NCBI GenBank assembly: GCA_003552925.1 | Contig: PUOX01000064.1 | Location: 1-64,000 of the forward strand | DNA from: Mollicutes bacterium | Lineage (GTDB): Bacteria; Bacillota_I; Bacilli_A; Izemoplasmatales; Izemoplasmataceae | Reading direction: 5' to 3' | DNA: 64,000 nucleotides | Shown here: positions 1-64,000 of the stretch, piece after piece | Layout of the letters: the number at the start of each line of letters is the position of its first letter | Numbering within the stretch: position 1 is the stretch's first letter | Notes under the pieces: model-generated | Databases searched by the model: none | What the model was told of the DNA's origin: nothing | What the model saw: only the letters and a program-made list of their open reading frames with translations | Program-made: the position numbers and the translations under genes

Positions 1-746
1 GAATCTTCTTCATCGTCCACACCCTCTTCAAGCGTTCGAAGTTCTTTGTCGACAATGTCGAACTCGATGTCTTTGTCAAAGAGTTTCTTCGAATAGACTT
101 TGCTGGTCTCTTCGCCGACGACGCCAATGACGGTATACGCGATGCGGCGCGTCATGAAATCCACGCTGGTTCCGATGACGAGCTTGCGGAACCAATAGGC
201 GGGATTCATCACATTGATGGCGCCTAGGGTCATGCGGAACGCTTTGTTCAATTTCTTGTTGCGCACCGCCTTGAGCAGTTTTGTATCCTCAATATTTTTC
301 TTGCGCTGATAAAGGTGCACCATGCCGCTGATGCGGACGTTTCGAGTGTTTTTCAGTACGGGTTGTTCTAGGATGCCATCTATACGGTTGGTGATGTAAT
401 GGTTGAGCATAAGCATTTCGTCGACACTTAGTTCAAGCATCGGATATTTTGATCGCGGATAATAATACGAGGATATTTCGTCAACCAGTTCGTAAGAGAG
501 GTCAAACAGCACTTTCCCGAATCCTTTGTTGGTTTTTTTGTACATCCGTTTAAAGCTGTTTTGCTTGTCGGTAATCAGGGCTTTGAGCTGTTCTTGGTCT
601 ACGGATTCAACCGCTTCTTCGTCGTCTTTAAGAGAAACCGCTTTGCCGCGGACAATAAAATACACATAGAGCAACGAAAAAATCGTGAACCCGAAAGCCA
701 CGCCGAATAGGAAATTTATGATGCCGCCAAAAGACAGCTCGGGCAT
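1..746 (-). CDS. Uncharacterised membrane-anchored protein (3' end outside window)
   Basis: The frame is open from an ATG at 746 to the window edge, about 248 codons, and continues beyond it. AGAGGTGA precedes the ATG. Residues about 8-33 form one hydrophobic segment (INFLFGVAFGFTIFSLLYVY), followed by a basic and acidic cytoplasmic-looking region containing SYYYPRSKYPMLELSVDEML and, further on, RKLVIGTSVDFMTRRIAYTV. I do not recognise the family. One N-terminal anchor plus a large soluble domain is all that can be stated. It is divergent from the exporter gene at 1117. Confidence 0.8.
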   Translation of the reverse strand, partial: MPELSFGGIINFLFGVAFGFTIFSLLYVYFIVRGKAVSLKDDEEAVESVDQEQLKALITDKQNSFKRMYKKTNKGFGKVLFDLSYELVDEISSYYYPRSKYPMLELSVDEMLMLNHYITNRIDGILEQPVLKNTRNVRISGMVHLYQRKKNIEDTKLLKAVRNKKLNKAFRMTLGAINVMNPAYWFRKLVIGTSVDFMTRRIAYTVIGVVGEETSKVYSKKLFDKDIEFDIVDKELRTLEEGVDDEED

Positions 747-764
747 TTGAATCACCTCTTTAAC

Positions 765-794
765 ATTATAGCACACAACCCTCTTTCTTGTCGC
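765..794 (-). promoter_or_regulatory. Promoter for the leftward gene ending at the window edge
   Basis: Consensus -10 TATAAT (765-770) lies 18 bases from a weaker -35 GCGACA (789-794). The predicted start would leave only about a 12-base leader ahead of the ATG at 746. Confidence 0.55.
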
Positions 795-860
795 ATGCTA
801 TTGTTGTAATCCTTAAGGGGATTAATCGTTTAGGTGGTTGTGTTGCAACTTCACAGAAGT

Positions 861-889
861 TTGTGGGTAAAGCATGTATGTAGTATAAC
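861..889 (+). promoter_or_regulatory. Candidate promoter for the exporter-like gene
   Basis: TTGTGG (861-866) and TATAAC (884-889) are separated by 17 bases. Initiation near 896 would give an unusually long leader of about 220 bases. Confidence 0.4.
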
Positions 890-895
890 ATAGCG

Positions 896-1116
896 AAGCA
901 ACTGTTATGAACAAGACGATGTTCACGCTTGGCGAAACAACTTGAGCCGGAACAAGGGCTATTGTTTGGTGAAACACTCTTTCTATGGTTTAATGTAAGT
1001 GTTACGAAACACGTGTGGCGGTTTTTTCAAGCCATTTCGGAGTTTTCAGCCTTGAAAACAAATACGATTTGAAGGCTCTTAATCGCAAAACCGCACGGTA
1101 AAAGGAGAAGTTTGCA
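896..1116 (+). other. Structured 5' leader of the exporter-like gene
   Basis: This stretch of the 370-base divergent gap has no plausible gene. It holds nested complementary segments: AACACT 973-978 with AGTGTT 998-1003; GCGGTTTT 1018-1025 with AAAACCGC 1087-1094, enclosing about 60 bases; and a hairpin GTTTTC 1042-1047 with GAAAAC 1054-1059. The hairpin loop AGCCTT (1048-1053) can pair instead with AAGGCT 1072-1077. The closing stem ends just before the AAGGAG ribosome site. This looks like a riboswitch-type leader, but it matches no class I recognise. Confidence 0.45.
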
Positions 1117-2085
1117 ATGAGAAGATATCTTCACACAACCATCAAAATGACGTTGGCGCTTGTGATTACGACCATCATCGCACAAGTCTTGAATTTAGAG
1201 TATGCCATCACAGCCGGCATCCTCGCCGTGCTGTTCATACAACTGACAAGGCAGGATTCTTATATAAACGCCGTTAAGCGAATTGCCGGGGGATTGTTGG
1301 CCATCGGACTCGCAACCGTCTTCTTCGTTGTTCTAGGCTACCACACATGGGTCTTTTTCTTGTCGGCCTTTCTCTTCATTGCCTCATCATTCGCGCTCAA
1401 AATATCCGTAGGCATCGTCCCTTCTCTTGTGCTTGCCTCGCATTTGTTGATCGAAGGAGCGTTCACTTGGTCTATGCTCGTGAACGCAATTTTGCTGATT
1501 GGCGTCTCGGCAATTGTCGCCATGGTCTTAAACGCGACGTATCCCCTCAACACTTACAAGTATTTGAGCGGCTATATCAACCGTATCGATGAACTTCTCA
1601 AACGTGATGTTGTCCTTGCTTCGGAAGCGCTATCCGCATTAGAACGTAAAGAACAATATCTTCAGCGCCATACCGAAAACCGCGAACAACTTGTACGCGT
1701 CTTGCGTGAAGCGGAACTGACCGACAAAGACTTGCTCTTCGATAAAAATCATCGACACATGGCGTATCTTAGAATGCGGCATGCTCAAATGAAGCGTGTC
1801 GAGAGACTCTTTGATTTGATGCAAAAACTCGAGAAACATCATCCTTATGCGGACATGCTCTCCAACTACATCCAAGAGCTGGCGGAAGATATTGGGAAAA
1901 CCGACAAGGCCACACCACAGCTTGAAAAACTTCATGCTTTGAGAGAAAGCTTCCGGAAAAAGCCTTTACCGGAAAATCGAGAAGCGTTTGAAACCAGGGC
2001 GATTTTGTTTCAGACGATGTTTGAAATCGAAAGTTTTTTGCAGGAAAAAATACGCTTCCATCAAAATCACCCCACGCTTCAATAG
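1117..2085 (+). CDS. Aromatic acid exporter family (ArAE/DUF939-type) membrane protein
   Basis: The 322-residue protein has about five or six hydrophobic segments in its first 145 residues, starting KMTLALVITTIIAQVLNLEY and including SVGIVPSLVLASHLLIEGAF. A charged, coiled-coil-like cytoplasmic half follows, with many E/K/R residues (about 150-320). This membrane-plus-helical-tail layout is typical of the Bacillus YqjA-like ArAE/FUSC family, proposed efflux proteins for aromatic carboxylates. AAGGAG lies upstream of the ATG. It is a single-gene unit with a long structured leader. The substrate cannot be read from the sequence. Confidence 0.75.
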   Translation: MRRYLHTTIKMTLALVITTIIAQVLNLEYAITAGILAVLFIQLTRQDSYINAVKRIAGGLLAIGLATVFFVVLGYHTWVFFLSAFLFIASSFALKISVGIVPSLVLASHLLIEGAFTWSMLVNAILLIGVSAIVAMVLNATYPLNTYKYLSGYINRIDELLKRDVVLASEALSALERKEQYLQRHTENREQLVRVLREAELTDKDLLFDKNHRHMAYLRMRHAQMKRVERLFDLMQKLEKHHPYADMLSNYIQELAEDIGKTDKATPQLEKLHALRESFRKKPLPENREAFETRAILFQTMFEIESFLQEKIRFHQNHPTLQ

Positions 2086-2178
2086 ACAAACAACGCCACA
2101 ATCGCATCTTATTTTTCTTTCATGAAAAGCGTTCAAACCTTCGCAAAATGCCCATATAAAGGGCCACCAAAGGCAAAA

Positions 2179-2205
2179 GAAAACCACTTCATAAAAGTGG
2201 TTTTC
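2179..2205. terminator. Bidirectional terminator between exporter gene and fabV
   Basis: A perfect 11-bp stem (2179-2189 with 2195-2205) with a 5-base loop is followed by short T-rich tails on both strands. It abuts the fabV stop codon at 2206. Confidence 0.75.
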
Positions 2206-3399
2206 TTATTCCGGCTTAAGTTTGCTTAACGTTTCCATATCTACGGGCTTATCGTAATCAATTTCCTCAAACGCAAAGCCGTTCATCCGATAAAAGTCCC
2301 GCAACACCATTTGAGTCCCCTCAAGACCGAAGAGTTTTTCTTCGGTTATATTTTTCATTAGACGGGAAGTTTCATTTTGAATTGCAAAGTCCATCTCTTT
2401 GTGGTCGAGACGGAGGCGACCAACGTCGTCCACAATACGTTTATTCCCATAAACCATATCTTTGAACAAACGATATTTATGACCCAGCGCCGTTTCATGA
2501 ACTCCGTGCCTCATCATGGTATCAAAAAGGCATGACACATAAACCGGCATTTGGGGAATAAAGACACTAGCTTTGGTGACTACGGCTTTGGAAGAAGAAA
2601 TCAGGGCTTCTCCCCCTAAAGAAATTTGCAATTTTTCATGCATTTTTTGCGCCTTATCTTCCAAGTCTTCCTTGGCTTTGCCGATTGTGCCGGAACGATA
2701 GATATGGGATGTTGACTCGCCTCCGACATAAGTATACGATATCGTCTTGACTCCTTCGGACAATACCCCTTCGGCTTCAAGAGTGTCCATCCAATCTTGC
2801 CAGTCCGACCCTCCCATGACATATACGGTGTTTTGAATTTCAGCGTCGTCAGCGGGTTCAACGGTGAGGTCTTTAAGTTGTCGTTTGGCAATGTCGATGG
2901 TCTTGCCCATCGCCTTATTGCCAATCGGTTTGATGGATGAGCGTACAAGTTCACCCGTTTTTGGATTGGGCCGCGCCCCCGCGGCGATCGAATACACGAC
3001 CAAATCCACCTTGCCGAAATTCTCCCTGATGGAATCGGCCACTTGTTTTTTCATTGTCTGTGAAAACGCATCGCCAACAAAATCTTTGTGGACGTTTCCC
3101 GTTTCTTTCGCATGTTTTTGGAAAAAGATGTTGTTCCACCATCCCGCCGTACCTGTGCGTTTGCCTTTCGGCGGACTTTCATAGGAAACGTTGAGCGTAT
3201 TGGCAAAGGCTCCATATGCCAAAGCGATGCGCGAAGCGAGTCCATATCCAGAGGACCCACCAACAACAAGGACGTTTCGCGGTCCTTCAAAAGATGGCTG
3301 CGCTTGTGCCTCCTCGATTTGGTTTTTCACAAACGACTCACTTCCGAGGGGATGCGCATTGGTAAAAACGTTCGAGCGAATGGACGGTTTGAGAATCAT
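2206..3399 (-). CDS. fabV: FabV-type enoyl-ACP/trans-2-enoyl-CoA reductase (NADH)
   Basis: The protein is 397 residues, the usual FabV/TER length. The NADH-binding loop VVGGSSGYGLASR lies near residues 46-58. The catalytic Y-x8-K pair is in IYRSGTIGKAK, the signature separating FabV/TER from shorter FabI. C-terminal family motifs such as RDFYRMNGF are present. FabV performs the last reduction of fatty-acid elongation, and TER enzymes act on crotonyl-CoA. The sequence does not decide which applies. The start ATG at 3399 has GAAAGGAG upstream. It is transcribed alone. Confidence 0.93.
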   Translation of the reverse strand: MILKPSIRSNVFTNAHPLGSESFVKNQIEEAQAQPSFEGPRNVLVVGGSSGYGLASRIALAYGAFANTLNVSYESPPKGKRTGTAGWWNNIFFQKHAKETGNVHKDFVGDAFSQTMKKQVADSIRENFGKVDLVVYSIAAGARPNPKTGELVRSSIKPIGNKAMGKTIDIAKRQLKDLTVEPADDAEIQNTVYVMGGSDWQDWMDTLEAEGVLSEGVKTISYTYVGGESTSHIYRSGTIGKAKEDLEDKAQKMHEKLQISLGGEALISSSKAVVTKASVFIPQMPVYVSCLFDTMMRHGVHETALGHKYRLFKDMVYGNKRIVDDVGRLRLDHKEMDFAIQNETSRLMKNITEEKLFGLEGTQMVLRDFYRMNGFAFEEIDYDKPVDMETLSKLKPE

Positions 3400-3432
3400 A
3401 CAATGCTCCTTTCATTGTTTCATACATACTTC

Positions 3433-3441
3433 ATTGTATCA
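3433..3441 (-). promoter_or_regulatory. Extended -10 promoter for fabV
   Basis: TACAAT (3433-3438) is preceded by TGA, giving a TGn-extended -10. No good -35 is seen at the expected distance. Confidence 0.45.
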
Positions 3442-3936
3442 TTTTCAGAACCTATTGTATTGTAGAATGAAATGTTAGACGTCAAAAGGCGATGGCAATA
3501 TACAATAGATGTGAACGCTAAAGCTTGATAAACAAAAAAAGAGCCGTATCCTATAAGAGTTAAGAGAAAGTCCACCTTAGGGAGGATACGGATCACATGT
3601 GAAGTCTACAAAAAACATTTATTATTGTGAGCACGATGCAAACACAAGATATCATGCCTGACAACTTTACAGTAACTCGTGATACTCTGTGCGGAAAGTC
3701 ATCCAACATACATAGTGTCCAAAGCTTCGTTTATGCGTTTGATGAAGCGTTGTGATGGCCCCTGGGGAGCCTGGATTTCTAGACCGAAAAGACCGAAGAC
3801 ACCGCATCCCATCCCTCAAAAGCCCAAAGCAATTCGCGCCATCAAGAATCTCTTGCGGTGCCCCCCCCCTTTATTCCACAGCCTAAAAAATTTGCTAAAG
3901 TTCGGCCTTTATGCGATAATGTTTTGGGTGATTTGC
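3442..3936. other. Gene-poor region with inverted repeat, mini-ORF and C9 run
   Basis: About 500 bases separate fabV and the HAD gene. It contains a perfect 9-bp inverted repeat (CCGTATCCT 3544-3552; AGGATACGG 3583-3591). A 20-codon GTG ORF (3599-3661) follows, beginning MKSTKNIYYCEHDANTRYHA and preceded by GGAGG. A run of nine C lies at 3861-3869. An open frame runs from 3679 into the HAD gene, but its N-terminal part looks unconserved. I read this as decayed mobile-element or gene remnant. No transposase was recognised. Confidence 0.4.
3892..3920 (+). promoter_or_regulatory. Promoter for the HAD phosphatase gene
   Basis: TTGCTA (3892-3897), a 17-base spacer, and GATAAT (3915-3920) preceded by TGC (extended -10). 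Initiation would leave about a 10-base leader before the ATG at 3937, which supports that start over upstream ones. Confidence 0.65.
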
Positions 3937-4767
3937 ATGAAAAAACATTTAATCGTGCTAGATTTGGACGGCACGTTGCTGTACGATTGGGAAACTTTGA
4001 CTGAAGACACTTGCGAATACTTGAAAGCATTGCAAGCGGAAGGCCATACACTCGTAATCGCAACAGGAAGACCTTACCGAAGCAGCATCTTTTTTTATGA
4101 ACAACTCGGGCTTAACACCCCGATGATCAACTATAACGGCGGACTGATTACGTGGAAAAACAATCCGGATTTCGAAGAAGTCAACATCCCCTTAGACCGT
4201 GACGCCGTAAACGATGTATTCGCCAAAAACCGAAAGCACATCGAAAACGCCTTTTGCGAAATCAAAGACGACATATACCTGCTTGAAGAATCGGAAGACA
4301 TCAGCAATTTCTTCCACTTCAACGAACACGTCAATCTATACGTCGGAGAATTTTCCGGAAAGCTTCCCGCCGGAACAAACGGATGCATCATCATGGCCAA
4401 GGAAAAAGAAGGCCGTCTTATCGAAGAATACGTTGCAAAACACTATAAAGACATCATCAAAACCCGAAACTGGGGCAACGACTACGAGTCGGTCATCGAA
4501 CTCTACAGCCCTAAGACCAACAAAGGCATCGCCATAAAGCATGTGGCGAAACATCTGGGCTTTGATCGCGATAGCATCATCGCCTTCGGAGACGGGCACA
4601 ACGACATCGAAATGTTGGAATACGCGGGCGTCGGCGTCGCGATGGGCAACGCCCACGAAGAACTTAAAGAGGTCGCCGACGTCATCAGCCCAAAAAACCA
4701 TCAAGAACGCGCCATCGAACATTTTTTGGACAATTATTTTCAAAAGAAAAAGGTGGATTCGGATTAA
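3937..4767 (+). CDS. Cof-type HAD-superfamily hydrolase
   Basis: The 276-residue protein has the four HAD motifs: DLDGTL with nucleophile and acid/base aspartates near residues 8-13, ATGRP (motif II), a later lysine (KTNKGIA, motif III), and FGDGHNDIEML (motif IV). The central C2-type cap is typical of Cof/YwpJ phosphatases acting on sugar phosphates or flavin nucleotides. The longer open frame starts at 3679, but a promoter sits inside it and the family starts at MKKHLIVLDLDG. The stop codon overlaps the convergent ffh gene by 4 bases. Confidence 0.9.
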   Translation: MKKHLIVLDLDGTLLYDWETLTEDTCEYLKALQAEGHTLVIATGRPYRSSIFFYEQLGLNTPMINYNGGLITWKNNPDFEEVNIPLDRDAVNDVFAKNRKHIENAFCEIKDDIYLLEESEDISNFFHFNEHVNLYVGEFSGKLPAGTNGCIIMAKEKEGRLIEEYVAKHYKDIIKTRNWGNDYESVIELYSPKTNKGIAIKHVAKHLGFDRDSIIAFGDGHNDIEMLEYAGVGVAMGNAHEELKEVADVISPKNHQERAIEHFLDNYFQKKKVDSD

Positions 4768-4783
4768 AACCGGAATCCACCTT
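4750..4783. terminator. Bidirectional terminator formed by the overlapping ends of two genes
   Basis: AAGGTGGATTC-GG (4750-4762) pairs with CCGGAATCCACCTT (4770-4783) apart from one bulged base, around a 7-base loop holding both stop codons. T-rich tails occur on both strands. It therefore encodes the C-termini of both the HAD protein and Ffh. Confidence 0.75.
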
Positions 4784-6173
4784 TTCCTTTGCCTTTCCCT
4801 TTTTTCTTATTCTTGTTCGCAGGAGGCTGCGGCATGCTCTTCATGGGTTTGTTTGGGTCGATGGAGGATGGGTCCATCTTCGACATGCGCTGCATGGCCT
4901 GTTTTTGCTGGTCGAGGGTTTGAAGGAGACGGTTCACCTCGGCCACGCTGCGGCCGGAGCCTTGCGCAACGCGTCTTCTCCGCGAACTGCTGTTTTTGAT
5001 CAGTTCGGGCTTTTTGCGTTCTTGTTTGGTCATCGAGTTGATGAGCGTTTCGATATAAACGATTTGTTTGTCGTCGACGTTCATGTTTTTGGTCATTTTG
5101 TTCATGCCGGGAATCAACTTCATCAATCCCGACAAGGATCCCATGCGCTTGACCATTTTCAGTTGTTTTAGGTAATCGTTAAAGTTGAACTTGCCCTCCA
5201 TCATCTTTTCCATCATGCTCATCATGTCTTCTTCGTCGACGTTTTCGCTGACTTTGTCGACAAGGGTCATGACGTCGCCCATGCCCAAAATGCGGCCGGC
5301 CATGCGCTCGGGATGGAAGACTTCCAAATCTTCAAGCTTTTCGCCAAGCCCCATGAACTTAATCGGGACGTCGGCGACTTTTTTCATGGACAAAGCGGCA
5401 CCACCGCGGGTGTCGCCGTCTAGTTTCGTGATGATGCTTCCCGTGATGGATAGCGATTGATGGAAATGGTCCGCTACGCTGACCGCATCTTGTCCGGTCA
5501 TTGCGTCGAGCACTAGATAAATCTCATCGGGACGCAAATGCGCCTTGACCGTTTTGAGTTCTTCCATCATGGTTTCGTCGATATGCAGACGTCCGGCCGT
5601 ATCGAAAATCAAGACATCGTGGCCGTTGGCTTCTGCATGCTCCAGCGCGCCGTCGATGACGTCTTTGAGGGGGGTTTTCGTGCCCTGTTCATACACATCG
5701 ATGCCGAGTTGTTCGCCGATGGTCACAAGCTGCTCGATTGCGGCGGGGCGGTACACGTCCAAAGCGACCAAAAGCGGCTTCGCATCATGGTGTTTGCGAA
5801 TGTAGTTCGCAAGTTTCCCGGCGGTTGTTGTTTTCCCGCTGCCTTGGAGTCCGGAGAGCATAATCGATGTGGTCTTTCCTTTTTCGAGTGTAAACGCGCT
5901 AGTTTCTCCACCCAATAGCTCGGTTAAGCTTTCGTGGACGACTTTTACGACTTGTTGTCCGGGGTTGAGCCCTTTTAAGATTTTGTCGCCCAACGCTTTT
6001 TCTTTGACGTCTTTGGTGAAGGATTTGACGACTTTGAAGTTGACGTCGGCCTCCAAAAGGCTCAAACGCACTTCACGCATCATCTCTTCAATGTCTTTTT
6101 CGGTGAGGCGAGCCTTGCCGCGGACGCGGCGCATCGCCATTTGCAGTCGATCGGATAGTTGGTCAAATGCCAT
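4764..6173 (-). CDS. ffh: Signal recognition particle protein Ffh (SRP54)
   Basis: The 469-residue GTPase of the SRP binds signal peptides and SRP RNA and docks with FtsY. An N-domain helical bundle is followed by GLQGSGKTTTAGKLA (P-loop), DTAGRLHIDE (G3) and TKLDGDTRGGAAL (G4/closing loop). The methionine-rich M domain (about 300-440) has the RNA-binding GSGRSVAEVNRLL segment. The tail is Lys/Gly-rich (KKGKGKGKGGFRF). The start abuts the ylxM stop, indicating an ftsY-ylxM-ffh operon. Confidence 0.97.
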   Translation of the reverse strand: MAFDQLSDRLQMAMRRVRGKARLTEKDIEEMMREVRLSLLEADVNFKVVKSFTKDVKEKALGDKILKGLNPGQQVVKVVHESLTELLGGETSAFTLEKGKTTSIMLSGLQGSGKTTTAGKLANYIRKHHDAKPLLVALDVYRPAAIEQLVTIGEQLGIDVYEQGTKTPLKDVIDGALEHAEANGHDVLIFDTAGRLHIDETMMEELKTVKAHLRPDEIYLVLDAMTGQDAVSVADHFHQSLSITGSIITKLDGDTRGGAALSMKKVADVPIKFMGLGEKLEDLEVFHPERMAGRILGMGDVMTLVDKVSENVDEEDMMSMMEKMMEGKFNFNDYLKQLKMVKRMGSLSGLMKLIPGMNKMTKNMNVDDKQIVYIETLINSMTKQERKKPELIKNSSSRRRRVAQGSGRSVAEVNRLLQTLDQQKQAMQRMSKMDPSSIDPNKPMKSMPQPPANKNKKKGKGKGKGGFRF

Positions 6174-6497
6174 TTAATCCACCTCTTCGAGTTCATCAAT
6201 AAGGGCTAGTAAGGTTTCGGATTGAACTTCTTTTTTGATACGGCTTAACAGTTCCTGCCGTCTTTCGGCCTTTTTGCGGAGGCCTAACTTCTCTTCGTAA
6301 TTGTAGAGTTTCGCGGCGGTCTTTTTTATGTGGTCGTGCACGGCGTTACGGGAAGTGTTGACCAAATCCGCAATTTCCGCTAGCGAGTAATTGTCCCGAT
6401 AATAATAGTGCATGATTTTTGCTTGCTTTTCGGTAAGCAACGCTTCGTAGTAAAACAGCAACGTATCGATTTCGAGGTGCTTTTCCAGCCCGTCCAT
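6174..6497 (-). CDS. ylxM: YlxM/UPF0122 helix-turn-helix protein, SRP-associated
   Basis: The 107 residues contain LTEKQAKIMHYYYRDNYSLA followed by EIADLVNTSRNAVHDHIKKT, a sigma-region-4-like helix-turn-helix typical of YlxM. In streptococci YlxM modulates SRP GTPase activity. It lies exactly between ftsY and ffh without intergenic bases, its usual place in Firmicutes. Confidence 0.93.
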   Translation of the reverse strand: MDGLEKHLEIDTLLFYYEALLTEKQAKIMHYYYRDNYSLAEIADLVNTSRNAVHDHIKKTAAKLYNYEEKLGLRKKAERRQELLSRIKKEVQSETLLALIDELEEVD

Positions 6498-7463
6498 CTA
6501 TATCACATCCGCAAAGAGTCCGTATATGTACTCTTCAATGTCGAAATGCTCCAAATCGTCCACCTTTTCGCCTAAGCCCACCATCTTGACGGGGACGCCG
6601 ATGGTCTCGCGAATCGCAAGGGCGATGCCTCCCTTTGCCGTGCCGTCCAGTTTTGTCAGCACAACGCCGGTAAGACGAGTCACTTCATTGAAAATTTTCG
6701 CCTGGGATAGTCCGTTTTGGCCGGTCGTCGCATCGACAACCAAAAGTGTCTCTTGAGGAGCCCCTTTGATTTCCCGGCCAATGACGCGGTGGATTTTGCC
6801 GAGTTCCTCCATGAGATGTTTCTTGTTTTGTAGACGGCCCGCCGTGTCGCATAGCAACACGTCGATGTCATGTTTCTTCGCGTAAGCGATGGCATCATAC
6901 ATGACGCTTGAAGGGTCGCTGCCTTTGGGTTTCTCAAAAAATTCGCTTCCCGTTCTTTCGCTCCATATCCTCAACTGATTAATCGCACCGGCACGAAACG
7001 TGTCTCCGGCGACCATCATGACTTTTTTGCCTTTTTTCTGCAGAAGGTAGGCGACTTTTCCTATCGTCGTCGTTTTTCCAACACCGTTCACACCAACGAA
7101 CAGTAGCACGGAAAGACCTTCGCTCAATTGCAAGTTCGTGTCCACGATTTCGTCTTTGACATAACGCTTGAACATTTCTTCGACGATGACCTCTCGTAAG
7201 TCGTGTGCGTCTTGAATCTTTTTCACTTCTACGGTGTTGCGCAAGTGCTCAACCAAGGACAAGACCACATCGACACCCATATCGGCCGTAATGAAGAGTT
7301 CTTCAATATCCTCGAACAGTTCTTCGGTAATTGGCGCGCCGCTTTGCAAAAGATCGTCTAGGCGGTTGAAGACGTTTTCGCGGGTCTTTTCCATACCGAT
7401 TCTATATTTTTGTGCCTGTTGTTTGCGTTTTTTGCTTTGAAACAAGTTTTTGATGAACCCCAC
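6498..7463 (-). CDS. ftsY: Signal recognition particle receptor FtsY
   Basis: 321 residues from a GTG at 7463 (protein begins GFIKNLFQSKKRKQQ) with AGGTGAGG just upstream. The basic N-terminus replaces the long acidic A domain of enterobacteria. The NG domain shows GVNGVGKTTTIGK (P-loop), DTAGRLQNK (G3), TKLDGTAKGG (G4) and GLGEKVDDLEHFD. The same frame extends upstream to 7601, but that extension crosses a terminator and the gene's own promoter, so it is not coding. Confidence 0.95.
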   Translation of the reverse strand: MGFIKNLFQSKKRKQQAQKYRIGMEKTRENVFNRLDDLLQSGAPITEELFEDIEELFITADMGVDVVLSLVEHLRNTVEVKKIQDAHDLREVIVEEMFKRYVKDEIVDTNLQLSEGLSVLLFVGVNGVGKTTTIGKVAYLLQKKGKKVMMVAGDTFRAGAINQLRIWSERTGSEFFEKPKGSDPSSVMYDAIAYAKKHDIDVLLCDTAGRLQNKKHLMEELGKIHRVIGREIKGAPQETLLVVDATTGQNGLSQAKIFNEVTRLTGVVLTKLDGTAKGGIALAIRETIGVPVKMVGLGEKVDDLEHFDIEEYIYGLFADVI

Positions 7464-7494
7464 AGGCCTCACCTGCCTTTCACAAATCAAAGGT

Positions 7495-7522
7495 ATTATA
7501 ACATAATTCCAACCATAACCAA
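7495..7522 (-). promoter_or_regulatory. Promoter of the ftsY-ylxM-ffh operon
   Basis: TATAAT (7495-7500) has an upstream TGT (extended -10) and TTGGTT (7517-7522) at 16 bases. It lies directly after the U-tract of the upstream RNA candidate. Confidence 0.65.
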
Positions 7523-7575
7523 ATAAAAAACCCCTTACAAAGGGAAATCCGCCTTGCGGCGGATTAAGGAAGGGG
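7521..7575 (-). terminator. Intrinsic terminator of the RNA candidate upstream of ftsY
   Basis: A strong 8-bp hairpin (7546-7553 with 7558-7565, loop TTGC on the + strand) is flanked by CCCCTT/AAGGGG pairing (7531-7536, 7570-7575). The transcript then has TTTTTTATTT (7530-7521). Confidence 0.75.
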
Positions 7576-7638
7576 ATGTGTGAATAGCAAGTATTCACCA
7601 TGCTATGTAAGGGATAAGTTGCAACCTTTCAGTTGCAA
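7523..7638 (-). ncRNA. Candidate small structured RNA between topA and ftsY
   Basis: A near-consensus promoter (7643-7671) and an intrinsic terminator bound a transcript of about 115 bases. Predicted helices in transcript order are: TTGCAAC/GTTGCAA (7638-7632 with 7625-7619, 6-base loop); CCCTTACA/TGTAAGGG (7613-7606 with 7539-7532), closing the molecule; GTGAATA/TATTCAC (7598-7592 with 7586-7580), with an alternative ATAGCA/TGCTAT pairing; and the GC-rich terminator hairpin. It lacks the GGAAG/GNRA SRP-RNA signature and matches no family I know. It could instead be an attenuated leader of ftsY. The remainder of this gap (7672-7779) holds a CCTCTC/GAGAGG hairpin and no gene. Confidence 0.6.
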
Positions 7639-7642
7639 GTAA

Positions 7643-7671
7643 ATAGTATCACATTTACAAATGCTTGTCAA
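7643..7671 (-). promoter_or_regulatory. Strong promoter of the RNA candidate
   Basis: Perfect -35 TTGACA (7666-7671), a 17-base spacer, and -10 TACTAT (7643-7648) preceded by TGA. Confidence 0.8.
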
Positions 7672-7779
7672 GAAACGCCACGAAGCGGGGAAGGTCCTCT
7701 CCAACTCTTAATGAGAGGCTTTTAGGTTTCTTCCGACTTCTTTATAAAACATTCTAAAAAAGAAAATGGGAGGAGTTTA

Positions 7780-9831
7780 TTATTCGTCCGCACACTTTTT
7801 GTTGTTGCAGACGACGGACCCGTCGTCAAGTTCCACCATTAAGTCGTCGCATCCTTTGCATGCGTCGCCGGTCGGTTTGCCGCGTAGAATGTTTTTGCAT
7901 TTGGGGAAGTTGTCGCAGGCAAAAAACGTTTTGCCTTTGTTGCGGCCTCTTTTGGCCTCGCGCTCCACGATTTCTCCCTTTTTGCATTTCGGGCAAGTCA
8001 ATCCGGTCTTGTTGGGTTCTTTTTTCTTGTCGTTTTTGATGTATTTGCAATCTGGAAAGCCGCTGCAAGCCTCAAACGTTCCATAACGGCTGGTGCGGTA
8101 CACCATGTCGCGTCCGCACTTAGGACATTTTTCGCCCGTGAGTTTCGGCGCGGCTTTCTCCATTTCCTTGTTCGCCTTTTCAACAAGTGGAATGAAACGA
8201 TTGTAGAAGTCCGCAATGATTTCTAGATGATCGATGTCCTCGTTGGCGATGTCGTCCAGCACGTCTTCCATTTGCGCCGTATAATCCACACTGATGATGC
8301 GGGCGAAATACTGTTCAAGCTTCTCGATGGTCAACCGACCTTGTTCGGTGGGCGTGAATTTCTTCTCCTTGGTGGTGACGTAGCGGCGTTTTTTCAACGT
8401 CGAAACGGTTTGCGAGTAAGTGCTCGGCCGACCGATGCCCTTTTCTTCCATTTCCTTGATGAGCCGCGCTTCTGTGAAACGGGCGGGCGGAGAAGTGAAG
8501 TGCTGGCTTTTTTCAACCTTTTTCGCATTGAGCGTATCGCCTTCTTTGAATTCCGGAAGGTTGCTGGTCTCGATGCTTTGATAGGGACCGTAAACTTTCA
8601 AATAACCCTCGAAAAGCATCTCTTGCGCCTTGGCTTTGAATTCCGCATCGGCGTTTTTCAAAATCATCGTGGTGTTTTTCAGCACGGCCGGACGCATGAG
8701 CGCGGCGAGCGCCCTGGCATAAATCATCTTGTAAAGCCGGTATTCGTCGTCTTTCAAATAAGGTTTCACTTTTTTGGGATGGTTTCGGATATCCGTAGGA
8801 CGGATGGCTTCGTGGGCGTCTTGCGCGCCTTCTTTGGTTTGGGATTTGCGGTAGCGTCCGACGTAGTCTTCGCCGTATTCTTTGCGGATATGGCTTTTGG
8901 CGGGTTTGATGAACGAATCGGAAAGTCGGGTCGAGTCTGTACGCATATAGGTAATCAAACCAACGGTTTCACTCTTCAAATCGATGCCTTCGTACAATTT
9001 CTGGGCGGTCATCATCGTGCGCTGCCCGCTCATGTTGAGGCGGGTCGAGGCCTCTTGCTGCAACGAAGAGGTGGTAAAAGGCGCTTTGGGTGCCCGGCGA
9101 CGTTCTTTGTCCTTGACAGATTGCACCTTGAAAACATCTTGTAGGCTCTTGAGCAGTTTGTCCGCCTCTTCTTCATTCTTCAAAGAAGGTTTGCGTTTCT
9201 TGATTTTGCTGAGTTCCGCGTCGAACTCATTGAAATGCGCGGTGATTTTCCAATATTCTTCGGGTGTGAACGCTTCAATCTCCCGTTCACGGTCGACAAT
9301 CATCTTAAGCGCCGCACTTTGCACTCGACCTGCGGATTTGGACTTGATTTTGCTTTGTAGAAGCTTGCTTAGTTTAAAGCCGATGATACGGTCCAAGATT
9401 CTTCTGGTCTCTTGGGAGGAGACCAAGTGCAAATCGATATCCCTGGGGTTTTCAAACGCTTGTTGGACGGCATCTTTCGTGACCTCGTTAAAAATGACTC
9501 GGTGGGTAGGCTTCTTGTCGCTTTCCAACTCCAAAACCTCTTTGAGGTGCCAACTGATGGCTTCGCCTTCCCTGTCGGGGTCCGTTGCCAAAAAAACCGC
9601 ACTGGCTTTGTCCGCGGCTTTCTTTAAAGCGTCAATGGTTTTTTGTTTGTCGTCAAGCACCGTGTAACGGGGCTTGAAGTTGTTTTCGATGTCGAGGCCG
9701 AGGCCGCCGGTTCCGGAAATCGCTAAATCCCGGATATGGCCTTTGGACGATAGCACCTCGTAATCGTTTCCGAGGTATTGCTTGATTGTTTTGGACTTGC
9801 TCGGCGATTCGACAATGACCAGTTTGTCCAT
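7780..9831 (-). CDS. topA: DNA topoisomerase I
   Basis: A 683-residue type IA topoisomerase that relaxes negative supercoils. The Toprim domain begins DKLVIVESPSKSKTI and carries DPDREGEAISWHL (metal-binding acidic triad). The catalytic tyrosine is in GLITYMRTDSTRLSD. Three C-terminal zinc-ribbon-like modules have paired CxxC motifs (CPKCGRD, CPKCKKG, CKGCDD). The ATG at 9831 is chosen because the upstream GTG at 9840 lies inside the GGGAGTG ribosome site. Confidence 0.97.
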   Translation of the reverse strand: MDKLVIVESPSKSKTIKQYLGNDYEVLSSKGHIRDLAISGTGGLGLDIENNFKPRYTVLDDKQKTIDALKKAADKASAVFLATDPDREGEAISWHLKEVLELESDKKPTHRVIFNEVTKDAVQQAFENPRDIDLHLVSSQETRRILDRIIGFKLSKLLQSKIKSKSAGRVQSAALKMIVDREREIEAFTPEEYWKITAHFNEFDAELSKIKKRKPSLKNEEEADKLLKSLQDVFKVQSVKDKERRRAPKAPFTTSSLQQEASTRLNMSGQRTMMTAQKLYEGIDLKSETVGLITYMRTDSTRLSDSFIKPAKSHIRKEYGEDYVGRYRKSQTKEGAQDAHEAIRPTDIRNHPKKVKPYLKDDEYRLYKMIYARALAALMRPAVLKNTTMILKNADAEFKAKAQEMLFEGYLKVYGPYQSIETSNLPEFKEGDTLNAKKVEKSQHFTSPPARFTEARLIKEMEEKGIGRPSTYSQTVSTLKKRRYVTTKEKKFTPTEQGRLTIEKLEQYFARIISVDYTAQMEDVLDDIANEDIDHLEIIADFYNRFIPLVEKANKEMEKAAPKLTGEKCPKCGRDMVYRTSRYGTFEACSGFPDCKYIKNDKKKEPNKTGLTCPKCKKGEIVEREAKRGRNKGKTFFACDNFPKCKNILRGKPTGDACKGCDDLMVELDDGSVVCNNKKCADE

Positions 9832-9854
9832 AGAGTTCACTCCCGATAGGGCGT

Positions 9855-9884
9855 ATTATGCCAAAACTGTTTTGCGTTTGTCAA
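9855..9884 (-). promoter_or_regulatory. Promoter of topA
   Basis: TTGACA (9879-9884), an 18-base spacer, and CATAAT (9855-9860) preceded by TGG, just downstream of the prmC stop codon. Confidence 0.65.
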
Positions 9885-9895
9885 GTGAACAGGGG

Positions 9896-10741
9896 TCACT
9901 TGTTGGTGAAAAAGGTCATCCTGTCTTTTCCCTGCATGTCTTTCTTTTGTATGATACGGACATTCTTGAACGTTTTCTTGATCAACTTCTTCAATTGTTT
10001 TCCATGATGCGAAGCGTGCTCGAAGGCGACGAGAAACTCATCTTTGAGCACATTCGGCAACTCGCGAATGATGCTTTTGTAATAATCGAGGCCGTCTTTG
10101 CCACCAAAAAGAGCGATGGGGGGTTCGTGTTCGCTGATGACGGGGTCAAGCTTCTCATCATCGGGGATGTAAGGAGGGTTGGAAACGACCACGTCAAACT
10201 TCTTGCCGTTTACGGGCTCTAGAAGGTTTCCGCTTTCGAAACGCACTTTCCCGCCTAAGCGTTCACGGTTCTTGCGGGCGATGGCCAGCGCCTTTTCCGA
10301 AATGTCCGTAGCCACGGCTCGGACGTTGTCGCATTCCAAGGATAGGGTGAGGGCCAAACAACCGGAGCCGGTGCCGATATCCAAAACGTCGATCGACTTT
10401 CCGGGAAAATATTCGTCCATGAGGAGTATGACGTTTTCAGCGAGTTCTTCCGTTTCGCATCTCGGTATCATCACATCGCTGTTGACGTAAAACGAACGAC
10501 CGAAAAAATACTCGTATTCCATCAAATGTTGAACCGGTTTGTTGTGGATGATGTATTGGTCCAAAGCACGCAAAAATGCACGATAATTCTTTTGCGGCAT
10601 ATTCGTGTTCAAACTGGCCACAAGCTGCGTGCTGGTAAGGCCGGAATAATGAAGCAGCAACCGCTTGACGGCACTGGGTTCTTTTCCGTTGTCGGAAGCG
10701 TATTGCTCGTTGACTTTCAAAATGTCGCGGTAGGTGGGCAT
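9896..10741 (-). CDS. prmC: Release factor glutamine methyltransferase PrmC
   Basis: The 281-residue SAM-dependent enzyme methylates the GGQ glutamine of release factors. An N-terminal helical substrate-recognition domain is followed by DVLDIGTGSGCLAL (SAM site) and VVSNPPYIPDD (NPPY catalytic motif). The ATG at 10741 has AAGGAGGA upstream, better placed than the start at 10768. It follows prfA, its substrate gene, by 33 bases, a conserved pairing. Confidence 0.95.
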   Translation of the reverse strand: MPTYRDILKVNEQYASDNGKEPSAVKRLLLHYSGLTSTQLVASLNTNMPQKNYRAFLRALDQYIIHNKPVQHLMEYEYFFGRSFYVNSDVMIPRCETEELAENVILLMDEYFPGKSIDVLDIGTGSGCLALTLSLECDNVRAVATDISEKALAIARKNRERLGGKVRFESGNLLEPVNGKKFDVVVSNPPYIPDDEKLDPVISEHEPPIALFGGKDGLDYYKSIIRELPNVLKDEFLVAFEHASHHGKQLKKLIKKTFKNVRIIQKKDMQGKDRMTFFTNK

Positions 10742-10774
10742 AGAAATCCTCCTTGGCCAAAAGACCAAATAGGG

Positions 10775-11836
10775 CTATTGTTCTTCAAGCTTCCGCTTGA
10801 ATTCCTCGTCATGCAACGCCTCGATGATGGGGTCGAGTTCGCCTTCCATGACTTTGTCGAGGTTGTGGGTGGTAAACTGTATCCGGTGGTCGGTGATGCG
10901 GTTTTGCGGGTAGTTGTAGGTACGGATTTTTTCGCTTCTCTCGCCCGTGCCGATTTTTGAGCGCCGTTCTTCGCCCTCTTTTTCGCGGCGTTCTTTTTCG
11001 ACGGCGTCGTAAAGACGGGCGCGCATGATTTTAAGGGCCGTAGCCTTATTTTCGTGCTGGCTTTTCCCATCTTGACATGTGACAATCAATCCGGTGGGCT
11101 CATGCGTCACGCGCACGGCGGAATCTGTTTTGTTGACGCTTTGTCCGCCGGAACCGCTGGAGCGGAATGTGTCGATGCGCAAATCGTTCATGTTCATCTC
11201 CACGTCAATCTCTTCCGCCTCGGGCAAAACTACGACTGTGGCGGTCGATGTGTGGATGCGCCCTTGGGATTCGGTGGCGGGCACTCTTTGCACCCTGTGA
11301 GCGCCGGATTCGTATTTCATATACGAATACACCTGGTCGCCAGAGATGGTGAACTCGATTTGATTGAAGCCACCGGCGTCGCTTTCGTCGGCGTTGACAA
11401 CGCTTAAGTTCCATGAGTGCTTTTCGGCGTATTTCATATACATCCGGTATAGATCTCCGGCAAAAATGTTCGCTTCGCTGCCGCCGGCGGCGCCGCGGAT
11501 TTCCACGATGACGTTTTTTTCATCGTTGGGGTCTTTAGGGATTAAGAGCCTTTGCAAGCGCTCTTCGAGACTAACCATTTTCTCACGGGCCTCTTCGAGT
11601 TCTTCAGCGGCCATTTCGCGAATGTCCGCGTCGTCGTCTTTGGCCATGTCTTTCAAATCGTCAACGGTTTGCTCGAGTTCTAGATAGTCATTATAAAGAG
11701 AGACCGTTTTTTCCAAACTTCGCTGTTCTTTGGAAAGCTCGGTCATTTTTTCGATGTCTTGGGTAATCTCCGGTTTGCTCAACTCTTCGTTGATTGTTTG
11801 ATAGCGTTCTTTGATTTTTTCCAAACGTTCTTTCAT
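10775..11836 (-). CDS. prfA: Peptide chain release factor 1
   Basis: The 353-residue RF1 reads UAA and UAG. The PAT codon-recognition tripeptide is in RVPATESQGR. The peptidyl-hydrolysis GGQ is in SSGSGGQSVNKTDSAVR. The N-terminal helical domain 1 is complete. prmC follows in the same transcript. RF2 is not in this window, and UGA is nonetheless used as a stop here, so an RF2 gene is expected elsewhere. Confidence 0.97.
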   Translation of the reverse strand: MKERLEKIKERYQTINEELSKPEITQDIEKMTELSKEQRSLEKTVSLYNDYLELEQTVDDLKDMAKDDDADIREMAAEELEEAREKMVSLEERLQRLLIPKDPNDEKNVIVEIRGAAGGSEANIFAGDLYRMYMKYAEKHSWNLSVVNADESDAGGFNQIEFTISGDQVYSYMKYESGAHRVQRVPATESQGRIHTSTATVVVLPEAEEIDVEMNMNDLRIDTFRSSGSGGQSVNKTDSAVRVTHEPTGLIVTCQDGKSQHENKATALKIMRARLYDAVEKERREKEGEERRSKIGTGERSEKIRTYNYPQNRITDHRIQFTTHNLDKVMEGELDPIIEALHDEEFKRKLEEQ

Positions 11837-11857
11837 AGGGTTTCAACTCCGGACCTA

Positions 11858-11886
11858 ATTATAGTATAGTGCCTGACAATTTTCAA
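11858..11886 (-). promoter_or_regulatory. Promoter of prfA-prmC
   Basis: TTGAAA (11881-11886), a 17-base spacer, and consensus TATAAT (11858-11863). Confidence 0.75.
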
Positions 11887-11967
11887 GCGAAAGATGCCGT
11901 GTTGCAAGCGAACGGCTTAAAGGACCACACAAAGGCGTCCATAGCCAGATTATGCACACGGTAAGAA

Positions 11968-11990
11968 AAAACACGCGGAGGAGCGTGTTT
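11968..11990 (-). terminator. Terminator of the gdpP-rplI-dnaB operon
   Basis: AAACACGC pairs with GCGTGTTT around a 6-base loop, followed by a T-run in the leftward transcript. The stem begins within the dnaB stop codon. Confidence 0.75.
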
Positions 11991-13353
11991 AATCAATATC
12001 GTCAAGGTCGGTTTCCTGCGGTTCGTGCTTGGGGTCGCTCGTGGTTTTGAACTGGGAATACTTCTTGCGGAAAATCAGCGGGAAACCGTTGACGTTGGTC
12101 GCGCCGCTACGGTTTTTCGCAACCATGACGTCGACGATGTCGGGCCGGTCGCTGTCTTCGTTGTAATAATCGTCTCGATAAAGGAACAGCACGACGTCCG
12201 CATCCTGTTCGATGGATCCGGATTCGCGCAAATCCGCCATGATGGGTTTTTTGACGTTGCGCTGTTCAACGCTTCTAGAAAGCTGCGAAAGTGCCACGAC
12301 CGGAATTTTTAGCTCGCGCGCCATTTCTTTCAAGGTGCGGCTGATTTCGGAGACTTCTTGCACGCGGTTCGTGTGCGCGAAGGATCCGCTCAAGAGCTGG
12401 AGGTAGTCGATGACGACGACGTCAAGCTTGTTTTCTTGAGCGAGCTTTCGGCATTTTTGTCGAAGATCGGTCACTTTCACGGTGCCTGAGTCGTCAAACA
12501 AAACATTCAGTTTCGCCAAGCGGTCGCTGGCGACGGAGAGCCTTTGCCATTCGTTTGGGTTGAGTTCGCCAAGCCTCAATCGGGTGCTTGCCACGTTCGC
12601 TTCGCCCGAAAGCATACGGCTGACGAGTTGTTCGACGCCCATTTCCAAAGAGAAAAAGGCGATGTAGGGGCGGCTTTTGAGTTTGGCGATGTTGCTGGCT
12701 ATGTTGAGCGCGAACGCACTTTTCCCCATCGAGGGGCGCGCGGCAATGATGTAGAGTTCTGAAGGCTGCAAGCCCAAAGTGTATTGGTTGAGGCGTTCGA
12801 ACCCCGTGTCGAGACCGGTGAGTTCGCCCTGTTTGTTTTTGGCTTCTTCCGTTTTGCTGATGACCTCTTCGGTGACCGTCCGCAAATCGATGAAGTCGGA
12901 AGTCCTGCGCGAACGGGAAACATCGAAAATACGGGATTCCGATTCGTCGATGTAATTTTGCATGTCTTTCGCTTCGAATCCTTTTTCCGATACGTTTTGG
13001 GCCACCTGGATCATGTTGCGGATGACCGCTTTGTCGCGGACGATGTTGATGTAATGCTCAAGATTCGCAAGCGAAGGCGTGGTGTCAGAAAGCCCTAATA
13101 TGTAATCCGAACCTCCCGCGTCAAGCAGCGTTTGCTCCGTATCCAGACGGTCAATCAGCGTGGTGTAGTCGATGTCGATGGATTCTTCATAGAGCTTTAA
13201 GATCGCTTTGTAGATAATCCGATGGCGACGCGTGAAAAAATCGTCGACCGAGAGCGAGTCGGCGATGGTCTTTATGGAATTGGGATCGAGGAATACGGCG
13301 CCTAAGACGTTTTGTTCCGCATCGAGATTGTGCGGCATTGTTTTTTCAGGCAT
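11989..13353 (-). CDS. dnaB: Replicative DNA helicase DnaB/DnaC type
   Basis: The 454-residue hexameric 5'-3' helicase has an N-terminal primase-interaction domain (PHNLDAEQNVLGAVFLDP). The RecA-like motor has Walker A AARPSMGKSAFALN, Walker B VVIDYLQLLSG, and the ALSQLSRSVEQR loop. The ATG at 13353 lies one base after the L9 stop, so translation is probably coupled. The C-terminus is acidic. B. subtilis calls this gene dnaC and also keeps it next to rplI. Confidence 0.96.
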   Translation of the reverse strand: MPEKTMPHNLDAEQNVLGAVFLDPNSIKTIADSLSVDDFFTRRHRIIYKAILKLYEESIDIDYTTLIDRLDTEQTLLDAGGSDYILGLSDTTPSLANLEHYINIVRDKAVIRNMIQVAQNVSEKGFEAKDMQNYIDESESRIFDVSRSRRTSDFIDLRTVTEEVISKTEEAKNKQGELTGLDTGFERLNQYTLGLQPSELYIIAARPSMGKSAFALNIASNIAKLKSRPYIAFFSLEMGVEQLVSRMLSGEANVASTRLRLGELNPNEWQRLSVASDRLAKLNVLFDDSGTVKVTDLRQKCRKLAQENKLDVVVIDYLQLLSGSFAHTNRVQEVSEISRTLKEMARELKIPVVALSQLSRSVEQRNVKKPIMADLRESGSIEQDADVVLFLYRDDYYNEDSDRPDIVDVMVAKNRSGATNVNGFPLIFRKKYSQFKTTSDPKHEPQETDLDDID

Positions 13354-13354
13354 G

Positions 13355-13801
13355 TTACGCTTCTTCCACGACATGCAGTTCAAATGTCGCGGTCACATCT
13401 TTGTGGAGTTTTAGCGCGATTTCGTAAGTGCCTAGCGCCGAAATCGGTTCGTCTAGTTGAATCTTTCGCTTGTCAATCTCGACGTTATGTTGGGCTTTGA
13501 AGGCATCGGCGATTTGTTTCGTGGTGATTTTACCGAAAAGTTTGCCACTTTCGCCGACTTTGACTTCAACTTTGACCACGCGGTTCTCAATGCGGTCTTT
13601 GAGCGCTTTCATTTCCTCGTATAACTGTTCGGCCTCTTCTTTGGCCTTGCGGCGTTCGTCCTCTAAGGCCTGAATGTTTTCGGGAGTGGCTTCGATGGCT
13701 TGCCCACTGGTTAGGAGATAGTTCCCATACCCGGGTTTGACATCCACCATTTCTCCTTTTTTGCCACGGCCTTTCACATCTTTTTTCAATATGACTTTCA
13801 T
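13355..13801 (-). CDS. rplI: Ribosomal protein L9, internal start inside the gdpP fusion
   Basis: An in-frame ATG at 13801 starts a full-length 148-residue L9. It has the N-terminal rRNA-binding domain ([20 protein letters not shown]), the long connecting helix and the C-terminal domain. AGGAGGAG (13808-13815) sits six bases upstream, an optimal ribosome site. Free L9 is therefore likely made by internal initiation even though the upstream GdpP frame has no stop. The ratio of free to fused L9 cannot be inferred. Confidence 0.8.
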
Positions 13802-15784
13802 AGGTTTCTCCTCCTGACTGGTTTCTTCGAGCAAGGATTCAAGCTCGAGTTTGAGTTTCTCCAAATCGTCGGTTTGCACTTGGGCGCCGGCGTTGTTGAA
13901 ATGGCCGCCGCCACCGAATTTTTCCATGAGCGTTTGCACATTGAACCCTTCAAGACTGCGCGCACTTATAGCGCCGGTTTGCTTATCGATTTGGCCAACG
14001 GCAAACGCGGCGACGATGTCGTCAATCTCCAACAAATCGTTGGCGATTTTCGCAAGCATGATACGGTCCGCGTCGACCTCGTCGGGGACAAGAACGATGG
14101 CAAAACGCTTATGGATGACTTCGGCCCTGCGCAAAAGCTCGGCTTTGGTTTTGAGTTCTTCCAACGACTCGCGCAGGATGGTTTTCACGCGATAGGTGTC
14201 GGCGCCAAAACGGCGCAGTACCGCCGCCGCCTCAAACGTCCGCGACCCGGTGCGATACATGAAGTTGTTCGTGTCCACAATGATGCCCGCAAGCATGACG
14301 GTCGCTTCGAAAGTGTTGATGAAGATATCTTTAGGGTAAGCGCTAATCATCTCAATGACGAGTTCGGTCGTCGAGGAAGCGTACGGTTCGACGTAGGAAA
14401 GACGGGTGTCTTCTACGTAAGATTCCATCTTGCGATGATGGTCGATGATTACGCGGGATGCGGCGTTGGCAACAAGCCGCTCGTCCAACAATTGAGCTTT
14501 CGCGTGGTGGTCGACGAGAACGACCAAACTGCGGTTGTCTTGGTACTGACGCGCTTTGTCCACGCTCACAAACATATCCAAAAGGCTTTCATACTCATAA
14601 CGTACTTTGGTGAGAATTTTGTCCACGGTATGGTCAAGCTGGTCGAAATCTAAAACGATATATGCCTCGGCATGAGCGCTTTTGGCCATTTTGAGTATGC
14701 CTATAGCTGCTCCGAGTGCGTCGGCGTCAGGATATAGATGGGGCATGATGAACACTTTGCTGGACTCTTCAAACAATAAGTCCAGCTTTTTGGCGTTGAT
14801 GCGGCTGGAGATTCGGGTGCGTTTTTCCTGTGTGTTCGTGTTGCCCCCGAAATATTTGAAATCTTCGCCTTGAATGTTGATGACGATTTGATCGCCACCC
14901 CTCGACAAGGCCAGATCCAAAGCTTCTTCAGCAATGACCGCCAAGTTGCGAAGCGGAATCGAAGCGCATGCGAACCCCCCACTCAAGGTAATCATCAAAT
15001 CGTTTTCTTTGGAAATGGTCGCAATCTCGTCCACAATCGAAAACTCTTCATTGACCAAATTGTCAAGGTTCTTCTTGTGCATGAACACATACATTTTTGT
15101 CGACGTCACCGGCACGAGATGAAACTCGCGGCGGACCGCCCATTCGTCCAAAGCGCCCAAAAGCTGTCCTTGTATTTCGTTTTGTTCTTGCACATCAAGC
15201 ACACCGATGGCGTCTTCCAAATTGTCCAGCTGCAGCACGCCAATGACGCTGGTGCTGTCTTCGTACGTTTTCTTTAATCGTTCGCGTTCGCTTTCTTTAT
15301 AGAAATACAGCGCTTGTTCTTCGTGGTGGAAATACACTTCGTAGTAATCGTCATAAATCTTGAAAATGCGGGGATGGGATAAAGAACCGGTCCTTAAAGC
15401 GTCGTAGATTTCCGGATGCAATATGCTCAAACTGCGTTTGTCCAGCGGGTTTTTAAAAAGGTCCTTGGCGGATGCGTTGGCGAAATGCACGACATAATCG
15501 TCGTCGAACAACAAAATGCCCGTAGGCATGTCATGCAGCAAACGTTCTTCGACTTTTTGTTTGCGATTAAGTATGTGCTCTTTCAACGAAAGTTGCTCTC
15601 GCAAGCCGCGAAGCTCGCTCCGGTCTTTTTTGGTCAGATACACAAGCATAGCAGCCAAGATTCCCGCAAACAACGTCGAAACTGCGAGCGCTGCAAACCA
15701 GTGCCGGTCGGTGAAAACCACACCAATCACCAGCACCCCCGTGAACACACATGCACTGAACAACGTCAATGTTCTTTCTTTCAT
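13355..15784 (-). CDS. gdpP-rplI: GdpP-type c-di-AMP phosphodiesterase fused to ribosomal protein L9
   Basis: The 809-residue open frame joins two proteins. Residues 1-661 are GdpP: two N-terminal membrane helices, a PAS-like region, a degenerate GGDEF region, then DHH/DHHA1 with [24 protein letters not shown] and the [10 protein letters not shown] loop. Together these hydrolyse c-di-AMP. Residues 662-809 are complete L9. No stop codon separates them, but a perfect AGGAGGAG precedes the internal L9 ATG. In B. subtilis the two are separate adjacent genes. Fused forms have been named in other Firmicutes (recalled, not checked). Confidence 0.93.
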
Positions 15785-15823
15785 ACATCCACCTTCAATG
15801 TCGGTTTGTGAGGTTACGAAATC

Positions 15824-15832
15824 ATTATATCA
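15824..15832 (-). promoter_or_regulatory. Extended -10 promoter of gdpP-rplI-dnaB
   Basis: TATAAT (15824-15829) is preceded by TGA. The -35 is weak (TTCGCC near 15847-15852). Confidence 0.5.
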
Positions 15833-15868
15833 TAAATCAAGCACAAGGCGAATAGGCGCAACCATTTC

Positions 15869-15897
15869 TTGACTTTCTTTCCTTGTCCCTCTATAAT
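15869..15897 (+). promoter_or_regulatory. Promoter of the queuosine-precursor transporter
   Basis: TTGACT (15869-15874), a 17-base spacer, and TATAAT (15892-15897). The transcript would begin about where the aptamer starts. Confidence 0.8.
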
Positions 15898-15908
15898 ACA
15901 CATTTGCA

Positions 15909-15949
15909 AGCGCAGTTCGCAACCATCCTGCGTTATCAAAACTAGGAGG
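15909..15949 (+). promoter_or_regulatory. preQ1-I riboswitch controlling translation
   Basis: The aptamer stem is CGCAG (15911-15915) with CTGCG (15928-15932). It encloses a TTCGCAACCATC loop and is followed by an A-rich tail, TTATCAAAACTAGGAGG (15933-15949). This resembles the class I preQ1 layout, including the T. tengcongensis tail (from memory). The tail merges with the AGGAGG ribosome site, so ligand-stabilised pseudoknotting would block initiation. The downstream gene is a queuosine-precursor transporter, which fits. Covariance search is not possible here. Confidence 0.8.
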
Positions 15950-15954
15950 CTATC

Positions 15955-16635
15955 ATGAACGAAATTCTATGGTTTTTGTTTGCACTTGTCAACTTCATCC
16001 TTGTCGTACTCATTTACAAAGTGTTTGGTAAAACCGGGCTTTTTGCCTGGATCGCCATGGGCACCGTGGTGGCAAACATCCAAGTTACCAAAAGCATCGA
16101 GCTCTTCGGCCTAGAAGCCACCCTCGGCAACATCATGTACGGCACGCTCTTTTTAGTGACCGACACGCTAAACGAAAAATACGGTCCGAAAGAGGCCAGA
16201 AGAGCGGTATACATAGGGTTTTTCACACTAATCAGCACGGTAATCATCATGCAAATCGCCTTGCGCTTTGAACCGATTGGAGAAGGTGTGATTATCCACG
16301 AAGCGATGGAACAGATTTTTGGCATCATGCCGCTAATCGCATTAGGAAGCCTCACCGCTTATATCGTCAGCCAGCTTTTTGACGTTTATGTGTTTCAACG
16401 CATCAAAAAAGCTTGGCCATCCGATCGTGCGCTATATGTGCGCAACCTAGGTTCGACGATGCTCTCGCAATTGCTCGACACCATCATTTTCGTCCCTATC
16501 GCCCTTTCAACGCTTTACTCGTTCCCCGTGCTCGTCAACATCTTCATCACCACTTACCTCATCAAAGTCATCGTCGCAGCGCTCGATACGCCGTTCGTTT
16601 ACTTGATGAAGAAGATCCGCCCCGTTAGCCGGTAA
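15955..16635 (+). CDS. yhhQ: Queuosine precursor transporter (YhhQ/COG1738 family)
   Basis: The 226-residue membrane protein has about six hydrophobic segments. The family-typical TLFLVTDTLNEKYGPKEARR lies around residues 65-84, and a C-terminal LIKVIVAALDTPFVYLMKKI matches YhhQ proteins. These import preQ0/preQ1 for tRNA queuosine modification. It is a lone rightward gene between two leftward ribosomal-protein operons, under a preQ1-I-like riboswitch. The function is established for E. coli YhhQ. Here the riboswitch context supports it. Confidence 0.9.
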   Translation: MNEILWFLFALVNFILVVLIYKVFGKTGLFAWIAMGTVVANIQVTKSIELFGLEATLGNIMYGTLFLVTDTLNEKYGPKEARRAVYIGFFTLISTVIIMQIALRFEPIGEGVIIHEAMEQIFGIMPLIALGSLTAYIVSQLFDVYVFQRIKKAWPSDRALYVRNLGSTMLSQLLDTIIFVPIALSTLYSFPVLVNIFITTYLIKVIVAALDTPFVYLMKKIRPVSR

Positions 16636-16666
16636 AAAAAATACGCAGAAATCTGCGTATTTTTTT
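16634..16666. terminator. Bidirectional terminator between yhhQ and rpsR
   Basis: ATACGCAG (16641-16648) pairs with CTGCGTAT (16653-16660), extended by A-run/T-run pairing. It terminates both convergent transcripts. Confidence 0.85.
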
Positions 16667-16898
16667 ATTCATCTTTTGCAAAGGGAATCAAAGCCATATG
16701 GCGAGCGCGCTTGATGGCGACGCTCAGCTCTTTTTGATAGCCGGACTTCGTACCCGTGACCCGCTTGGGGAGAATTTTCCCGTTTTCGTTGATAAAACGT
16801 CTAAGCAGGTCGACGTCTTTGAAGTCGATATATTTTATGTTGTTTTCCGTGAAATAACATGTTTTTTTGCGACGTCTGCGAAAGTTTCTTCTTGCCAT
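16665..16898 (-). CDS. rpsR: 30S ribosomal protein S18
   Basis: The 77-residue S18 has a basic N-terminus ([11 protein letters not shown]), the conserved [13 protein letters not shown] and [20 protein letters not shown]. It pairs with S6 in the 30S platform. Last gene of rpsF-ssb-rpsR. Confidence 0.97.
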
Positions 16899-16913
16899 GA
16901 ATGCTGCCTCCTT

Positions 16914-17342
16914 TTAGAATGGTAGATCGTCTTCAGCGATATCGATGCTGTCGAGATCTTCTTCTTTTTCCTTTTGGGGCGCTTCCCGTTTCGGGGGCGC
17001 TTCCCGCGATGTAGGGTTTGAACCTTTCGGTTCCAAAAATTGTACCGAATAGGCAACGATTTCCGTGATAAAACGACGGTTGCCATCTTGATCATCGTAA
17101 GAGCGGCTTTGGATGCGTCCGTCGACACCAACCAAACTTCCTTTGGAAACGTATTGGGCGACATTTTCCGCCTGACGGCGCCAAACGACGCATTGGATGA
17201 AATCGACATCGTTTTCACCCTGTTGATTTTTGAACGGACGGTTGACCGCTAAGGTGAACGTTGTCACGGCAATATCGTTCGATGTGTGCCGCAATTCGGG
17301 ATTTTTCGTCAATACTCCGACTAAAATAGCACGGTTGATCAT
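16914..17342 (-). CDS. ssb: Single-stranded DNA-binding protein
   Basis: 142 residues. The OB fold starts [17 protein letters not shown] and includes [21 protein letters not shown] Pro/Lys/Glu-rich linker leads to the acidic tip DIAEDDLPF, which recruits partner proteins. ATG at 17342 is used because AGAGGTG precedes it; the GTG at 17351 overlaps that site. It lies between the two interacting S6 and S18 genes, as in most Firmicutes. Confidence 0.96.
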
Positions 17343-17362
17343 GGATAACACCTCTTAGTTTT

Positions 17363-17650
17363 TTAACGTTCGTTACGGATGACAATATGGCGAATGACAT
17401 CTTCGTTCATGCCAATCAATCGTTCAAACTCGCTGCGGGCGGTATCGTTGGCCTTGACGTTCATGACCACATAATACCCGCTTTTGTACTTCTCGATTTC
17501 GTAGGCGAGTTCGCGCATGCCCCATTCCTTGACGTCTTCAACTTCGGAATCGTTGTCGGTGATGACTTTGCCGAGCGATTCGATCAATTTTTTGCGCTTT
17601 TCTTCTTCTAAATCGGGGCGAATGATGTACATGATTTCATATTTTCGCAT
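17363..17650 (-). CDS. rpsF: 30S ribosomal protein S6
   Basis: The 95-residue S6 begins MRKYEIMYIIRPD and contains EWGMRELAYEIEKYKSGYYV. The ATG at 17650 has AAAGGAGG upstream. The frame extends further to 17698, but that part overlaps the leader RNA structure. First gene of the operon. Confidence 0.97.
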   Translation of the reverse strand: MRKYEIMYIIRPDLEEEKRKKLIESLGKVITDNDSEVEDVKEWGMRELAYEIEKYKSGYYVVMNVKANDTARSEFERLIGMNEDVIRHIVIRNER

Positions 17651-17661
17651 GATTAAACCTC

Positions 17662-17720
17662 CTTTTGGACAGATGGCCGCAGCCTTCGCTTGCGGCAAGG
17701 ATTGTGAGTTTTGCTCACGG
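17662..17720 (-). promoter_or_regulatory. Candidate S6:S18 autoregulatory leader
   Basis: The 70-base rpsF leader folds into two hairpins: GTGAG/CTCAC (17704-17718) and GCCGCA/TGCGGC (17676-17696). CCG triplets flank or open each. Known S6:S18 leader motifs use a helix with a conserved CCG to bind the protein pair, so the position and CCG fit. The exact consensus could not be tested. Confidence 0.45.
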
Positions 17721-17726
17721 TAGATA

Positions 17727-17755
17727 ATTATAGCACAGGGTAGGGGCCTTGTAAA
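17727..17755 (-). promoter_or_regulatory. Promoter of rpsF-ssb-rpsR
   Basis: TTTACA (17750-17755), a 17-base spacer, and TATAAT (17727-17732) with an upstream TGC. Confidence 0.8.
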
Positions 17756-17758
17756 TAC

Positions 17759-18487
17759 TTACCCTTTCTTTTTTAAGAGCTCAATCAATTCCTCATGCAT
17801 GGGGCGGATTATGCGATGTTCCGTATCGTAAAGCCGAAAGACGATGTCGCGGTCGGGATGGGCGTCGACAAAGTTTTGCGTATAGATTGGCGGGATGATT
17901 TCGTCGTTTTTCCCGTTCATCAAAATCGCGCGCGAGAAAGTCAGTTTCTCGCTTTGAGCGCTTGGATCCATCCGGGCGATTTTCTCCCGTTCTTCAACGA
18001 TGCGTGCCTCATGCTTGGCAAAATCTTTCTCCGTAAAACCGTTGAACGCCGATTCCGAGTAATTCGGGCTGCTCAAGAGCGCAACCAGAGTATGGACGTT
18101 TTCGGTTTTTACGGCGACGTTGTAGGCGATGTAACCGCCCATCGATACGCCGAGAACGTCAAAGCGTTCAAAACGGCTTGCGAAACGTTCACCATACACT
18201 TTGAGAATGTCGTCGGATGTCCGGTCGACGATGTCGAAAAGCTCTAGTTCGGAAAGGACTTTGTCTCTTGAGGCGAAGGGCTCTTCTCTTCGTTCCCCAT
18301 GCTTTTTCGCATCGACGGCGACGACGGTGTATCCGATTTTGACAAGCGAAGGACCGAGCAGTTTCAACACTTTTTCTTTGCTGCCGAAGATGCCGTGCTG
18401 CACAAACATCAGGCGGTCGCTGTGTTCCGAAGTATAAAGCGCGACCGGTACGCCTTGGAGTGTAAAAGATTCCCTACGCATCCGCAT
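17759..18487 (-). CDS. Alpha/beta hydrolase, YitV-like esterase
   Basis: The 242-residue protein has the nucleophile elbow GVSMGG (serine near residue 115), an early QHGIFGSKEK oxyanion segment, a C-terminal aspartate candidate in NGKNDEIIP, and a histidine in DTEHRI. These give a plausible Ser-Asp-His triad. The start overlaps the cinA 3' end by 14 bases; an alternative in-frame ATG lies at 18481. The substrate is unknown. YitV-type carboxylesterases are the closest recalled group. Confidence 0.8.
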   Translation of the reverse strand: MRMRRESFTLQGVPVALYTSEHSDRLMFVQHGIFGSKEKVLKLLGPSLVKIGYTVVAVDAKKHGERREEPFASRDKVLSELELFDIVDRTSDDILKVYGERFASRFERFDVLGVSMGGYIAYNVAVKTENVHTLVALLSSPNYSESAFNGFTEKDFAKHEARIVEEREKIARMDPSAQSEKLTFSRAILMNGKNDEIIPPIYTQNFVDAHPDRDIVFRLYDTEHRIIRPMHEELIELLKKKG

Positions 18488-19691
18488 CCGGCACCAAAAC
18501 CTTATACAGCAAATACAAAGCGTGCACGACGGCGCGCTTGCGAATCATCGAACGATCTCCGGAGAACAGTCGTTGGTGAACTTTTGTGACGCCTCCGGCG
18601 TGCACTCCGAAATAGACGGTGCCGACCGGCTTGTCATCGCTTCCGCCTTCAGGACCGGCGATGCCGGAGATGCTTAGCGATATGTCGGCGCCCGTTTTTT
18701 GCTTAAGCCGGTAAGCCATTTCGTAAACGGCTTGTTCGCTGACGGCGCCATATTCTTCAAGCAGTTTGGGGGAAACGCCCAATTGGCGGTTTTTTGCATC
18801 GTTCGAATACAGAATGTACGACTCTTTCAAAACGGAAGACGCTCCGGGAACGTCAACCAAACGAGACGTTAGCATCCCGCCCGTGCACGACTCGGCAAAA
18901 CTTACGACCTTTCCCTGCGACTTGAGCGCATGGACGACGTTGCCTTCGAGGGTTTCCTCAAAGGAACCGACAATGTAGGGCTTCAAACGTTTCTTGAAGG
19001 CGCGCATGGCCGAGTGAAGTTTCGCTTTGTCTTTCGATATGAACAAATACTTGATTTCGCCAAGGTTTGCATACGAGGCAATGTCAACGGACGGATGTTC
19101 GTCGTAAAAATCCTCTAGGTCGGCTTCAAGTTCGCTTTCGCCGCGTCCGACCAAGCGAAAGCCGTCACGATGGTAATCCTTGTCTCCATAAGGTTCGAGA
19201 TAACGCTCCACTTCTTTGAACATCGCCTGCATTTCTTTCGGCGGACCGGGCAAGGTGATGAGGGTTTTGTCTTCGACATGCAAAATCATGCCCGGGGCGG
19301 TGCCGACTTCGTTGCCCAAAATATGGGCGCCATCGGGAAAATAAGCCTGTTTGATGTTGGTTTTACGCATGGTGCGGCCGCTACGGACAAAATAGGCTTC
19401 AATCTTTTCAAGGGTCGGTTCATGTTTGACCAAAGGCAAATCGTAATAACGGCAGATGCTTTCTTTGGTCATATCGTCCCTAGTAAGGCCAAGACCGCCC
19501 GTGAAAAGCACCAAAGGGGTCTCGACGTTGGACAGGGCCTTGTGAATCAAGCTTTCCTCGTCTTTAATCGTATACGCTTCACGGACAAAAATCCCTAACG
19601 CTTGCAATCTTCTTGCAATGTAGGTCAAATTGCTGTTCAACGTTTGGCCGCTCAATAGCTCGTTGCCAACAGACACGATGGTGGCGTCCAT
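18474..19691 (-). CDS. cinA: CinA-like protein: MoCF-like domain plus nicotinamide-nucleotide amidase domain
   Basis: 405 residues. The N-terminal MoCF/COG1058 half shows IVSVGNELLSGQ and FTGGLGLTRDDMT. The C-terminal PncC-type deamidase half shows SFAESCTGGMLTSRL and SISGIAGPEGG. CinA recycles NMN in many bacteria and is competence-associated in Firmicutes. It forms a two-gene unit with the downstream hydrolase. Confidence 0.95.
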   Translation of the reverse strand: MDATIVSVGNELLSGQTLNSNLTYIARRLQALGIFVREAYTIKDEESLIHKALSNVETPLVLFTGGLGLTRDDMTKESICRYYDLPLVKHEPTLEKIEAYFVRSGRTMRKTNIKQAYFPDGAHILGNEVGTAPGMILHVEDKTLITLPGPPKEMQAMFKEVERYLEPYGDKDYHRDGFRLVGRGESELEADLEDFYDEHPSVDIASYANLGEIKYLFISKDKAKLHSAMRAFKKRLKPYIVGSFEETLEGNVVHALKSQGKVVSFAESCTGGMLTSRLVDVPGASSVLKESYILYSNDAKNRQLGVSPKLLEEYGAVSEQAVYEMAYRLKQKTGADISLSISGIAGPEGGSDDKPVGTVYFGVHAGGVTKVHQRLFSGDRSMIRKRAVVHALYLLYKVLVPDADA

Positions 19692-19716
19692 GAAATCACC
19701 AACTTTCTTTGTGAAG

Positions 19717-19746
19717 GAAAAGCGTCAAGGGGGACCCCAAGACGCT
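19717..19746 (-). terminator. Terminator after the small membrane protein gene
   Basis: AGCGTC (19721-19726) and GACGCT (19741-19746) form the base of a hairpin with an inner GGG/CCC stem and an A-A internal mismatch. TTTTCC follows in the leftward transcript. Confidence 0.65.
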
Positions 19747-19748
19747 AG

Positions 19749-20228
19749 TTATTCGGGCAAAGCGCTTAACAGAATCCATAGCATCAACGAAGTGCCGACG
19801 GCAATGCCCAAGATGAAAGAGACAACAATGATGGTATGACCTTTTGCGGCCAAATATTCTTTGCGGTCCTCGATGTTCTTGGCTTTTGAGTACAAGGAAA
19901 AGACCAAATACAGCAAGAAAATGAACACAAAGATGAAGAAAATGGTCAGCGGGATGTAAAACGTCGCAATTTCTATCGCTACGGAAAGCACGGTGGCGTC
20001 TTCGCCCGTGGCGAAGGGGTTCAAGCCAAACGCCGCATGCAACAGAGCAAGCACGAGCATGATGAACGCTACGATGCGATAGTGCTCAAAAAGCCCTCCG
20101 GGCTTGTAGGTGAACATCTTGCGGGGCACGATACGCTTATAGCGAAAATACTGGTAAAACACATCGATGAAAAACGTGATGAAAAACAGCATGAATGCAA
20201 AAACGAAATAATCAACAAACAGCTCCAT
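19749..20228 (-). CDS. Uncharacterised four-helix membrane protein
   Basis: 159 residues with four strongly hydrophobic segments (about 5-25, 48-68, 83-110 and 133-155). A positively charged loop (YFRYKRIVPRKMFTYKPGG) follows the first and KAKNIEDRKEYLAAKGH precedes the last. GAAAGGAAG precedes the ATG. Its terminator separates it from cinA. I do not recognise the family. Confidence 0.8.
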   Translation of the reverse strand: MELFVDYFVFAFMLFFITFFIDVFYQYFRYKRIVPRKMFTYKPGGLFEHYRIVAFIMLVLALLHAAFGLNPFATGEDATVLSVAIEIATFYIPLTIFFIFVFIFLLYLVFSLYSKAKNIEDRKEYLAAKGHTIIVVSFILGIAVGTSLMLWILLSALPE

Positions 20229-20257
20229 GAAATACTTCCTTTCAATTGAGAATAGAT

Positions 20258-21358
20258 TTATACATTAAACTTGAACAAGATGATGTCTCCGTCTTGAACC
20301 TTGTATTCTTTTCCTTCAAGACGCATTTTTCCTTTTTCTTTAACACCGGCAATAGAGCCATGTTCCTGTAAAACGTGAAAGGGGATGACTTCGGCTTTGA
20401 TGAAGCCTCTTTGGAAATCCGTATGGATGAGCCCGGCACATTCGTAGGCCGTCATGCCCTTTTGAAACGTCCATGCGCGGGCCTCTTTTGCATTGTGGGT
20501 GAAAAACGTCTCCAAATCCAACAGTTCGTACGTTTTCACAATCATCCGCTCTAAGCCCGTTGAGTTGAGTTCGAACGTCTCGAGATATTCTTGGCGTTCC
20601 TCTACGTCTAAAGCGATCAATTCTTCTTCCATTTGTGCGCAAATCTCCAAAAGCGCGCTGCCCTCTTCTTCGGCATGGTTGCGAAGCGCCTGAAGCTGAG
20701 GATGGTTTTCTTCCAACAGCGCGCCTTCAGAGACGTTGGCCACATACAGAATCGGCTTCATCGTAAGAAAACCGTAAGGCTTGAGCATCCGCCTTTCCTC
20801 TTTGGTGAAAGAAAGGTTCCTAAGCGGCTTGCCCTCCAACAAAGCCTCTTTCAAGACGCTGAAGAGTTCGTATTCTCGTTTGATCTCCTTGTCGACTTCC
20901 AGTCGGGCTTTTTTGCGAATCTTCGGGATTCGGTTGTCGACAACTTCCAAATCGGCCATAATCAACTCGACGTTCAACGTCTCGACATCACGGACCGCGT
21001 CAATGTTGCCGTCGACATGGGGAATGTCGCCGTTTTCGAAACAGCGGACCACATGCAATATGGCGTCGACTTCGCGAATCTGTGCCAAGAATCGGTTGCC
21101 AAGCCCTTCGCCCTTGCTGGCGTTTTTCACAAGGCCGGCGATGTCGATGAACTCATAGGCGGTGGGCACGGTTCTTTGGGGTTTCACAATGTCCGCTAGC
21201 GTCTTCAAACGCGAATCGGGCACATTGACAACGCCGATGTTCGGGTCTATGGTCGCAAAAGGATAATTCGCCGCATGGGCGCCGGCATCGGTCAAAGCGT
21301 TAAAGAGCGTCGACTTGCCGACATTTGGCAAACCGACGATTCCGGCTTTCAAAGACAC
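20258..21358 (-). CDS. ychF: Redox-regulated ATPase YchF/OLA1
   Basis: 366 residues, matching Firmicute YchF length. The P-loop is GLPNVGKSTLFNALT. The variant specificity motif NVSE replaces the GTPase NKxD and explains ATP preference in this family. A coiled-coil insertion and C-terminal TGS domain (ARAWTFQKGMTAYECAGLIH) are present. The GTG at 21358 has TTAGGAG at good spacing. An in-frame start at 21385 adds nine residues that are not family-like. Confidence 0.96.
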   Translation of the reverse strand: MSLKAGIVGLPNVGKSTLFNALTDAGAHAANYPFATIDPNIGVVNVPDSRLKTLADIVKPQRTVPTAYEFIDIAGLVKNASKGEGLGNRFLAQIREVDAILHVVRCFENGDIPHVDGNIDAVRDVETLNVELIMADLEVVDNRIPKIRKKARLEVDKEIKREYELFSVLKEALLEGKPLRNLSFTKEERRMLKPYGFLTMKPILYVANVSEGALLEENHPQLQALRNHAEEEGSALLEICAQMEEELIALDVEERQEYLETFELNSTGLERMIVKTYELLDLETFFTHNAKEARAWTFQKGMTAYECAGLIHTDFQRGFIKAEVIPFHVLQEHGSIAGVKEKGKMRLEGKEYKVQDGDIILFKFNV

Positions 21359-21388
21359 GCTATCAACTCCTAACACGACTACCATTGT

Positions 21389-21394
21389 ATTATA
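21389..21394 (-). promoter_or_regulatory. -10 element for ychF
   Basis: Consensus TATAAT about 30 bases upstream of the GTG. No convincing -35 is seen. Confidence 0.4.
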
Positions 21395-21420
21395 TTTCCG
21401 GAAAAATTACAACGAAGGTC

Positions 21421-22245
21421 TTAACGCTTTGTGTCCGCGCTTAAGACATACTCATACATAGAACTCTGCGGCGCCTTTTGATCGTAGACAAAGCGATACC
21501 CAAAGCCTTTATGGGTCATGGCGATGGCGAAGTGCGCAAGAGCGATGCCTCCATCAAGCGCTTGGAGATTGTATCCGAACGCTTTTTCCTTATAGCCGGG
21601 ATGGTAATGCAAATAGAAGTGCACTTTGTTTTCACGCACGAGCATCCGCCAAGGTTGTTTGTTGGAAGCGGAAGGGCCGATGCGGACGTATTCCAAAACG
21701 TCGGCGAGAGGATGGTCGGAAGACAACGGTTCGGAAAATTCGTCTTGGAACGCAATTTCACTAAGAGGCACACGGTTTGAAGCCTTGGAAAATTTGCGGA
21801 TGGCTTTTTCGCGCAACGTTGTCTTTTCGGCAGGAATGCCCACCGGCGAAACCGCGGGAATGATGTGCCCCCTTCTCGCGAAACGTTGAAACTGCTTGCG
21901 ATGAAAGGTTCCTCCCAGCCAAACCGTGCCGAATCCTTTGGCCGTCAAAGCCAGAATCAAACGTTCAAAAACATATCCGAAATCCACCAGGTGCCTGAAC
22001 GTGTTTTGCGTAGTGCCGCCAAAATAGGCGGAAGCGTTTTTGACAAAACCGTAGGTGCCGACTTTCTCCTTTTTGCCTTCTTGACGATCCAAGAAAAAAC
22101 TAAAGAGCTTCGCCGAATGCCCAAACGGTCCCCGTTCGCCTTGAAAGGCCTCGACGGTTTCGCGAACGAGGGCTTTTTGCTCTTCGGTAAGCGGTTTGTT
22201 TTGATAGGTGCGGACACTTCGTCGTTTGCGAATCGCCTCTTCCAT
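21421..22245 (-). CDS. Nitroreductase-family protein, TM1586 type
   Basis: The 274-residue protein starts EEAIRKRRSVRTYQNKPLT, a typical FMN-binding RRS segment. A duplicated-half layout follows: VWLGGTFHRKQF in the first half, and RIGPSASNKQPWRMLV (the SxxNxQPW flavin contact) in the second. Fused-half forms are the putative TM-nitroreductase family. The physiological substrate is unknown. It is the last gene of a tatD-protease-nitroreductase run. Confidence 0.85.
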   Translation of the reverse strand: MEEAIRKRRSVRTYQNKPLTEEQKALVRETVEAFQGERGPFGHSAKLFSFFLDRQEGKKEKVGTYGFVKNASAYFGGTTQNTFRHLVDFGYVFERLILALTAKGFGTVWLGGTFHRKQFQRFARRGHIIPAVSPVGIPAEKTTLREKAIRKFSKASNRVPLSEIAFQDEFSEPLSSDHPLADVLEYVRIGPSASNKQPWRMLVRENKVHFYLHYHPGYKEKAFGYNLQALDGGIALAHFAIAMTHKGFGYRFVYDQKAPQSSMYEYVLSADTKR

Positions 22246-22257
22246 AACTAGCCTCCT

Positions 22258-23400
22258 TTACGGACGAACGTCGTCTGGATGAATCTGCAAGGTCACATAG
22301 TCGGTTTCTTGCAGAGTATCGTTGCGGTAATATCTTAGGGACACGCGGTCGCCCACTTGCGAGTTCAAGATGGCTTCTCGCAAGGCGTTGAAGTTCAAGA
22401 TGTCGACGTAGTCGTCCCAATCTTCGAGTTTGTATCCGACGATGATGTCTCCCTCGCGCAATCCGGCTTCTTCAGCCCCGCCGCCGCTTTGGACATCGCT
22501 CAGGCAAACACCGAAGGGCTGGTTGCAGTCGCTGACTTGCGCCATGGCACGTACGCCTAAGTAGGGTCTTTCCACATACCCTTTCTCCTCCAAATCGGCG
22601 ATGATGCGGGAGACGGTGTTCGAAGGAATCGCAAAACCGATGTTGTCGGCTTTGTCGCTTACAATTTTCATGTTGTTGATGCCAATCAGGTTGCCGTTGA
22701 TGTCAAAAAGGGCTCCGCCCGAGTTGCCGGGGGAAATGGCCGCATCGTGTTGGATGAACGGCACTTCAAACTCGCTTCCGGGAACATAGCGAGACAATCC
22801 GGACACGACGCCCAAGGTCACCGTTCCGTAGTAATCAAACCCGAGCGGGTTTCCAACGGCAATGGCGAAACGGCCGGGTTTAAGCTCGTAGGAATCCGCA
22901 AACGAGACTACGGGAAAGTTGTCGTTGGCTTTGAACGTCAATACGGCAAGGTCGGTCGTCTTGTCTTTGCCCAGCACTTCGACGTTGCGGTTTTCAACGG
23001 TGAAAAGCATGCCGTTGCGCTCGTAGACAACCTCGATGCTTCGATAGTTTTCGATGACATGATGGTTGGTCACCGCGTAAAAGGTGCTGCCCTCTTTGCG
23101 ATAGACCACCGCCGAACCGGTGCTGCCTCCGCCTGTGAACAACGTACCCGTAACACGCAAGCCGACGACCGCATCCTTGTTTCGTTCAATCATGTCGGTG
23201 AGAACTTCTTCGAAAGACTCAAGATCGTAGTGGACATTCTCGTACGCTTCGGGCATCAGCGACTCAATCAGTTGAATCAGCTCTTGTTCGGTGTAGCGTC
23301 CCGTATCGATTTCTTCTTCCTCTTCAAACCAAAAATCACATCCGGAAAGACCAAGCAGGACAAATACAAGCGCAAAGACAATCAGCCATTTTTTCATCAT
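22258..23400 (-). CDS. HtrA/DegP-like serine protease, predicted lipoprotein
   Basis: About 380 residues. A signal sequence ends in lipobox LSGC, and an acidic stretch EEEEE follows. The trypsin-like domain shows the triad VTNHHVI (His), TTDLAV (Asp) and SPGNSGGAL (Ser). One C-terminal PDZ domain follows (YLGVRAMAQV, then GGGAEEAGLREGDIIVGYKL). HtrA proteins degrade misfolded envelope proteins. Most Firmicute HtrA are anchored by a membrane helix, so a lipid anchor is a variation. The start is one of three closely spaced ATGs (23406, 23400, 23397). Confidence 0.9.
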   Translation of the reverse strand: MMKKWLIVFALVFVLLGLSGCDFWFEEEEEIDTGRYTEQELIQLIESLMPEAYENVHYDLESFEEVLTDMIERNKDAVVGLRVTGTLFTGGGSTGSAVVYRKEGSTFYAVTNHHVIENYRSIEVVYERNGMLFTVENRNVEVLGKDKTTDLAVLTFKANDNFPVVSFADSYELKPGRFAIAVGNPLGFDYYGTVTLGVVSGLSRYVPGSEFEVPFIQHDAAISPGNSGGALFDINGNLIGINNMKIVSDKADNIGFAIPSNTVSRIIADLEEKGYVERPYLGVRAMAQVSDCNQPFGVCLSDVQSGGGAEEAGLREGDIIVGYKLEDWDDYVDILNFNALREAILNSQVGDRVSLRYYRNDTLQETDYVTLQIHPDDVRP

Positions 23401-23402
23401 CG

Positions 23403-24167
23403 TCATTCCTTCAAACGAAATAGTTTTGACGCGTTCTCGCTGGTTGCTTGAGCGAGTTCCTCATAGCTCATTCCGCGTAAAGAGGCAATTGCCTCGACAA
23501 TCAGCGGAAGGTAGCTGGAATCGTTTTGTTTTCCACGGTAGGGGTGCGGCGCAAGAAACGGGGCGTCCGTTTCCACAAGCAAGCGGTCCAACGGAACTTT
23601 CCGGGCCACTTCTTTCGGGGCTTTCGCGTTTTTGAACGTCACCGGGCCGCCTAAGGAGATGTGAAGGCCGAGCGCCAAAAACTTCTCCGCCATTTCGGCC
23701 GAGCCGCTGTAGCAGTGCATGACGCCTTTGATGGGCGCATATTTGGCGAGGATTTCATACGTGGCCTCGCTCGCATCGCGCATATGGACCACAATCGGCA
23801 AATCCGTCTCTTTCGCCAGTTTGACTTGGCGTTCAAAAAGCTTTAGCTGTTCGTTTTTGTCGTCTTTGCCCCGGTAGAAATCCAAGCCGCATTCACCAAG
23901 CGCACGAACGAAAGGATGTTTCAGCTGTTCTTGCAGGCGCTCGAAATCCTCTTCGCGAAAGTCCGGCGCATGGCTCGGATGCAAGCCTGCGGTGGCGAAT
24001 ACGCCGGCATGCTCTTCGGCAATCTTGGCGGCGATGTCGTTGGTCTGTGGTGTGAAACCGACGACAATCATTTTCTCCACGTTTTGGCCGCGCGCTTTCT
24101 CCAAATAATGCGTTAGGTCCTCATACAGTACATCGTTGTTCAAATGGACATGGGTATCGACAATCAT
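23403..24167 (-). CDS. tatD: TatD family metal-dependent hydrolase (DNase)
   Basis: The 254-residue TIM-barrel has metal ligands in DTHVHLNND, GECGLDFY, VVHMRDA, MHCYSGSAE and ETDAPFLAPHPYRG. The ATG at 24167 is preceded by TAGGAGTG; the upstream GTG lies in that site. The stop overlaps the first ATG of the HtrA gene (ATGA), suggesting coupling. In B. subtilis yabD/tatD follows metS. Here it follows tuf instead. Confidence 0.93.
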   Translation of the reverse strand: MIVDTHVHLNNDVLYEDLTHYLEKARGQNVEKMIVVGFTPQTNDIAAKIAEEHAGVFATAGLHPSHAPDFREEDFERLQEQLKHPFVRALGECGLDFYRGKDDKNEQLKLFERQVKLAKETDLPIVVHMRDASEATYEILAKYAPIKGVMHCYSGSAEMAEKFLALGLHISLGGPVTFKNAKAPKEVARKVPLDRLLVETDAPFLAPHPYRGKQNDSSYLPLIVEAIASLRGMSYEELAQATSENASKLFRLKE

Positions 24168-24230
24168 GTGTATCACTCCTACTAACTATTATACAACGAC
24201 CTGGACAAATTAAAATGAAAATACGCAGTT

Positions 24231-24262
24231 GAAAAAACCCGATCCTTTTTCAAGGACCGGGT
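24231..24262 (-). terminator. Terminator of tuf
   Basis: An 11-bp stem with one G-T pair (24237-24247 with 24252-24262) is followed by TTTTTTC in the leftward transcript. Confidence 0.85.
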
Positions 24263-24276
24263 CTTTAAAGCGGGAA

Positions 24277-25467
24277 TTAGTCGGAAACTTCTGCGACAAC
24301 GCCAGCGCCTACGGTACGTCCGCCTTCGCGGATGGAGAATTTCGTACCTTGTTCAAGAGCGATGGGGTAGATGAGTTCAACGTTCATCTCAATGTTGTCG
24401 CCCGGCATAACCATTTCAACGCCTTCAGGCAATTGGATGACGCCGGTGACGTCTGTGGTGCGGAAATAGAATTGCGGTCTGTAGTTGGAGAAGAAGGGGG
24501 TATGACGGCCGCCTTCGTCTTTGCTCAGAACGTATACTTCACAACGGAACTTGGTGTGTGGAGTAACGCTGCCTGGCTTGGCGAGTACTTGACCGCGTTG
24601 GATGTCGTCACGGGTTACGCCGCGTAGCAGCGCGCCGATGTTGTCGCCCGCTTCGGCTTCGTCAAGAAGCTTGCGGAACATCTCGACACCGGTAACGACA
24701 GTCTTGCGTGTCGGCTTGATACCGACGATTTCAACTTCGTCTTGAACCTTGACTTTACCGCGTTCAACACGGCCGGTCGCGACGGTTCCGCGTCCGGTAA
24801 TGGTGAATACGTCCTCGATGGGCATCAAGAACGGCTTGTCGGTTTCGCGGACAGGGTCGGGGATGTATTCGTCGATGGTGTTCATCAGTTCAAGGATTTT
24901 TTCCTCTTGTTCTTCATCGCCTTCAAGGGCTTTAAGGGCGGATCCGCGTACGACGGGGATTGCGTCGCCGTCAAACTCGTATTCGCTCAAGAGTTCGCGG
25001 ATTTCCATTTCAACAAGTTCGAGAAGTTCTTCGTCTTCCACCATGTCCGTTTTGTTCATGTAGACGACGAGTTGGGGTACGCCAACTTGGCGAGCGAGAA
25101 GAATATGCTCGCGTGTTTGTGGCATGGGTCCGTCCGCGGCGCTAACGACAAGAATGGCTCCGTCCATTTGCGCGGCACCTGTAATCATGTTTTTAACGTA
25201 GTCTGCGTGACCCGGGCAGTCCACGTGCGCGTAGTGGCGTTTTTCGGTGGCGTATTCGATATGCATCGTATTGATGGTGATGCCTCGTTCTTTTTCTTCT
25301 GGAGCCTTGTCGATAGAGTCATAGTCTTGTGCGGCGGTATCGCCAATGCCCCGGCGGTTCAATACGGTCGCGATTGCGGCGGTCAACGTCGTTTTTCCAT
25401 GGTCGACGTGTCCGATGGTACCAATATTTACATGGGTTCCTTTACGTACAAATTTTTCTTTTCCCAT
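24277..25467 (-). CDS. tuf: Translation elongation factor Tu
   Basis: The 396-residue GTPase delivers aminoacyl-tRNA. G1 is [10 protein letters not shown]3 [12 protein letters not shown], and G4 NKTD (usually NKCD, a Cys to Thr change). Domains 2 and 3 are complete, ending [14 protein letters not shown]. It has its own promoter and terminator apart from fusA, so it can be expressed to higher levels than the str operon. Confidence 0.98.
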
Positions 25468-25506
25468 TGTTGAATTTCCTCCTTTATTTGGTCTTATAAC
25501 ACCGTT

Positions 25507-25535
25507 ATTTTATCGTATTCTAAATGAGAATGCAA
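25507..25535 (-). promoter_or_regulatory. Promoter of tuf
   Basis: TTGCAT (25530-25535), a 17-base spacer, and TAAAAT (25507-25512) in the fusA-tuf gap. Confidence 0.65.
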
Positions 25536-25545
25536 GTTAAATCAG

Positions 25546-27615
25546 TTAACCGTTGCGTTTTTTGACGATTTCCTCCGCAATGCTTTTGGGAGCCGGTTCA
25601 TAGTGTGAAAACTGCATGGTGTAGTTCCCCCGACCCTGGGTGTTGGAACGTAGGCTGGTCGCGTAACCGAACATTTCCGAGAGGGGTACATGGGCTTTGA
25701 CTTGGTGGGCGTTGCCGCGTTGTTGCTGGCTTTCCACCTTGCCTCGCCGCCCTGTCAGATCGCCGATTACGTTTCCGAGATAGTCGTCCGGAGCGATGAC
25801 ATCGACAATCATGATCGGTTCAAGCAAGATTGCCTTGCAGCGTTCTTTGGCTTGACGGACCGCCATGGATGCCGCCACTTTGAATGCGACCTCTGAAGAG
25901 TCGACGTCATGGTAGGACCCGTCAAAGAGAGTCGCTTTGACGTCGATGACCGGATAGCCGGCTATGACACCGTTTTCGAGGGATTCCCTCACGCCCTGTT
26001 CAACGACGGGGATGTATTCGCGAGGCACTACGCCACCAACAATTTTGTCCTCGAACACAAACCCTTCGCCTTCGTTGGGCTCAAACTTGATCCATACATG
26101 GCCATACTGTCCGCGGCCACCGGTTTGACGGACAAATTTTCCTTCGACGTCCGCTTCGGTGGTGAATGTTTCGCGGTAGCTGACCTGGGGGGCGCCGACG
26201 TTCGCATCGACCTTAAACTCTCGTTTCAATCGGTCGACGATGATGTCGAGATGCAACTCGCCCATACCGGCGATGATGGTTTGCCCTGTTTCTTCGTTGG
26301 TGTAGGTGCGGAATGTCGGATCTTCTTCCGCGAGTTTTTGCAGGGCAACCCCCATTTTATCTTGATCCGCTCTTGAACGCGGTTCAATGGCCACGCTGAT
26401 GACGGGTTCGGGGAAGTTCATCTTCTCAAGAAGGATGGGGTGTTTCTCTTCCGCTAATGTGTCTCCCGTGGCCGTGTTTTTGAGACCGACCGCGGCGGCG
26501 ATGTCACCGGAATAGACGGTGTCGATCTCCTCGCGGTGGTTCGCGTGCATCTGCAGGATGCGTCCTACACGCTCTTTGTTTTCCTTGGTTGTATTGATGA
26601 CATAGGAACCTTTTTTCAAAGTTCCCGAATAAACACGGAAAAAAGTCAATTTACCGACGTAAGGGTCGGTGGCGACTTTGAAGGCAAGAGCTGAAAATTT
26701 GCCTTCGTCGCTGGATGTGACGCGGACTTCGCTGCCATCTTTCATCGTGCCTTTGACCTTCATGACGTCGGTCGGGGCGGGAAGATAATCGATGACCGCA
26801 TCAAGCATGAGCTTGACGCCTTTGTTTTTGAATGCGCTGCCGCATAGGACAGGGAAAAATTCTACATCGAGCGTCGCCTTGCGGATGGCGCTTTTGATTT
26901 GTCCGACGGTCATTTCTTCGCCTTCGACATAGGCCATCATCAGCTCGTCGTCGAAGTCGGCGAGTATTTCAATCAATTCACCGCGCTTTTCTTCGACAAT
27001 GTCGCGATAGTCTTCGGGAATGTCTATTTGTTTCGCGTTTTCATCGGGTTTCCCGTCGTACTCGTACGCTTTCATCTCCACTAGGTCGATGATGGCGTTG
27101 AAGTCGTTTTCTGCGCCGATGGGCCACTGTATCGCGGCCGCTTTGACGCCTAAACGTTCGTTCAGCGATTTGACGCTGAAATCGAAATCGGCTCCGACTT
27201 TGTCCATTTTGTTGACAAAGACGATGCGGGGAACCATGTATTCCGTCGCTTGCCGCCATACGGTCTCGGTTTGCGGTTCGACGCCCGCTTGGGCGTCAAG
27301 CACTGTAACCGCGCCGTCAAGCACGCGGAGCGAGCGGGAGACTTCTACGGTGAAGTCGACATGACCAGGGGTGTCGATGATGTTGACCCGGTGTTCACGC
27401 CAAAACGCTGTGGTTGCGGCGGAGGTAATGGTGATGCCACGTTCCTGTTCTTGGTCCATCCAGTCCATTTGAGAGGCACCCTCATGGGTTTCTCCCATCC
27501 GGTGGATTTTGCCCGTGTGGAAGAGTACACGTTCAGTCGTCGTGGTCTTACCAGCATCGATGTGGGCCATGATGCCGATGTTTCGAGTGCGTTCTAATGT
27601 GTATTTACGTGCCAT
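25546..27615 (-). CDS. fusA: Translation elongation factor G
   Basis: The 689-residue translocase begins [14 protein letters not shown]. The GTP-binding motifs are [24 protein letters not shown] and NKMDK. Domains II-V are complete ([30 protein letters not shown]). ATG at 27615 is chosen over 27624 from the AAGGAG position and family N-terminus. Third gene of rpsL-rpsG-fusA. Confidence 0.98.
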
Positions 27616-27630
27616 GACATGCACTCCTTC

Positions 27631-28101
27631 CTACCAGCGATAATGGGCAAATGCTTTGTTGGCCTCCGCCATTCTGTGAATGTCTTCTTTCTTTTTGACA
27701 GATTGTCCTTCGCCGTTTGCGGCGGCGACAATTTCTTTTGCCAAACGCTCTTCCATAGTCTTTTCATTTCGCAGACGCGAATACTGGGTAATCCAGCGAA
27801 GCCCTAGGGTGTAACGGCGCTCTTCGCGCACCTCCATAGGCACTTGATAGTTTTGTCCACCAACGCGGCGAGCGCGCACTTCAAAAGTGGGCATAATGTT
27901 GTTCATCGCTTCTTCGAATACTTCCATCGGCGGTTTATTGGTGATTTCTTCAACTCGGTTGAACGCGCTGTATAAAATACGTTGCGCGGTATTTCTTTTT
28001 CCGTCTTTCATGATGCTGTTGATTAACTTGGTGACGAGTTTCGAGTTGTACACCGGATCGGGCAGTACATCCCTTTTCGCCACATGTCCTTTACGAGGCA
28101 T
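27631..28101 (-). CDS. rpsG: 30S ribosomal protein S7
   Basis: The 156-residue S7 has [20 protein letters not shown] at the start, then [20 protein letters not shown], and ends [11 protein letters not shown]. It nucleates 30S head assembly. Strong AGGAGG lies upstream. Confidence 0.98.
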
Positions 28102-28135
28102 AGGTATTTCCTCCTTTCATGTTCTCTATTTATAC

Positions 28136-28546
28136 TTATGCATCTTTTTTGGTTCCGTATTTTGAACGGCCTTGCTTGCGGCCTTCGACGCCTCCGGCGT
28201 CCAAGCTGCCTCGAACGATGTGATAACGAACGCCCGGCAAGTCTTTGACGCGTCCGCCACGAATCAAGACGACGCTATGTTCTTGAAGCTTGTGTCCGAT
28301 TCCGGGGATGTAGGCGGTCACTTCCACTCCGTTGGTAAGACGCACACGGGCGTACTTACGAAGCGCCGAGTTCGGCTTTTTCGGAGTCATGGTCGCAACA
28401 CGTGTACATACACCGCGTTTTTGCGGGCTTGGCAAATGCGTGTATTGCCTCTTCAAGGTGTTGAAGTTGATGCTCAAGTGTGGGGACTTGGTTTTTTTCC
28501 TGCGGGTTTCGCGTCCTTTGCGTACCAGTTGGTTGATAGTCGGCAT
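28136..28546 (-). CDS. rpsL: 30S ribosomal protein S12
   Basis: The 136-residue decoding-centre protein has [11 protein letters not shown] and [14 protein letters not shown], with the lysines whose change gives streptomycin resistance in E. coli left intact. First gene of the str operon. Confidence 0.98.
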
Positions 28547-28602
28547 GGTTTTCCTCCTTTCGATTATGATACAACTTAACCATGTGTGTCAGGTTTTTCC
28601 AT

Positions 28603-28630
28603 AAAAACAAGGGTTCATGTAAAACCCTGT
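28603..28630 (-). terminator. Terminator-like hairpin in the rpsL leader (candidate attenuator)
   Basis: ACAGGGTT (28630-28623) pairs with AACCCTTGT (28615-28607, one bulge) in the transcript, followed by TTTTT. It lies between the rpsL promoter and the gene. Confidence 0.55.
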
Positions 28631-28656
28631 CATTCTCAAGATGTTTCGTAAGCATA

Positions 28657-28685
28657 ATTATATAACACCGTACCAGGTGTGTCAA
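28657..28685 (-). promoter_or_regulatory. Consensus promoter of the str operon
   Basis: Perfect TTGACA (28680-28685), a 17-base spacer, and perfect TATAAT (28657-28662). Confidence 0.9.
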
Positions 28686-28710
28686 TGCTTATAGGCGTAT
28701 TTTTTGTGAA

Positions 28711-28740
28711 AAGTGCCGGGAGCGCTTGGCCCCCGGCACT
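28711..28740 (-). terminator. Terminator of rpoBC
   Basis: A 9-bp GC-rich stem AGTGCCGGG/CCCGGCACT with an 11-base loop is followed by TTTTC. The short U-run may make it leaky. Confidence 0.65.
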
Positions 28741-28748
28741 GAACGTTA

Positions 28749-31700
28749 TTAGTTTTCGCTGGATCGTTCGGTGAATTCCGAATACAGCTCTTCGTCAAAG
28801 TCGTCGTCTACCCGTTCATAATCGGGGTCGATGCTGTCGTCTTCGTCGTCGTTGATTATGTCGTCGAAGTCCGAGCCTTCCGGCTTTTCGTAATCGAAAC
28901 GTTTATGCTTGAGGATGCCCGTACCGGCAGGAATGCGACCGCCGATGATGACGTTTTCCTTGAGGCCGGCGAGTTCGTCGGTTTTGGCGCGGATGGCCGC
29001 GTCGGTAAGAACCCGTGTGGTCTCTTGGAAGCTTGCGGCGCTTAGGAAGGAGTCGCTGCGGAGCGAAGCGCGTGTGATGCCAAGCAGTACGGGACGGCCG
29101 ATGGCCGGCTTGAGGCGCTTGGAGAGGGCGGCTTCGTTTTCACGGCGGAACGTTTTGTAATCGACTTGCTGGCCGGGGAGGAGTTCCGTGTCGCCTTCGA
29201 TGATGATGTTGATCTTGCACATCATTTGGTGGATGATGATTTCGATGTGCTTGTCGGAAATCTCAACACCTTGGGAACGATAGACCTTCTGCACTTCGCG
29301 GAGGATGTATTGTTGGACGGTTTCGGCGTCGGTGACGCGCAAAAGCTGTTTGGGGTCGATGGAGCCTTCGGTGATTTTTTGGCCGGCGCGCACCTTGTCG
29401 CCTTCTTCAACAAGCAGCGTGACGTTGCTGTTTGTCTCGTAGACATGGTGGTCGACTTTGCCGTCGAGGGTAACCTTGTAGCGTTCGTCGATTTGCTCGA
29501 TGTCGGTGATTTCACCGTCGAATTCGGCGATGATGGCCTTCCCTTTCGGCTCTCTTGCTTCAAAGAGCTCTTGGATACGGGGCAGACCTTGCGTGATGTC
29601 CGCTCCGGCGACGCCTCCGGTATGGAAGGTACGCATGGTGAGCTGCGTGCCGGGTTCGCCGATGGATTGTGCGGCGATGATGCCGACGCTTTCGCCGACT
29701 TCGACTTCTTCGCCTGTGGCCAAGTTTTGTCCGTAACACTTCTTGCAGACGCCGCCTTGGGCGTTGCACATGAGAATGTTGCGGATTTTGACCTCTTCGA
29801 CGCCCGCATCGACGATGCTTCTTGCGATGTTGTCGGTGATGTAGGTGTCTTGTTCGGCGAGAATTTCACCGGTTTTAGGATGCGTGACGGTTTGCTGGGT
29901 GTAGCGCCCAAGCAAACGGTCGTATAAGGATTCGATCATCTTGTCGTCATTGTCCTTAAACGCACTGACAATGGTGCCGCGGTCGGTGCCGCAGTCTTCT
30001 TCGGTCACGACTAGGTCCTGGCTGACGTCGACAAGACGACGTGTCAAGTACCCTGAGTCGGCGGTTTTGAGCGCGGTGTCGGTAGATCCTTTTCGTGCGC
30101 CGTGGGTGGAGATGAAGAACTCGCTCATCGTCAATCCTTCGCGGAAAGAGGCTTTGATGGGAAGTTCAATAGTCTTGCCCGAGGGGTTGGACATGAGGCC
30201 GCGGATTCCGGCAAGCTGGGTGAAGTTCGAGATGTTGCCGCGGGCGCCGGAAGTGCTCATCATGTGGATGTGGTTGTCGATGGAAAGCTCTTCACGAATG
30301 CCCGATTGAATTTTGTCTTTGGCTTCTTCCCAGACCTGCAAGACGTGATTGTAGCGCTCGTCTTCGGTCAAAAATCCGTTGTCGTGCATTTCTTGAATGT
30401 TTTCAACGCGCTGTTCGGCGTCTAAAAGGATGTCTTCTTTTTTGCTATAAGGGTTGACGTCGAAAGCGCTGACGGTGATGCCGGCGTATGTCGAATACTT
30501 GAAGCCCAGGTTTTTCATTTTATCCAGCATCTTCGAGGTTTCGTTGATTTTGAAATCGACAAAGACACGGGAAATGATTTGCGAAAGGAACTTTTTGTCA
30601 AAGGGGTTGGCCAGACGACAAGCGCCTTCAGCCTCAAGTTCTTTTATTTTTTCCTCGACCGCCTGGATTTCTTCAAGAGACGCATTCACGCTCGTCCGCT
30701 GCAAACGGGAGAGTTCGCGGTAATGCTTCTCTAACGTGATGCGGTTTTTGATCGCTTTGCGGATATCTTTGCCTCGCGGGACAAAATACTTGTCCGGAGT
30801 CTCCTCGGCGAGGTTGCGAGGGTCGGGTTCATTCAAGAAAGGGAATGTGCGGGGAAGAATCTCGTTGAAGATTAGTTTCCCCATCGTGGTCATCAAGTAC
30901 CCTTCTTTTTGTTTTTCGGTCAGGGGGGCGTTTCCGAGCGAACTCGCACGAATCGCCATGATTGCATGCAAGCCGATGTCGCCGTTTTCGTAGGCGAGCA
31001 TGGCTTCTTTGGAGTCTTTGAAGATTTTGCCTTCGCCTTTTTGGTCAAGGCGCTCTAACGTCAAATAATAGTTTCCGAGGACCATGTCCTGCGAAGGGGT
31101 GACGACCGGTTTGCCGTCTTTGGGATTCAAAATATTGTTGGAGGCAAGCATAAGCACGCGGGCTTCCGCTTGCGCTTCTTCACTCAAGGGGACGTGCACG
31201 GCCATTTGGTCGCCGTCGAAGTCGGCGTTGAAGGCCGTGGTGACGAGCGGATGCAACCGGATGGCTTTGCCTTCGACCAAAACGGGTTCAAACGCCTGGA
31301 TGCCGAGGCGGTGAAGCGTCGGCGCACGGTTCAAGAGGACGGGGTGTTCTTTGATGACGTCTTCGAGGACTTCCCAAATGCGTCCGTCGCGTTCGTCGAT
31401 GATTTTTTTGGCGTTTTTGATATTGTTGGCAATGTCGCGGTTGATGAGTTCCCGAATGACAAAGGGTTTGAAGAGGGAAATCGCCATTTCTTTAGGAACG
31501 CCGGCTTGATACATCTCAAGGTCGGGGCCGACTACGATGACGCTCCGTCCGGAATAATCGACACGTTTTCCGAGGAGGTTTTGGCGAAAACGGCCTTGTT
31601 TGCCTCTGAGCATGTCAGAAAGCGACTTGAGGGGGCGGTTCTTTTCGACAACCATTTTGCGGCCGCGTTTGGAGTTGTCGATAAGAGCATCAACCGCTTC

Positions 31701-32561
31701 TTGCAGCATGCGGCGCTCGTTTTTGGTGATCAAATGCGGTGCATTTTGCTCTTTTTGACGTTTCAAGCGGTTGTTGCGATTGAGAATGCGACGGTAGAGG
31801 TCGTTCAAGTCGGTCGTTGCGAAACGGCCGCCGTCAAGCTGGACCATCGGACGCAGTTCGGGCGGGATGACCGGCAAAACGTCCATGACCATCCACTCGG
31901 GGTTGTTGTCCGATTTCCGGAATGCCTCGATGATTTCAAGGCGCTTGATGAACTTGTGGCGTTTTTGCTTCGAAGCTTTTGGCAAAGCTTTGCGGAGCTT
32001 GTAGGATTCTTCTTCCAAATCCAAGCGCTCTAGCAAAATCTTGATGGCCTCGGCGCCCGTGTACGCTTTGAAGCGGGTGCCGTATTCCATGTATTTGCGC
32101 GTGTATTCCGCTTCCGAGAGAATTTGTTTGTAGTGAAGGTCCGTATCGCCTTTGTCGACGACGATGTAGGAAGCGAGATACACCACTTCTTCCAAATCTT
32201 TGGACTTGATATCCAATAGCGTCGCAATGCGGGACGGCGTGTTGCGAAGATACCAAGTGTGGACGACGGGGGCGGCGAGCTTGATATGGCCCATGCGCTC
32301 CCTGCGCACCTTGCTTTCGGTAATCTCTACGCCACAGTCCTTGCATTTTTTGCCGCTGTGGGCGCTTTTCTTTTTATTGTTGCAGGCACACTGATAGTCT
32401 TTGGTGGGGCCGAAGATGACTTCGCAGAAAAGGCCGTCACGTTCGGGCTTCAAAGTGCGGTAGTTGATGGTTTCGTGTTTTTTGACTTCCCCGTGAGACC
32501 AAGAAAGAATCTCCTCGGAAGAGGCCAAGCGGATTTTGTAGTGCTGGTACTTTTGGCTCAT
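28749..32561 (-). CDS. rpoC: RNA polymerase subunit beta'
   Basis: 1270 residues. The N-terminal zinc site is CxC...CKDC, followed by [14 protein letters not shown]. The catalytic magnesium triad is [12 protein letters not shown]. The second zinc cluster is [12 protein letters not shown]. The trigger loop region is around [13 protein letters not shown]. The C-terminus is strongly acidic ([12 protein letters not shown] onward). It is 23 bases downstream of rpoB with AAGGTGA before its ATG. Confidence 0.98.
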
Positions 32562-32584
32562 ACAATCACCTTATCCTTATAACT

Positions 32585-35500
32585 TTAGGAGTTAAAGCCG
32601 TATTTTTCTTGATAATCCTGTTCGCCCGAATCTTCAACCAAGCTCTTGCGGGCTTCGTTCTCACGGGTGTCGCGGTTGATGAGTTCGACGGAAATGCCGA
32701 GCGACTGCAGTTCGCGGGTCAACACTCTAAACGACTCCGGCAAGCTCGGTTCGGGAATGCTCTTGCCATCGACGATGGAGCGGAAGACTTTGTTTCGGCC
32801 GATGATGTCGTCGCTTTTGACGGTAAGCATCTCCTGCAAGCAGTACGCCGCGCCATAAGCCTCAAGCGCCCAGACTTCCATTTCACCGAAGCGCTGTCCG
32901 CCGTTTTGGGCTTTTCCGCCCATCGGCTGCTGGGTGACCAGGGTGTAGGGACCGACGCTGCGGGCGTGCAGCTTGTCGTCCACCATGTGGTCGAGCTTGA
33001 TCATGTGCATGACGCCGACGGCGACGTCGTTGTCGTAACGTTCGCCGGTCAATCCGGAATAAAGCGGCGTCTTCCCGTCGGGTTGCATGTTCGCTTCTTT
33101 CATGATTTCGACAAGGTCTTCGTTCTCTACGCCGTCAAAAACCGGAGTGGCGATGTGCGTGTTTAACTTTTTGGCGGCCATGCCCAAATGAATCTCCAAA
33201 ACCTGGCCGATGTTCATCCGCGAGGGAACGCCGAGCGGGTTGAGCATGATGTCGATGGGGCGTCCATCGGGAAGATAGGGCATGTCCTCTTCGGGGAGGA
33301 TTTTCGAGATGACGCCTTTGTTGCCGTGGCGTCCGGCCATCTTGTCGCCTTCGGAAATCTTCCGTTTTTGCACGATGTAGACGCGAACGACTTCGTTTGC
33401 GCCAGGTGGCAGTTCGTCGCCGGCGTCGCGTGAGAAATGCTTGACGCTTTTGACGATGCCGCCGCCCCCATGGGGGACGCGCAAGGACGTATCGCGTTGT
33501 TCATGCGCTTTTTTGCCGAAGATGGCGCCAAGGAGACGGTCTTCGGGCGTTTCTTCGGTAAATCCTTTCGGAGTCACTTTGCCGACGAGGATGTCACCCT
33601 CTTTGACTTCGGCACCAGGAATAATGATGCCGTTTTCGTCTAGGAATCGGCGGCCGCGTTCTCCGACATTCGGAACTTCGCGGGTGATTTCTTCTTTACC
33701 AAGCTTGGTGTCGCGGGCTTCGCAATCGTATTTTTCTATGTGGATGGAAGTGTAGACGTCTTCTTTGACGAGGCGTTCGCTCAGGATGACGGCGTCTTCG
33801 TAGTTGTAGCCGTTCCAGGTCATAAACGCAACGGTGACGTTACGGCCGAGGGCGAGCTCGCCTTCGTCCATGGACGGTCCGTCGGTGATGATGTCGCCTT
33901 CTTTGACCTCTTCACCGGTCCTCACAATCGGACGGTGGTTGAAGCATGTGCTTTGGTTGCTTCGTTCGAATTTCTCAAGAGGATAGGTCTTGCGGGTGCC
34001 GTCTTCGTTTTTGATGATGATAGTGCGCGAGTCGACGTATTCAACGACGCCGTCTTTTTGGGCGAGCAAGCAAGCGCCGCTATCTTTGGCGGCTTTGTAT
34101 TCAATGCCCGTGCCCACAAAAGGTGCTTCGGGCTTAAGCAATGGGATGGCCTGGCGTTGCATGTTGGCGCCCATTAGCGCACGGTTGGCGTCGTCGTGTT
34201 CAAGGAAGGGGATGGACGCCGTCGAAACGGAGACAATCTGCTTCGGGGAAACGTCGATTAAGTCGATTTCCTCTTTGGCGTGCATTTTGGTCTCGCCCAT
34301 GTGGCGGGCGACAACGTGGTCGTCGATGATGCGCTTGTCGTCGTCAAGGTTGATGTTGGCCTGTCCGATGACGTATTCTTCTTCTTGGTCGGCGGTTAGG
34401 AAGATGTGTTCTTCGGTGATGAACAGCTCGACGCTGCCGTCGTCTTGTGGAACCCGTTTCACCTTGAGATACGGTGTTTCGATCAAACCGTACTGGTTGA
34501 CTTGCACGTAGGTGGATAACGAATTGATCAGGCCGATGTTTTGGCCTTCCGGTGTTTCAATCGGACAAATTCGTCCGTAATGGGAGAAATGGACGTCGCG
34601 CACTTCAAAGCCGGCGCGGTCGCGAGTGAGGCCCCCCGGGCCAAGCGCGGAAATGCGGCGTTTATGCGTCAACTCGTCAAGCGGGTTGGTTTGCGACATG
34701 AACTGCGAAAGCTGAGAGGAGCCGAAGAACTCCTTCAAGGATGACGTCAACGGGCGGATGTTGATCAGGTTTTGCGGAGTCATCTCGGAAGTGTCCCGTG
34801 TCGACATGCGGTCCATGACGTTCTTTTCTAACTTGGAAAGGCCAATGCGGAATTGATTCTTTAGCAGCTCGCCAATCAAGCGGAGTCGGCGGTTTCCAAG
34901 GTGGTCGATGTCGTCTAAACGTCCGTAATTGTCCATGAGGTTGAGGTAATAGCTGACGCTGGCGATGATGTCGGAGGGCGTGAGATGTTCCGCCGTCTCG
35001 GTGGAATCGTTGCCGATGATGCGGACGTCGATTTCCTCGTCTTCTTTGTTGCGGTGTTTGATGTCAAGGATTTCCACACGCGCCAAATCGAGTTGCAGTT
35101 CTTCTTTCGAAAGGGTGTCCTCGATGGAAGAAAGCATCTCTTCATAAGCGGTGTTTCCTTCTTTTTCGATGAAAGACTCTTTGTTCAAGCCTTGCTTCAT
35201 CAAATACCCCGCGGCGTACTCTTCGGGGGTTTTGAACGATTGGGCCTTGATTTGTTCAAGCTTTTCATCGTCGCTTAGATGATTCAAATAAGGATTGGCG
35301 TCAAGTACGTCCTTTTGTTCGTGGAAATCGTACTCCAAATCATGGGCCAAAACGCCGGGAATCGTGTGGGTGAAAGCGTGGCGGTTTTCATCGAGAATCT
35401 TCTCGATGTCGCGGTCGATGGTTTGATTCGCCGAAACGAGCACTTCGCCGGTTTCGGGGTCGACTAGGTCTTCCGCCAAAGTTTTGCCGCGAACATGGTT

Positions 35501-36349
35501 CAAGGCGTTCAGTTTTTGGTTGACTTTGAAACGGCCCACCTTGGCCAGTTCATAACGTTTCGCATCGAAAAGACGGCTGACAAAAAACTTGATGGCGCCG
35601 TCAATGGTTGCCGTTTCGCCTTGACGAAGTTTGGAATACACTTCTAAAATCGCTTCTTCCGACGAGCGGGTCGTATCTTTTTCTATGGTCTGGTCAATGT
35701 AGTTGTGTTTTTTATAAAGGTTGCGGATGCTTTCGTTTTTGGAAAGACCTACAGCACGCAATAAAGCGGTGAGCGGGATCTTTTTGGAACGGTCCAATTT
35801 CACATTGAGGATGTTTTTGGAATCCGTCTCATATTCGAGCCACGCACCGCGGTTGGGGATGATTTGTCCCAAGTAATCGCTTCTTAGTGTTTTCCTATCG
35901 ATTTCTTCTGAGAAAAACACTCCGGCGCTTCGCACAATTTGCGAAACGATAACGCGTTCGGAGCCGTTGATAATAAAAGAAGCCCGGTCGGTCATAAAGG
36001 GGAAATCGCCCATGAATATTTTCTGGCGCTGAATGACACCGGTACTATGGTCGACCAAACGCACGCCAACACGAAGCGGGCGTGAGTAGGTCAGTTCTTT
36101 TTCACGGGCTTCCTTGGCGGTGTATTTCGGTTCGTCAAACTCAATGTCTTCAAAATACAGTTCAAGGCCGCCGGTGAAGTTTTCTATGGGCGAAATATCG
36201 GAGAGAAGTTCGTCGAGTCCCTCTTCGATAAACCAATTGAAAGATTTGGTTTGAACTTCGATTAGGTTGGGCAGTTCGACGTTCGATTTGACGCGGGAGT
36301 AGTTCCGTCGTTCTCGCTTCTTTCCGTACTTCACAGTTGAGTAATTCAC
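32585..36349 (-). CDS. rpoB: RNA polymerase subunit beta
   Basis: The 1254-residue subunit starts at a GTG (36349) behind GGGGTG. Core motifs include [40 protein letters not shown] and [20 protein letters not shown]. In the rifampicin pocket the sequence is [20 protein letters not shown]. The position equal to E. coli Asp516 is Ser, while His526 and Ser531 equivalents are kept. It has its own promoter but can also be reached from rplJL-rsmC by read-through. Confidence 0.98.
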
Positions 36350-36421
36350 TACTATACACCCCGTTCACATATTAAAAAAAGTGATAACAACATAAAAAAG
36401 CGCATTGTAACGCATTTTGTT

Positions 36422-36450
36422 ATTGTATCACATAGTTGTCAACCCGTCAA
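36422..36450 (-). promoter_or_regulatory. Promoter of rpoBC
   Basis: TTGACG (36445-36450), a 17-base spacer, and TACAAT (36422-36427) preceded by TGA. A second TTGACA lies within the spacer. Confidence 0.7.
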
Positions 36451-36521
36451 CGATTTTTTGGTCCGTTTCGGTTTCTGTCGACGGAAGACTGACTCATTGT
36501 ACCATATATAGAGAAAAAGGT

Positions 36522-37112
36522 TCAACGTTTTTTGCAGACAAAAACGAAAAAGCCTTTTTTCCTGTCGGCCACATCCACATCAAACGTCGATTCCAAGTGC
36601 CTTTTCATCGTCTTGGCGCCGTGTTTTTTGTTCGCAACCAGCCATAGTTCTCCATCGTCTTGCAGGTGGCTTGCGCAATCCTCAAGCATCGAAAAGAGTC
36701 TTTCTTTGCCGATGCGTATAGGCGGGTTGCTGACGATCAAATCGAACGATTGACCTTCAAGCGAAGAAAAACCGTCGCTTTGTACGACGTCGCCGGTGGC
36801 ATCGTTATGCACTAGGTTCTTTTTTGCCAAGGACAAGGCGCGCTCGTTCACGTCGCTCATGGTTACTTGTAACCCGTGTTCACGATTGAGCACGATGCCG
36901 ATGACGCCGTAGCCTGTTCCTAAATCAAGCGCGGTTTTTGCATCTTCTGACACTTTGAGGGCCTGCAACAAAAAAGCGGTGGCGTAATCCACCTGGTTTT
37001 TGGAGAAGACGCCGTGGTCGGAGACAAACGTGTAGCGTTTGCCATTGTGTTCCCATCTCAAGATGATCTCATCGCTTCGGACGTCAGGTTTTTCGCTGAA
37101 ATAGTGGCTCAT
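36522..37112 (-). CDS. RsmC-like class I methyltransferase (YbxB)
   Basis: 196 residues starting MSHYFSEKPDVRSD behind GAGGGGG. The SAM site is TALDLGTGYGVIGI. The catalytic VSNPPIRIGK is the NPP motif of RsmC/RsmD-type N2-guanine methyltransferases of 16S rRNA. The gene is half the size of E. coli RsmC because it lacks the N-terminal pseudo-domain. The position between rplL and rpoB is conserved in Firmicutes. Confidence 0.88.
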   Translation of the reverse strand: MSHYFSEKPDVRSDEIILRWEHNGKRYTFVSDHGVFSKNQVDYATAFLLQALKVSEDAKTALDLGTGYGVIGIVLNREHGLQVTMSDVNERALSLAKKNLVHNDATGDVVQSDGFSSLEGQSFDLIVSNPPIRIGKERLFSMLEDCASHLQDDGELWLVANKKHGAKTMKRHLESTFDVDVADRKKGFFVFVCKKR

Positions 37113-37133
37113 CGTTTTCCCCCTCAAAGGCAA

Positions 37134-37161
37134 AAAAACCTGAGTTCGCACTCAGGTTTTT
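37134..37161 (-). terminator. Terminator between rplL and the rsmC-like gene
   Basis: ACCTGAGT (37138-37145) pairs with ACTCAGGT (37150-37157), with A-run/T-run extensions on both sides. It lowers expression downstream of the highly expressed rplJL. Confidence 0.8.
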
Positions 37162-37175
37162 CGCCTAGGAAACAA

Positions 37176-37544
37176 TTATTCGATTTCGACGGTGGCGCCG
37201 GCTTCTTCAAGTTTTTCCTTGATTTCTTCGGCTTCTTCAGGGTCGATGTTTTCTTTGACCGCTGCAGGCGCACCATCAACAAGCGCTTTGGCTTCTTTGA
37301 GGCCAAGGCCAGTGAGCTCGCGTACGGCTTTGATGACGCCGATTTTCTTTTGGCCCGCATTGGTGATTTTGACGGTGACCTCGCTTGGCGCGGCGTCTTC
37401 TTCGGCGGCGCCGGGTGCGGCTACGGCGACAGCGCTAGGGTCGACACCGAATTCTTCTTTCATCGCTTCGACGAGTTCGTTTAGCTCCAACAATGTTTTT
37501 TCTTTCAACGCTTCAATGATTTCTTCATTTGTAAGTTTTGCCAT
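37176..37544 (-). CDS. rplL: 50S ribosomal protein L7/L12
   Basis: The 122-residue stalk protein has an N-terminal dimerisation helix, an Ala/Gly/Pro-rich hinge ([12 protein letters not shown]), and the factor-binding domain with [20 protein letters not shown] and [10 protein letters not shown]. It forms multimers on L10, whose gene is just upstream. Confidence 0.98.
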
Positions 37545-37560
37545 GATATTTTCCTCCTTA

Positions 37561-38070
37561 TTATCCGTTGTCTTCTTCTTTTTCTAGATTCTCTGCGTGC
37601 ATGTGAATCGCGGTTGCAACTTTCCGAATGGGCTCGATAAGGCCGCCCGCAAACATGGTGAGCAATTCTTCGCGGGAAGGAATGGTTGCGATTTTCTTGA
37701 TCATTTCGTTGTTCATGAACTCTTTGTCGACAATGCCGACTTTGAGTTCGGGCTTTTTGTGTTCTTTGGCGAACTCGTGGATGACTTTCGCGGCCGAAAC
37801 GCTGTCTTCGTATGAAAACGCGATGGCGTTGGGCCCGGTGGTGCTTTCGGTGAGTTCTTCATAGCCTGCCGCTTCGGCTGCGCGGCGAATGATGTTGTTC
37901 TTGATGACTTTGAACTCGCACCCGTTTTTCATCAGCTCAACACGAAGTTTGGTCACTTCTTCGACGCTCAAGCCGAGGTAATCGACGATTACGATGCTGT
38001 TCGCTTCGTTGATTTTGTCTTTGAGTTCTTCAACGAGTGCTTGTTTTTTCTCGATGTTTTTTCGAGTCAC
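37561..38070 (-). CDS. rplJ: 50S ribosomal protein L10
   Basis: The 169-residue stalk base begins [20 protein letters not shown] from a GTG at 38070. The frame also opens at a GTG at 38079, but that codon is part of the AGGAGGTG ribosome site. It contains [20 protein letters not shown]10 and L12 bind the leader RNA upstream in the known feedback circuit. Confidence 0.96.
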
Positions 38071-38095
38071 TTCTTCCACCTCCTAATGTGTCAAT

Positions 38096-38213
38096 AAAAA
38101 ACCTCTTCTGTCAAACGACAAAAGAGGGCTACGCTGTGCGTGCAAGTTCTTTTGTCTGCTTGGGAAATTAAGCCGTGCGGCACCCAAGGTCTTCGACAGT
38201 TATTCAAAGTTAC
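38096..38213 (-). promoter_or_regulatory. L10 leader with attenuator
   Basis: The L10-leader aptamer is CTTGGG/CCCAAG (38188-38183 with 38164-38159), enclosing TGCCGCACGGCTTAATTT. It is followed by mutually exclusive pairings. The antiterminator is GACAAAAGA/TCTTTTGTC (38156-38148 with 38125-38117). The terminator is CCTCTTTTGTC/GACAGAAGAGG plus a T-run (38127-38096). The aptamer matches the Firmicute L10 leader as I know it. L10(L12)4 binding should favour termination. Confidence 0.8.
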
Positions 38214-38219
38214 GTGTGT

Positions 38220-38248
38220 ATTATCCTACAAAATCGTGCTGGTGTCAA
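38220..38248 (-). promoter_or_regulatory. rplJL promoter embedded in the rplA 3' end
   Basis: TTGACA (38243-38248) codes for part of the last L1 codons. After 17 bases comes GATAAT (38220-38225). Confidence 0.75.
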
Positions 38249-38918
38249 CCCGTACGCCGGGGCTCATCGTGGTCGAGATGGCGAGGTTTTGAATGAATAC
38301 CCCTTTGACGGTCGAGGGACGCAAACGCTTGATGGTTTCGTAGAACGAACGGATGTTTTCGACCAGTTTGTCCTCGGAAAAGGACTTTTTGCCGACAAGG
38401 ATGTGCAAGTTGCCGACTTTGTCGACACGGTATTCAACTTTACCTGCTTTAATCTCTTCAACCGCTTTGCCGATGTCCTGTGTGACCGTGCCCGTTTTCG
38501 GGTTGGGCATGAGGCCTTTGGGACCGAGTGTGCGTCCGAGTTTTCCGACATGAGGCATCATATCGGGCGCGGCGACGACGGTGTCGAATTCCATCCAGCC
38601 TTTTTGGACTTTTTCGACGAGTTCTTCATCGCCGACATAATCGGCGCCGGCTTCTTCGGCTTCTTTCGCTTTGTCGCCTTTGGCGAACACCAAAACGCGT
38701 TTCGTTTTCCCGGTTCCATGGGGCAAAACGGTGGCGCCGCGAATGTTTTCTTCGGCTTTGCGCGGATTGACGTTCAAGCGCATGGCGAGTTCGACCGAGG
38801 CGTCAAAACCTTCAAAAGAAATGTCTTTGAGCATTTTGACGGCTTCTTCAAGCTCATAGTACTTGGTTCTATCGATTTTCTCCTGAGCTTCACGATATTT
38901 TTTGCTCTTTTTTGCCAT
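38226..38918 (-). CDS. rplA: 50S ribosomal protein L1
   Basis: The 230-residue L1 begins [15 protein letters not shown] from an ATG with AGGAGG. It contains [20 protein letters not shown] and [13 protein letters not shown], standard L1 signatures. L1 is the usual repressor of the L11 operon. The 74-base gap from rplK can form a hairpin (38933-38967). Confidence 0.97.
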
Positions 38919-38932
38919 TGTTTTTCCTCCTA

Positions 38933-38967
38933 AATGTGGTCTAACGGAAGGATTTTCCTCCCACATT
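38933..38967 (-). promoter_or_regulatory. Intercistronic hairpin between rplK and rplA
   Basis: AATGTGG (transcript 38967-38961) pairs with CCACATT (38939-38933), enclosing a GGAGGA/TCCTTCC inner pairing, just ahead of the rplA ribosome site. It could bind L1 or adjust rplA translation. This is inference. Confidence 0.35.
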
Positions 38968-38992
38968 CAGTTGTATTGCAACAACCAAATGC

Positions 38993-39418
38993 TTAGTCTT
39001 TGACTTTGATTCCCATGTTTCTGGCGGAACCTTCGATGATTTTCATTGCCGCTTCAATGTCGTTGGCGTTTAAATCCGGCATTTTCGTTTCCGCGATTTC
39101 TTTTACTTGTTCGCGGGTGACGGTACCGACTTTCTCGGTAAGCGGATTGCCTGCGCCTTTTTCGATTCCGGCGGCTTTCTTCAGCAAATCCGCTGCAGGC
39201 GGGGTTTTGGTGATGAACGAGAACGAACGGTCCTTGTAGACGGTAATTTCTACAGGAATGATGTTCCCCATCTGTTCGCGCGTTTTTTCGTTGAACTTCG
39301 TGCAGAATTCTTGGATGTTCACGCCGGCTTGTCCGAGTGCCGGACCGACCGGTGGCGCGGGGTTTGCCTTTCCTGCGGGGATTTGCAATTTTACGACGTT
39401 GCTGACTTCTTTAGCCAC
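38993..39418 (-). CDS. rplK: 50S ribosomal protein L11
   Basis: Exactly 141 residues from the GTG at 39418, the family length. It contains [29 protein letters not shown] and [13 protein letters not shown]. The GTG at 39427 lies inside the AGGAGGTG ribosome site and is rejected. Confidence 0.97.
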
Positions 39419-39475
39419 GATAGACACCTCCTCATATTCGTGATGTGGTCAACGGATCAAGCGACCCTCCCACTC

Positions 39476-39503
39476 AAAAAACAGGCATGACACACAACAT
39501 GCC
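39476..39503 (-). terminator. Terminator-like hairpin at the start of the rplK leader
   Basis: GGCATG/CATGCC (39503-39498 with 39489-39484) with an 8-base loop is followed by TTTTTT. It lies just downstream of the rplK promoter, so it may end nusG transcripts, attenuate L11, or both. Confidence 0.65.
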
Positions 39504-39508
39504 ACGCC

Positions 39509-39537
39509 ATTATATACTATGGCACCCTTGCTGTCAA
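39509..39537 (-). promoter_or_regulatory. Consensus promoter of rplKA
   Basis: Perfect TTGACA (39532-39537), a 17-base spacer, and perfect TATAAT (39509-39514). Confidence 0.9.
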
Positions 39538-39539
39538 GA

Positions 39540-40091
39540 TTAAACGTTGGTATCGATTTCGTCAAACGTCAATTGAGCGGGCGTTTCGCGCCCGAACATC
39601 TCAACTAGCACGGTGACCATGGCTTTTTCGTGGTCAATGCTTTCGACTCTTCCGATTTGGTTCATGAACGGTCCGGCCGTAACGCGGACCTTCTGGCCCA
39701 GTTCCACATCCAGCTGCGGCGTTTCCATGACGCCGGCGCGCTTGAGGATGGGGTTGATTTCATCGGGAGGCAAGGGGACGGGTTTTGTGCCGCCGCCGCT
39801 GCTGCCGAGAAATCCGGTGACGCCCGGGGTGTTTCGTACCACAAACCAGGAATCGTCGGTGACAATCATTTCGATAAAGACATAGCCCGGATACAGTTTG
39901 ACAACCTTCTCTTTGGTGGTGCCGTCCGGTTTCTTCTCGCGACGGATTTGTTCGGGGATGACCACTTGAAAAATCTTGTCTTCCATCTGCATCGACTCGA
40001 TGCGTCGTTCCAAGTTAGTCTTGACGGAGTTTTCCTGCCCCGAATACGTCTGCACCACATACCACTTCTTGTCCGTAAATTCCTCAGCCAT
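39540..40091 (-). CDS. nusG: Transcription termination/antitermination factor NusG
   Basis: 183 residues. The NGN domain (KKWYVVQTYSGQENSVKTNL) includes LYPGYVFIEMI. The C-terminal KOW domain contains GQKVRVTAGPFMNQIGRVES. It starts three bases after the secE stop. Confidence 0.97.
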   Translation of the reverse strand: MAEEFTDKKWYVVQTYSGQENSVKTNLERRIESMQMEDKIFQVVIPEQIRREKKPDGTTKEKVVKLYPGYVFIEMIVTDDSWFVVRNTPGVTGFLGSSGGGTKPVPLPPDEINPILKRAGVMETPQLDVELGQKVRVTAGPFMNQIGRVESIDHEKAMVTVLVEMFGRETPAQLTFDEIDTNV

Positions 40092-40093
40092 GG

Positions 40094-40528
40094 TTACGCT
40101 CCCAAATCATAAAGAATATTGAATATGGGACGGAAGATTTGGTCGTAAAGGACGAACATGATGCCCAAAACGATGATGAAACCGAAAACGCGGGCGGTAT
40201 GGTTGTACATGAGCGACTTTGTCGGCCAGGAAACGCGACGCATTTCTTTGAGTCCTGGAATGAAGAAAGGCGCTAAAGCGACTAGAATCGCCGCGGCACC
40301 GATGGCCATGACGATGATGGAGAAGACGCGGATTTTAAAGGGCGAGTCGAAGATCCAAAGTTGTGTGAAAGTGATGCGAAGGTGTTCGCCTTCGAAGATG
40401 TAGACGCCCAAGATGAGGACAAGCGCGCCTAAGAGGCACAACAAGAGACCCTCGAACGGATATTCTGTTTTAAGAACCTGGATGACTTTGTTGACTTTTT
40501 CGGATTTGTCTTTTGGCAAATTTGGCAT
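40094..40528 (-). CDS. secE: Preprotein translocase subunit SecE, three-helix form
   Basis: 144 residues with hydrophobic segments at about 25-46, 68-90 and 113-137. The conserved SecE segment KEMRRVSWPTKSLMYNHTAR precedes the last helix. Most Firmicute SecE are about 60 residues with one helix. This resembles the long proteobacterial form. Position before nusG is canonical. Confidence 0.93.
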   Translation of the reverse strand: MPNLPKDKSEKVNKVIQVLKTEYPFEGLLLCLLGALVLILGVYIFEGEHLRITFTQLWIFDSPFKIRVFSIIVMAIGAAAILVALAPFFIPGLKEMRRVSWPTKSLMYNHTARVFGFIIVLGIMFVLYDQIFRPIFNILYDLGA

Positions 40529-40541
40529 GGGTATTACGCTC

Positions 40542-40688
40542 CTATTTGGATTCTTTATGTAGGGTGTGTTTCTTACAGCGTTTGCAGTATTTCTTGATGG
40601 TCATTCGTTCTTTGTCGTCTTTGTGTTTGAGCGTCGAGTAGTTCCGTGAGAGGCAAACTTCACAAACAAGACGTATTTTATGACGCAT
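40542..40688 (-). CDS. rpmG: 50S ribosomal protein L33 (zinc form)
   Basis: A 48-residue protein, read directly from the complement: [20 protein letters not shown], then [20 protein letters not shown] and HTLHKESK. Two CxxC pairs (C9/C12, C35/C38) make it the zinc-binding type. Located before secE as in B. subtilis. The ribosome site is weak (GGTTGTGAT). Confidence 0.95.
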
Positions 40689-40712
40689 AGTATCACAACC
40701 TTGCAAATATAT

Positions 40713-40741
40713 AATGTATCAAAAAGGGGCTTCTTTGTCAA
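40713..40741 (-). promoter_or_regulatory. Promoter of rpmG-secE-nusG
   Basis: TTGACA (40736-40741), a 17-base spacer, and TACATT (40713-40718) preceded by TGA. Confidence 0.75.
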
Positions 40742-40744
40742 CTG

Positions 40745-41281
40745 TTAATCGCTGAAATACGCCTTGATTTTGGCTTTTGCGCGGTGTAGGGCATTGTAGA
40801 CGGATTTGATGTCGGCGCTCTCTTTTTCAACAATTGCGTCGATGCCGTAGTTTTTGAGTTCCCGCAATGTGTAGACGCGATATTCAAAGGGGGTCAACAC
40901 CTTCTCAATCTCAGCAACATGCAACGAGTAATAGGCCGAAGCTTCCCGAAGGCAGTGGTTGCGCTCGGCGATGTCGTTCAAATAATGCATCGTCGTTTCC
41001 TTGCGTCGTTTGAGCGTCGCTATGTGGCTGATGAAATAGCGTTCGATGTTCATCTCCAAAAACCGGGTGAACGTTTTGTTGAAGGAAGCGTCAAACCGCA
41101 TGGCGCTTCTATGGAGAATAATCAGGCATTCTTGAAACAAATTGTCGAAATCGTAGGCGAGGTTGAACTTGTGAATCTTTTTCGCCATGAAATGTCGGTA
41201 CTGATGCAATAAAAGCGCCAAAGCGTCTTCATCGCCTTCTTGGATGCGGTCGATGATTTCGTAATCGTTGTGCCGTCTCAT
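40745..41281 (-). CDS. sigH: SigH-like RNA polymerase sigma factor
   Basis: 178 residues from the ATG at 41281, which overlaps the rlmB stop (ATGA). Region 2 is recognisable (FDNLFQECLIILHRSAMRFD, then TFTRFLEMNIERYFI). A weak region 4 ends SVYNALHRAKAKIKAYF, close to the B. subtilis SigH end. Synteny rlmB-sigH-rpmG-secE-nusG is that of SigH. Region 4 lacks a clear helix-turn-helix consensus. The target regulon is unknown. Confidence 0.8.
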   Translation of the reverse strand: MRRHNDYEIIDRIQEGDEDALALLLHQYRHFMAKKIHKFNLAYDFDNLFQECLIILHRSAMRFDASFNKTFTRFLEMNIERYFISHIATLKRRKETTMHYLNDIAERNHCLREASAYYSLHVAEIEKVLTPFEYRVYTLRELKNYGIDAIVEKESADIKSVYNALHRAKAKIKAYFSD

Positions 41282-41979
41282 CCATCTCTCCGGCGCAAGA
41301 CGTCGTAAAGGGCAATGCCGGCGGCGACGCTGACGTTCAAACTGTTCAACGTTCCGCGCATGGGAATCTTCACCAAGTAGTCGCAATTCTTTTTGACCAA
41401 GGGTCTGAGGCCCTTGTGCTCGTTGCCGAAAACCAAACACAAATCCACATCGGCGTGAATGTCGGAAAGCGCCGTCTCGGTCGCGACGTCGAAGCCCGCC
41501 ACCCATACATTGGCTTTTTTGAGGGTTTCAATGGCGCGGTTCAAATTCGTCACTTCGACGATGTCCACATGTTCTATCGCGCCCGCCGACGCTTTGACAA
41601 CGCCCGGAGTGATGCTGGCGCTGCGGTGTTTGGGAATGATGACGGCATCGGCGCCGAATACTTCCGCATTGCGTATGACCGCGCCCAAATTGTGCGGGTC
41701 TTCAATGGAATCGAGCATCACAAAAAGCTTGGGGCCCTCTTTGCGCAAAACATCCTCAAGCGACAAAAGCTTGTAATTTTCCACAGTGGCCACGAGCCCT
41801 TGATGCGAAGTGCCGAACCGTTTGTCCATTTCGGGCTTGGGCAAGAAGCGAATGGGCACGCCTTTATCGGCAAGACTCTCAAGAAGCGAATCCTTGCGCC
41901 CCTTTTGGGCGAAGATTTCGTGTATTTTCCGTCCAGAGCGCAAGGCTTCCTGAACGGGGTTGTTTCCATGAATTTGCAT
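41278..41979 (-). CDS. rlmB: 23S rRNA 2'-O-methyltransferase RlmB (SpoU family)
   Basis: 233 residues. An N-terminal L30e-like domain (MQIHGNNPVQEALRSGRKI) is followed by the knotted SPOUT domain: NLGAVIRNAEVFGADAV, FGNEHKGLRPLV, and MRGTLNSLNVSVAAGIALYD. It methylates the peptidyl-transferase loop guanosine equal to E. coli G2251. AGAGGTGA lies before the ATG. Confidence 0.95.
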   Translation of the reverse strand: MQIHGNNPVQEALRSGRKIHEIFAQKGRKDSLLESLADKGVPIRFLPKPEMDKRFGTSHQGLVATVENYKLLSLEDVLRKEGPKLFVMLDSIEDPHNLGAVIRNAEVFGADAVIIPKHRSASITPGVVKASAGAIEHVDIVEVTNLNRAIETLKKANVWVAGFDVATETALSDIHADVDLCLVFGNEHKGLRPLVKKNCDYLVKIPMRGTLNSLNVSVAAGIALYDVLRRRDG

Positions 41980-42081
41980 GCGATCACCTCTTGATTCGAT
42001 TGTATCACGGCACTGCGGTTCGTTTTTTTAGAAAAAGAACCGCAATCCCGGCGGTATCTTCGGCCAATAGAATACGCCGAA

Positions 42082-42438
42082 TCAGACGGTGTGGGAAAGC
42101 AGTTCGTAGAGACGTTTGTGTTGGCCGGTCAAATACAAATGCCCAAGCAAGGCCTCGAAGCCCGTGGCAATTTTGTGCTCCATCAAATCGCCTTTACGGG
42201 ATTTTCGGCTCAAAGGGGCGTTTCTTCCCCTTTTGAAGACATCGTACTCCTCGTCTGTCAAAAGAGGTTCGATCGTTTTGAGCGCACGGCTTTGGGCCGC
42301 ACCCTCGGTGTAAGTAATCGCAGTGTGGTGCAGGTCTTTGGTTTGCACTTTTCCTTTTGCAAGCAATTGCTCACGGACATAAAGCTCGTATACGGCGTCG
42401 CCGATATACGCTAGCGTTTGGGCGTTGTAGGGAAGCAT
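42082..42438 (-). CDS. mrnC: Mini-ribonuclease 3
   Basis: A 118-residue RNase III catalytic domain without a dsRNA-binding domain: YIGDAVYELYVREQLL near the start and EALLGHLYLTGQHKRLYELL near the end. It trims 23S rRNA ends in Bacillus. Its ATG follows the cysS stop directly. The 100-base gap after it (41980-42081) holds only a GCGGTTC/GAACCGC hairpin (42015-42043) without a clear U-tract. Confidence 0.95.
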   Translation of the reverse strand: MLPYNAQTLAYIGDAVYELYVREQLLAKGKVQTKDLHHTAITYTEGAAQSRALKTIEPLLTDEEYDVFKRGRNAPLSRKSRKGDLMEHKIATGFEALLGHLYLTGQHKRLYELLSHTV

Positions 42439-43773
42439 TCAAAGGATGCCTCTTTCAAGCAGTTTCTCGCGGAGGCGGTCAGCTTTGTCGAACTCTTTGT
42501 TTTTGCGGGCGTCCGTCCAGGCCATGTATATGGCGCGGTCCGTTTGGGTGAGCCTGCGAACCTCGGGGTTCAAGCCGAGAATCTTGAAAAACGTGTCAAA
42601 AACCTCCAGCGCGGCGCGAAGGTCGGGAAGGGTGTCGCGCTGACGGAGTTTCTGGTTGGTGTATTTGACAAGGTTTTGCAGTTCAGTGATGGCGTTGGGA
42701 GTGTTGAAATCCTGCTCCATTGCGGCCACAAACCGGTTCAAAATTTGCTTGAGCTTGTTGTCGGGGTGGGTTCTGGTGTCCAAATAATCCGCAAGGTCCA
42801 GCTGATAAAAGGTTTGGCTGTAGGTCCGCTTAATCTTTTCCCATTCGGTGACATGATGCTTGAGCGTCTCGTCGGTGTATTCAACCGGGCTTCTGTAATG
42901 CGTGCTCAGTGTGAACAACCTAAAGCCCATGTAATCGTAGTCCAAATCCTTAACCAACACTACGCGGCCTTCGCTCTTCGACATTTTCTTGTCGTCGATG
43001 GTCAGCTGTCCGTTGTGCATCCAATAGTTGGCGATATGATGTTGCGCAAAAGCTCGATTTTGCGCGATTTCGTTTTCGTGATGGGGGAAAATCAGGCCGA
43101 TGCCGCCGCCGTGGATGTCAATTTTCCCGCCAAAAATGTCTTGAATCATCGCCACGCACTCGGTATGCCATCCGGGTCGGCCTTCGCCCCAAGGAGACGG
43201 ATAGGTGACGCCGACTTCGGTGGTCTTCCAAAGCGTGAAATCCAAGGGATTCTCCTTTTTCGTGTTGACTTCGACGCGGGCGCCTTCCATAAGGTCGTCA
43301 ACTTTGCGGCCGGACAAAATGCCGTAATCGCTGATTTTGGCGACGCGGAAAAAGACGTTTCCGTCCACTTCGTAGGCATAGTCTGCTTCAACCAGTTTCT
43401 CTATGTAAGATATGATGGAGCTCATGTATTCGGTCACGCGAGGCGCAAGATATTTCGTCGAGCTTCCCACTCGTTCGGCGTCCTTGTAAAACGCTTCAAT
43501 GAACTTGTTGGCGATGGTCATCTCGTCGGTTTCGTCTTCGATCGCTTTGGTGATGATTTTGTCGTCGACATCGGTGAAGTTGGAAACGAAGTTCACCGTA
43601 TACCCTTTGTATTCGAAAAACCTTCGCACAACGTCAAAAAAGATGACGGGACGTGCGTTGCCGATGTGAATGTAATTGTAGACGGTCGGTCCGCAAATGT
43701 ACATGTTCACCGTATCTTTGTCAATCGGTTTGAACGTTTCGGTTTTGTTTGTCAGTGTGTTGTAGAGCTTCAT
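42439..43773 (-). CDS. cysS: Cysteinyl-tRNA synthetase
   Basis: A 444-residue class I synthetase. The HIGH motif appears as HIGN in YIHIGNARPVIFFDVV and the KMSKS loop as KKMSKSEGR. Zinc ligands are in ICGPTVYN, GWHTECVAM and PHHENEIAQ. The ATG at 43773 is used because the GTG at 43782 lies inside GAAGGGTG. The leader is about 30 bases and contains no T-box. Confidence 0.96.
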   Translation of the reverse strand: MKLYNTLTNKTETFKPIDKDTVNMYICGPTVYNYIHIGNARPVIFFDVVRRFFEYKGYTVNFVSNFTDVDDKIITKAIEDETDEMTIANKFIEAFYKDAERVGSSTKYLAPRVTEYMSSIISYIEKLVEADYAYEVDGNVFFRVAKISDYGILSGRKVDDLMEGARVEVNTKKENPLDFTLWKTTEVGVTYPSPWGEGRPGWHTECVAMIQDIFGGKIDIHGGGIGLIFPHHENEIAQNRAFAQHHIANYWMHNGQLTIDDKKMSKSEGRVVLVKDLDYDYMGFRLFTLSTHYRSPVEYTDETLKHHVTEWEKIKRTYSQTFYQLDLADYLDTRTHPDNKLKQILNRFVAAMEQDFNTPNAITELQNLVKYTNQKLRQRDTLPDLRAALEVFDTFFKILGLNPEVRRLTQTDRAIYMAWTDARKNKEFDKADRLREKLLERGIL

Positions 43774-43813
43774 ATGCGTCACCCTTCAAATAGATATCGG
43801 AAAAATCATATAT

Positions 43814-43841
43814 ATTTTAACACATGGCGGGCTTTTTCCAA
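43814..43841 (-). promoter_or_regulatory. Promoter of cysS-mrnC
   Basis: TTGGAA (43836-43841), a 16-base spacer, and TAAAAT (43814-43819) preceded by TGT. Confidence 0.6.
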
Positions 43842-43861
43842 ACCAAAACCCCTTGTGCCAC

Positions 43862-43888
43862 AAAAAAACAGGGCAACGCCCTGTTTTT
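43862..43888 (-). terminator. Terminator of the cold-shock gene
   Basis: ACAGGGC/GCCCTGT with a 3-base loop and a seven-T tail in the leftward transcript. Confidence 0.85.
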
Positions 43889-43900
43889 ATCCGTTCGTTG

Positions 43901-44134
43901 TTATAGCTTCTCAACGTTGGAAGCTTGAGGCCCACGGTCGCCTTCTACTACTTCAAATTCGACTTTGTCGCCTTCGTTCAACGTTTTGAAGCCTTCTTGA
44001 TTGATAGCGCTGTAATGAACGAAGATGTCTTTGGCTTTTTCATCGCCTTGTTCTTCTTCGGTTACGAATTCTTCATCTTTTGTGATGAATCCGTAGCCTT
44101 TTTCAGAGTTGAACCATTTTACTGTTCCAGTCAT
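43901..44134 (-). CDS. Cold-shock domain protein with acidic insertion
   Basis: 77 residues. [17 protein letters not shown] (RNP1) and DIFVHYSAI (RNP2) are intact, as is [14 protein letters not shown] at the end. Between them is [15 protein letters not shown], about 12 residues longer than B. subtilis CspB, which would lengthen the beta2-beta3 loop. AAGGAG lies 13 bases before the ATG, slightly far. It is a single-gene unit. Confidence 0.93.
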
Positions 44135-44171
44135 GTAACCAACAAATCTCCTTTTTTTCCTTGATATGGAC

Positions 44172-44200
44172 ATTATACAACGCCTTTTTTAAAAATGCAA
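44172..44200 (-). promoter_or_regulatory. Promoter of the cold-shock gene
   Basis: TTGCAT (44195-44200), a 17-base spacer, and TATAAT (44172-44177). Confidence 0.75.
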
Positions 44201-44241
44201 ATCTTTTCCCGCCAAATATGGTATTTTTCGGCTTGTTTTGG

Positions 44242-45666
44242 TCAAATCGACGCAATAGCCCGTGAAAGTCTGTCGACGAGGATGGCTTTGCCAAGCAAAT
44301 TCATCATTTGCGGCAAATCCGGTCCGTGCATCTGGCCGCTTACCCCGATACGGATTGGCATGAAAAGGAGCTTGCCTTTCATCGAAGTCTCTTTGCCGGC
44401 TTCTTTGATTAAGGTTTTCAACGTGTCGGGATCAATCTCATCCTGGGCTTCGAGTTTGCCTTTGAACGTTTCTAGAAGCGTTTTGACGCCGTCTTGGCGC
44501 AAGAACTCCAACGCCTCCCCTTCTAAGGCGAAAGGCTTGTCGAAGAAATCACGGTACAACCCGACGATTTCGGCGCCGTAGCTCAGACGGTCTTTGAACA
44601 CGGCGATCAGGCTTTCGAACCATTGAGCGTCCTTGCCGTTCAAGATGCCTTCTTTTTCCAAAAAAGGACGGCATAAATCTTTGGTTTCTTCAAGAGACAA
44701 GGCTTTGACATAACGATTGTTGACGTAGTGGAGCTTGCCTTTGTCAAACGTCGCCGGCGAAGAGGAGAGGCGTTTTTCGTCAAAGCGCTCGATGAGTGCT
44801 TCGCGGGACAATATCTCTTCTTTTGCGTCGGGCGACCAGCCCAATAAGGCGATAAAGTTGAAAAGCGCCTCGGGGAGGAAGCCGAGTTCGTGGTATTGTT
44901 CGATGAACTGAACAATTGAACCGTCGCGCTTGGAAAGCTTCTTGCCTTGTTCGTTCACAATCAAAGGCATGTGCGCATAGCGAGGGCGGTCAAAGCCCAA
45001 GGCGTCCAATACCATGAGTTGCCTGGGGGTGTTGGTGATATGGTCTTCGCCACGGAGGACGTGGGTGATTTTCATCAGGGCATCGTCAACGGCGCACGCG
45101 AAATTGTACGTCGGAATGCCGTTTCGTTTGACGATGATGAAATCGCCCACGTCTTCGCTTTGGAAGGTCACTTCGCCTTTGATGATGTCGTCAAAAGTAT
45201 AGGTTTGGTTGTCGGGGACTTTGAACCGGATGGCGTGTTCCGCGTCGCGGTCTTCTTTGCCCAAGCATTTGCGCGAATAATGCAATTGTTCGTCGCCGCG
45301 GGCCTTTTGCGCTCTCCGCTCTTCTTCAAGTTCTTCGGCGGTGCAATAACACTTGTAGGCAAGGCCCTTGTCCAATAGAATTTGGGCGTATTTCTTGTAT
45401 ACATCAAGACGTTCAAGCTGGCGGTAGGGGCCGTAACCGCCGTCTTTGTCGATCGATTCGTCCCAGTCGATGCCGAGCCACCGCAAGTAAGACATTTGGC
45501 TTTTGATGCCGGTTTCCACATTCCGTTCGACGTCCGTATCCTCGATGCGGACAATGAAATCGCCGTCGTGGCGACGGGCGAACAAATAGTTGAACAGTGC
45601 GGTGCGCGCGTTTCCGATATGCAGATGCCCGGTCGGGCTCGGGGCGTAGCGTACTCTAACTTTCAT
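44242..45666 (-). CDS. gltX: Glutamyl-tRNA synthetase
   Basis: A 474-residue class Ic synthetase. RVRYAPSPTGHLHIGNARTA carries the HIGH-type motif. The KMSKS-type loop is KKLSKRDGS. A four-Cys zinc site is not seen; the equivalent area has CYCTAEELEEE. Start at 45666 follows GGAGGG; the longer frame adds non-family residues. It may charge tRNA-Gln as well, if GatCAB is present elsewhere. Confidence 0.96.
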   Translation of the reverse strand: MKVRVRYAPSPTGHLHIGNARTALFNYLFARRHDGDFIVRIEDTDVERNVETGIKSQMSYLRWLGIDWDESIDKDGGYGPYRQLERLDVYKKYAQILLDKGLAYKCYCTAEELEEERRAQKARGDEQLHYSRKCLGKEDRDAEHAIRFKVPDNQTYTFDDIIKGEVTFQSEDVGDFIIVKRNGIPTYNFACAVDDALMKITHVLRGEDHITNTPRQLMVLDALGFDRPRYAHMPLIVNEQGKKLSKRDGSIVQFIEQYHELGFLPEALFNFIALLGWSPDAKEEILSREALIERFDEKRLSSSPATFDKGKLHYVNNRYVKALSLEETKDLCRPFLEKEGILNGKDAQWFESLIAVFKDRLSYGAEIVGLYRDFFDKPFALEGEALEFLRQDGVKTLLETFKGKLEAQDEIDPDTLKTLIKEAGKETSMKGKLLFMPIRIGVSGQMHGPDLPQMMNLLGKAILVDRLSRAIASI

Positions 45667-45694
45667 GTGTATCCCTCCGTTTTTCGCTGTCTTC

Positions 45695-45723
45695 ATTATA
45701 GTATGTTTGGCTCTCATCGGCAA
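45695..45723 (-). promoter_or_regulatory. Promoter of gltX
   Basis: TTGCCG (45718-45723), a 17-base spacer, and TATAAT (45695-45700). Confidence 0.7.
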
Positions 45724-45733
45724 GCGGCGCATA

Positions 45734-45760
45734 AAAAAAGCACGGCAAGCGTGCTTTTTT
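45734..45760 (-). terminator. Terminator of rplM-rpsI
   Basis: GCACG/CGTGC with 5-base loop, extended by A-run/T-run, and seven T residues in the leftward transcript. Confidence 0.85.
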
Positions 45761-45768
45761 GTGAGATT

Positions 45769-46164
45769 TTAACGTTTGGAGAATTGTGGAGCGCGACGGG
45801 CTTTTCTAAGTCCGTATTTCTTGCGCTCTTTGGCGCGGGGATCCCGGGTGATCAAGCCTGCACGTTTCAAAGGGGTGCGGTAGTCCGCGTTGACTTGCAC
45901 AAGAGCCCTTGCGAGACCGTGGCGGATTGCGCCGGCTTGTCCGGTGATGCCGCCGCCGTCGACGTTGACTTTGATGTCGAACGTTTTCGTGGTTTCGGTG
46001 ATCTCAAGGGGCTGGAAAATGTCAAGGCGGGTCGAAGCGGAAGGGATGTAATCGTTAAGAGGACGGTCGTTGACGATAAACGTCCCGCTTCCCGGTGTCA
46101 AAATGACACGGGCGGTGGCGTTTTTTCTTCGTCCGGTTCCAATGTATTTTACTTCTTCTGCCAT
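45769..46164 (-). CDS. rpsI: 30S ribosomal protein S9
   Basis: The 131-residue S9 has [16 protein letters not shown] and the invariant basic C-terminus RRAPQFSKR reaching the P site. It follows rplM by 10 bases, the conserved pair. Confidence 0.98.
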
Positions 46165-46174
46165 AGTTTTCCTC

Positions 46175-46609
46175 CTAACCTTTCAGCTCGTAGGGTTTTG
46201 GTTGCTGGGCTTGATGCGGATGCGACTCGTTTTCGTAAACGAACAGCTTCTTATACATCTTGCGGCCCAGTTTCCCTTGTGGGAGCATCCCTTTTACGGC
46301 GTGTTCGACCATGCGCGTCGGATGTTTCTCCTTCATCTGCAGCGCGGTGCGAACTTTTAACGATCCGGGGTGTTGCGAATGCGAATAGTATTTCTTGTCT
46401 TGCCATTTTTTGCCAGAGAGTTCAACATCTTTGGCGTTGACGACGATTACGTAGTCCCCGCAGTCGACGTGCGGTGTGAAGGTCGGTTTGTGTTTGCCTC
46501 GCAAGAGGGTGGCGACTTCGGTGGATAAGCGACCGAGTGTTTTGCCCTTCGCGTCGACAACAAACCAATCACGTTCGATGTCTTGATTGTTTGCCATGTA
46601 AGTTTTCAT
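46175..46609 (-). CDS. rplM: 50S ribosomal protein L13
   Basis: The 144-residue L13 contains [20 protein letters not shown], then [20 protein letters not shown] and [18 protein letters not shown]. Strong GGAGG before ATG sits in a short TCCTATAGGA palindrome. In B. subtilis the pair follows truA. Here it follows metG. Confidence 0.97.
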
Positions 46610-46674
46610 GGGGGTTAGCCTCCTATAGGATTATAGACGGGCTAGTGGGAGATTTTGGAAATGTACCGACGTAT

Positions 46675-46703
46675 ATAATAGCTTATTTGACCATGAATGT
46701 CAA
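46675..46703 (-). promoter_or_regulatory. Promoter of rplM-rpsI
   Basis: TTGACA (46698-46703), a 17-base spacer, and TATTAT (46675-46680), just after metG. Confidence 0.8.
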
Positions 46704-46728
46704 TTGTTTTATCCAAAGTTTGTGGGGG

Positions 46729-48657
46729 TCAGCTGACCGAATCGCCGGGGTTTGCCTTCTCGAGGGTGAGCACTTCGAGCGTGTCGTCGTTCGAAGCCGC
46801 CAAAAGCATGCCTTCGCTTTTTTCGCCGCGCAAACTCACAGGTTCTAAGTTGGCCACGACGACGACCTTCTTGCCGATCAGGCTTTCGGGAGTATAATGC
46901 TTGGCAACGCCCGCAACGATTTGGCGGTCCTTGCCTTCGCCGATGTCCACTTGGATGACCAACAGCTTGTCGGCGTTGCTGTGGGGCTTGCAGTCGGTGA
47001 TTTTCCCGACTCTAAGGTCCAACTTGGTGAAATCTTCAAACGTCGCCAAGTTTTCTTCGTTTTCTTCTTGCGTTTCTTCTTCGCCGCGCAGATGTTTGGT
47101 GAGCTTCTCGATTTCTTCTTCTTGGTCGAGGCGGGGGAAAAGGGGAGAGGGTTTGCGCGCCACTTCAATCTCGCGAAGTTCGCCGAAACTCAGTGTGTCA
47201 TAGCGGCGAAGCGATTTCGAGACGCCAAGCTGCTTGAAAAGCGATTGGCTCGCATCCAGCAAAATCGGCTGCAACAAAATCCCGATGTGGCGCAAGGATT
47301 CGGCAAGATGGTAAAGCACGTTTTCGAGCTCGTCTTTTTTGTTTTCGTCTTTGCCAAGAATCCACGGTTCGGTTTCGTCGATGTATTTGTTGGTGCGGGA
47401 GATCAGCGCCCACACCGCTTTGATGGCTTCGGAAACTTTGAAGGACTCCATGTTTTCGCTGTAGGTTTTGACGGTTTCTTTGCACATGGTTTCAAGGTCT
47501 TCGTCGTAGTCCGTGCTCGCCTCGGAATACGAGGTGACTTTGCCGTTTAAGTATTTGTTGATCATAGAAACCGTACGGTTCAGCAAATTGCCGAAATCAT
47601 TGGCCAAATCGTAGTTGATGCGCTCTACGAACGATTGCGGCGTGAAGATTCCGTCGCCGCCGTAGGGAAGTTCGCGGAGCAGGAAGTAGCGCAGTTCGTC
47701 AAGGCCGTAGCGGTCAATCAAGGTGTCGGGGTAGACGACCGAGCCTTTCGATTTGCTCATTTTCCCTTCTTTCGCCGTATAGAATCCGTGCGCGTGGAGT
47801 TTGAACGTGATGGGAATGTCGAGCGCCATCAGCATTATCGGCCAATAAATCGCATGAAAGCGAAGGATGTCCTTGCCAACGACATGGACGACTTCGTCGC
47901 CGTGCCAGTATTTTTGATAGAGTTCGTCGTTATCGGTGCCGTAGCCTAAGGCGCTTATATAGTTGGAAAGCGCGTCGATCCACACGTAGACGACATGTTT
48001 AGGGTTCGAGACGATTTTGATGCCCCAATCAAAGGTGGTCCTTGAGACGCTCAAGTCGTTGAGGCCTTGGCGGATGAAGTTCAACACTTCGTTGCGGCGC
48101 GATTCGGGCGTGATGAAATCGGGGTTTTCCTCGATGAAGCTAAGGAGTTTCTTCTGGTATTTGCTCAAGCGGAGGAAATAGCTCTCCTCTTGAAGCTTGG
48201 ACGTTTCCCGTTCGCAATCCGGACAAGTGTTGTCCTCGCCCAACTGGCTTTCGGTGAAAAACGCTTCGCAATGCATGCAGTAATACCCCTCATACTCGCC
48301 CAAGTAGATATCGCCTTGGTCGAGAAGCTGTTCGAAAATTTTCTGCACAACCGTTTTATGGCGCTTTTCGGTGGTGCGGATGAAATCGTCGTACGAGATG
48401 TTCATCCGATCCCAAAGCGCTTTAGTCGCCGCGGCGATTTCATCGACGTGCTTGATTGGATGCATGTTTCGTTCGTTGGCGACGGTTTCGATCTTTTTCC
48501 CGTGTTCGTCCATACCGGTCAAATAGTAGGTGTCGTAACCGCGCATGTCTTTGTATCGTCTCAACGCGTCGCAGAAAACGGTCGTGTAGGTGTTTCCGAT
48601 GTGCAAATTGCCGCTTGGATAATAGATGGGGGTTGTGATGTAGTATGTTTTTTCCAT
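46729..48657 (-). CDS. metG: Methionyl-tRNA synthetase with C-terminal tRNA-binding domain
   Basis: 642 residues. HIGN in YYPSGNLHIGNTYTTVFCDA, zinc ligands CMHC...CPDC (about 127-150), and KMSKSKG. The C-terminal OB-fold EMAPII-like domain starts FTKLDLRVGKITDC and dimerises or binds tRNA. It starts four bases after the rsmI stop; B. subtilis also has metS in this neighbourhood. Confidence 0.97.
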   Translation of the reverse strand: MEKTYYITTPIYYPSGNLHIGNTYTTVFCDALRRYKDMRGYDTYYLTGMDEHGKKIETVANERNMHPIKHVDEIAAATKALWDRMNISYDDFIRTTEKRHKTVVQKIFEQLLDQGDIYLGEYEGYYCMHCEAFFTESQLGEDNTCPDCERETSKLQEESYFLRLSKYQKKLLSFIEENPDFITPESRRNEVLNFIRQGLNDLSVSRTTFDWGIKIVSNPKHVVYVWIDALSNYISALGYGTDNDELYQKYWHGDEVVHVVGKDILRFHAIYWPIMLMALDIPITFKLHAHGFYTAKEGKMSKSKGSVVYPDTLIDRYGLDELRYFLLRELPYGGDGIFTPQSFVERINYDLANDFGNLLNRTVSMINKYLNGKVTSYSEASTDYDEDLETMCKETVKTYSENMESFKVSEAIKAVWALISRTNKYIDETEPWILGKDENKKDELENVLYHLAESLRHIGILLQPILLDASQSLFKQLGVSKSLRRYDTLSFGELREIEVARKPSPLFPRLDQEEEIEKLTKHLRGEEETQEENEENLATFEDFTKLDLRVGKITDCKPHSNADKLLVIQVDIGEGKDRQIVAGVAKHYTPESLIGKKVVVVANLEPVSLRGEKSEGMLLAASNDDTLEVLTLEKANPGDSVS

Positions 48658-48661
48658 GGTA

Positions 48662-49522
48662 TCACTCCTGATTGTCTTGAGATTTATGCTTTTTAAAGGC
48701 CATATACACCGTGTTTTTCTTGATTTTTCGCAAACGGGCGACCTTTTTGATGGCTTCCATTTCGCTTTCGCCGTCGTCGATGACCGTTTGAACGTGTTCG
48801 ACGAGGTCGGATTCGGTGAACGCCCTATCTGCTGACGCGCCTTCGACGACGAGTACGATTTCGCCTTTGAGTTCCGGGAGAGTATCGGCTTCTTCGAGGT
48901 TCAGCCTAATGATTTCTTCAAAGCGTTTGGTCAACTCTCGGGCGATGACGACGCTCCGGTTGCCAAGAGTTTCGTGCATGTCCGCAAGCGTCTTTTGGAG
49001 CCGGTGAGGGCTTTCGTAAAAGATAAGCGTGTAGCTTGAGTGTGTGAAGCCGCGCAGAACCTTTTGCCTAGCGCCGCTTTTTTGCGGCAAAAACCCGTAA
49101 AAGAGAAACGGATGGGGACGAATGCCCGAGGCGACGAGCGCGGACAACGCCGCGTTGGCGCCAGGTACGGAAACGACGGAAAATCCGCTTTTTAGAACTT
49201 CTTGCACCAATTTTGCGCCCGGGTCGCTGATCAAGGGCGTGCCCGCATCGCTTACCAGTGCCACGCTGTGTCCTTGTTTCAACGTCCGCAAAACAGTCTC
49301 CGCCTTGTCCATCTCATTGTGGGCGTGAAAGCTTTGCATGGGCGTTTTGATTCCGTAGTGGTCAAGCAAGGTCCTTGTGGTGCGCGTATCTTCGGCGAAA
49401 ACCGTGTCGACCTCTTGCAAGATGTCCACAGCGCGATAGGTCATGTCGGCAAGGTTGCCGATGGGGGTGGACACCAAATACAACGCAGGCTCTTCACGGT
49501 CAAAACTTCGTTGTCTTTCCAT
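48662..49522 (-). CDS. rsmI: 16S rRNA (cytidine1402-2'-O)-methyltransferase
   Basis: 286 residues with the tetrapyrrole-methylase fold: YLVSTPIGNLADMTYRAVDI, AEDTRTTRTLL, VSDAGTPLISDPG and IFYESPHRL. Together with RsmH it modifies C1402 in the P site. The ribosome site is weak. It follows the TrmN-like gene by 8 bases. Confidence 0.95.
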   Translation of the reverse strand: MERQRSFDREEPALYLVSTPIGNLADMTYRAVDILQEVDTVFAEDTRTTRTLLDHYGIKTPMQSFHAHNEMDKAETVLRTLKQGHSVALVSDAGTPLISDPGAKLVQEVLKSGFSVVSVPGANAALSALVASGIRPHPFLFYGFLPQKSGARQKVLRGFTHSSYTLIFYESPHRLQKTLADMHETLGNRSVVIARELTKRFEEIIRLNLEEADTLPELKGEIVLVVEGASADRAFTESDLVEHVQTVIDDGESEMEAIKKVARLRKIKKNTVYMAFKKHKSQDNQE

Positions 49523-49530
49523 AGAATCAC

Positions 49531-50265
49531 TTACTTTCGATTGAAGATTCTTAACACCTCGTCAGAATAATTCGAACCGCTGTGCACGGTCAAAGGAGGA
49601 AGCACTCTCATCCCCGATGCGCCTTCAAGCATGGCGTCAAAGAGTGCGAGCATGGCTTCTTTGCCTTCACGGGGGTGGACAAACCGGATTCTTTTCACCG
49701 CAAATTTGTACCGCCAAAGTGTCGTGAGGATTTCTTCGAGGCGCTCCACACGGTGAATGAAGACAAACCGTCCTTTCGGATGAAGCATGCGAGCGCTTTG
49801 TTTGGCGATATCCTCGAAAGTCGCGCCAAGTTCATGACGGGCGTAGGCTTGTTGAGGATTATCTTTGAGCGGTGTATTGGCGTCGACCTTGTAAAAGGGG
49901 GGATTGCACGTGACGAGGTCGATGGTGTCTGAGGCAAGATGTTTGTCCGCAGACTTCAAATCGTCGTGGATGATGCGAATCCTCTCTTGCAGGCCGTTGA
50001 GTTCAACGTTGCGCACGGCAAGGTCGGCCGCGTCTTTTTGGAGTTCTATGCCGACGATGTCGGCGGTTTTGGTCTTTGTGGCCAAAAACAGGGGAATCGG
50101 GGCGAACCCGGTGCCCAAATCGACGATGTTCCTCACGTTTTTGCCGGTGTTGACAAAATCGGCCACCAATACCGAATCGAGGGAAAAGCAAAGCATGTCG
50201 GGACGCTGAATCAAGCGAATGTCGTGCCCGAGCAACGTATGCAACGGTTCGCTTTTATTTGTCAT
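49531..50265 (-). CDS. TrmN6/YabB-type tRNA adenine-N6 methyltransferase
   Basis: 244 residues. IVDLGTGFAPIPLFLA is the SAM site and VTCNPPFYKVD the NPPF catalytic motif of N6-adenine enzymes. B. subtilis YabB occupies the same site between ricT and rsmI. It overlaps the ricT end by 11 bases. The exact target adenosine is inferred from family only. Confidence 0.9.
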   Translation of the reverse strand: MTNKSEPLHTLLGHDIRLIQRPDMLCFSLDSVLVADFVNTGKNVRNIVDLGTGFAPIPLFLATKTKTADIVGIELQKDAADLAVRNVELNGLQERIRIIHDDLKSADKHLASDTIDLVTCNPPFYKVDANTPLKDNPQQAYARHELGATFEDIAKQSARMLHPKGRFVFIHRVERLEEILTTLWRYKFAVKRIRFVHPREGKEAMLALFDAMLEGASGMRVLPPLTVHSGSNYSDEVLRIFNRK

Positions 50266-51094
50266 TGTTGACGAACTCTAAGGCGTCATACTCTTCGATG
50301 TCTTTCAATTCCGAGACGGAGAATCTTTTGATGGTGTCGCTTTCAAGATGCACTTTGACCGTGCGTTCCAGAATGTTTTTGGAAACAACTTTTCCTTTGC
50401 CTTCCGGGGTCACAACACGGGTGTGCATCTTCGGCATGCCCTCGCGATGTTCAACATAGGTTTCGTCTTCGTAGCGGATGCAGCAAAGCAGTTTCCCGCA
50501 AAGACCGGAGATGTTGGAGGGGTTCAATGACAAGTTTTGGTTTTTGGCCATTTTGATGGACACTGTTTCAAACTCGCCTAGGAACGTGTTGCAGCAAAGC
50601 AAATATCCGCACGGACCGACGCCGCCTAAAAACTTGGCACCGTCGCGGGCGCCGACTTGGCGGAGTTCGATGCGCAAACGAAATTCGTTGGCCAAATCTT
50701 TGACGAGTTCCCGAAAATCGATGCGCCCTTCGGCGTTGAAATAGATGATGAGCTTCGAGCGGTCGAGCGTGTATTCGGCATCAAGAAGCTTCATTTCCAG
50801 TTTATGGTTTTTCACATGTTGTTGGCAAAGGCGCATGACTTCCGGAATCTCCTCACGGTTTCTTTTCGCCGCTTCTTTGTCCTTCGTCGTGGCTTTGCGA
50901 ATGATGGGTTTTAAAGAGGACGACAGCGTCTCGTCGTCAATGGTTTTTTTCGGTTCCATCACTTCACCGAGTTCCAAACCACGAACCGTCTCGACGACGA
51001 CCTTGTCTCCCTTTTCGAGTTCAATGTCACGGGGAGTGAAATAATATCTTTTCCCGGCGGGCTTGAAGCGCACGCCGACAACACTATTTTCCAT
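50255..51094 (-). CDS. ricT: RicT/YaaT PSP1-domain regulator
   Basis: 279 residues. The PSP1 core has the cysteine-rich pairs GPCGYLLCC and GLCGKLLCC, the basis of Fe-S binding reported for the Ric complex. In B. subtilis RicT with RicA and RicF stimulates RNase Y maturation and affects Spo0A. ATG at 51094 overlaps the holB end. The yabA gene normally downstream is missing here. Confidence 0.93.
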   Translation of the reverse strand: MENSVVGVRFKPAGKRYYFTPRDIELEKGDKVVVETVRGLELGEVMEPKKTIDDETLSSSLKPIIRKATTKDKEAAKRNREEIPEVMRLCQQHVKNHKLEMKLLDAEYTLDRSKLIIYFNAEGRIDFRELVKDLANEFRLRIELRQVGARDGAKFLGGVGPCGYLLCCNTFLGEFETVSIKMAKNQNLSLNPSNISGLCGKLLCCIRYEDETYVEHREGMPKMHTRVVTPEGKGKVVSKNILERTVKVHLESDTIKRFSVSELKDIEEYDALEFVNNDK

Positions 51095-52079
51095 CGGTAA
51101 GACCTCTTTCCAGTTCAAGCATGATATTGTCTAAGGCCAAACGGGTGTTGACGTAGTTTTGCTGGCGTGCTTTGAGTTGCAACATGTGCTCAAGCACCAA
51201 CAGCAAATTGTCGAGTTCGTAGCGTTCGGCCAAGGCTTCGATCGTGTCGATACGATCGGCAAACACAATTTGATTGCGATTTCCTATTTTACCATAAATC
51301 ACATCTTTTTGGTAGTGGATGAGCACGTCGAGCAGTGTTGAAATCGTTTGTTTGTTGCGAACAAACTCTTCCGCTTGCTCGCGAAAGGCGAGCAGGGCAC
51401 CGTTTTGGTCGTTCAAAGACGCGTACACGGCGTCAATGGCCTCTACGATGCTTTCAAGATGTTCATCGTCCAAAAACGCCCGCGCTTCATCGGGAGTGGC
51501 GTTCAACTTAGAAGCTAGGGTGATGAATGTCTTATCGTACCCCTCTTCACCCAGAACTTTTTCTATGCTTTTTTTGGGAAGAGGGTGAAACGGTACAATT
51601 TGCGAACGGGACCGCAACGTCGGCAGCAAATACTGCGCGTCTTCAACAAGCAAGACGGCGTACATGTCTTCGTGGGGCTCTTCGAGAAACTTCAAAAGGG
51701 CGTTGCCCGCATGCGGGTTCATGGCGTCGGCGTCTTCAATGATGTAAAGTCTAGGCCCTTCCTCCACTTTCGTCTTGGAAAACTCGTGCCGCAATGCCTG
51801 TATGGATTCTTTCAAGATTTGTCGTTTTGTGGGGCGCACCACATAAAGGTTCGGATGGGTGAGGTGTTGCACACGCCGGCAATTCGAACACGTGCCGCAA
51901 GGGCGGTGTTCTTCGGCTTGGCACAAAAGCAGCGACGCAAAAAAAAGCGCAGTGTCGAATTTCATGGAGCCTGCAGCGCCTTCGAATATATATGCGTGTG
52001 AAAGACGGCCTTTGCGGTAACTGTTGGACAATATGTTCAAGGCCGGCTTTTGCGCTTCTTTGAGATGTTCGAAATCCAT
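51084..52079 (-). CDS. holB: DNA polymerase III subunit delta'
   Basis: 331 residues. The clamp-loader fold opens HAYIFEGAAGSMKFDTA, where the P-loop lacks GK(T/S), as expected for the non-ATPase delta' subunit. The zinc module is CGTCSNC. The arginine-finger-type sensor region is TLRSRSQIV. It lies directly after tmk; yaaQ and yaaR, present between them in B. subtilis, are absent. Confidence 0.93.
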   Translation of the reverse strand: MDFEHLKEAQKPALNILSNSYRKGRLSHAYIFEGAAGSMKFDTALFFASLLLCQAEEHRPCGTCSNCRRVQHLTHPNLYVVRPTKRQILKESIQALRHEFSKTKVEEGPRLYIIEDADAMNPHAGNALLKFLEEPHEDMYAVLLVEDAQYLLPTLRSRSQIVPFHPLPKKSIEKVLGEEGYDKTFITLASKLNATPDEARAFLDDEHLESIVEAIDAVYASLNDQNGALLAFREQAEEFVRNKQTISTLLDVLIHYQKDVIYGKIGNRNQIVFADRIDTIEALAERYELDNLLLVLEHMLQLKARQQNYVNTRLALDNIMLELERGLTDGK

Positions 52080-52091
52080 TCAGGATCCCCC

Positions 52092-52712
52092 TCACTCTAG
52101 TGTGTCGATAAGTTTCATGGCGTCGTCAACCACTTCGTTCAAGGGGCGGTCGCCGTTGACGACTTTGATGCGTTTGGGAAATTTCTTGATGATTTCTTGG
52201 TATCCTTTATAGACACGTTCGTGGAATGTTCCGTTTTCCAAATCCAAACGGTCGGCGTTACGATGGTTTTGGAAGACTCGTTTCAAGCCCTCTTCGGGAG
52301 GAACGTCGATGAAGATTGTCAAATCCGGCAAATAGTCGTTGATGGCGAACGCGTTCAACTCAAAGACGGTTTCAAACCCGAGTTCGCGTCCATATCCTTG
52401 ATAAGCGAGCGAGCTATCCACGAAACGATCGCACAAGATGACTTTTCCCTCTTGAAGGGCAGGGCATATCTTCTCTACGATGTGCTGCCTTCTAGAAGCC
52501 GCATAAAGCAACGCTTCCGTGCGCGGGTCCATCTCCTTGTTGTGGACGTCCAAAATGACGTTGCGAATGAGTTCGGAAATCTTGATGCCTCCCGGTTCTC
52601 TCGTCGTCATAACGTCCACGCCGCGTTCTTGCAGGCGTTTTTCAACGGCGCGCAACACTGATGTTTTCCCGGACCCTTCCGGTCCTTCAAAAGTAATGAA
52701 TTTCTTTTTCAC
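52092..52712 (-). CDS. tmk: Thymidylate kinase
   Basis: 206 residues. P-loop FEGPEGSGKTSVLRAVEKRL, TTREPGG, and DRFVDSSLAYQGYGR. It phosphorylates dTMP. It starts at GTG (52712) after AAGGAG; a nearby ATG is out of frame and stops at once. First gene of tmk-holB-ricT-trmN-rsmI-metG. Confidence 0.96.
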   Translation of the reverse strand: MKKKFITFEGPEGSGKTSVLRAVEKRLQERGVDVMTTREPGGIKISELIRNVILDVHNKEMDPRTEALLYAASRRQHIVEKICPALQEGKVILCDRFVDSSLAYQGYGRELGFETVFELNAFAINDYLPDLTIFIDVPPEEGLKRVFQNHRNADRLDLENGTFHERVYKGYQEIIKKFPKRIKVVNGDRPLNEVVDDAMKLIDTLE

Positions 52713-52743
52713 ATGCGGTCAACTCCTTAGGGCTCTTTCGTTT

Positions 52744-52772
52744 ATTATCGCACATTTTCGGGGTTTTTTAAA
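52744..52772 (-). promoter_or_regulatory. Promoter of the tmk operon
   Basis: TTTAAA (52767-52772), a 17-base spacer, and GATAAT (52744-52749) preceded by TGC. Confidence 0.55.
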
Positions 52773-52826
52773 CACGAATTTTAACATTGACCACCCTACG
52801 TGTTACAATAAATGTAATGCAAAACG

Positions 52827-52855
52827 TTTAGAAACCGCCCTCCGCATGTTATAAT
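52827..52855 (+). promoter_or_regulatory. Promoter of the metal ABC transporter
   Basis: TTTAGA (52827-52832), a 17-base spacer, and TATAAT (52850-52855) preceded by TGT. Confidence 0.65.
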
Positions 52856-52868
52856 GTCAATGATTATA
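52850..52868 (+). promoter_or_regulatory. Possible operator palindrome over the transporter start site
   Basis: TATAAT (52850-52855) and ATTATA (52863-52868) form a perfect 6-bp inverted repeat around 7 bases, covering the -10 and expected start. A metal repressor site is possible, but it matches no consensus I can name. An AT-rich repeat containing the -10 may also arise by chance. Confidence 0.3.
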
Positions 52869-52882
52869 GGAGGGACACCGGC

Positions 52883-53545
52883 ATGCACATACAAATTTCC
52901 AACCTTTCGTTCGGCTACGATTACCGTACCGTGCTCAAAAACATCTCCTTCAGCCTCGAAATCGGCGATTTTTTGGTCGTGGTCGGCAACAACGGAAGCG
53001 GCAAAAGCACGCTTGTCAAATGCATACTGGGCATCAACCCTGTCCCAAGCAAGAAAGTGTTCCTCGACGGCACCGATATCAACGACTTCAAAAAATGGGT
53101 CAAAATCGGCTATGTTCCGCAAAAGATGGACGATTTCAACTATGAGTTCCCGATTTCCGTCAATGAAATCATGCACGTTTCCAAAAGCTCCAAAGTAAGT
53201 GAAAAAGAGAAGCTCGAGTTGTTCGACCGCATAGGCATTTTAGAGCTCCAAAACGAGAACATCAACAGTTTGAGCGGCGGGCAGATGCAACGCGTCTTTA
53301 TCGCACGCGCCATGATCAACAAACCCGAAGTCCTCATTTTGGACGAGCCCACCATTGGCGTGGACACCGACAACGTCAACCGCTTTTACCGCATCATCAA
53401 CGATTTGAACAGCGAAGGCGTCACAATCATCTTAATCACTCACTCCTTGCAACCCGGAAAAGCAAACTTCAACCATGTCATGCACCTTCACGAAGGCGTG
53501 GCGGAGTTCACTAGCGTTTCCGACATGCACGAAGGGGGGGGATGA
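52883..53545 (+). CDS. Zinc/manganese-type ABC transporter ATPase (ZnuC-like)
   Basis: 220 residues. Walker A GNNGSGKSTLV, signature LSGGQMQR, Walker B VLILDEPTIGVD and the switch THS. Clustering with a ZnuB-type permease places it in the metal-uptake family. It ends in a G8 run (53534-53541) at the last codons. ATAGGAGG before the ATG. Confidence 0.88.
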   Translation: MHIQISNLSFGYDYRTVLKNISFSLEIGDFLVVVGNNGSGKSTLVKCILGINPVPSKKVFLDGTDINDFKKWVKIGYVPQKMDDFNYEFPISVNEIMHVSKSSKVSEKEKLELFDRIGILELQNENINSLSGGQMQRVFIARAMINKPEVLILDEPTIGVDTDNVNRFYRIINDLNSEGVTIILITHSLQPGKANFNHVMHLHEGVAEFTSVSDMHEGGG

Positions 53546-53548
53546 TTG

Positions 53549-54445
53549 ATGGATGCCATCATGCTGACGAGTTTCTTGCGGGCGATTATTGAACGCGAGT
53601 TTATGCAGTTCGCCTTAATCACAGGAATTTTGGTGGGGCTTTTGGCTCCAATCATCGGCTCTTTCGTTGTCATCAAGAGATTGAGCTTGATTGCCGACAC
53701 CCTCTCGCACTTCTCGCTGGCCGGGTTGTCCATCGGACTCTTTTTGTTGAATATTTTACGCCTGCCAATCGGCGATCCGCTTTATATCGGTATGGTGTTT
53801 GCGGTGATTGGCGCATTGCTTATCGAAGCGCTGCGCAGCTACTACAAAAACTACAAAGAAATCTCAATGCCCATCGTCATCAGTTTGGGGACGGCGTTAA
53901 GCGCGCTTTTCATCTCGCTGGCCGGTGGGTTCAACACTGAAATTTACAACTACTTGTTCGGCAGCATTTTGACGGTGGGCAGAAACTTCGTCTATATCAT
54001 CGCCATCACAACAGTCGTCATCTTGACACTCATATTCATCTTCTACAAGCAAATCGTCATCATCAGTTTTGACGAGACCTACGCCAGGCTTCTGGGCATA
54101 CGCGTCAATCTCTTCCAGTTTTTCTCCACCATTTTTTTGGGCGTGGTCGTCTCGCTTTCGATCGAAACCGTCGGCGTGCTGCTGGTTTCGAGTTTGATGA
54201 TTATCCCCGTGGCCGCCGCGATGAAAATCGGACGAAGCTTCAAGACCACTTTGATGATTGCGATTCTTTTCAGCGAAGTTTCGGTCATTTTAGGTCTTTG
54301 GCTTTCTTTCCGCCTCGGTTTTCCCTCGGGCGCGACCATCGTCTTGTTCAACATCACGATTTTGCTCGGCGTGGTCGTGATGAAGAAACTCTTCACTCGG
54401 CGCAACCTTGAAGAGAAACAAGAGCAACCGATTACCGTAAAATAG
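53549..54445 (+). CDS. Metal ABC transporter permease (ZnuB/MntB-like)
   Basis: 298 residues with eight or more hydrophobic segments. The family segments LLAPIIGSFVVIKRLSLIAD, then TLSHFSLAGLSIGLFL, and VGVLLVSSLMIIPVAAA are present. It starts in the same frame as, and 3 bases after, the ATPase stop codon. No periplasmic/lipoprotein binding subunit lies next to it. Zn and Mn cannot be distinguished. Confidence 0.9.
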   Translation: MDAIMLTSFLRAIIEREFMQFALITGILVGLLAPIIGSFVVIKRLSLIADTLSHFSLAGLSIGLFLLNILRLPIGDPLYIGMVFAVIGALLIEALRSYYKNYKEISMPIVISLGTALSALFISLAGGFNTEIYNYLFGSILTVGRNFVYIIAITTVVILTLIFIFYKQIVIISFDETYARLLGIRVNLFQFFSTIFLGVVVSLSIETVGVLLVSSLMIIPVAAAMKIGRSFKTTLMIAILFSEVSVILGLWLSFRLGFPSGATIVLFNITILLGVVVMKKLFTRRNLEEKQEQPITVK

Positions 54446-54451
54446 CCTTTT

Positions 54452-54483
54452 AAAAAGCAAACACCGCGGTGTTTGCTTTTTTT
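54452..54483. terminator. Bidirectional terminator between permease and truA
   Basis: AGCAAACACC/GGTGTTTGCT with a 2-base centre is flanked by an A-run and seven T residues, serving both converging operons. Confidence 0.9.
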
Positions 54484-54493
54484 GTGATGACGG

Positions 54494-55486
54494 CTACCGA
54501 TACATCACCTTCGAAAGCGTCAACGCCGAAGCTTTCGCCATGTGCTTTCTGGTGTTCTTATCGGGGGTTTTGAGCGCGTCTCGAATCAAAGTTGTGCCTT
54601 TTTCGACATCGTTTAGAGCGTTGCCGACGAGAATTCTCACCATATGACGCAAAAAGCCGTTCCCGGTAATTTCAACGACCGTCCAGTCCCCGTCTTGTTT
54701 CACGTCTACTCGATCGATAGTTTTTACTGTGTCCTGGTTCGGACTTTGTTTGCAAAACCCTCGGAAGTCGTGCGTCCCTTCGCATTGTTTTAAGACGCTT
54801 AACAACTGTTTTTGATCCAATGGGGGACGATACAGTGCTCTATGGGCATAGAAAGGATCCTTGCGGTGAATCAGCGTATAGCGGTAGGTCTTCTTCAATG
54901 CGTCGTATCTCGCGTGAAACACCTCGGGAACCTCTTCAACATTTCTAAGGACGATATCCTCGGGAAGCATCATGGTCAAAACGCTCCCGATTCGCTCTTG
55001 CGGCAACGCGGAAGTCGTGTCAAAATGCACGACCTGATGCAGTGCATGGACACCTTTGTCGGTCCTCCCCGCAGGATGCACAAAAACATCGTGGCCGCAT
55101 ATGTGCGCCAAAATCTTCTCTAAGACGCCTTGAACGCTGCGCTTCGCTCTTTGTCGCTGAAAACCGTGAAACAACGTTCCATCATAAGCGATATCCAAGC
55201 GAAACCTTCGTTTGGATAAATCGCGTTTTTTTCTATAAACGCGATGCAGGAACCCACCCTTGAACTTGACCTTCATGATGGTTCCATCCGGAAAAGTGCA
55301 CACGTGAATGTTCTCATATTGAACATAGCGTTCGTGTTTGCCGGGATTAAGCGCCAAAAGCCTTTCATAGGCGTCTTTCCCGTGATGAAGCTTCTCCATT
55401 TCGTCACGATAGACCGTCTCGGGCCCAACCATGGTTTTCAACGCTTGCTCATCGGAAGTTTCTAAGGCGTGCAAAAACTTTTCCAT
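54494..55486 (-). CDS. truA: tRNA pseudouridine synthase TruA with N-terminal extra domain
   Basis: 330 residues. Canonical TruA starts near residue 94 (FRLDIAYDGTLFHGFQRQ), with catalytic aspartate in AGRTDKGVHAL and C-terminal GNGFLRHMVRILVG. It modifies positions 38-40 of the anticodon arm. The first 93 residues (FLHALETSDEQALKTMVGPE, then HHGKDAYERLL and YVQYENIHVCTFPDGTIMKV) resemble a SnoaL/NTF2-like domain. The start ATG overlaps the ecfT stop (TGATG). A shorter TruA could start at an internal ATG near residue 71. Confidence 0.88.
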   Translation of the reverse strand: MEKFLHALETSDEQALKTMVGPETVYRDEMEKLHHGKDAYERLLALNPGKHERYVQYENIHVCTFPDGTIMKVKFKGGFLHRVYRKKRDLSKRRFRLDIAYDGTLFHGFQRQRAKRSVQGVLEKILAHICGHDVFVHPAGRTDKGVHALHQVVHFDTTSALPQERIGSVLTMMLPEDIVLRNVEEVPEVFHARYDALKKTYRYTLIHRKDPFYAHRALYRPPLDQKQLLSVLKQCEGTHDFRGFCKQSPNQDTVKTIDRVDVKQDGDWTVVEITGNGFLRHMVRILVGNALNDVEKGTTLIRDALKTPDKNTRKHMAKASALTLSKVMYR

Positions 55487-56448
55487 CAAACCACCCGCAC
55501 AACGATGACCGCTACCAGGGCCACAAGAGAGAGTGTTAACGCGAACGTGTCGAGCCGTTTCCAAGTGAGCACATGCAAACGGGTCCTCGGTTGGCCAGGA
55601 ACGAACGAACGCGCCTCCATGGCGTTGGCCAAATCGTCGCTTCTTTGGAAGGAAATGATAAACATCGGAACCAAGAGCGAAATGATTTGCACCACTTTGT
55701 CCTTAAGTTTTCCTTCTTGGAAATCCACACCGCGGCTCGCTTGCGCGAGCATGATTTTGTTCGCCTCATCAAGAAGCGTAGGAATGTATCGAAGCGCGAT
55801 GGATATGATCATGGCAATTTCTTCGGTATTGATGCGGACAATGCGGAGCGGTTTAAGCACTCGTTCCAATCCGAGATTCAAATCCGTAGGTTTGGTGGTA
55901 ATGGTCAAGATGGTCGAAAGCATGATGATAATGATGAGCCGCACCATGATGAAAAATGCGGTGGAGAGCCCTTCTTCGAAGACACGGAACGTTCCTTCGC
56001 CAAATAAAACGCCGAAATCGATATAATGCAACACCGCAAAAACGGCGGCGACGGTGAACAAGAAATAGAAAAGCTTGAAACGAACATGTTTTTTGGTCAT
56101 GAACCAAAACACAACAACCGCTGCCGCCGCAACGATGCTAAGCAATGAGTAATGAAGGGGCAGTGTGAAAATTTCGTCGCCTTCTTGGTTGAACATGACT
56201 TGAAAAATAAATGTGAAAAATAGCAGGAACATAAGAGGTCGAAGCCCTAAATAAACGCGTTTGACGCTGATTCGTCCGGCGACCAAAAGCAACGTAACAA
56301 GCGCAAGCGAAACCAACATGTGCGTAAAGGACTGAATCAAGAACGCGGCGACCATCAAAGCGATCAAGGCGATCAATTTGGTGCGCGGGTCCATGCGGTA
56401 CAGGAAGCTGTTGCCCGGAACATAGCGGCCTATGACGATGTTTTTCAT
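55486..56448 (-). CDS. ecfT: ECF transporter transmembrane subunit EcfT
   Basis: 320 residues. RYVPGNSFLYRMDPRTKLIA at the start, the two coupling-helix motifs ASRG (in QASRGVDF) and ARS (in MEARSFVPG). It is about 55 residues longer than usual because of an extra hydrophobic pair around 90-145 (SLLSIVAAAAVVVFWFM; FKLFYFLFTVAAVFAVLHY). It anchors EcfA1A2 to vitamin-specific S components, none of which is in this window. Confidence 0.93.
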   Translation of the reverse strand: MKNIVIGRYVPGNSFLYRMDPRTKLIALIALMVAAFLIQSFTHMLVSLALVTLLLVAGRISVKRVYLGLRPLMFLLFFTFIFQVMFNQEGDEIFTLPLHYSLLSIVAAAAVVVFWFMTKKHVRFKLFYFLFTVAAVFAVLHYIDFGVLFGEGTFRVFEEGLSTAFFIMVRLIIIIMLSTILTITTKPTDLNLGLERVLKPLRIVRINTEEIAMIISIALRYIPTLLDEANKIMLAQASRGVDFQEGKLKDKVVQIISLLVPMFIISFQRSDDLANAMEARSFVPGQPRTRLHVLTWKRLDTFALTLSLVALVAVIVVRVV

Positions 56449-57308
56449 CGTAACGCCTCCTTGATTTTCGCCATCAGTTGCGCTTTGCTTCTGGTTTCGC
56501 CTTCAAGGGTGATGGAAAACTTCTCTTCTAACGCACGTCGCAGTTTCAAGATGTCGGGAACGTCAAGGTTCCAACTTTTTACATTTTTGCGTGAAAAAAG
56601 CTGCGTCGGATTACCATCGTAGACAAGATTTCCTTCACGCATAACTAAAACGCGCTTGGCGTATTCATAAACCGTGTTCATGTCGTGAGTAATGATGACA
56701 ACCGTTTTGTCCAGTTTTTGATGGATATCATAGAACACTTCCAGCAATGCGTTCCTTCCCAAGGGGTCGAGACCGCTTGTTGGCTCGTCAAGAACCAAGA
56801 TGTCCGGTTCCATCGCCAAAATGCCGGCGATGCTCACCCGTTTCTTTTCGCCGCCGCTCAAATTGAACGGGCTGCGGGAGAGGTAGCTGTCGTCCAATCC
56901 GACAATATTGAGCATTTTTTTGGCCCGCTCCTTGGCTTCTGCTTCACTTACGCCAAAATTTTTCGGACCGAAGGCAATGTCGTTTTCAACCGTTTCTTCA
57001 AACAGCTGGTATTCAGGGAACTGAAACACCAGGCCTACTTTTTGACGAATCGGGTTGAGTTTGAGGTTTTTGCTTTTTCGGGTTTCTCGAGAAATCTTCA
57101 TGCCAAAAATATGAACGCGGCCCTCCGTAGGGGTCAGCAATGCGTTCATGTGCTGCGCGAGCGTGCTTTTGCCGCTGCCGGTCTCTCCAATCAACGTGAT
57201 GAACTCCCCCGTCTTGTTGATGTTGAGGGTGACATCGGCCAGCGCCAAATACCCTTTTCCGTCGATATCTTTGTATTCGTAGCCTACCCGTTCAAACTTA
57301 ATTGCCAT
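56445..57308 (-). CDS. ecfA2: ECF transporter ATPase EcfA2
   Basis: 287 residues. Walker A GETGSGKSTLAQHMN, Q-loop VFQFPEYQLFEETV, signature NLSGGEKKRVSIAG and Walker B DILVLDEPTSGLD. The C-terminal extension (about 230-287) is typical of EcfA2. It overlaps both neighbours. Confidence 0.95.
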   Translation of the reverse strand: MAIKFERVGYEYKDIDGKGYLALADVTLNINKTGEFITLIGETGSGKSTLAQHMNALLTPTEGRVHIFGMKISRETRKSKNLKLNPIRQKVGLVFQFPEYQLFEETVENDIAFGPKNFGVSEAEAKERAKKMLNIVGLDDSYLSRSPFNLSGGEKKRVSIAGILAMEPDILVLDEPTSGLDPLGRNALLEVFYDIHQKLDKTVVIITHDMNTVYEYAKRVLVMREGNLVYDGNPTQLFSRKNVKSWNLDVPDILKLRRALEEKFSITLEGETRSKAQLMAKIKEALR

Positions 57309-58090
57309 AAGAACTCCTTGAGCGAGGGGTTTTCAATCCCGTTTTCGTTGAGGTAATGCATGATTTCAAGGGGGAGCAACAATTCCAAATTGGACTTTTC
57401 CAACGTGGCTTTATCTTTTAGGATGTTTTCGCTTTTGTCGGATTTGAGAACGCGTCCGTCTTTCAAAACAACGATACGATCGCTCAAGACAGCCTCTTTC
57501 ATGTCATGGGTGATGGTGATGATGGTGGTGCCTTCGCGATTCAACGCCCGCATGTATTCCATGACCCGTTCTCGGCCTTCGGGGTCAAGCATGGCCGTAG
57601 CCTCATCAAAAATGATTACATCGGTCTTCATGGCAAGAATGCCGGCGATGGCCACACGTTGCTTTTGACCGCCGCTTAAGTTATGCGGTTCTTTGTTCAA
57701 ATAGGAGTACATGTCGACTTTTTTGGCGTAATGCTCGATGCGCTCAATCATTTCCTCGCGTTCGATTTGCAAGTTTTCCAAGCCAAAGGCGATGTCGTCG
57801 CGCACGGTGACGCCGACAAACTGGTTGTCGGGGTTTTGAAAGACGATGCCCACTTTTTTACGAATGTCGCGTACAGTGTCGGCGCTCAAAGTGATGCCGC
57901 CGACGCGGATAACGCCTTGTTGGGGCTTCAAAAGGCCGACAATAAGTTTAGACAGCGTGCTTTTTCCACTGCCGTTGTGGCCTAATATGCTGACCCATTC
58001 GCCTTTTTCAATGGACAAAGAAACGTCGTCTAGGGCTTTTTTGTTTCCGTGGTAGGTGAAGGAAACGTTTTCGATTTCGATTAAGCTCAT
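57284..58090 (-). CDS. ecfA1: ECF transporter ATPase EcfA1
   Basis: 268 residues. Walker A GHNGSGKSTLSKLI, Q-loop VFQNPDNQFVG, signature NLSGGQKQRVAIAG and Walker B DVIIFDEATAMLD. The Q-loop DNQFVG is typical of EcfA1. First gene of ecfA1-ecfA2-ecfT-truA. Confidence 0.95.
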   Translation of the reverse strand: MSLIEIENVSFTYHGNKKALDDVSLSIEKGEWVSILGHNGSGKSTLSKLIVGLLKPQQGVIRVGGITLSADTVRDIRKKVGIVFQNPDNQFVGVTVRDDIAFGLENLQIEREEMIERIEHYAKKVDMYSYLNKEPHNLSGGQKQRVAIAGILAMKTDVIIFDEATAMLDPEGRERVMEYMRALNREGTTIITITHDMKEAVLSDRIVVLKDGRVLKSDKSENILKDKATLEKSNLELLLPLEIMHYLNENGIENPSLKEFLWQLSLNG

Positions 58091-58113
58091 TTTATCACCT
58101 CAAAGTCGTATTC

Positions 58114-58122
58114 ATTATATCA
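58114..58122 (-). promoter_or_regulatory. Extended -10 promoter of the ecf-truA operon
   Basis: TATAAT (58114-58119) preceded by TGA, with a weak -35. It lies after the rplQ terminator. Confidence 0.5.
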
Positions 58123-58162
58123 AACTTGCCGTTGAAAAGCGAAGAGATAGGGTTGAAACAAA

Positions 58163-58190
58163 CAAAAAATGCGAGTGCGGACTCGCATTT
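58163..58190 (-). terminator. Terminator of the alpha operon after rplQ
   Basis: AAATGCGAGT/ACTCGCATTT with a 4-base loop and a T-run in the leftward transcript. Confidence 0.85.
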
Positions 58191-58200
58191 TCAGCTTTGA

Positions 58201-58563
58201 TTATTCTACCAATTCGATGATGGCCATTTCGGTACTGTCGCCGCGACGGGGTCCTTTTTTGAAAATGCGGGTGTAGCCGCCGCTACGATCTTTATAACGC
58301 GGTGCAAGTGTTTCGAAAAGTTTTTGCAAGGCGTTTTGGTTTTCTTCGGTGTCGATGAAACGCACGGTTTGTGCGGCGCGTTTGCGGGATTCAAGGGTGT
58401 TTTTCTTGCCGAGGGTAATCATTTTATCCATCAAACGGCTAAGCTCTTTCGCTTTTTTTTCCGTGGTTTCAATCCGCTCGTGCATGATGAGCTGGGTCAC
58501 CAAATCACGCAACATGGCTTTGCGTTGATCGGTTCTGCGGTTCAGTTTGCGGTAAGTAGCCAT
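58201..58563 (-). CDS. rplQ: 50S ribosomal protein L17
   Basis: The 120-residue L17 has [34 protein letters not shown] and the C-terminal [14 protein letters not shown]. It closes the alpha operon. Confidence 0.97.
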
Positions 58564-58574
58564 ATGTATACCTC

Positions 58575-59549
58575 CTAGGAATGTCTGGCGAGTGAAAGGC
58601 CGAGATCTTCAAGTTTTTGTTTCACTTCTTTAAGGGATTTCTTGCCGAGATTGCGCACTTTCATCATGTCTTCTTCGGTTTTCTTGGTGAGTTCTTCGAC
58701 GGTGTTGATGCCGGCGCGCTTCAAACAGTTGTAGCTGCGGACGGAAAGGTCCAAATCCTCGATTTGCATCTCTAGGATTTGCGAATTCTGCTCGGATTCC
58801 CTTTCGACCATGTAGTCTTCTTCTTGTGCTTTTTCGGAAAGCTCTACGACCATCTCCAGATGGTTGATCATCATTTTTGCGGCAATGCCCAAGGCTTCTT
58901 TCGGCGTGATGCTGCCGTTGGTTTCAATCTCCAAATAAAGCCTGTCTAAGTCCGCGCGATCTTTTTCGCGGGTCTTTTCGACATCGTATTGAACGCGAGT
59001 GACCGGGGTGTAGATGCAATCAATGGGAATGACGCCGACGCTGCGGTCGTATTCCTTGTTTTCCTCGGCGCTTACGTAACCGACGCCTTGCGCGGCGGTC
59101 ATTTCGATGCGCAGACTGCGTTCTTGGGTGATGGTCGCGATGTGCTGTTCGGGGTTGACGACGTTGACGTCGTCTTCCATGTCTTCGGCTTTCATGACTT
59201 TTTTGATGTCGGCGGCCGTCACCTCGCCCGGGCCGTCTACTTCAATAACCAACGGCTTCTCGGCGCTTGGATTTTTATCGTCAATGGTCAAGACAACGTC
59301 TTTTAGGTTCAAGACAATGGTCGTCACATCTTCGACGATGCCTTCCATGGATGAGAACTCGTGTTGAACACCGTCTATTTTGCAATTCACGATGGAGGCT
59401 CCGGGGAGACTCGAAAGCAGGATGCGGCGCAGGGCGTTGCCCAGGGTGGTTCCATAACCGCGTTCTAAAGGTCTAATCTTGAATTCGCCTTTGGTGTCGC
59501 CATCGTGAAGGATTCTTGTTTCCGGTTTCACAAACTTTAAGTCTTTCAA
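58575..59549 (-). CDS. rpoA: RNA polymerase subunit alpha
   Basis: 324 residues from a TTG (59549) with GGGAGG upstream. The dimerisation NTD has [20 protein letters not shown]. The CTD that contacts UP elements and activators has [20 protein letters not shown] and [13 protein letters not shown]. The TTG start is notable for such a highly expressed gene. Confidence 0.97.
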
Positions 59550-59577
59550 AAGTACAACCTCCCTTAATTATATAATT

Positions 59578-59970
59578 TTAGCCGCGAGGTCTTTTCGGGG
59601 GACGACAACCATTGTGGGGAATCGGGGTTTCATCCTTGATCGCGGTGATTTCCAAACCGGCGCTTTGCAGGGAACGAATGGCGGCTTCACGACCGGGGCC
59701 CGGTCCCTTGACCGACACTTCCACTTTTTGCACGCCGTGTTCCATCGCGGCTTTCGCGCAAGCTTCGCTTGAAATCTGGGCGGCGTAAGGAGTCGATTTG
59801 CGGCTTCCTTTGAAGCCGAGCGCTCCCGCGGAAGCCCAAGCGATGGCGTTGCCGCTGGGGTCGGAGATTGTGATGATGGTGTTGTTGAAAGTCGAGTGAA
59901 TATGTGCGACTCCGGAAGGAATATTCTTTCTGACGCGACGTTTTTTCGTTCTAGCTTTTTTACGTGCCAT
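59578..59970 (-). CDS. rpsK: 30S ribosomal protein S11
   Basis: The 130-residue S11 has [38 protein letters not shown] and the end [15 protein letters not shown]. Confidence 0.98.
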
Positions 59971-59982
59971 AATTCTCTCCTC

Positions 59983-60348
59983 CTATTTCTTCTTCTTCGC
60001 GACCGTTTTGCGCGGTCCTTTGCGGGTACGCGCATTGTTGCGGGTTTTTTGCCCACGGGTCGGCAGGTTTCTACGATGACGCATGCCGCGGTACGAGCCT
60101 GTTTCTTGAAGGCGCTTGATGTTCAAGCGCACTTCGCGACGCAGGTCGCCTTCGGTCTTGTAATCGTCGACCGCTTCGCGGATGCGAACGAGTTCTTCGT
60201 CTTTTAAATCTTTCACGCGGGTATCCGGAGATACTTGCGCTTTTGTCACGATGTTTTCGGAAACGCTTTTGCCGATTCCGTAAATGTATGTAAGTGCAAT
60301 TACGATTCGTTTGTCTCTGGGGATGTCAACGCCTGATATACGTGCCAT
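59983..60348 (-). CDS. rpsM: 30S ribosomal protein S13
   Basis: The 121-residue S13 has [20 protein letters not shown], then [19 protein letters not shown] and a basic tail. Confidence 0.98.
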
Positions 60349-60361
60349 AGTGCACCTCCTA

Positions 60362-60475
60362 TTAACCTTGTCTTTGTTTGTGTTTGGGGTTGTCGCAAAT
60401 TACCATGACTTTCCCCTTGCGTTTGATGATCTTGCATTTGTCGCAAATTTTCTTAACGGATGGTCTTACTTTCAT
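60362..60475 (-). CDS. rpmJ: 50S ribosomal protein L36 (zinc form)
   Basis: A 37-residue protein, read directly from the complement: [20 protein letters not shown], then [17 protein letters not shown]. Zinc ligands C11, C14, C27 and H32 are present. Located between infA and rpsM as usual. AAAGGAGG precedes it. Confidence 0.96.
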
Positions 60476-60503
60476 TCCAATTTCCTCCTTTGGAATCCTT
60501 TGC

Positions 60504-60722
60504 TTATTTGTGTCGGTACGTGATGCGGCCACGTGTTAAGTCGTAGGGGGAGAGTTCCACCGTGACTTTGTCACCAGGTAAGATGCGTATGTGATACATA
60601 CGGATTTTACCTGAAACGTGGGCCTTGATAGTATGGCCGTTATCCAATTCGACCAAGAATTCGGCGTTGGGCAGAGATTCGAGAATCTTGCCTTCCACCT
60701 CGATCTTTTCTTCTTTAGCCAC
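60504..60722 (-). CDS. infA: Translation initiation factor IF-1
   Basis: The 72-residue S1-like OB-fold protein begins [20 protein letters not shown] from a GTG with AAGGAGG. It contains [20 protein letters not shown] and ends GRITYRHK. It overlaps the map end by 8 bases. Confidence 0.97.
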
Positions 60723-61485
60723 TATGCCTTCCTCCTTCAAGAGCGGTTAAAAGCTCGTAATCCTCATCGGTGATCAGTACGGTATGTTCGAAGTGGGCGC
60801 TGAGCGAACCGTCTAGTGTGACGGCGGTCCACTGGTCGCTTTTCACTCTTACTTCCTTATCGCCGCTGTTGATCATCGGTTCAATCGCCAGCGTCATGCC
60901 CGGTTTCAGTACCGGTCCTTTTCCCGGAGGGCCGTAGTTTGGGATTTGCGGAGCTTCATGCAGGTTTTTTCCTATGCCGTGTCCGACGAAATCGCGGACC
61001 ACGCTGAACCCTTTGTTTTCGGCGTGATGTTGTATGGCGTGGGAAATGTCGGAAAGACGGGCGCCGCTTTTGGCTTTTTCAAGGCCTTTGAAAAGGGCTT
61101 CTTCGGTCGCATCCAGCAAGTCTTGCGCTTCTTGTGAGATTGTACCGACGGGGTATGTCCAAGCGGAATCACCGTGGTACCCTTTGTAATATGCGCCGAT
61201 GTCGACTTTCAAGATGTCTCCTTGCTTAAGCTTTCGATGTTTCGAGGGAATGCCGTGCACGACCTCGTCGTTGATGGAAGTGCAGGCGCTGCCGGGAAAC
61301 CCTCCGTATCCCTTGAAAGAGGGCGTGGCGTCGTGCGAACGGATGATATGTTCCACGATATCGTCGATCTCTTGGGTTGTGACGCCCGGGCGGACGGCTT
61401 TTTTTACCTCTTGATGGGCAAGGGCGACAATGCGTCCGGCCTCGCGCATGAACTCAATTTCACGGTCGGATTTTCTATTGATCAT
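60715..61485 (-). CDS. map: Methionine aminopeptidase type I
   Basis: 256 residues. Metal ligands are in [15 protein letters not shown] (two Asp), [16 protein letters not shown] (His), IEPMI (Glu) and FEHTVLIT (Glu). It removes initiator Met. Start at 61485 lies inside the adk end. The longer frame is an overlap artefact. Confidence 0.96.
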
Positions 61486-62134
61486 GGCGCAACTCACGCA
61501 ATGCGCGTTTGATGTCGGAATATACCGCTTCAAAAGACTGCATGCCGTTGATGTTGACGAGCACGCCCCGGCCCTTGTAATAATCGATGATGGGGCGCGT
61601 TTTGGACTCGTAGATGCTCAGACGGTTTTTCACCGACGCGGGCTTGTCGTCCTCGCGTTGGTAAAGTTCTCCCCCGCAAGCGTCGCAAACGCCTTCGACG
61701 TTTGGAGGACGAAACTTGGTGTGATAGGTTTCGGGGCAGGACTTGCAGACGCGTCTTCCGACCATGCGCTCTAAAATCACATCATTGTCGACAACGATGT
61801 TGATGACGGCGGACAGGCGGGAACCGATGTCTTTAAGCATCTTGTCTAGCGCTTCGGCCTGTTTGACGGTACGCGGATAGCCATCGAGCAAGAAACGGCT
61901 GTCCGGTCCTTTCTTTTTCAAACGCTGGCGGACGATTTCGTTGGTGATGTCATCGTCGACGAGGTTTCCCTCGTTGATATACTTCATCGCCTCAATGCCA
62001 AGTTTTTCTCCACGTCTGTTGGCTTCGCGGAACATCTCGCCGGTGGATATGTTGGTCAGTCCGTATTCTTCGACAAGTTTCTTGGACTGACTGCCTTTGC
62101 CCGCACCGGGAGGTCCCATGACTAGTAGTTTCAC
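61475..62134 (-). CDS. adk: Adenylate kinase
   Basis: 219 residues. P-loop [13 protein letters not shown]-binding [16 protein letters not shown], and a zinc-binding LID with paired cysteines (CKSC, CDAC). It starts at GTG (62134) with GGAGGC overlapping the secY end. Confidence 0.97.
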
Positions 62135-62145
62135 ACTAACGCCTC

Positions 62146-63450
62146 CTAGCGGATGAAGCCGCTATAGCTTTTGCCTTGAACGTCAGTTTTGATTTGTTTG
62201 GTCGTTTCAATCGCCACCCCGACAACAATCAGTAGTGAAGTGCCGCCGACTTGTACGTATTGCGGCAATCCGAAGATGATGGATGTGAAAATGGGGAGCG
62301 AAGCGACAACGAGCAGATAGATTGCGCCGATGGTGGTGATTTTGAATAGCAGCTTGGAAATATAGTTTTCGGTCTCTACGCCGGGGCGTACGCCGGGGAC
62401 AAAAGCATTTTGCTTCTGCAGATTGTTGGAAATCTTTTCAGGATTGATTTGCACGAACGAATAAAAGAACGTGAATACAACAATCAAGATGGCGTAAATG
62501 ACGTAGCCGAGAGGTCTTTGATAGTTGAACATTTCGTTGATCCAAAAGCCGATGTTGGTTTCGGCGAATTCCGGAAGGAAGTTCAACAACGTTTGCGGCA
62601 AGGAAAGAATCGTTACCGCAAAGATTACGGGGATGACGCCGGCGGAGTTAATCTTGATGGGGATGTTCGAACCGGACTTCCCTTTGAAGCGGGAGCTGCT
62701 CGGTCGATTGGAATACTGTACGGGAATCTTACGGCTCGCCGATTGCATATAGGTGATGCCGACGAGAATGAGCACATACAATACGACAACGACTGCGAAA
62801 ATGGAGTATGCGTCGAAACCGTCGCCATCGATCAAGTATTCTCTACCGAGTTGCGTGAACATGCCCGGAAGGCCGGCGATGATTCCGGCGACGATAATCA
62901 TCGATGTGCCGTTGCCAACGCCTTTCATGGTGATTTGGTCGGCAAGCCAAAGCAAGAACGCCGTACCTGCGGTCATGACAAGCGCGAGGTAGGTGTAAGT
63001 CAAGAAGTTGGCTTCAATGCCGGGTTGGAAGATGGCGTCTTGGGTCATCGAAAACCCGAAAGTCATACCGAGGGCTTGCATAAAGGCGAGGCCGATGGCC
63101 AAATAACGGGTGGTTTGATTGAGCTTCCGTTTCCCGGTTTCGCCTTCTTGCGACCACTCTTTAAAGATGGGCACAATGTCCATCTGCAAAAGTTGCATGA
63201 TGATCGACGCGGTAATATAGGGCGCGATGCCAAGCGCGATGATCGAGTAGTTGCTGAGCGCTTGTCCGGTAAAGGCGTCCATAATGCCCAAAAATCCGGT
63301 TTGCTGTTCAAAGAACGCACGGATTTCCGCTGGGTCGATTAACGGCATGGTGATGAACGTTGCGGCGCGGTAAATCAAGAAAACCGCCAAGGTGAAGAGG
63401 ATTTTCTTCATCAGGCTTTTGTTTTTGAAAACCGCTTTGATTGTATCCAT
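62146..63450 (-). CDS. secY: Preprotein translocase subunit SecY
   Basis: About 434 residues with ten membrane helices. Hallmarks are ALGIAPYITASIIMQLLQM (TM2), GETGKRKLNQTTRYLA loop, and NIPIKINSAGVIPVIFA (TM7 region). ATG at 63450 overlaps the rplO stop (TGATG). Confidence 0.97.
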   Translation of the reverse strand: MDTIKAVFKNKSLMKKILFTLAVFLIYRAATFITMPLIDPAEIRAFFEQQTGFLGIMDAFTGQALSNYSIIALGIAPYITASIIMQLLQMDIVPIFKEWSQEGETGKRKLNQTTRYLAIGLAFMQALGMTFGFSMTQDAIFQPGIEANFLTYTYLALVMTAGTAFLLWLADQITMKGVGNGTSMIIVAGIIAGLPGMFTQLGREYLIDGDGFDAYSIFAVVVVLYVLILVGITYMQSASRKIPVQYSNRPSSSRFKGKSGSNIPIKINSAGVIPVIFAVTILSLPQTLLNFLPEFAETNIGFWINEMFNYQRPLGYVIYAILIVVFTFFYSFVQINPEKISNNLQKQNAFVPGVRPGVETENYISKLLFKITTIGAIYLLVVASLPIFTSIIFGLPQYVQVGGTSLLIVVGVAIETTKQIKTDVQGKSYSGFIR

Positions 63451-63890
63451 CAAACCACCTCGATGGTTCCACCGGCAGACTTAATTTTTTCTTCGGCGGA
63501 AGCCGTGAATTTATGGGCCTTGACAGTCAGTTTTTTCTCAAGCGTTCCTTTTCCTAAAATTTTGACACCGTCACTCAATTTGGAGATGACACGGTCTTCT
63601 CTGAGCATCTCGGGAGTGATGGTGGTACCGTCTTCATAACGGTTCAAACGTTCGACGTTCACTGTCGCGTAGGCTTTGCGATGGGGGTTTTTGAACCCGA
63701 CTTTACGGAAACGTTTATACGTAGGTGTTTGACCACCTTCAAAACCAATCGGTAGGCTGAACCCTGAACGTTGAGACTGTCCTTTGTGTCCGCGACCGGC
63801 GGTTTTGCCGTTGCCGCTTGACATGCCTCGGCCAACGCGCTTTCTCTTGCGTGTGGCGCCGGGGTTGGATTTCAATTCATGTAGTTTCAT
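63450..63890 (-). CDS. rplO: 50S ribosomal protein L15
   Basis: The 146-residue L15 has the Gly/Arg/Lys-rich N-terminus [38 protein letters not shown] and the C-terminal AGGTIEVV. Confidence 0.97.
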
Positions 63891-63901
63891 TGGGCTACCT
63901 C

Positions 63902-64000
63902 CTATTTTTCAACAACATGGACTAGGTGTGCGATGGTGCGAACCATTCCACGAATGGTATCGGTGTCTTTGCGGACTACGGTTTGACGGGGTTTGCGAAG
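63902..64000 (-). CDS. rpmD: 50S ribosomal protein L30 (C-terminal 32 residues)
   Basis: Only the C-terminus is in the window. [20 protein letters not shown], then [12 protein letters not shown] before TAG matches the L30 end (TVVRxDTxxIRGM). The 5' part lies beyond 64000. Position before rplO is canonical. Confidence 0.92.

Follow-up and report, generated by a model that had tools for sequence, protein, structure and literature searches.

What occupies the gap between topA and ftsY in the Candidatus Izemoplasma genome from which the 64,000-nt stretch of DNA analysed here (the window) was taken? Izemoplasma is a wall-less sediment bacterium, intermediate between the Firmicutes and the wall-less Mollicutes. 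An initial annotation proposed an independent RNA gene, framed by a near-consensus promoter and a terminator with a U-tract, or else a switch feeding the SRP operon. On the minus strand, TTGACA is followed after a 17-nt spacer by a TG-extended TACTAT, and the promoter scan scored this near-consensus σA-type promoter at 10 out of 12. Among 41 housekeeping copies of the RNA, TTGACA was exact in 39 and the TG-extended -10 element was present in all. The terminator consists of a CCCTT/AAGGG stem with a T6 run. Directly past it lies a separate ftsY promoter, TG-TATAAT, which had also been annotated and which relatives have as well; beyond ftsY are a ylxM-like gene and then ffh. Promoter and terminator could thus both be read as annotated. 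Together with covarying hairpins and conservation in the family, they bear out the prediction that the window holds an autonomous small RNA gene, and the covariance model that we built matched this copy at 7543-7637 with 106.7 bits.

Features of the small RNA locus, listed from topA to ftsY (positions in the window)
Feature	Position	Strand	Basis or observation
topA, upstream neighbor	7780..9840	-	
-35 element, TTGACA	7666..7671	-	Sequence reading and promoter scan
-10 element, TACTAT with TG extension	7643..7648	-	Sequence reading and promoter scan
Small RNA gene, predicted transcript of ~114 nt	7523..7636	-	Promoter and terminator positions
Hairpin H1	7619..7638	-	Both sides changed in 6/7 pairs; pairing in 99.6% of cells
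Linker M1, ACUUAUCCCUUACAUAGCAUG, first proposed seed	7599..7619	-	Invariant or nearly so in alignments A1/A2
Hairpin H2	7580..7598	-	All cells paired (100%), with one covarying pair
Linker M2, ACAUCCCCUUCCUUA, second proposed seed	7565..7579	-	Near-invariant in alignments A1/A2
Hairpin H3, GNRA tetraloop	7546..7565	-	8/8 pairs changed on both sides; 100% paired
Terminator stem and T-run (approximate)	7525..7544	-	Sequence reading, promoter scan, fold, ensemble pairing
-10 element, TATAAT, of the separate ftsY promoter	7495..7500	-	Sequence, repeated in relatives
ftsY, downstream neighbor	6498..7463	-	

The RNA of the window folds with a free energy of -42.8 kcal/mol (z = -5.3), and none of 200 shuffled sequences was as stable. 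All four perfect helices of the initial annotation are present in the sequence: H1 (TTGCAACT/GGTTGCAA), H2 (GTGAATA/TATTCAC), H3 (AATCCGCC/GGCGGATT), and a long-range helix between CCCTTACA (7613-7606) and TGTAAGGG (7539-7532). In the structure alignment of 40 sequences (A2), 99.9% of cells are paired in the three hairpins, both sides have changed in 15 of their 25 pairs, and the covariation score was reached by 0 of 500 shuffles; such compensatory changes indicate that the three hairpins are under selection. The H3 loops are GNRA in all copies, and H2 is exchanged for another stem in phage copies. Stems, loops, and flanks vary while the two C-rich linkers, AUCCCUUACAUAGCAUG (M1) and ACAUCCCCUUCCUUA (M2), stay almost invariant and mostly unpaired, with mean unpaired probabilities in the ensemble across copies of 0.79 for the M1 seed and 0.75 for M2. 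M1 can be written as (A)CUUAUCCCUUACAUAGCAUG, and neither linker varies to any extent among host, phage, or plasmid copies. The conserved core, as judged from these alignments, is therefore three hairpins plus two unpaired linkers, the latter unremarked in the initial annotation.

A first search of 60 relatives found the RNA at E < 1e-20 in 34 of the 36 other genomes of the family. With the covariance model, the RNA was recovered from 47 of 49 genomes of the family, and both genomes without a match were assemblies of 67-69% completeness. The class-wide survey covered 392 genomes with a sequence pattern and 395 with the model. The usual site is the topA-ftsY locus, with ftsY as the neighbor at 37 fetched loci, and the RNA has been retained there vertically. 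The distribution and covariation answer the call in the initial annotation for conservation in relatives. Several family genomes carry two to four dispersed copies. Outside the family, the class-wide survey found the RNA scattered in f4, f20, f21, and f10, and family f22 gave ten weak to moderate covariance-model matches (E 1e-10 to 1e-3). Seven dispersed paralogues (L116, L118, L119, and L121-L124) follow a related gene of up to ~990 aa at a distance of 47-100 nt; this gene had no Pfam match. Two divergent paralogues, G001:C28:3658-3781 (L115) and L132, have an altered M1 and an intact M2, which suggests that they could be specialized siblings.

Copies were also found on seven viral contigs and on a 93-kb plasmid of Tenericutes bacterium MO-XQ. 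Most of these mobile copies, together with copies in f1, f3, and f4 genomes, lie 31-40 nt after the second of twin large serine recombinases with Resolvase and Recombinase domains, and these recombinase-associated copies are near tRNA-like sequence. The surrounding genes form temperate-phage modules (replication initiation, antirepressor, and integrase), and a partial open reading frame beside the L405 copy looks GroEL-like. Near-identical copies with almost the same flanks (L128, L129, L130, and L131) are shared by three members of the family and a genome of another family, which implies recent horizontal transfer. In the mobile copies, the H2 stem is swapped (GUGUGU/ACACAC) and M1 and M2 are kept. 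One phage copy, L405:800-887, has an extra hairpin inside M1, between CCCUUAC and AUAGCAUG, and the H2 loop of L134 contains a long insertion. When the phage stretches were scanned, no pairing site was found near translation starts apart from the RNA copy itself.

Rfam scans of three copies, at the gathering thresholds and at E values up to 10, gave only sub-threshold chance matches and no accepted one, and the initial annotation had likewise assigned the RNA to no known family. The best match, anti-hemB (24.7 bits), aligned mostly to the downstream terminator of a paralogue and was dismissed. RsaE/RoxS (RF01820) of Bacillus and Staphylococcus is similarly a small stand-alone RNA, with several C-rich regions able to pair with Shine-Dalgarno regions (PMC4409812). 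It too is conserved across genera. M1 and M2 are likewise C-rich, conserved, and mostly unpaired. As to pairing with ribosome binding sites, a complementary site was seen in the ATPase leaders of one genus (see below), with start sites unenriched genome-wide. However, the locus and the linkers differ; paralogue L119 scored 16.6 bits against a gathering threshold of 79, the window copy had no RF01820 match up to E 10, and RsaE was detected in 0 of 41 relatives with a positive B. subtilis control. To our knowledge, RsaE/RoxS does not occur on phages beside integrases. The LhrC family of Listeria comprises a number of siblings in which C-rich pairing motifs are repeated. Sibling copies and C-rich motifs are also features of the Izemoplasma RNA, but its sequence is different, it has a single housekeeping locus plus phage copies, and the Rfam scans listed no match to the LhrC model, whether at the gathering threshold or with E values up to 10. 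SRP RNA (RF00169) comes to mind because the gene adjoins SRP pathway genes here; it had been set aside in the initial annotation, rightly in that RF00169 has no match at the locus and the genome has its own SRP RNA elsewhere (G000:C44:100037-100131, 67 bits). Like 6S RNA (RF00013), the RNA is small and presumably abundant, but it lacks the long bulged hairpin, and RF00013 did not match at the locus; a weak sub-threshold 6S candidate was found on another contig (G000:C26). By analogy, the mode of action is most probably like that of RoxS/RsaE or LhrC, with membership in neither family.

Antisense pairing was tested in the complete genome of a relative, G027. Hybridization energies and counts of 8-10-mer complements at start sites equaled those of shuffles, with no genome-wide enrichment, so a global anti-Shine-Dalgarno role was discarded; sites combining a seed, a Shine-Dalgarno sequence, and ATG were about as numerous as in a reversed-pattern control. 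The longest M1 complement anywhere in G027 was 13 nt and lay 34-22 nt before the start of a heavy-metal P-type ATPase gene; this leader is in L230, 5' of 5198 on the minus strand, and arsR follows the ATPase gene. Within ATPase leaders, TGTAAGGGA, which is complementary to M1, was kept in all four genomes of one genus, 20-23 nt before the ATG, and the leaders could not otherwise be aligned, the 25 nt preceding TGTAAGGGA agreeing at only 4-9 positions. For two of the four genomes, this was the only seed-Shine-Dalgarno-ATG site found genome-wide. ATPase leaders in other genera were short and had no TGTAAGGGA site. Because the target was chosen by scanning G027 and then checked in three congeners, it is the conservation among congeners that provides the independent part of the evidence. 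The metal P-type ATPase-arsR operon is accordingly put forward as the best candidate target, in that one genus only.

Other complementary sites fared less well. The longest M2 complement in G027, 12 nt located 21 nt ahead of the start of a transporter permease gene, also falls in coding sequence. A 13-nt M2 complement at 34202-34214 (+) of the window is antisense to rpoB and was judged a chance match, and comparison of ortholog target pairs among G027, the partial genome G021, and the window yielded none that was convincing; the potC site coincides with a conserved coding stretch. A flotillin-like gene is a possible second target: its leader (G027:C1:741488-741525) has TGTAAGGGATAA directly before an intrinsic-terminator-like hairpin.

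The RNA is probably a trans-acting antisense small RNA, a prediction in which the pairing is inferred. The linker cores, UCCCUUAC in M1 and CCCCUUCC in M2, would pair with purine-rich stretches beside ribosome binding sites and lower translation of the target mRNAs, the leading candidate being the heavy-metal P-type ATPase-arsR operon of the one genus. The ATPase-leader complement and the retention of TGTAAGGGA in that genus make translational repression beside the ribosome site the best explanation. As a stand-alone conserved gene with a promoter and a terminator, it fits the general class of trans-acting small RNAs, and hairpin covariation, invariant and mostly unpaired linkers, presence across nearly the whole family, and the sharing of the same linkers by phage, plasmid, and host copies all favor antisense action. 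Against it, the linkers are 15-21 nt and thus longer than usual seeds, a hairpin interrupts M1 in one phage copy, start-site complementarity is not enriched, and the ATPase site is confined to one genus. Hfq was not detected in G027, the one genome checked.

Several of these points would suit a structured or protein-bound RNA, a sponge or RNP in which the conserved linkers serve as a protein-binding site or as the core of a tertiary fold and not as antisense seeds. Linker conservation beyond usual seed length, the strictly GNRA loop of H3, the tolerated phage hairpin, and the absence of global target enrichment are all compatible with such an RNA; we nevertheless think it unlikely, as the linkers are rich in C and U and lack a conserved partner elsewhere in the RNA, the three hairpins are independent and do not form a compact junction, and the footprint in the ATPase leader matches the linker complement. 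The copies beside integrases in several phages and the plasmid, and the transfer between families, raise the question of whether the RNA derives from phages and has been kept for its part in phage interactions (control of superinfection or lysogeny), any host targets being incidental. This origin appears quite improbable given a housekeeping copy with a strong promoter at one locus in nearly all family genomes, and given that the scanned phage stretches showed no pairing site near translation starts outside the RNA copy.

We attach very little weight to a role directed at the ribosome, in which CAUCCCC of M2 could pair with GGGGAUG of 16S helix 45: the complement is present at the 16S 3' end in several family genomes, but helix 45 already engages that 16S strand in pairing, a match of 7 nt is weak, and in another family one genome that bears a copy also has a different sequence at this point of its 16S rRNA. 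G040 (L304 and L314) has two different helix-45 sequences, GTGGGGATGG and GTGCGGCTGG, reflecting either a mixed assembly or heterogeneity of the rRNA. A switch or attenuator acting in cis on ftsY and the SRP operon is hardly more credible, despite the position of the gene upstream of ftsY and the competing helices in the window lineage, where the 3' arm of the terminator can also pair with M1. The long-range helix, real in the window sequence, is not conserved: only 50.7% of cells are paired, with zero compensatory changes, and M1-tail pairing was dominant in 5 of 41 housekeeping copies, 3 with the exact TGTAAGGG tail, so that the proposed switch is at best peculiar to the lineage. A switch of this kind would be expected to have a conserved alternative helix and no separate promoter downstream, but ftsY has its own promoter past the terminator, and paralogues and mobile copies are located far from ftsY; this part of the initial annotation is not supported.

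Under the antisense interpretation, phages would use their copies of the RNA to intervene in this same network of pairings during lysogeny. More tentatively, the family's core regulatory RNA, which a plasmid and temperate phages also have at a constant position next to the integrase, its active stretches invariant and its stems swapped, might allow mobile elements to tap into or compete in the host RNA network, possibly controlling lysogeny or metal homeostasis. Our literature search returned no description of this RNA and no small RNA described for Izemoplasma; both the small RNA family and the copies on phages appear to be new, and the covariance model represents a new family ready for Rfam. 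Sharing with phages and a plasmid is an unusual trait of this RNA family, and the presence of a core RNA on phages with its active stretches unchanged permits a direct test of whether mobile elements take advantage of riboregulation in the host.
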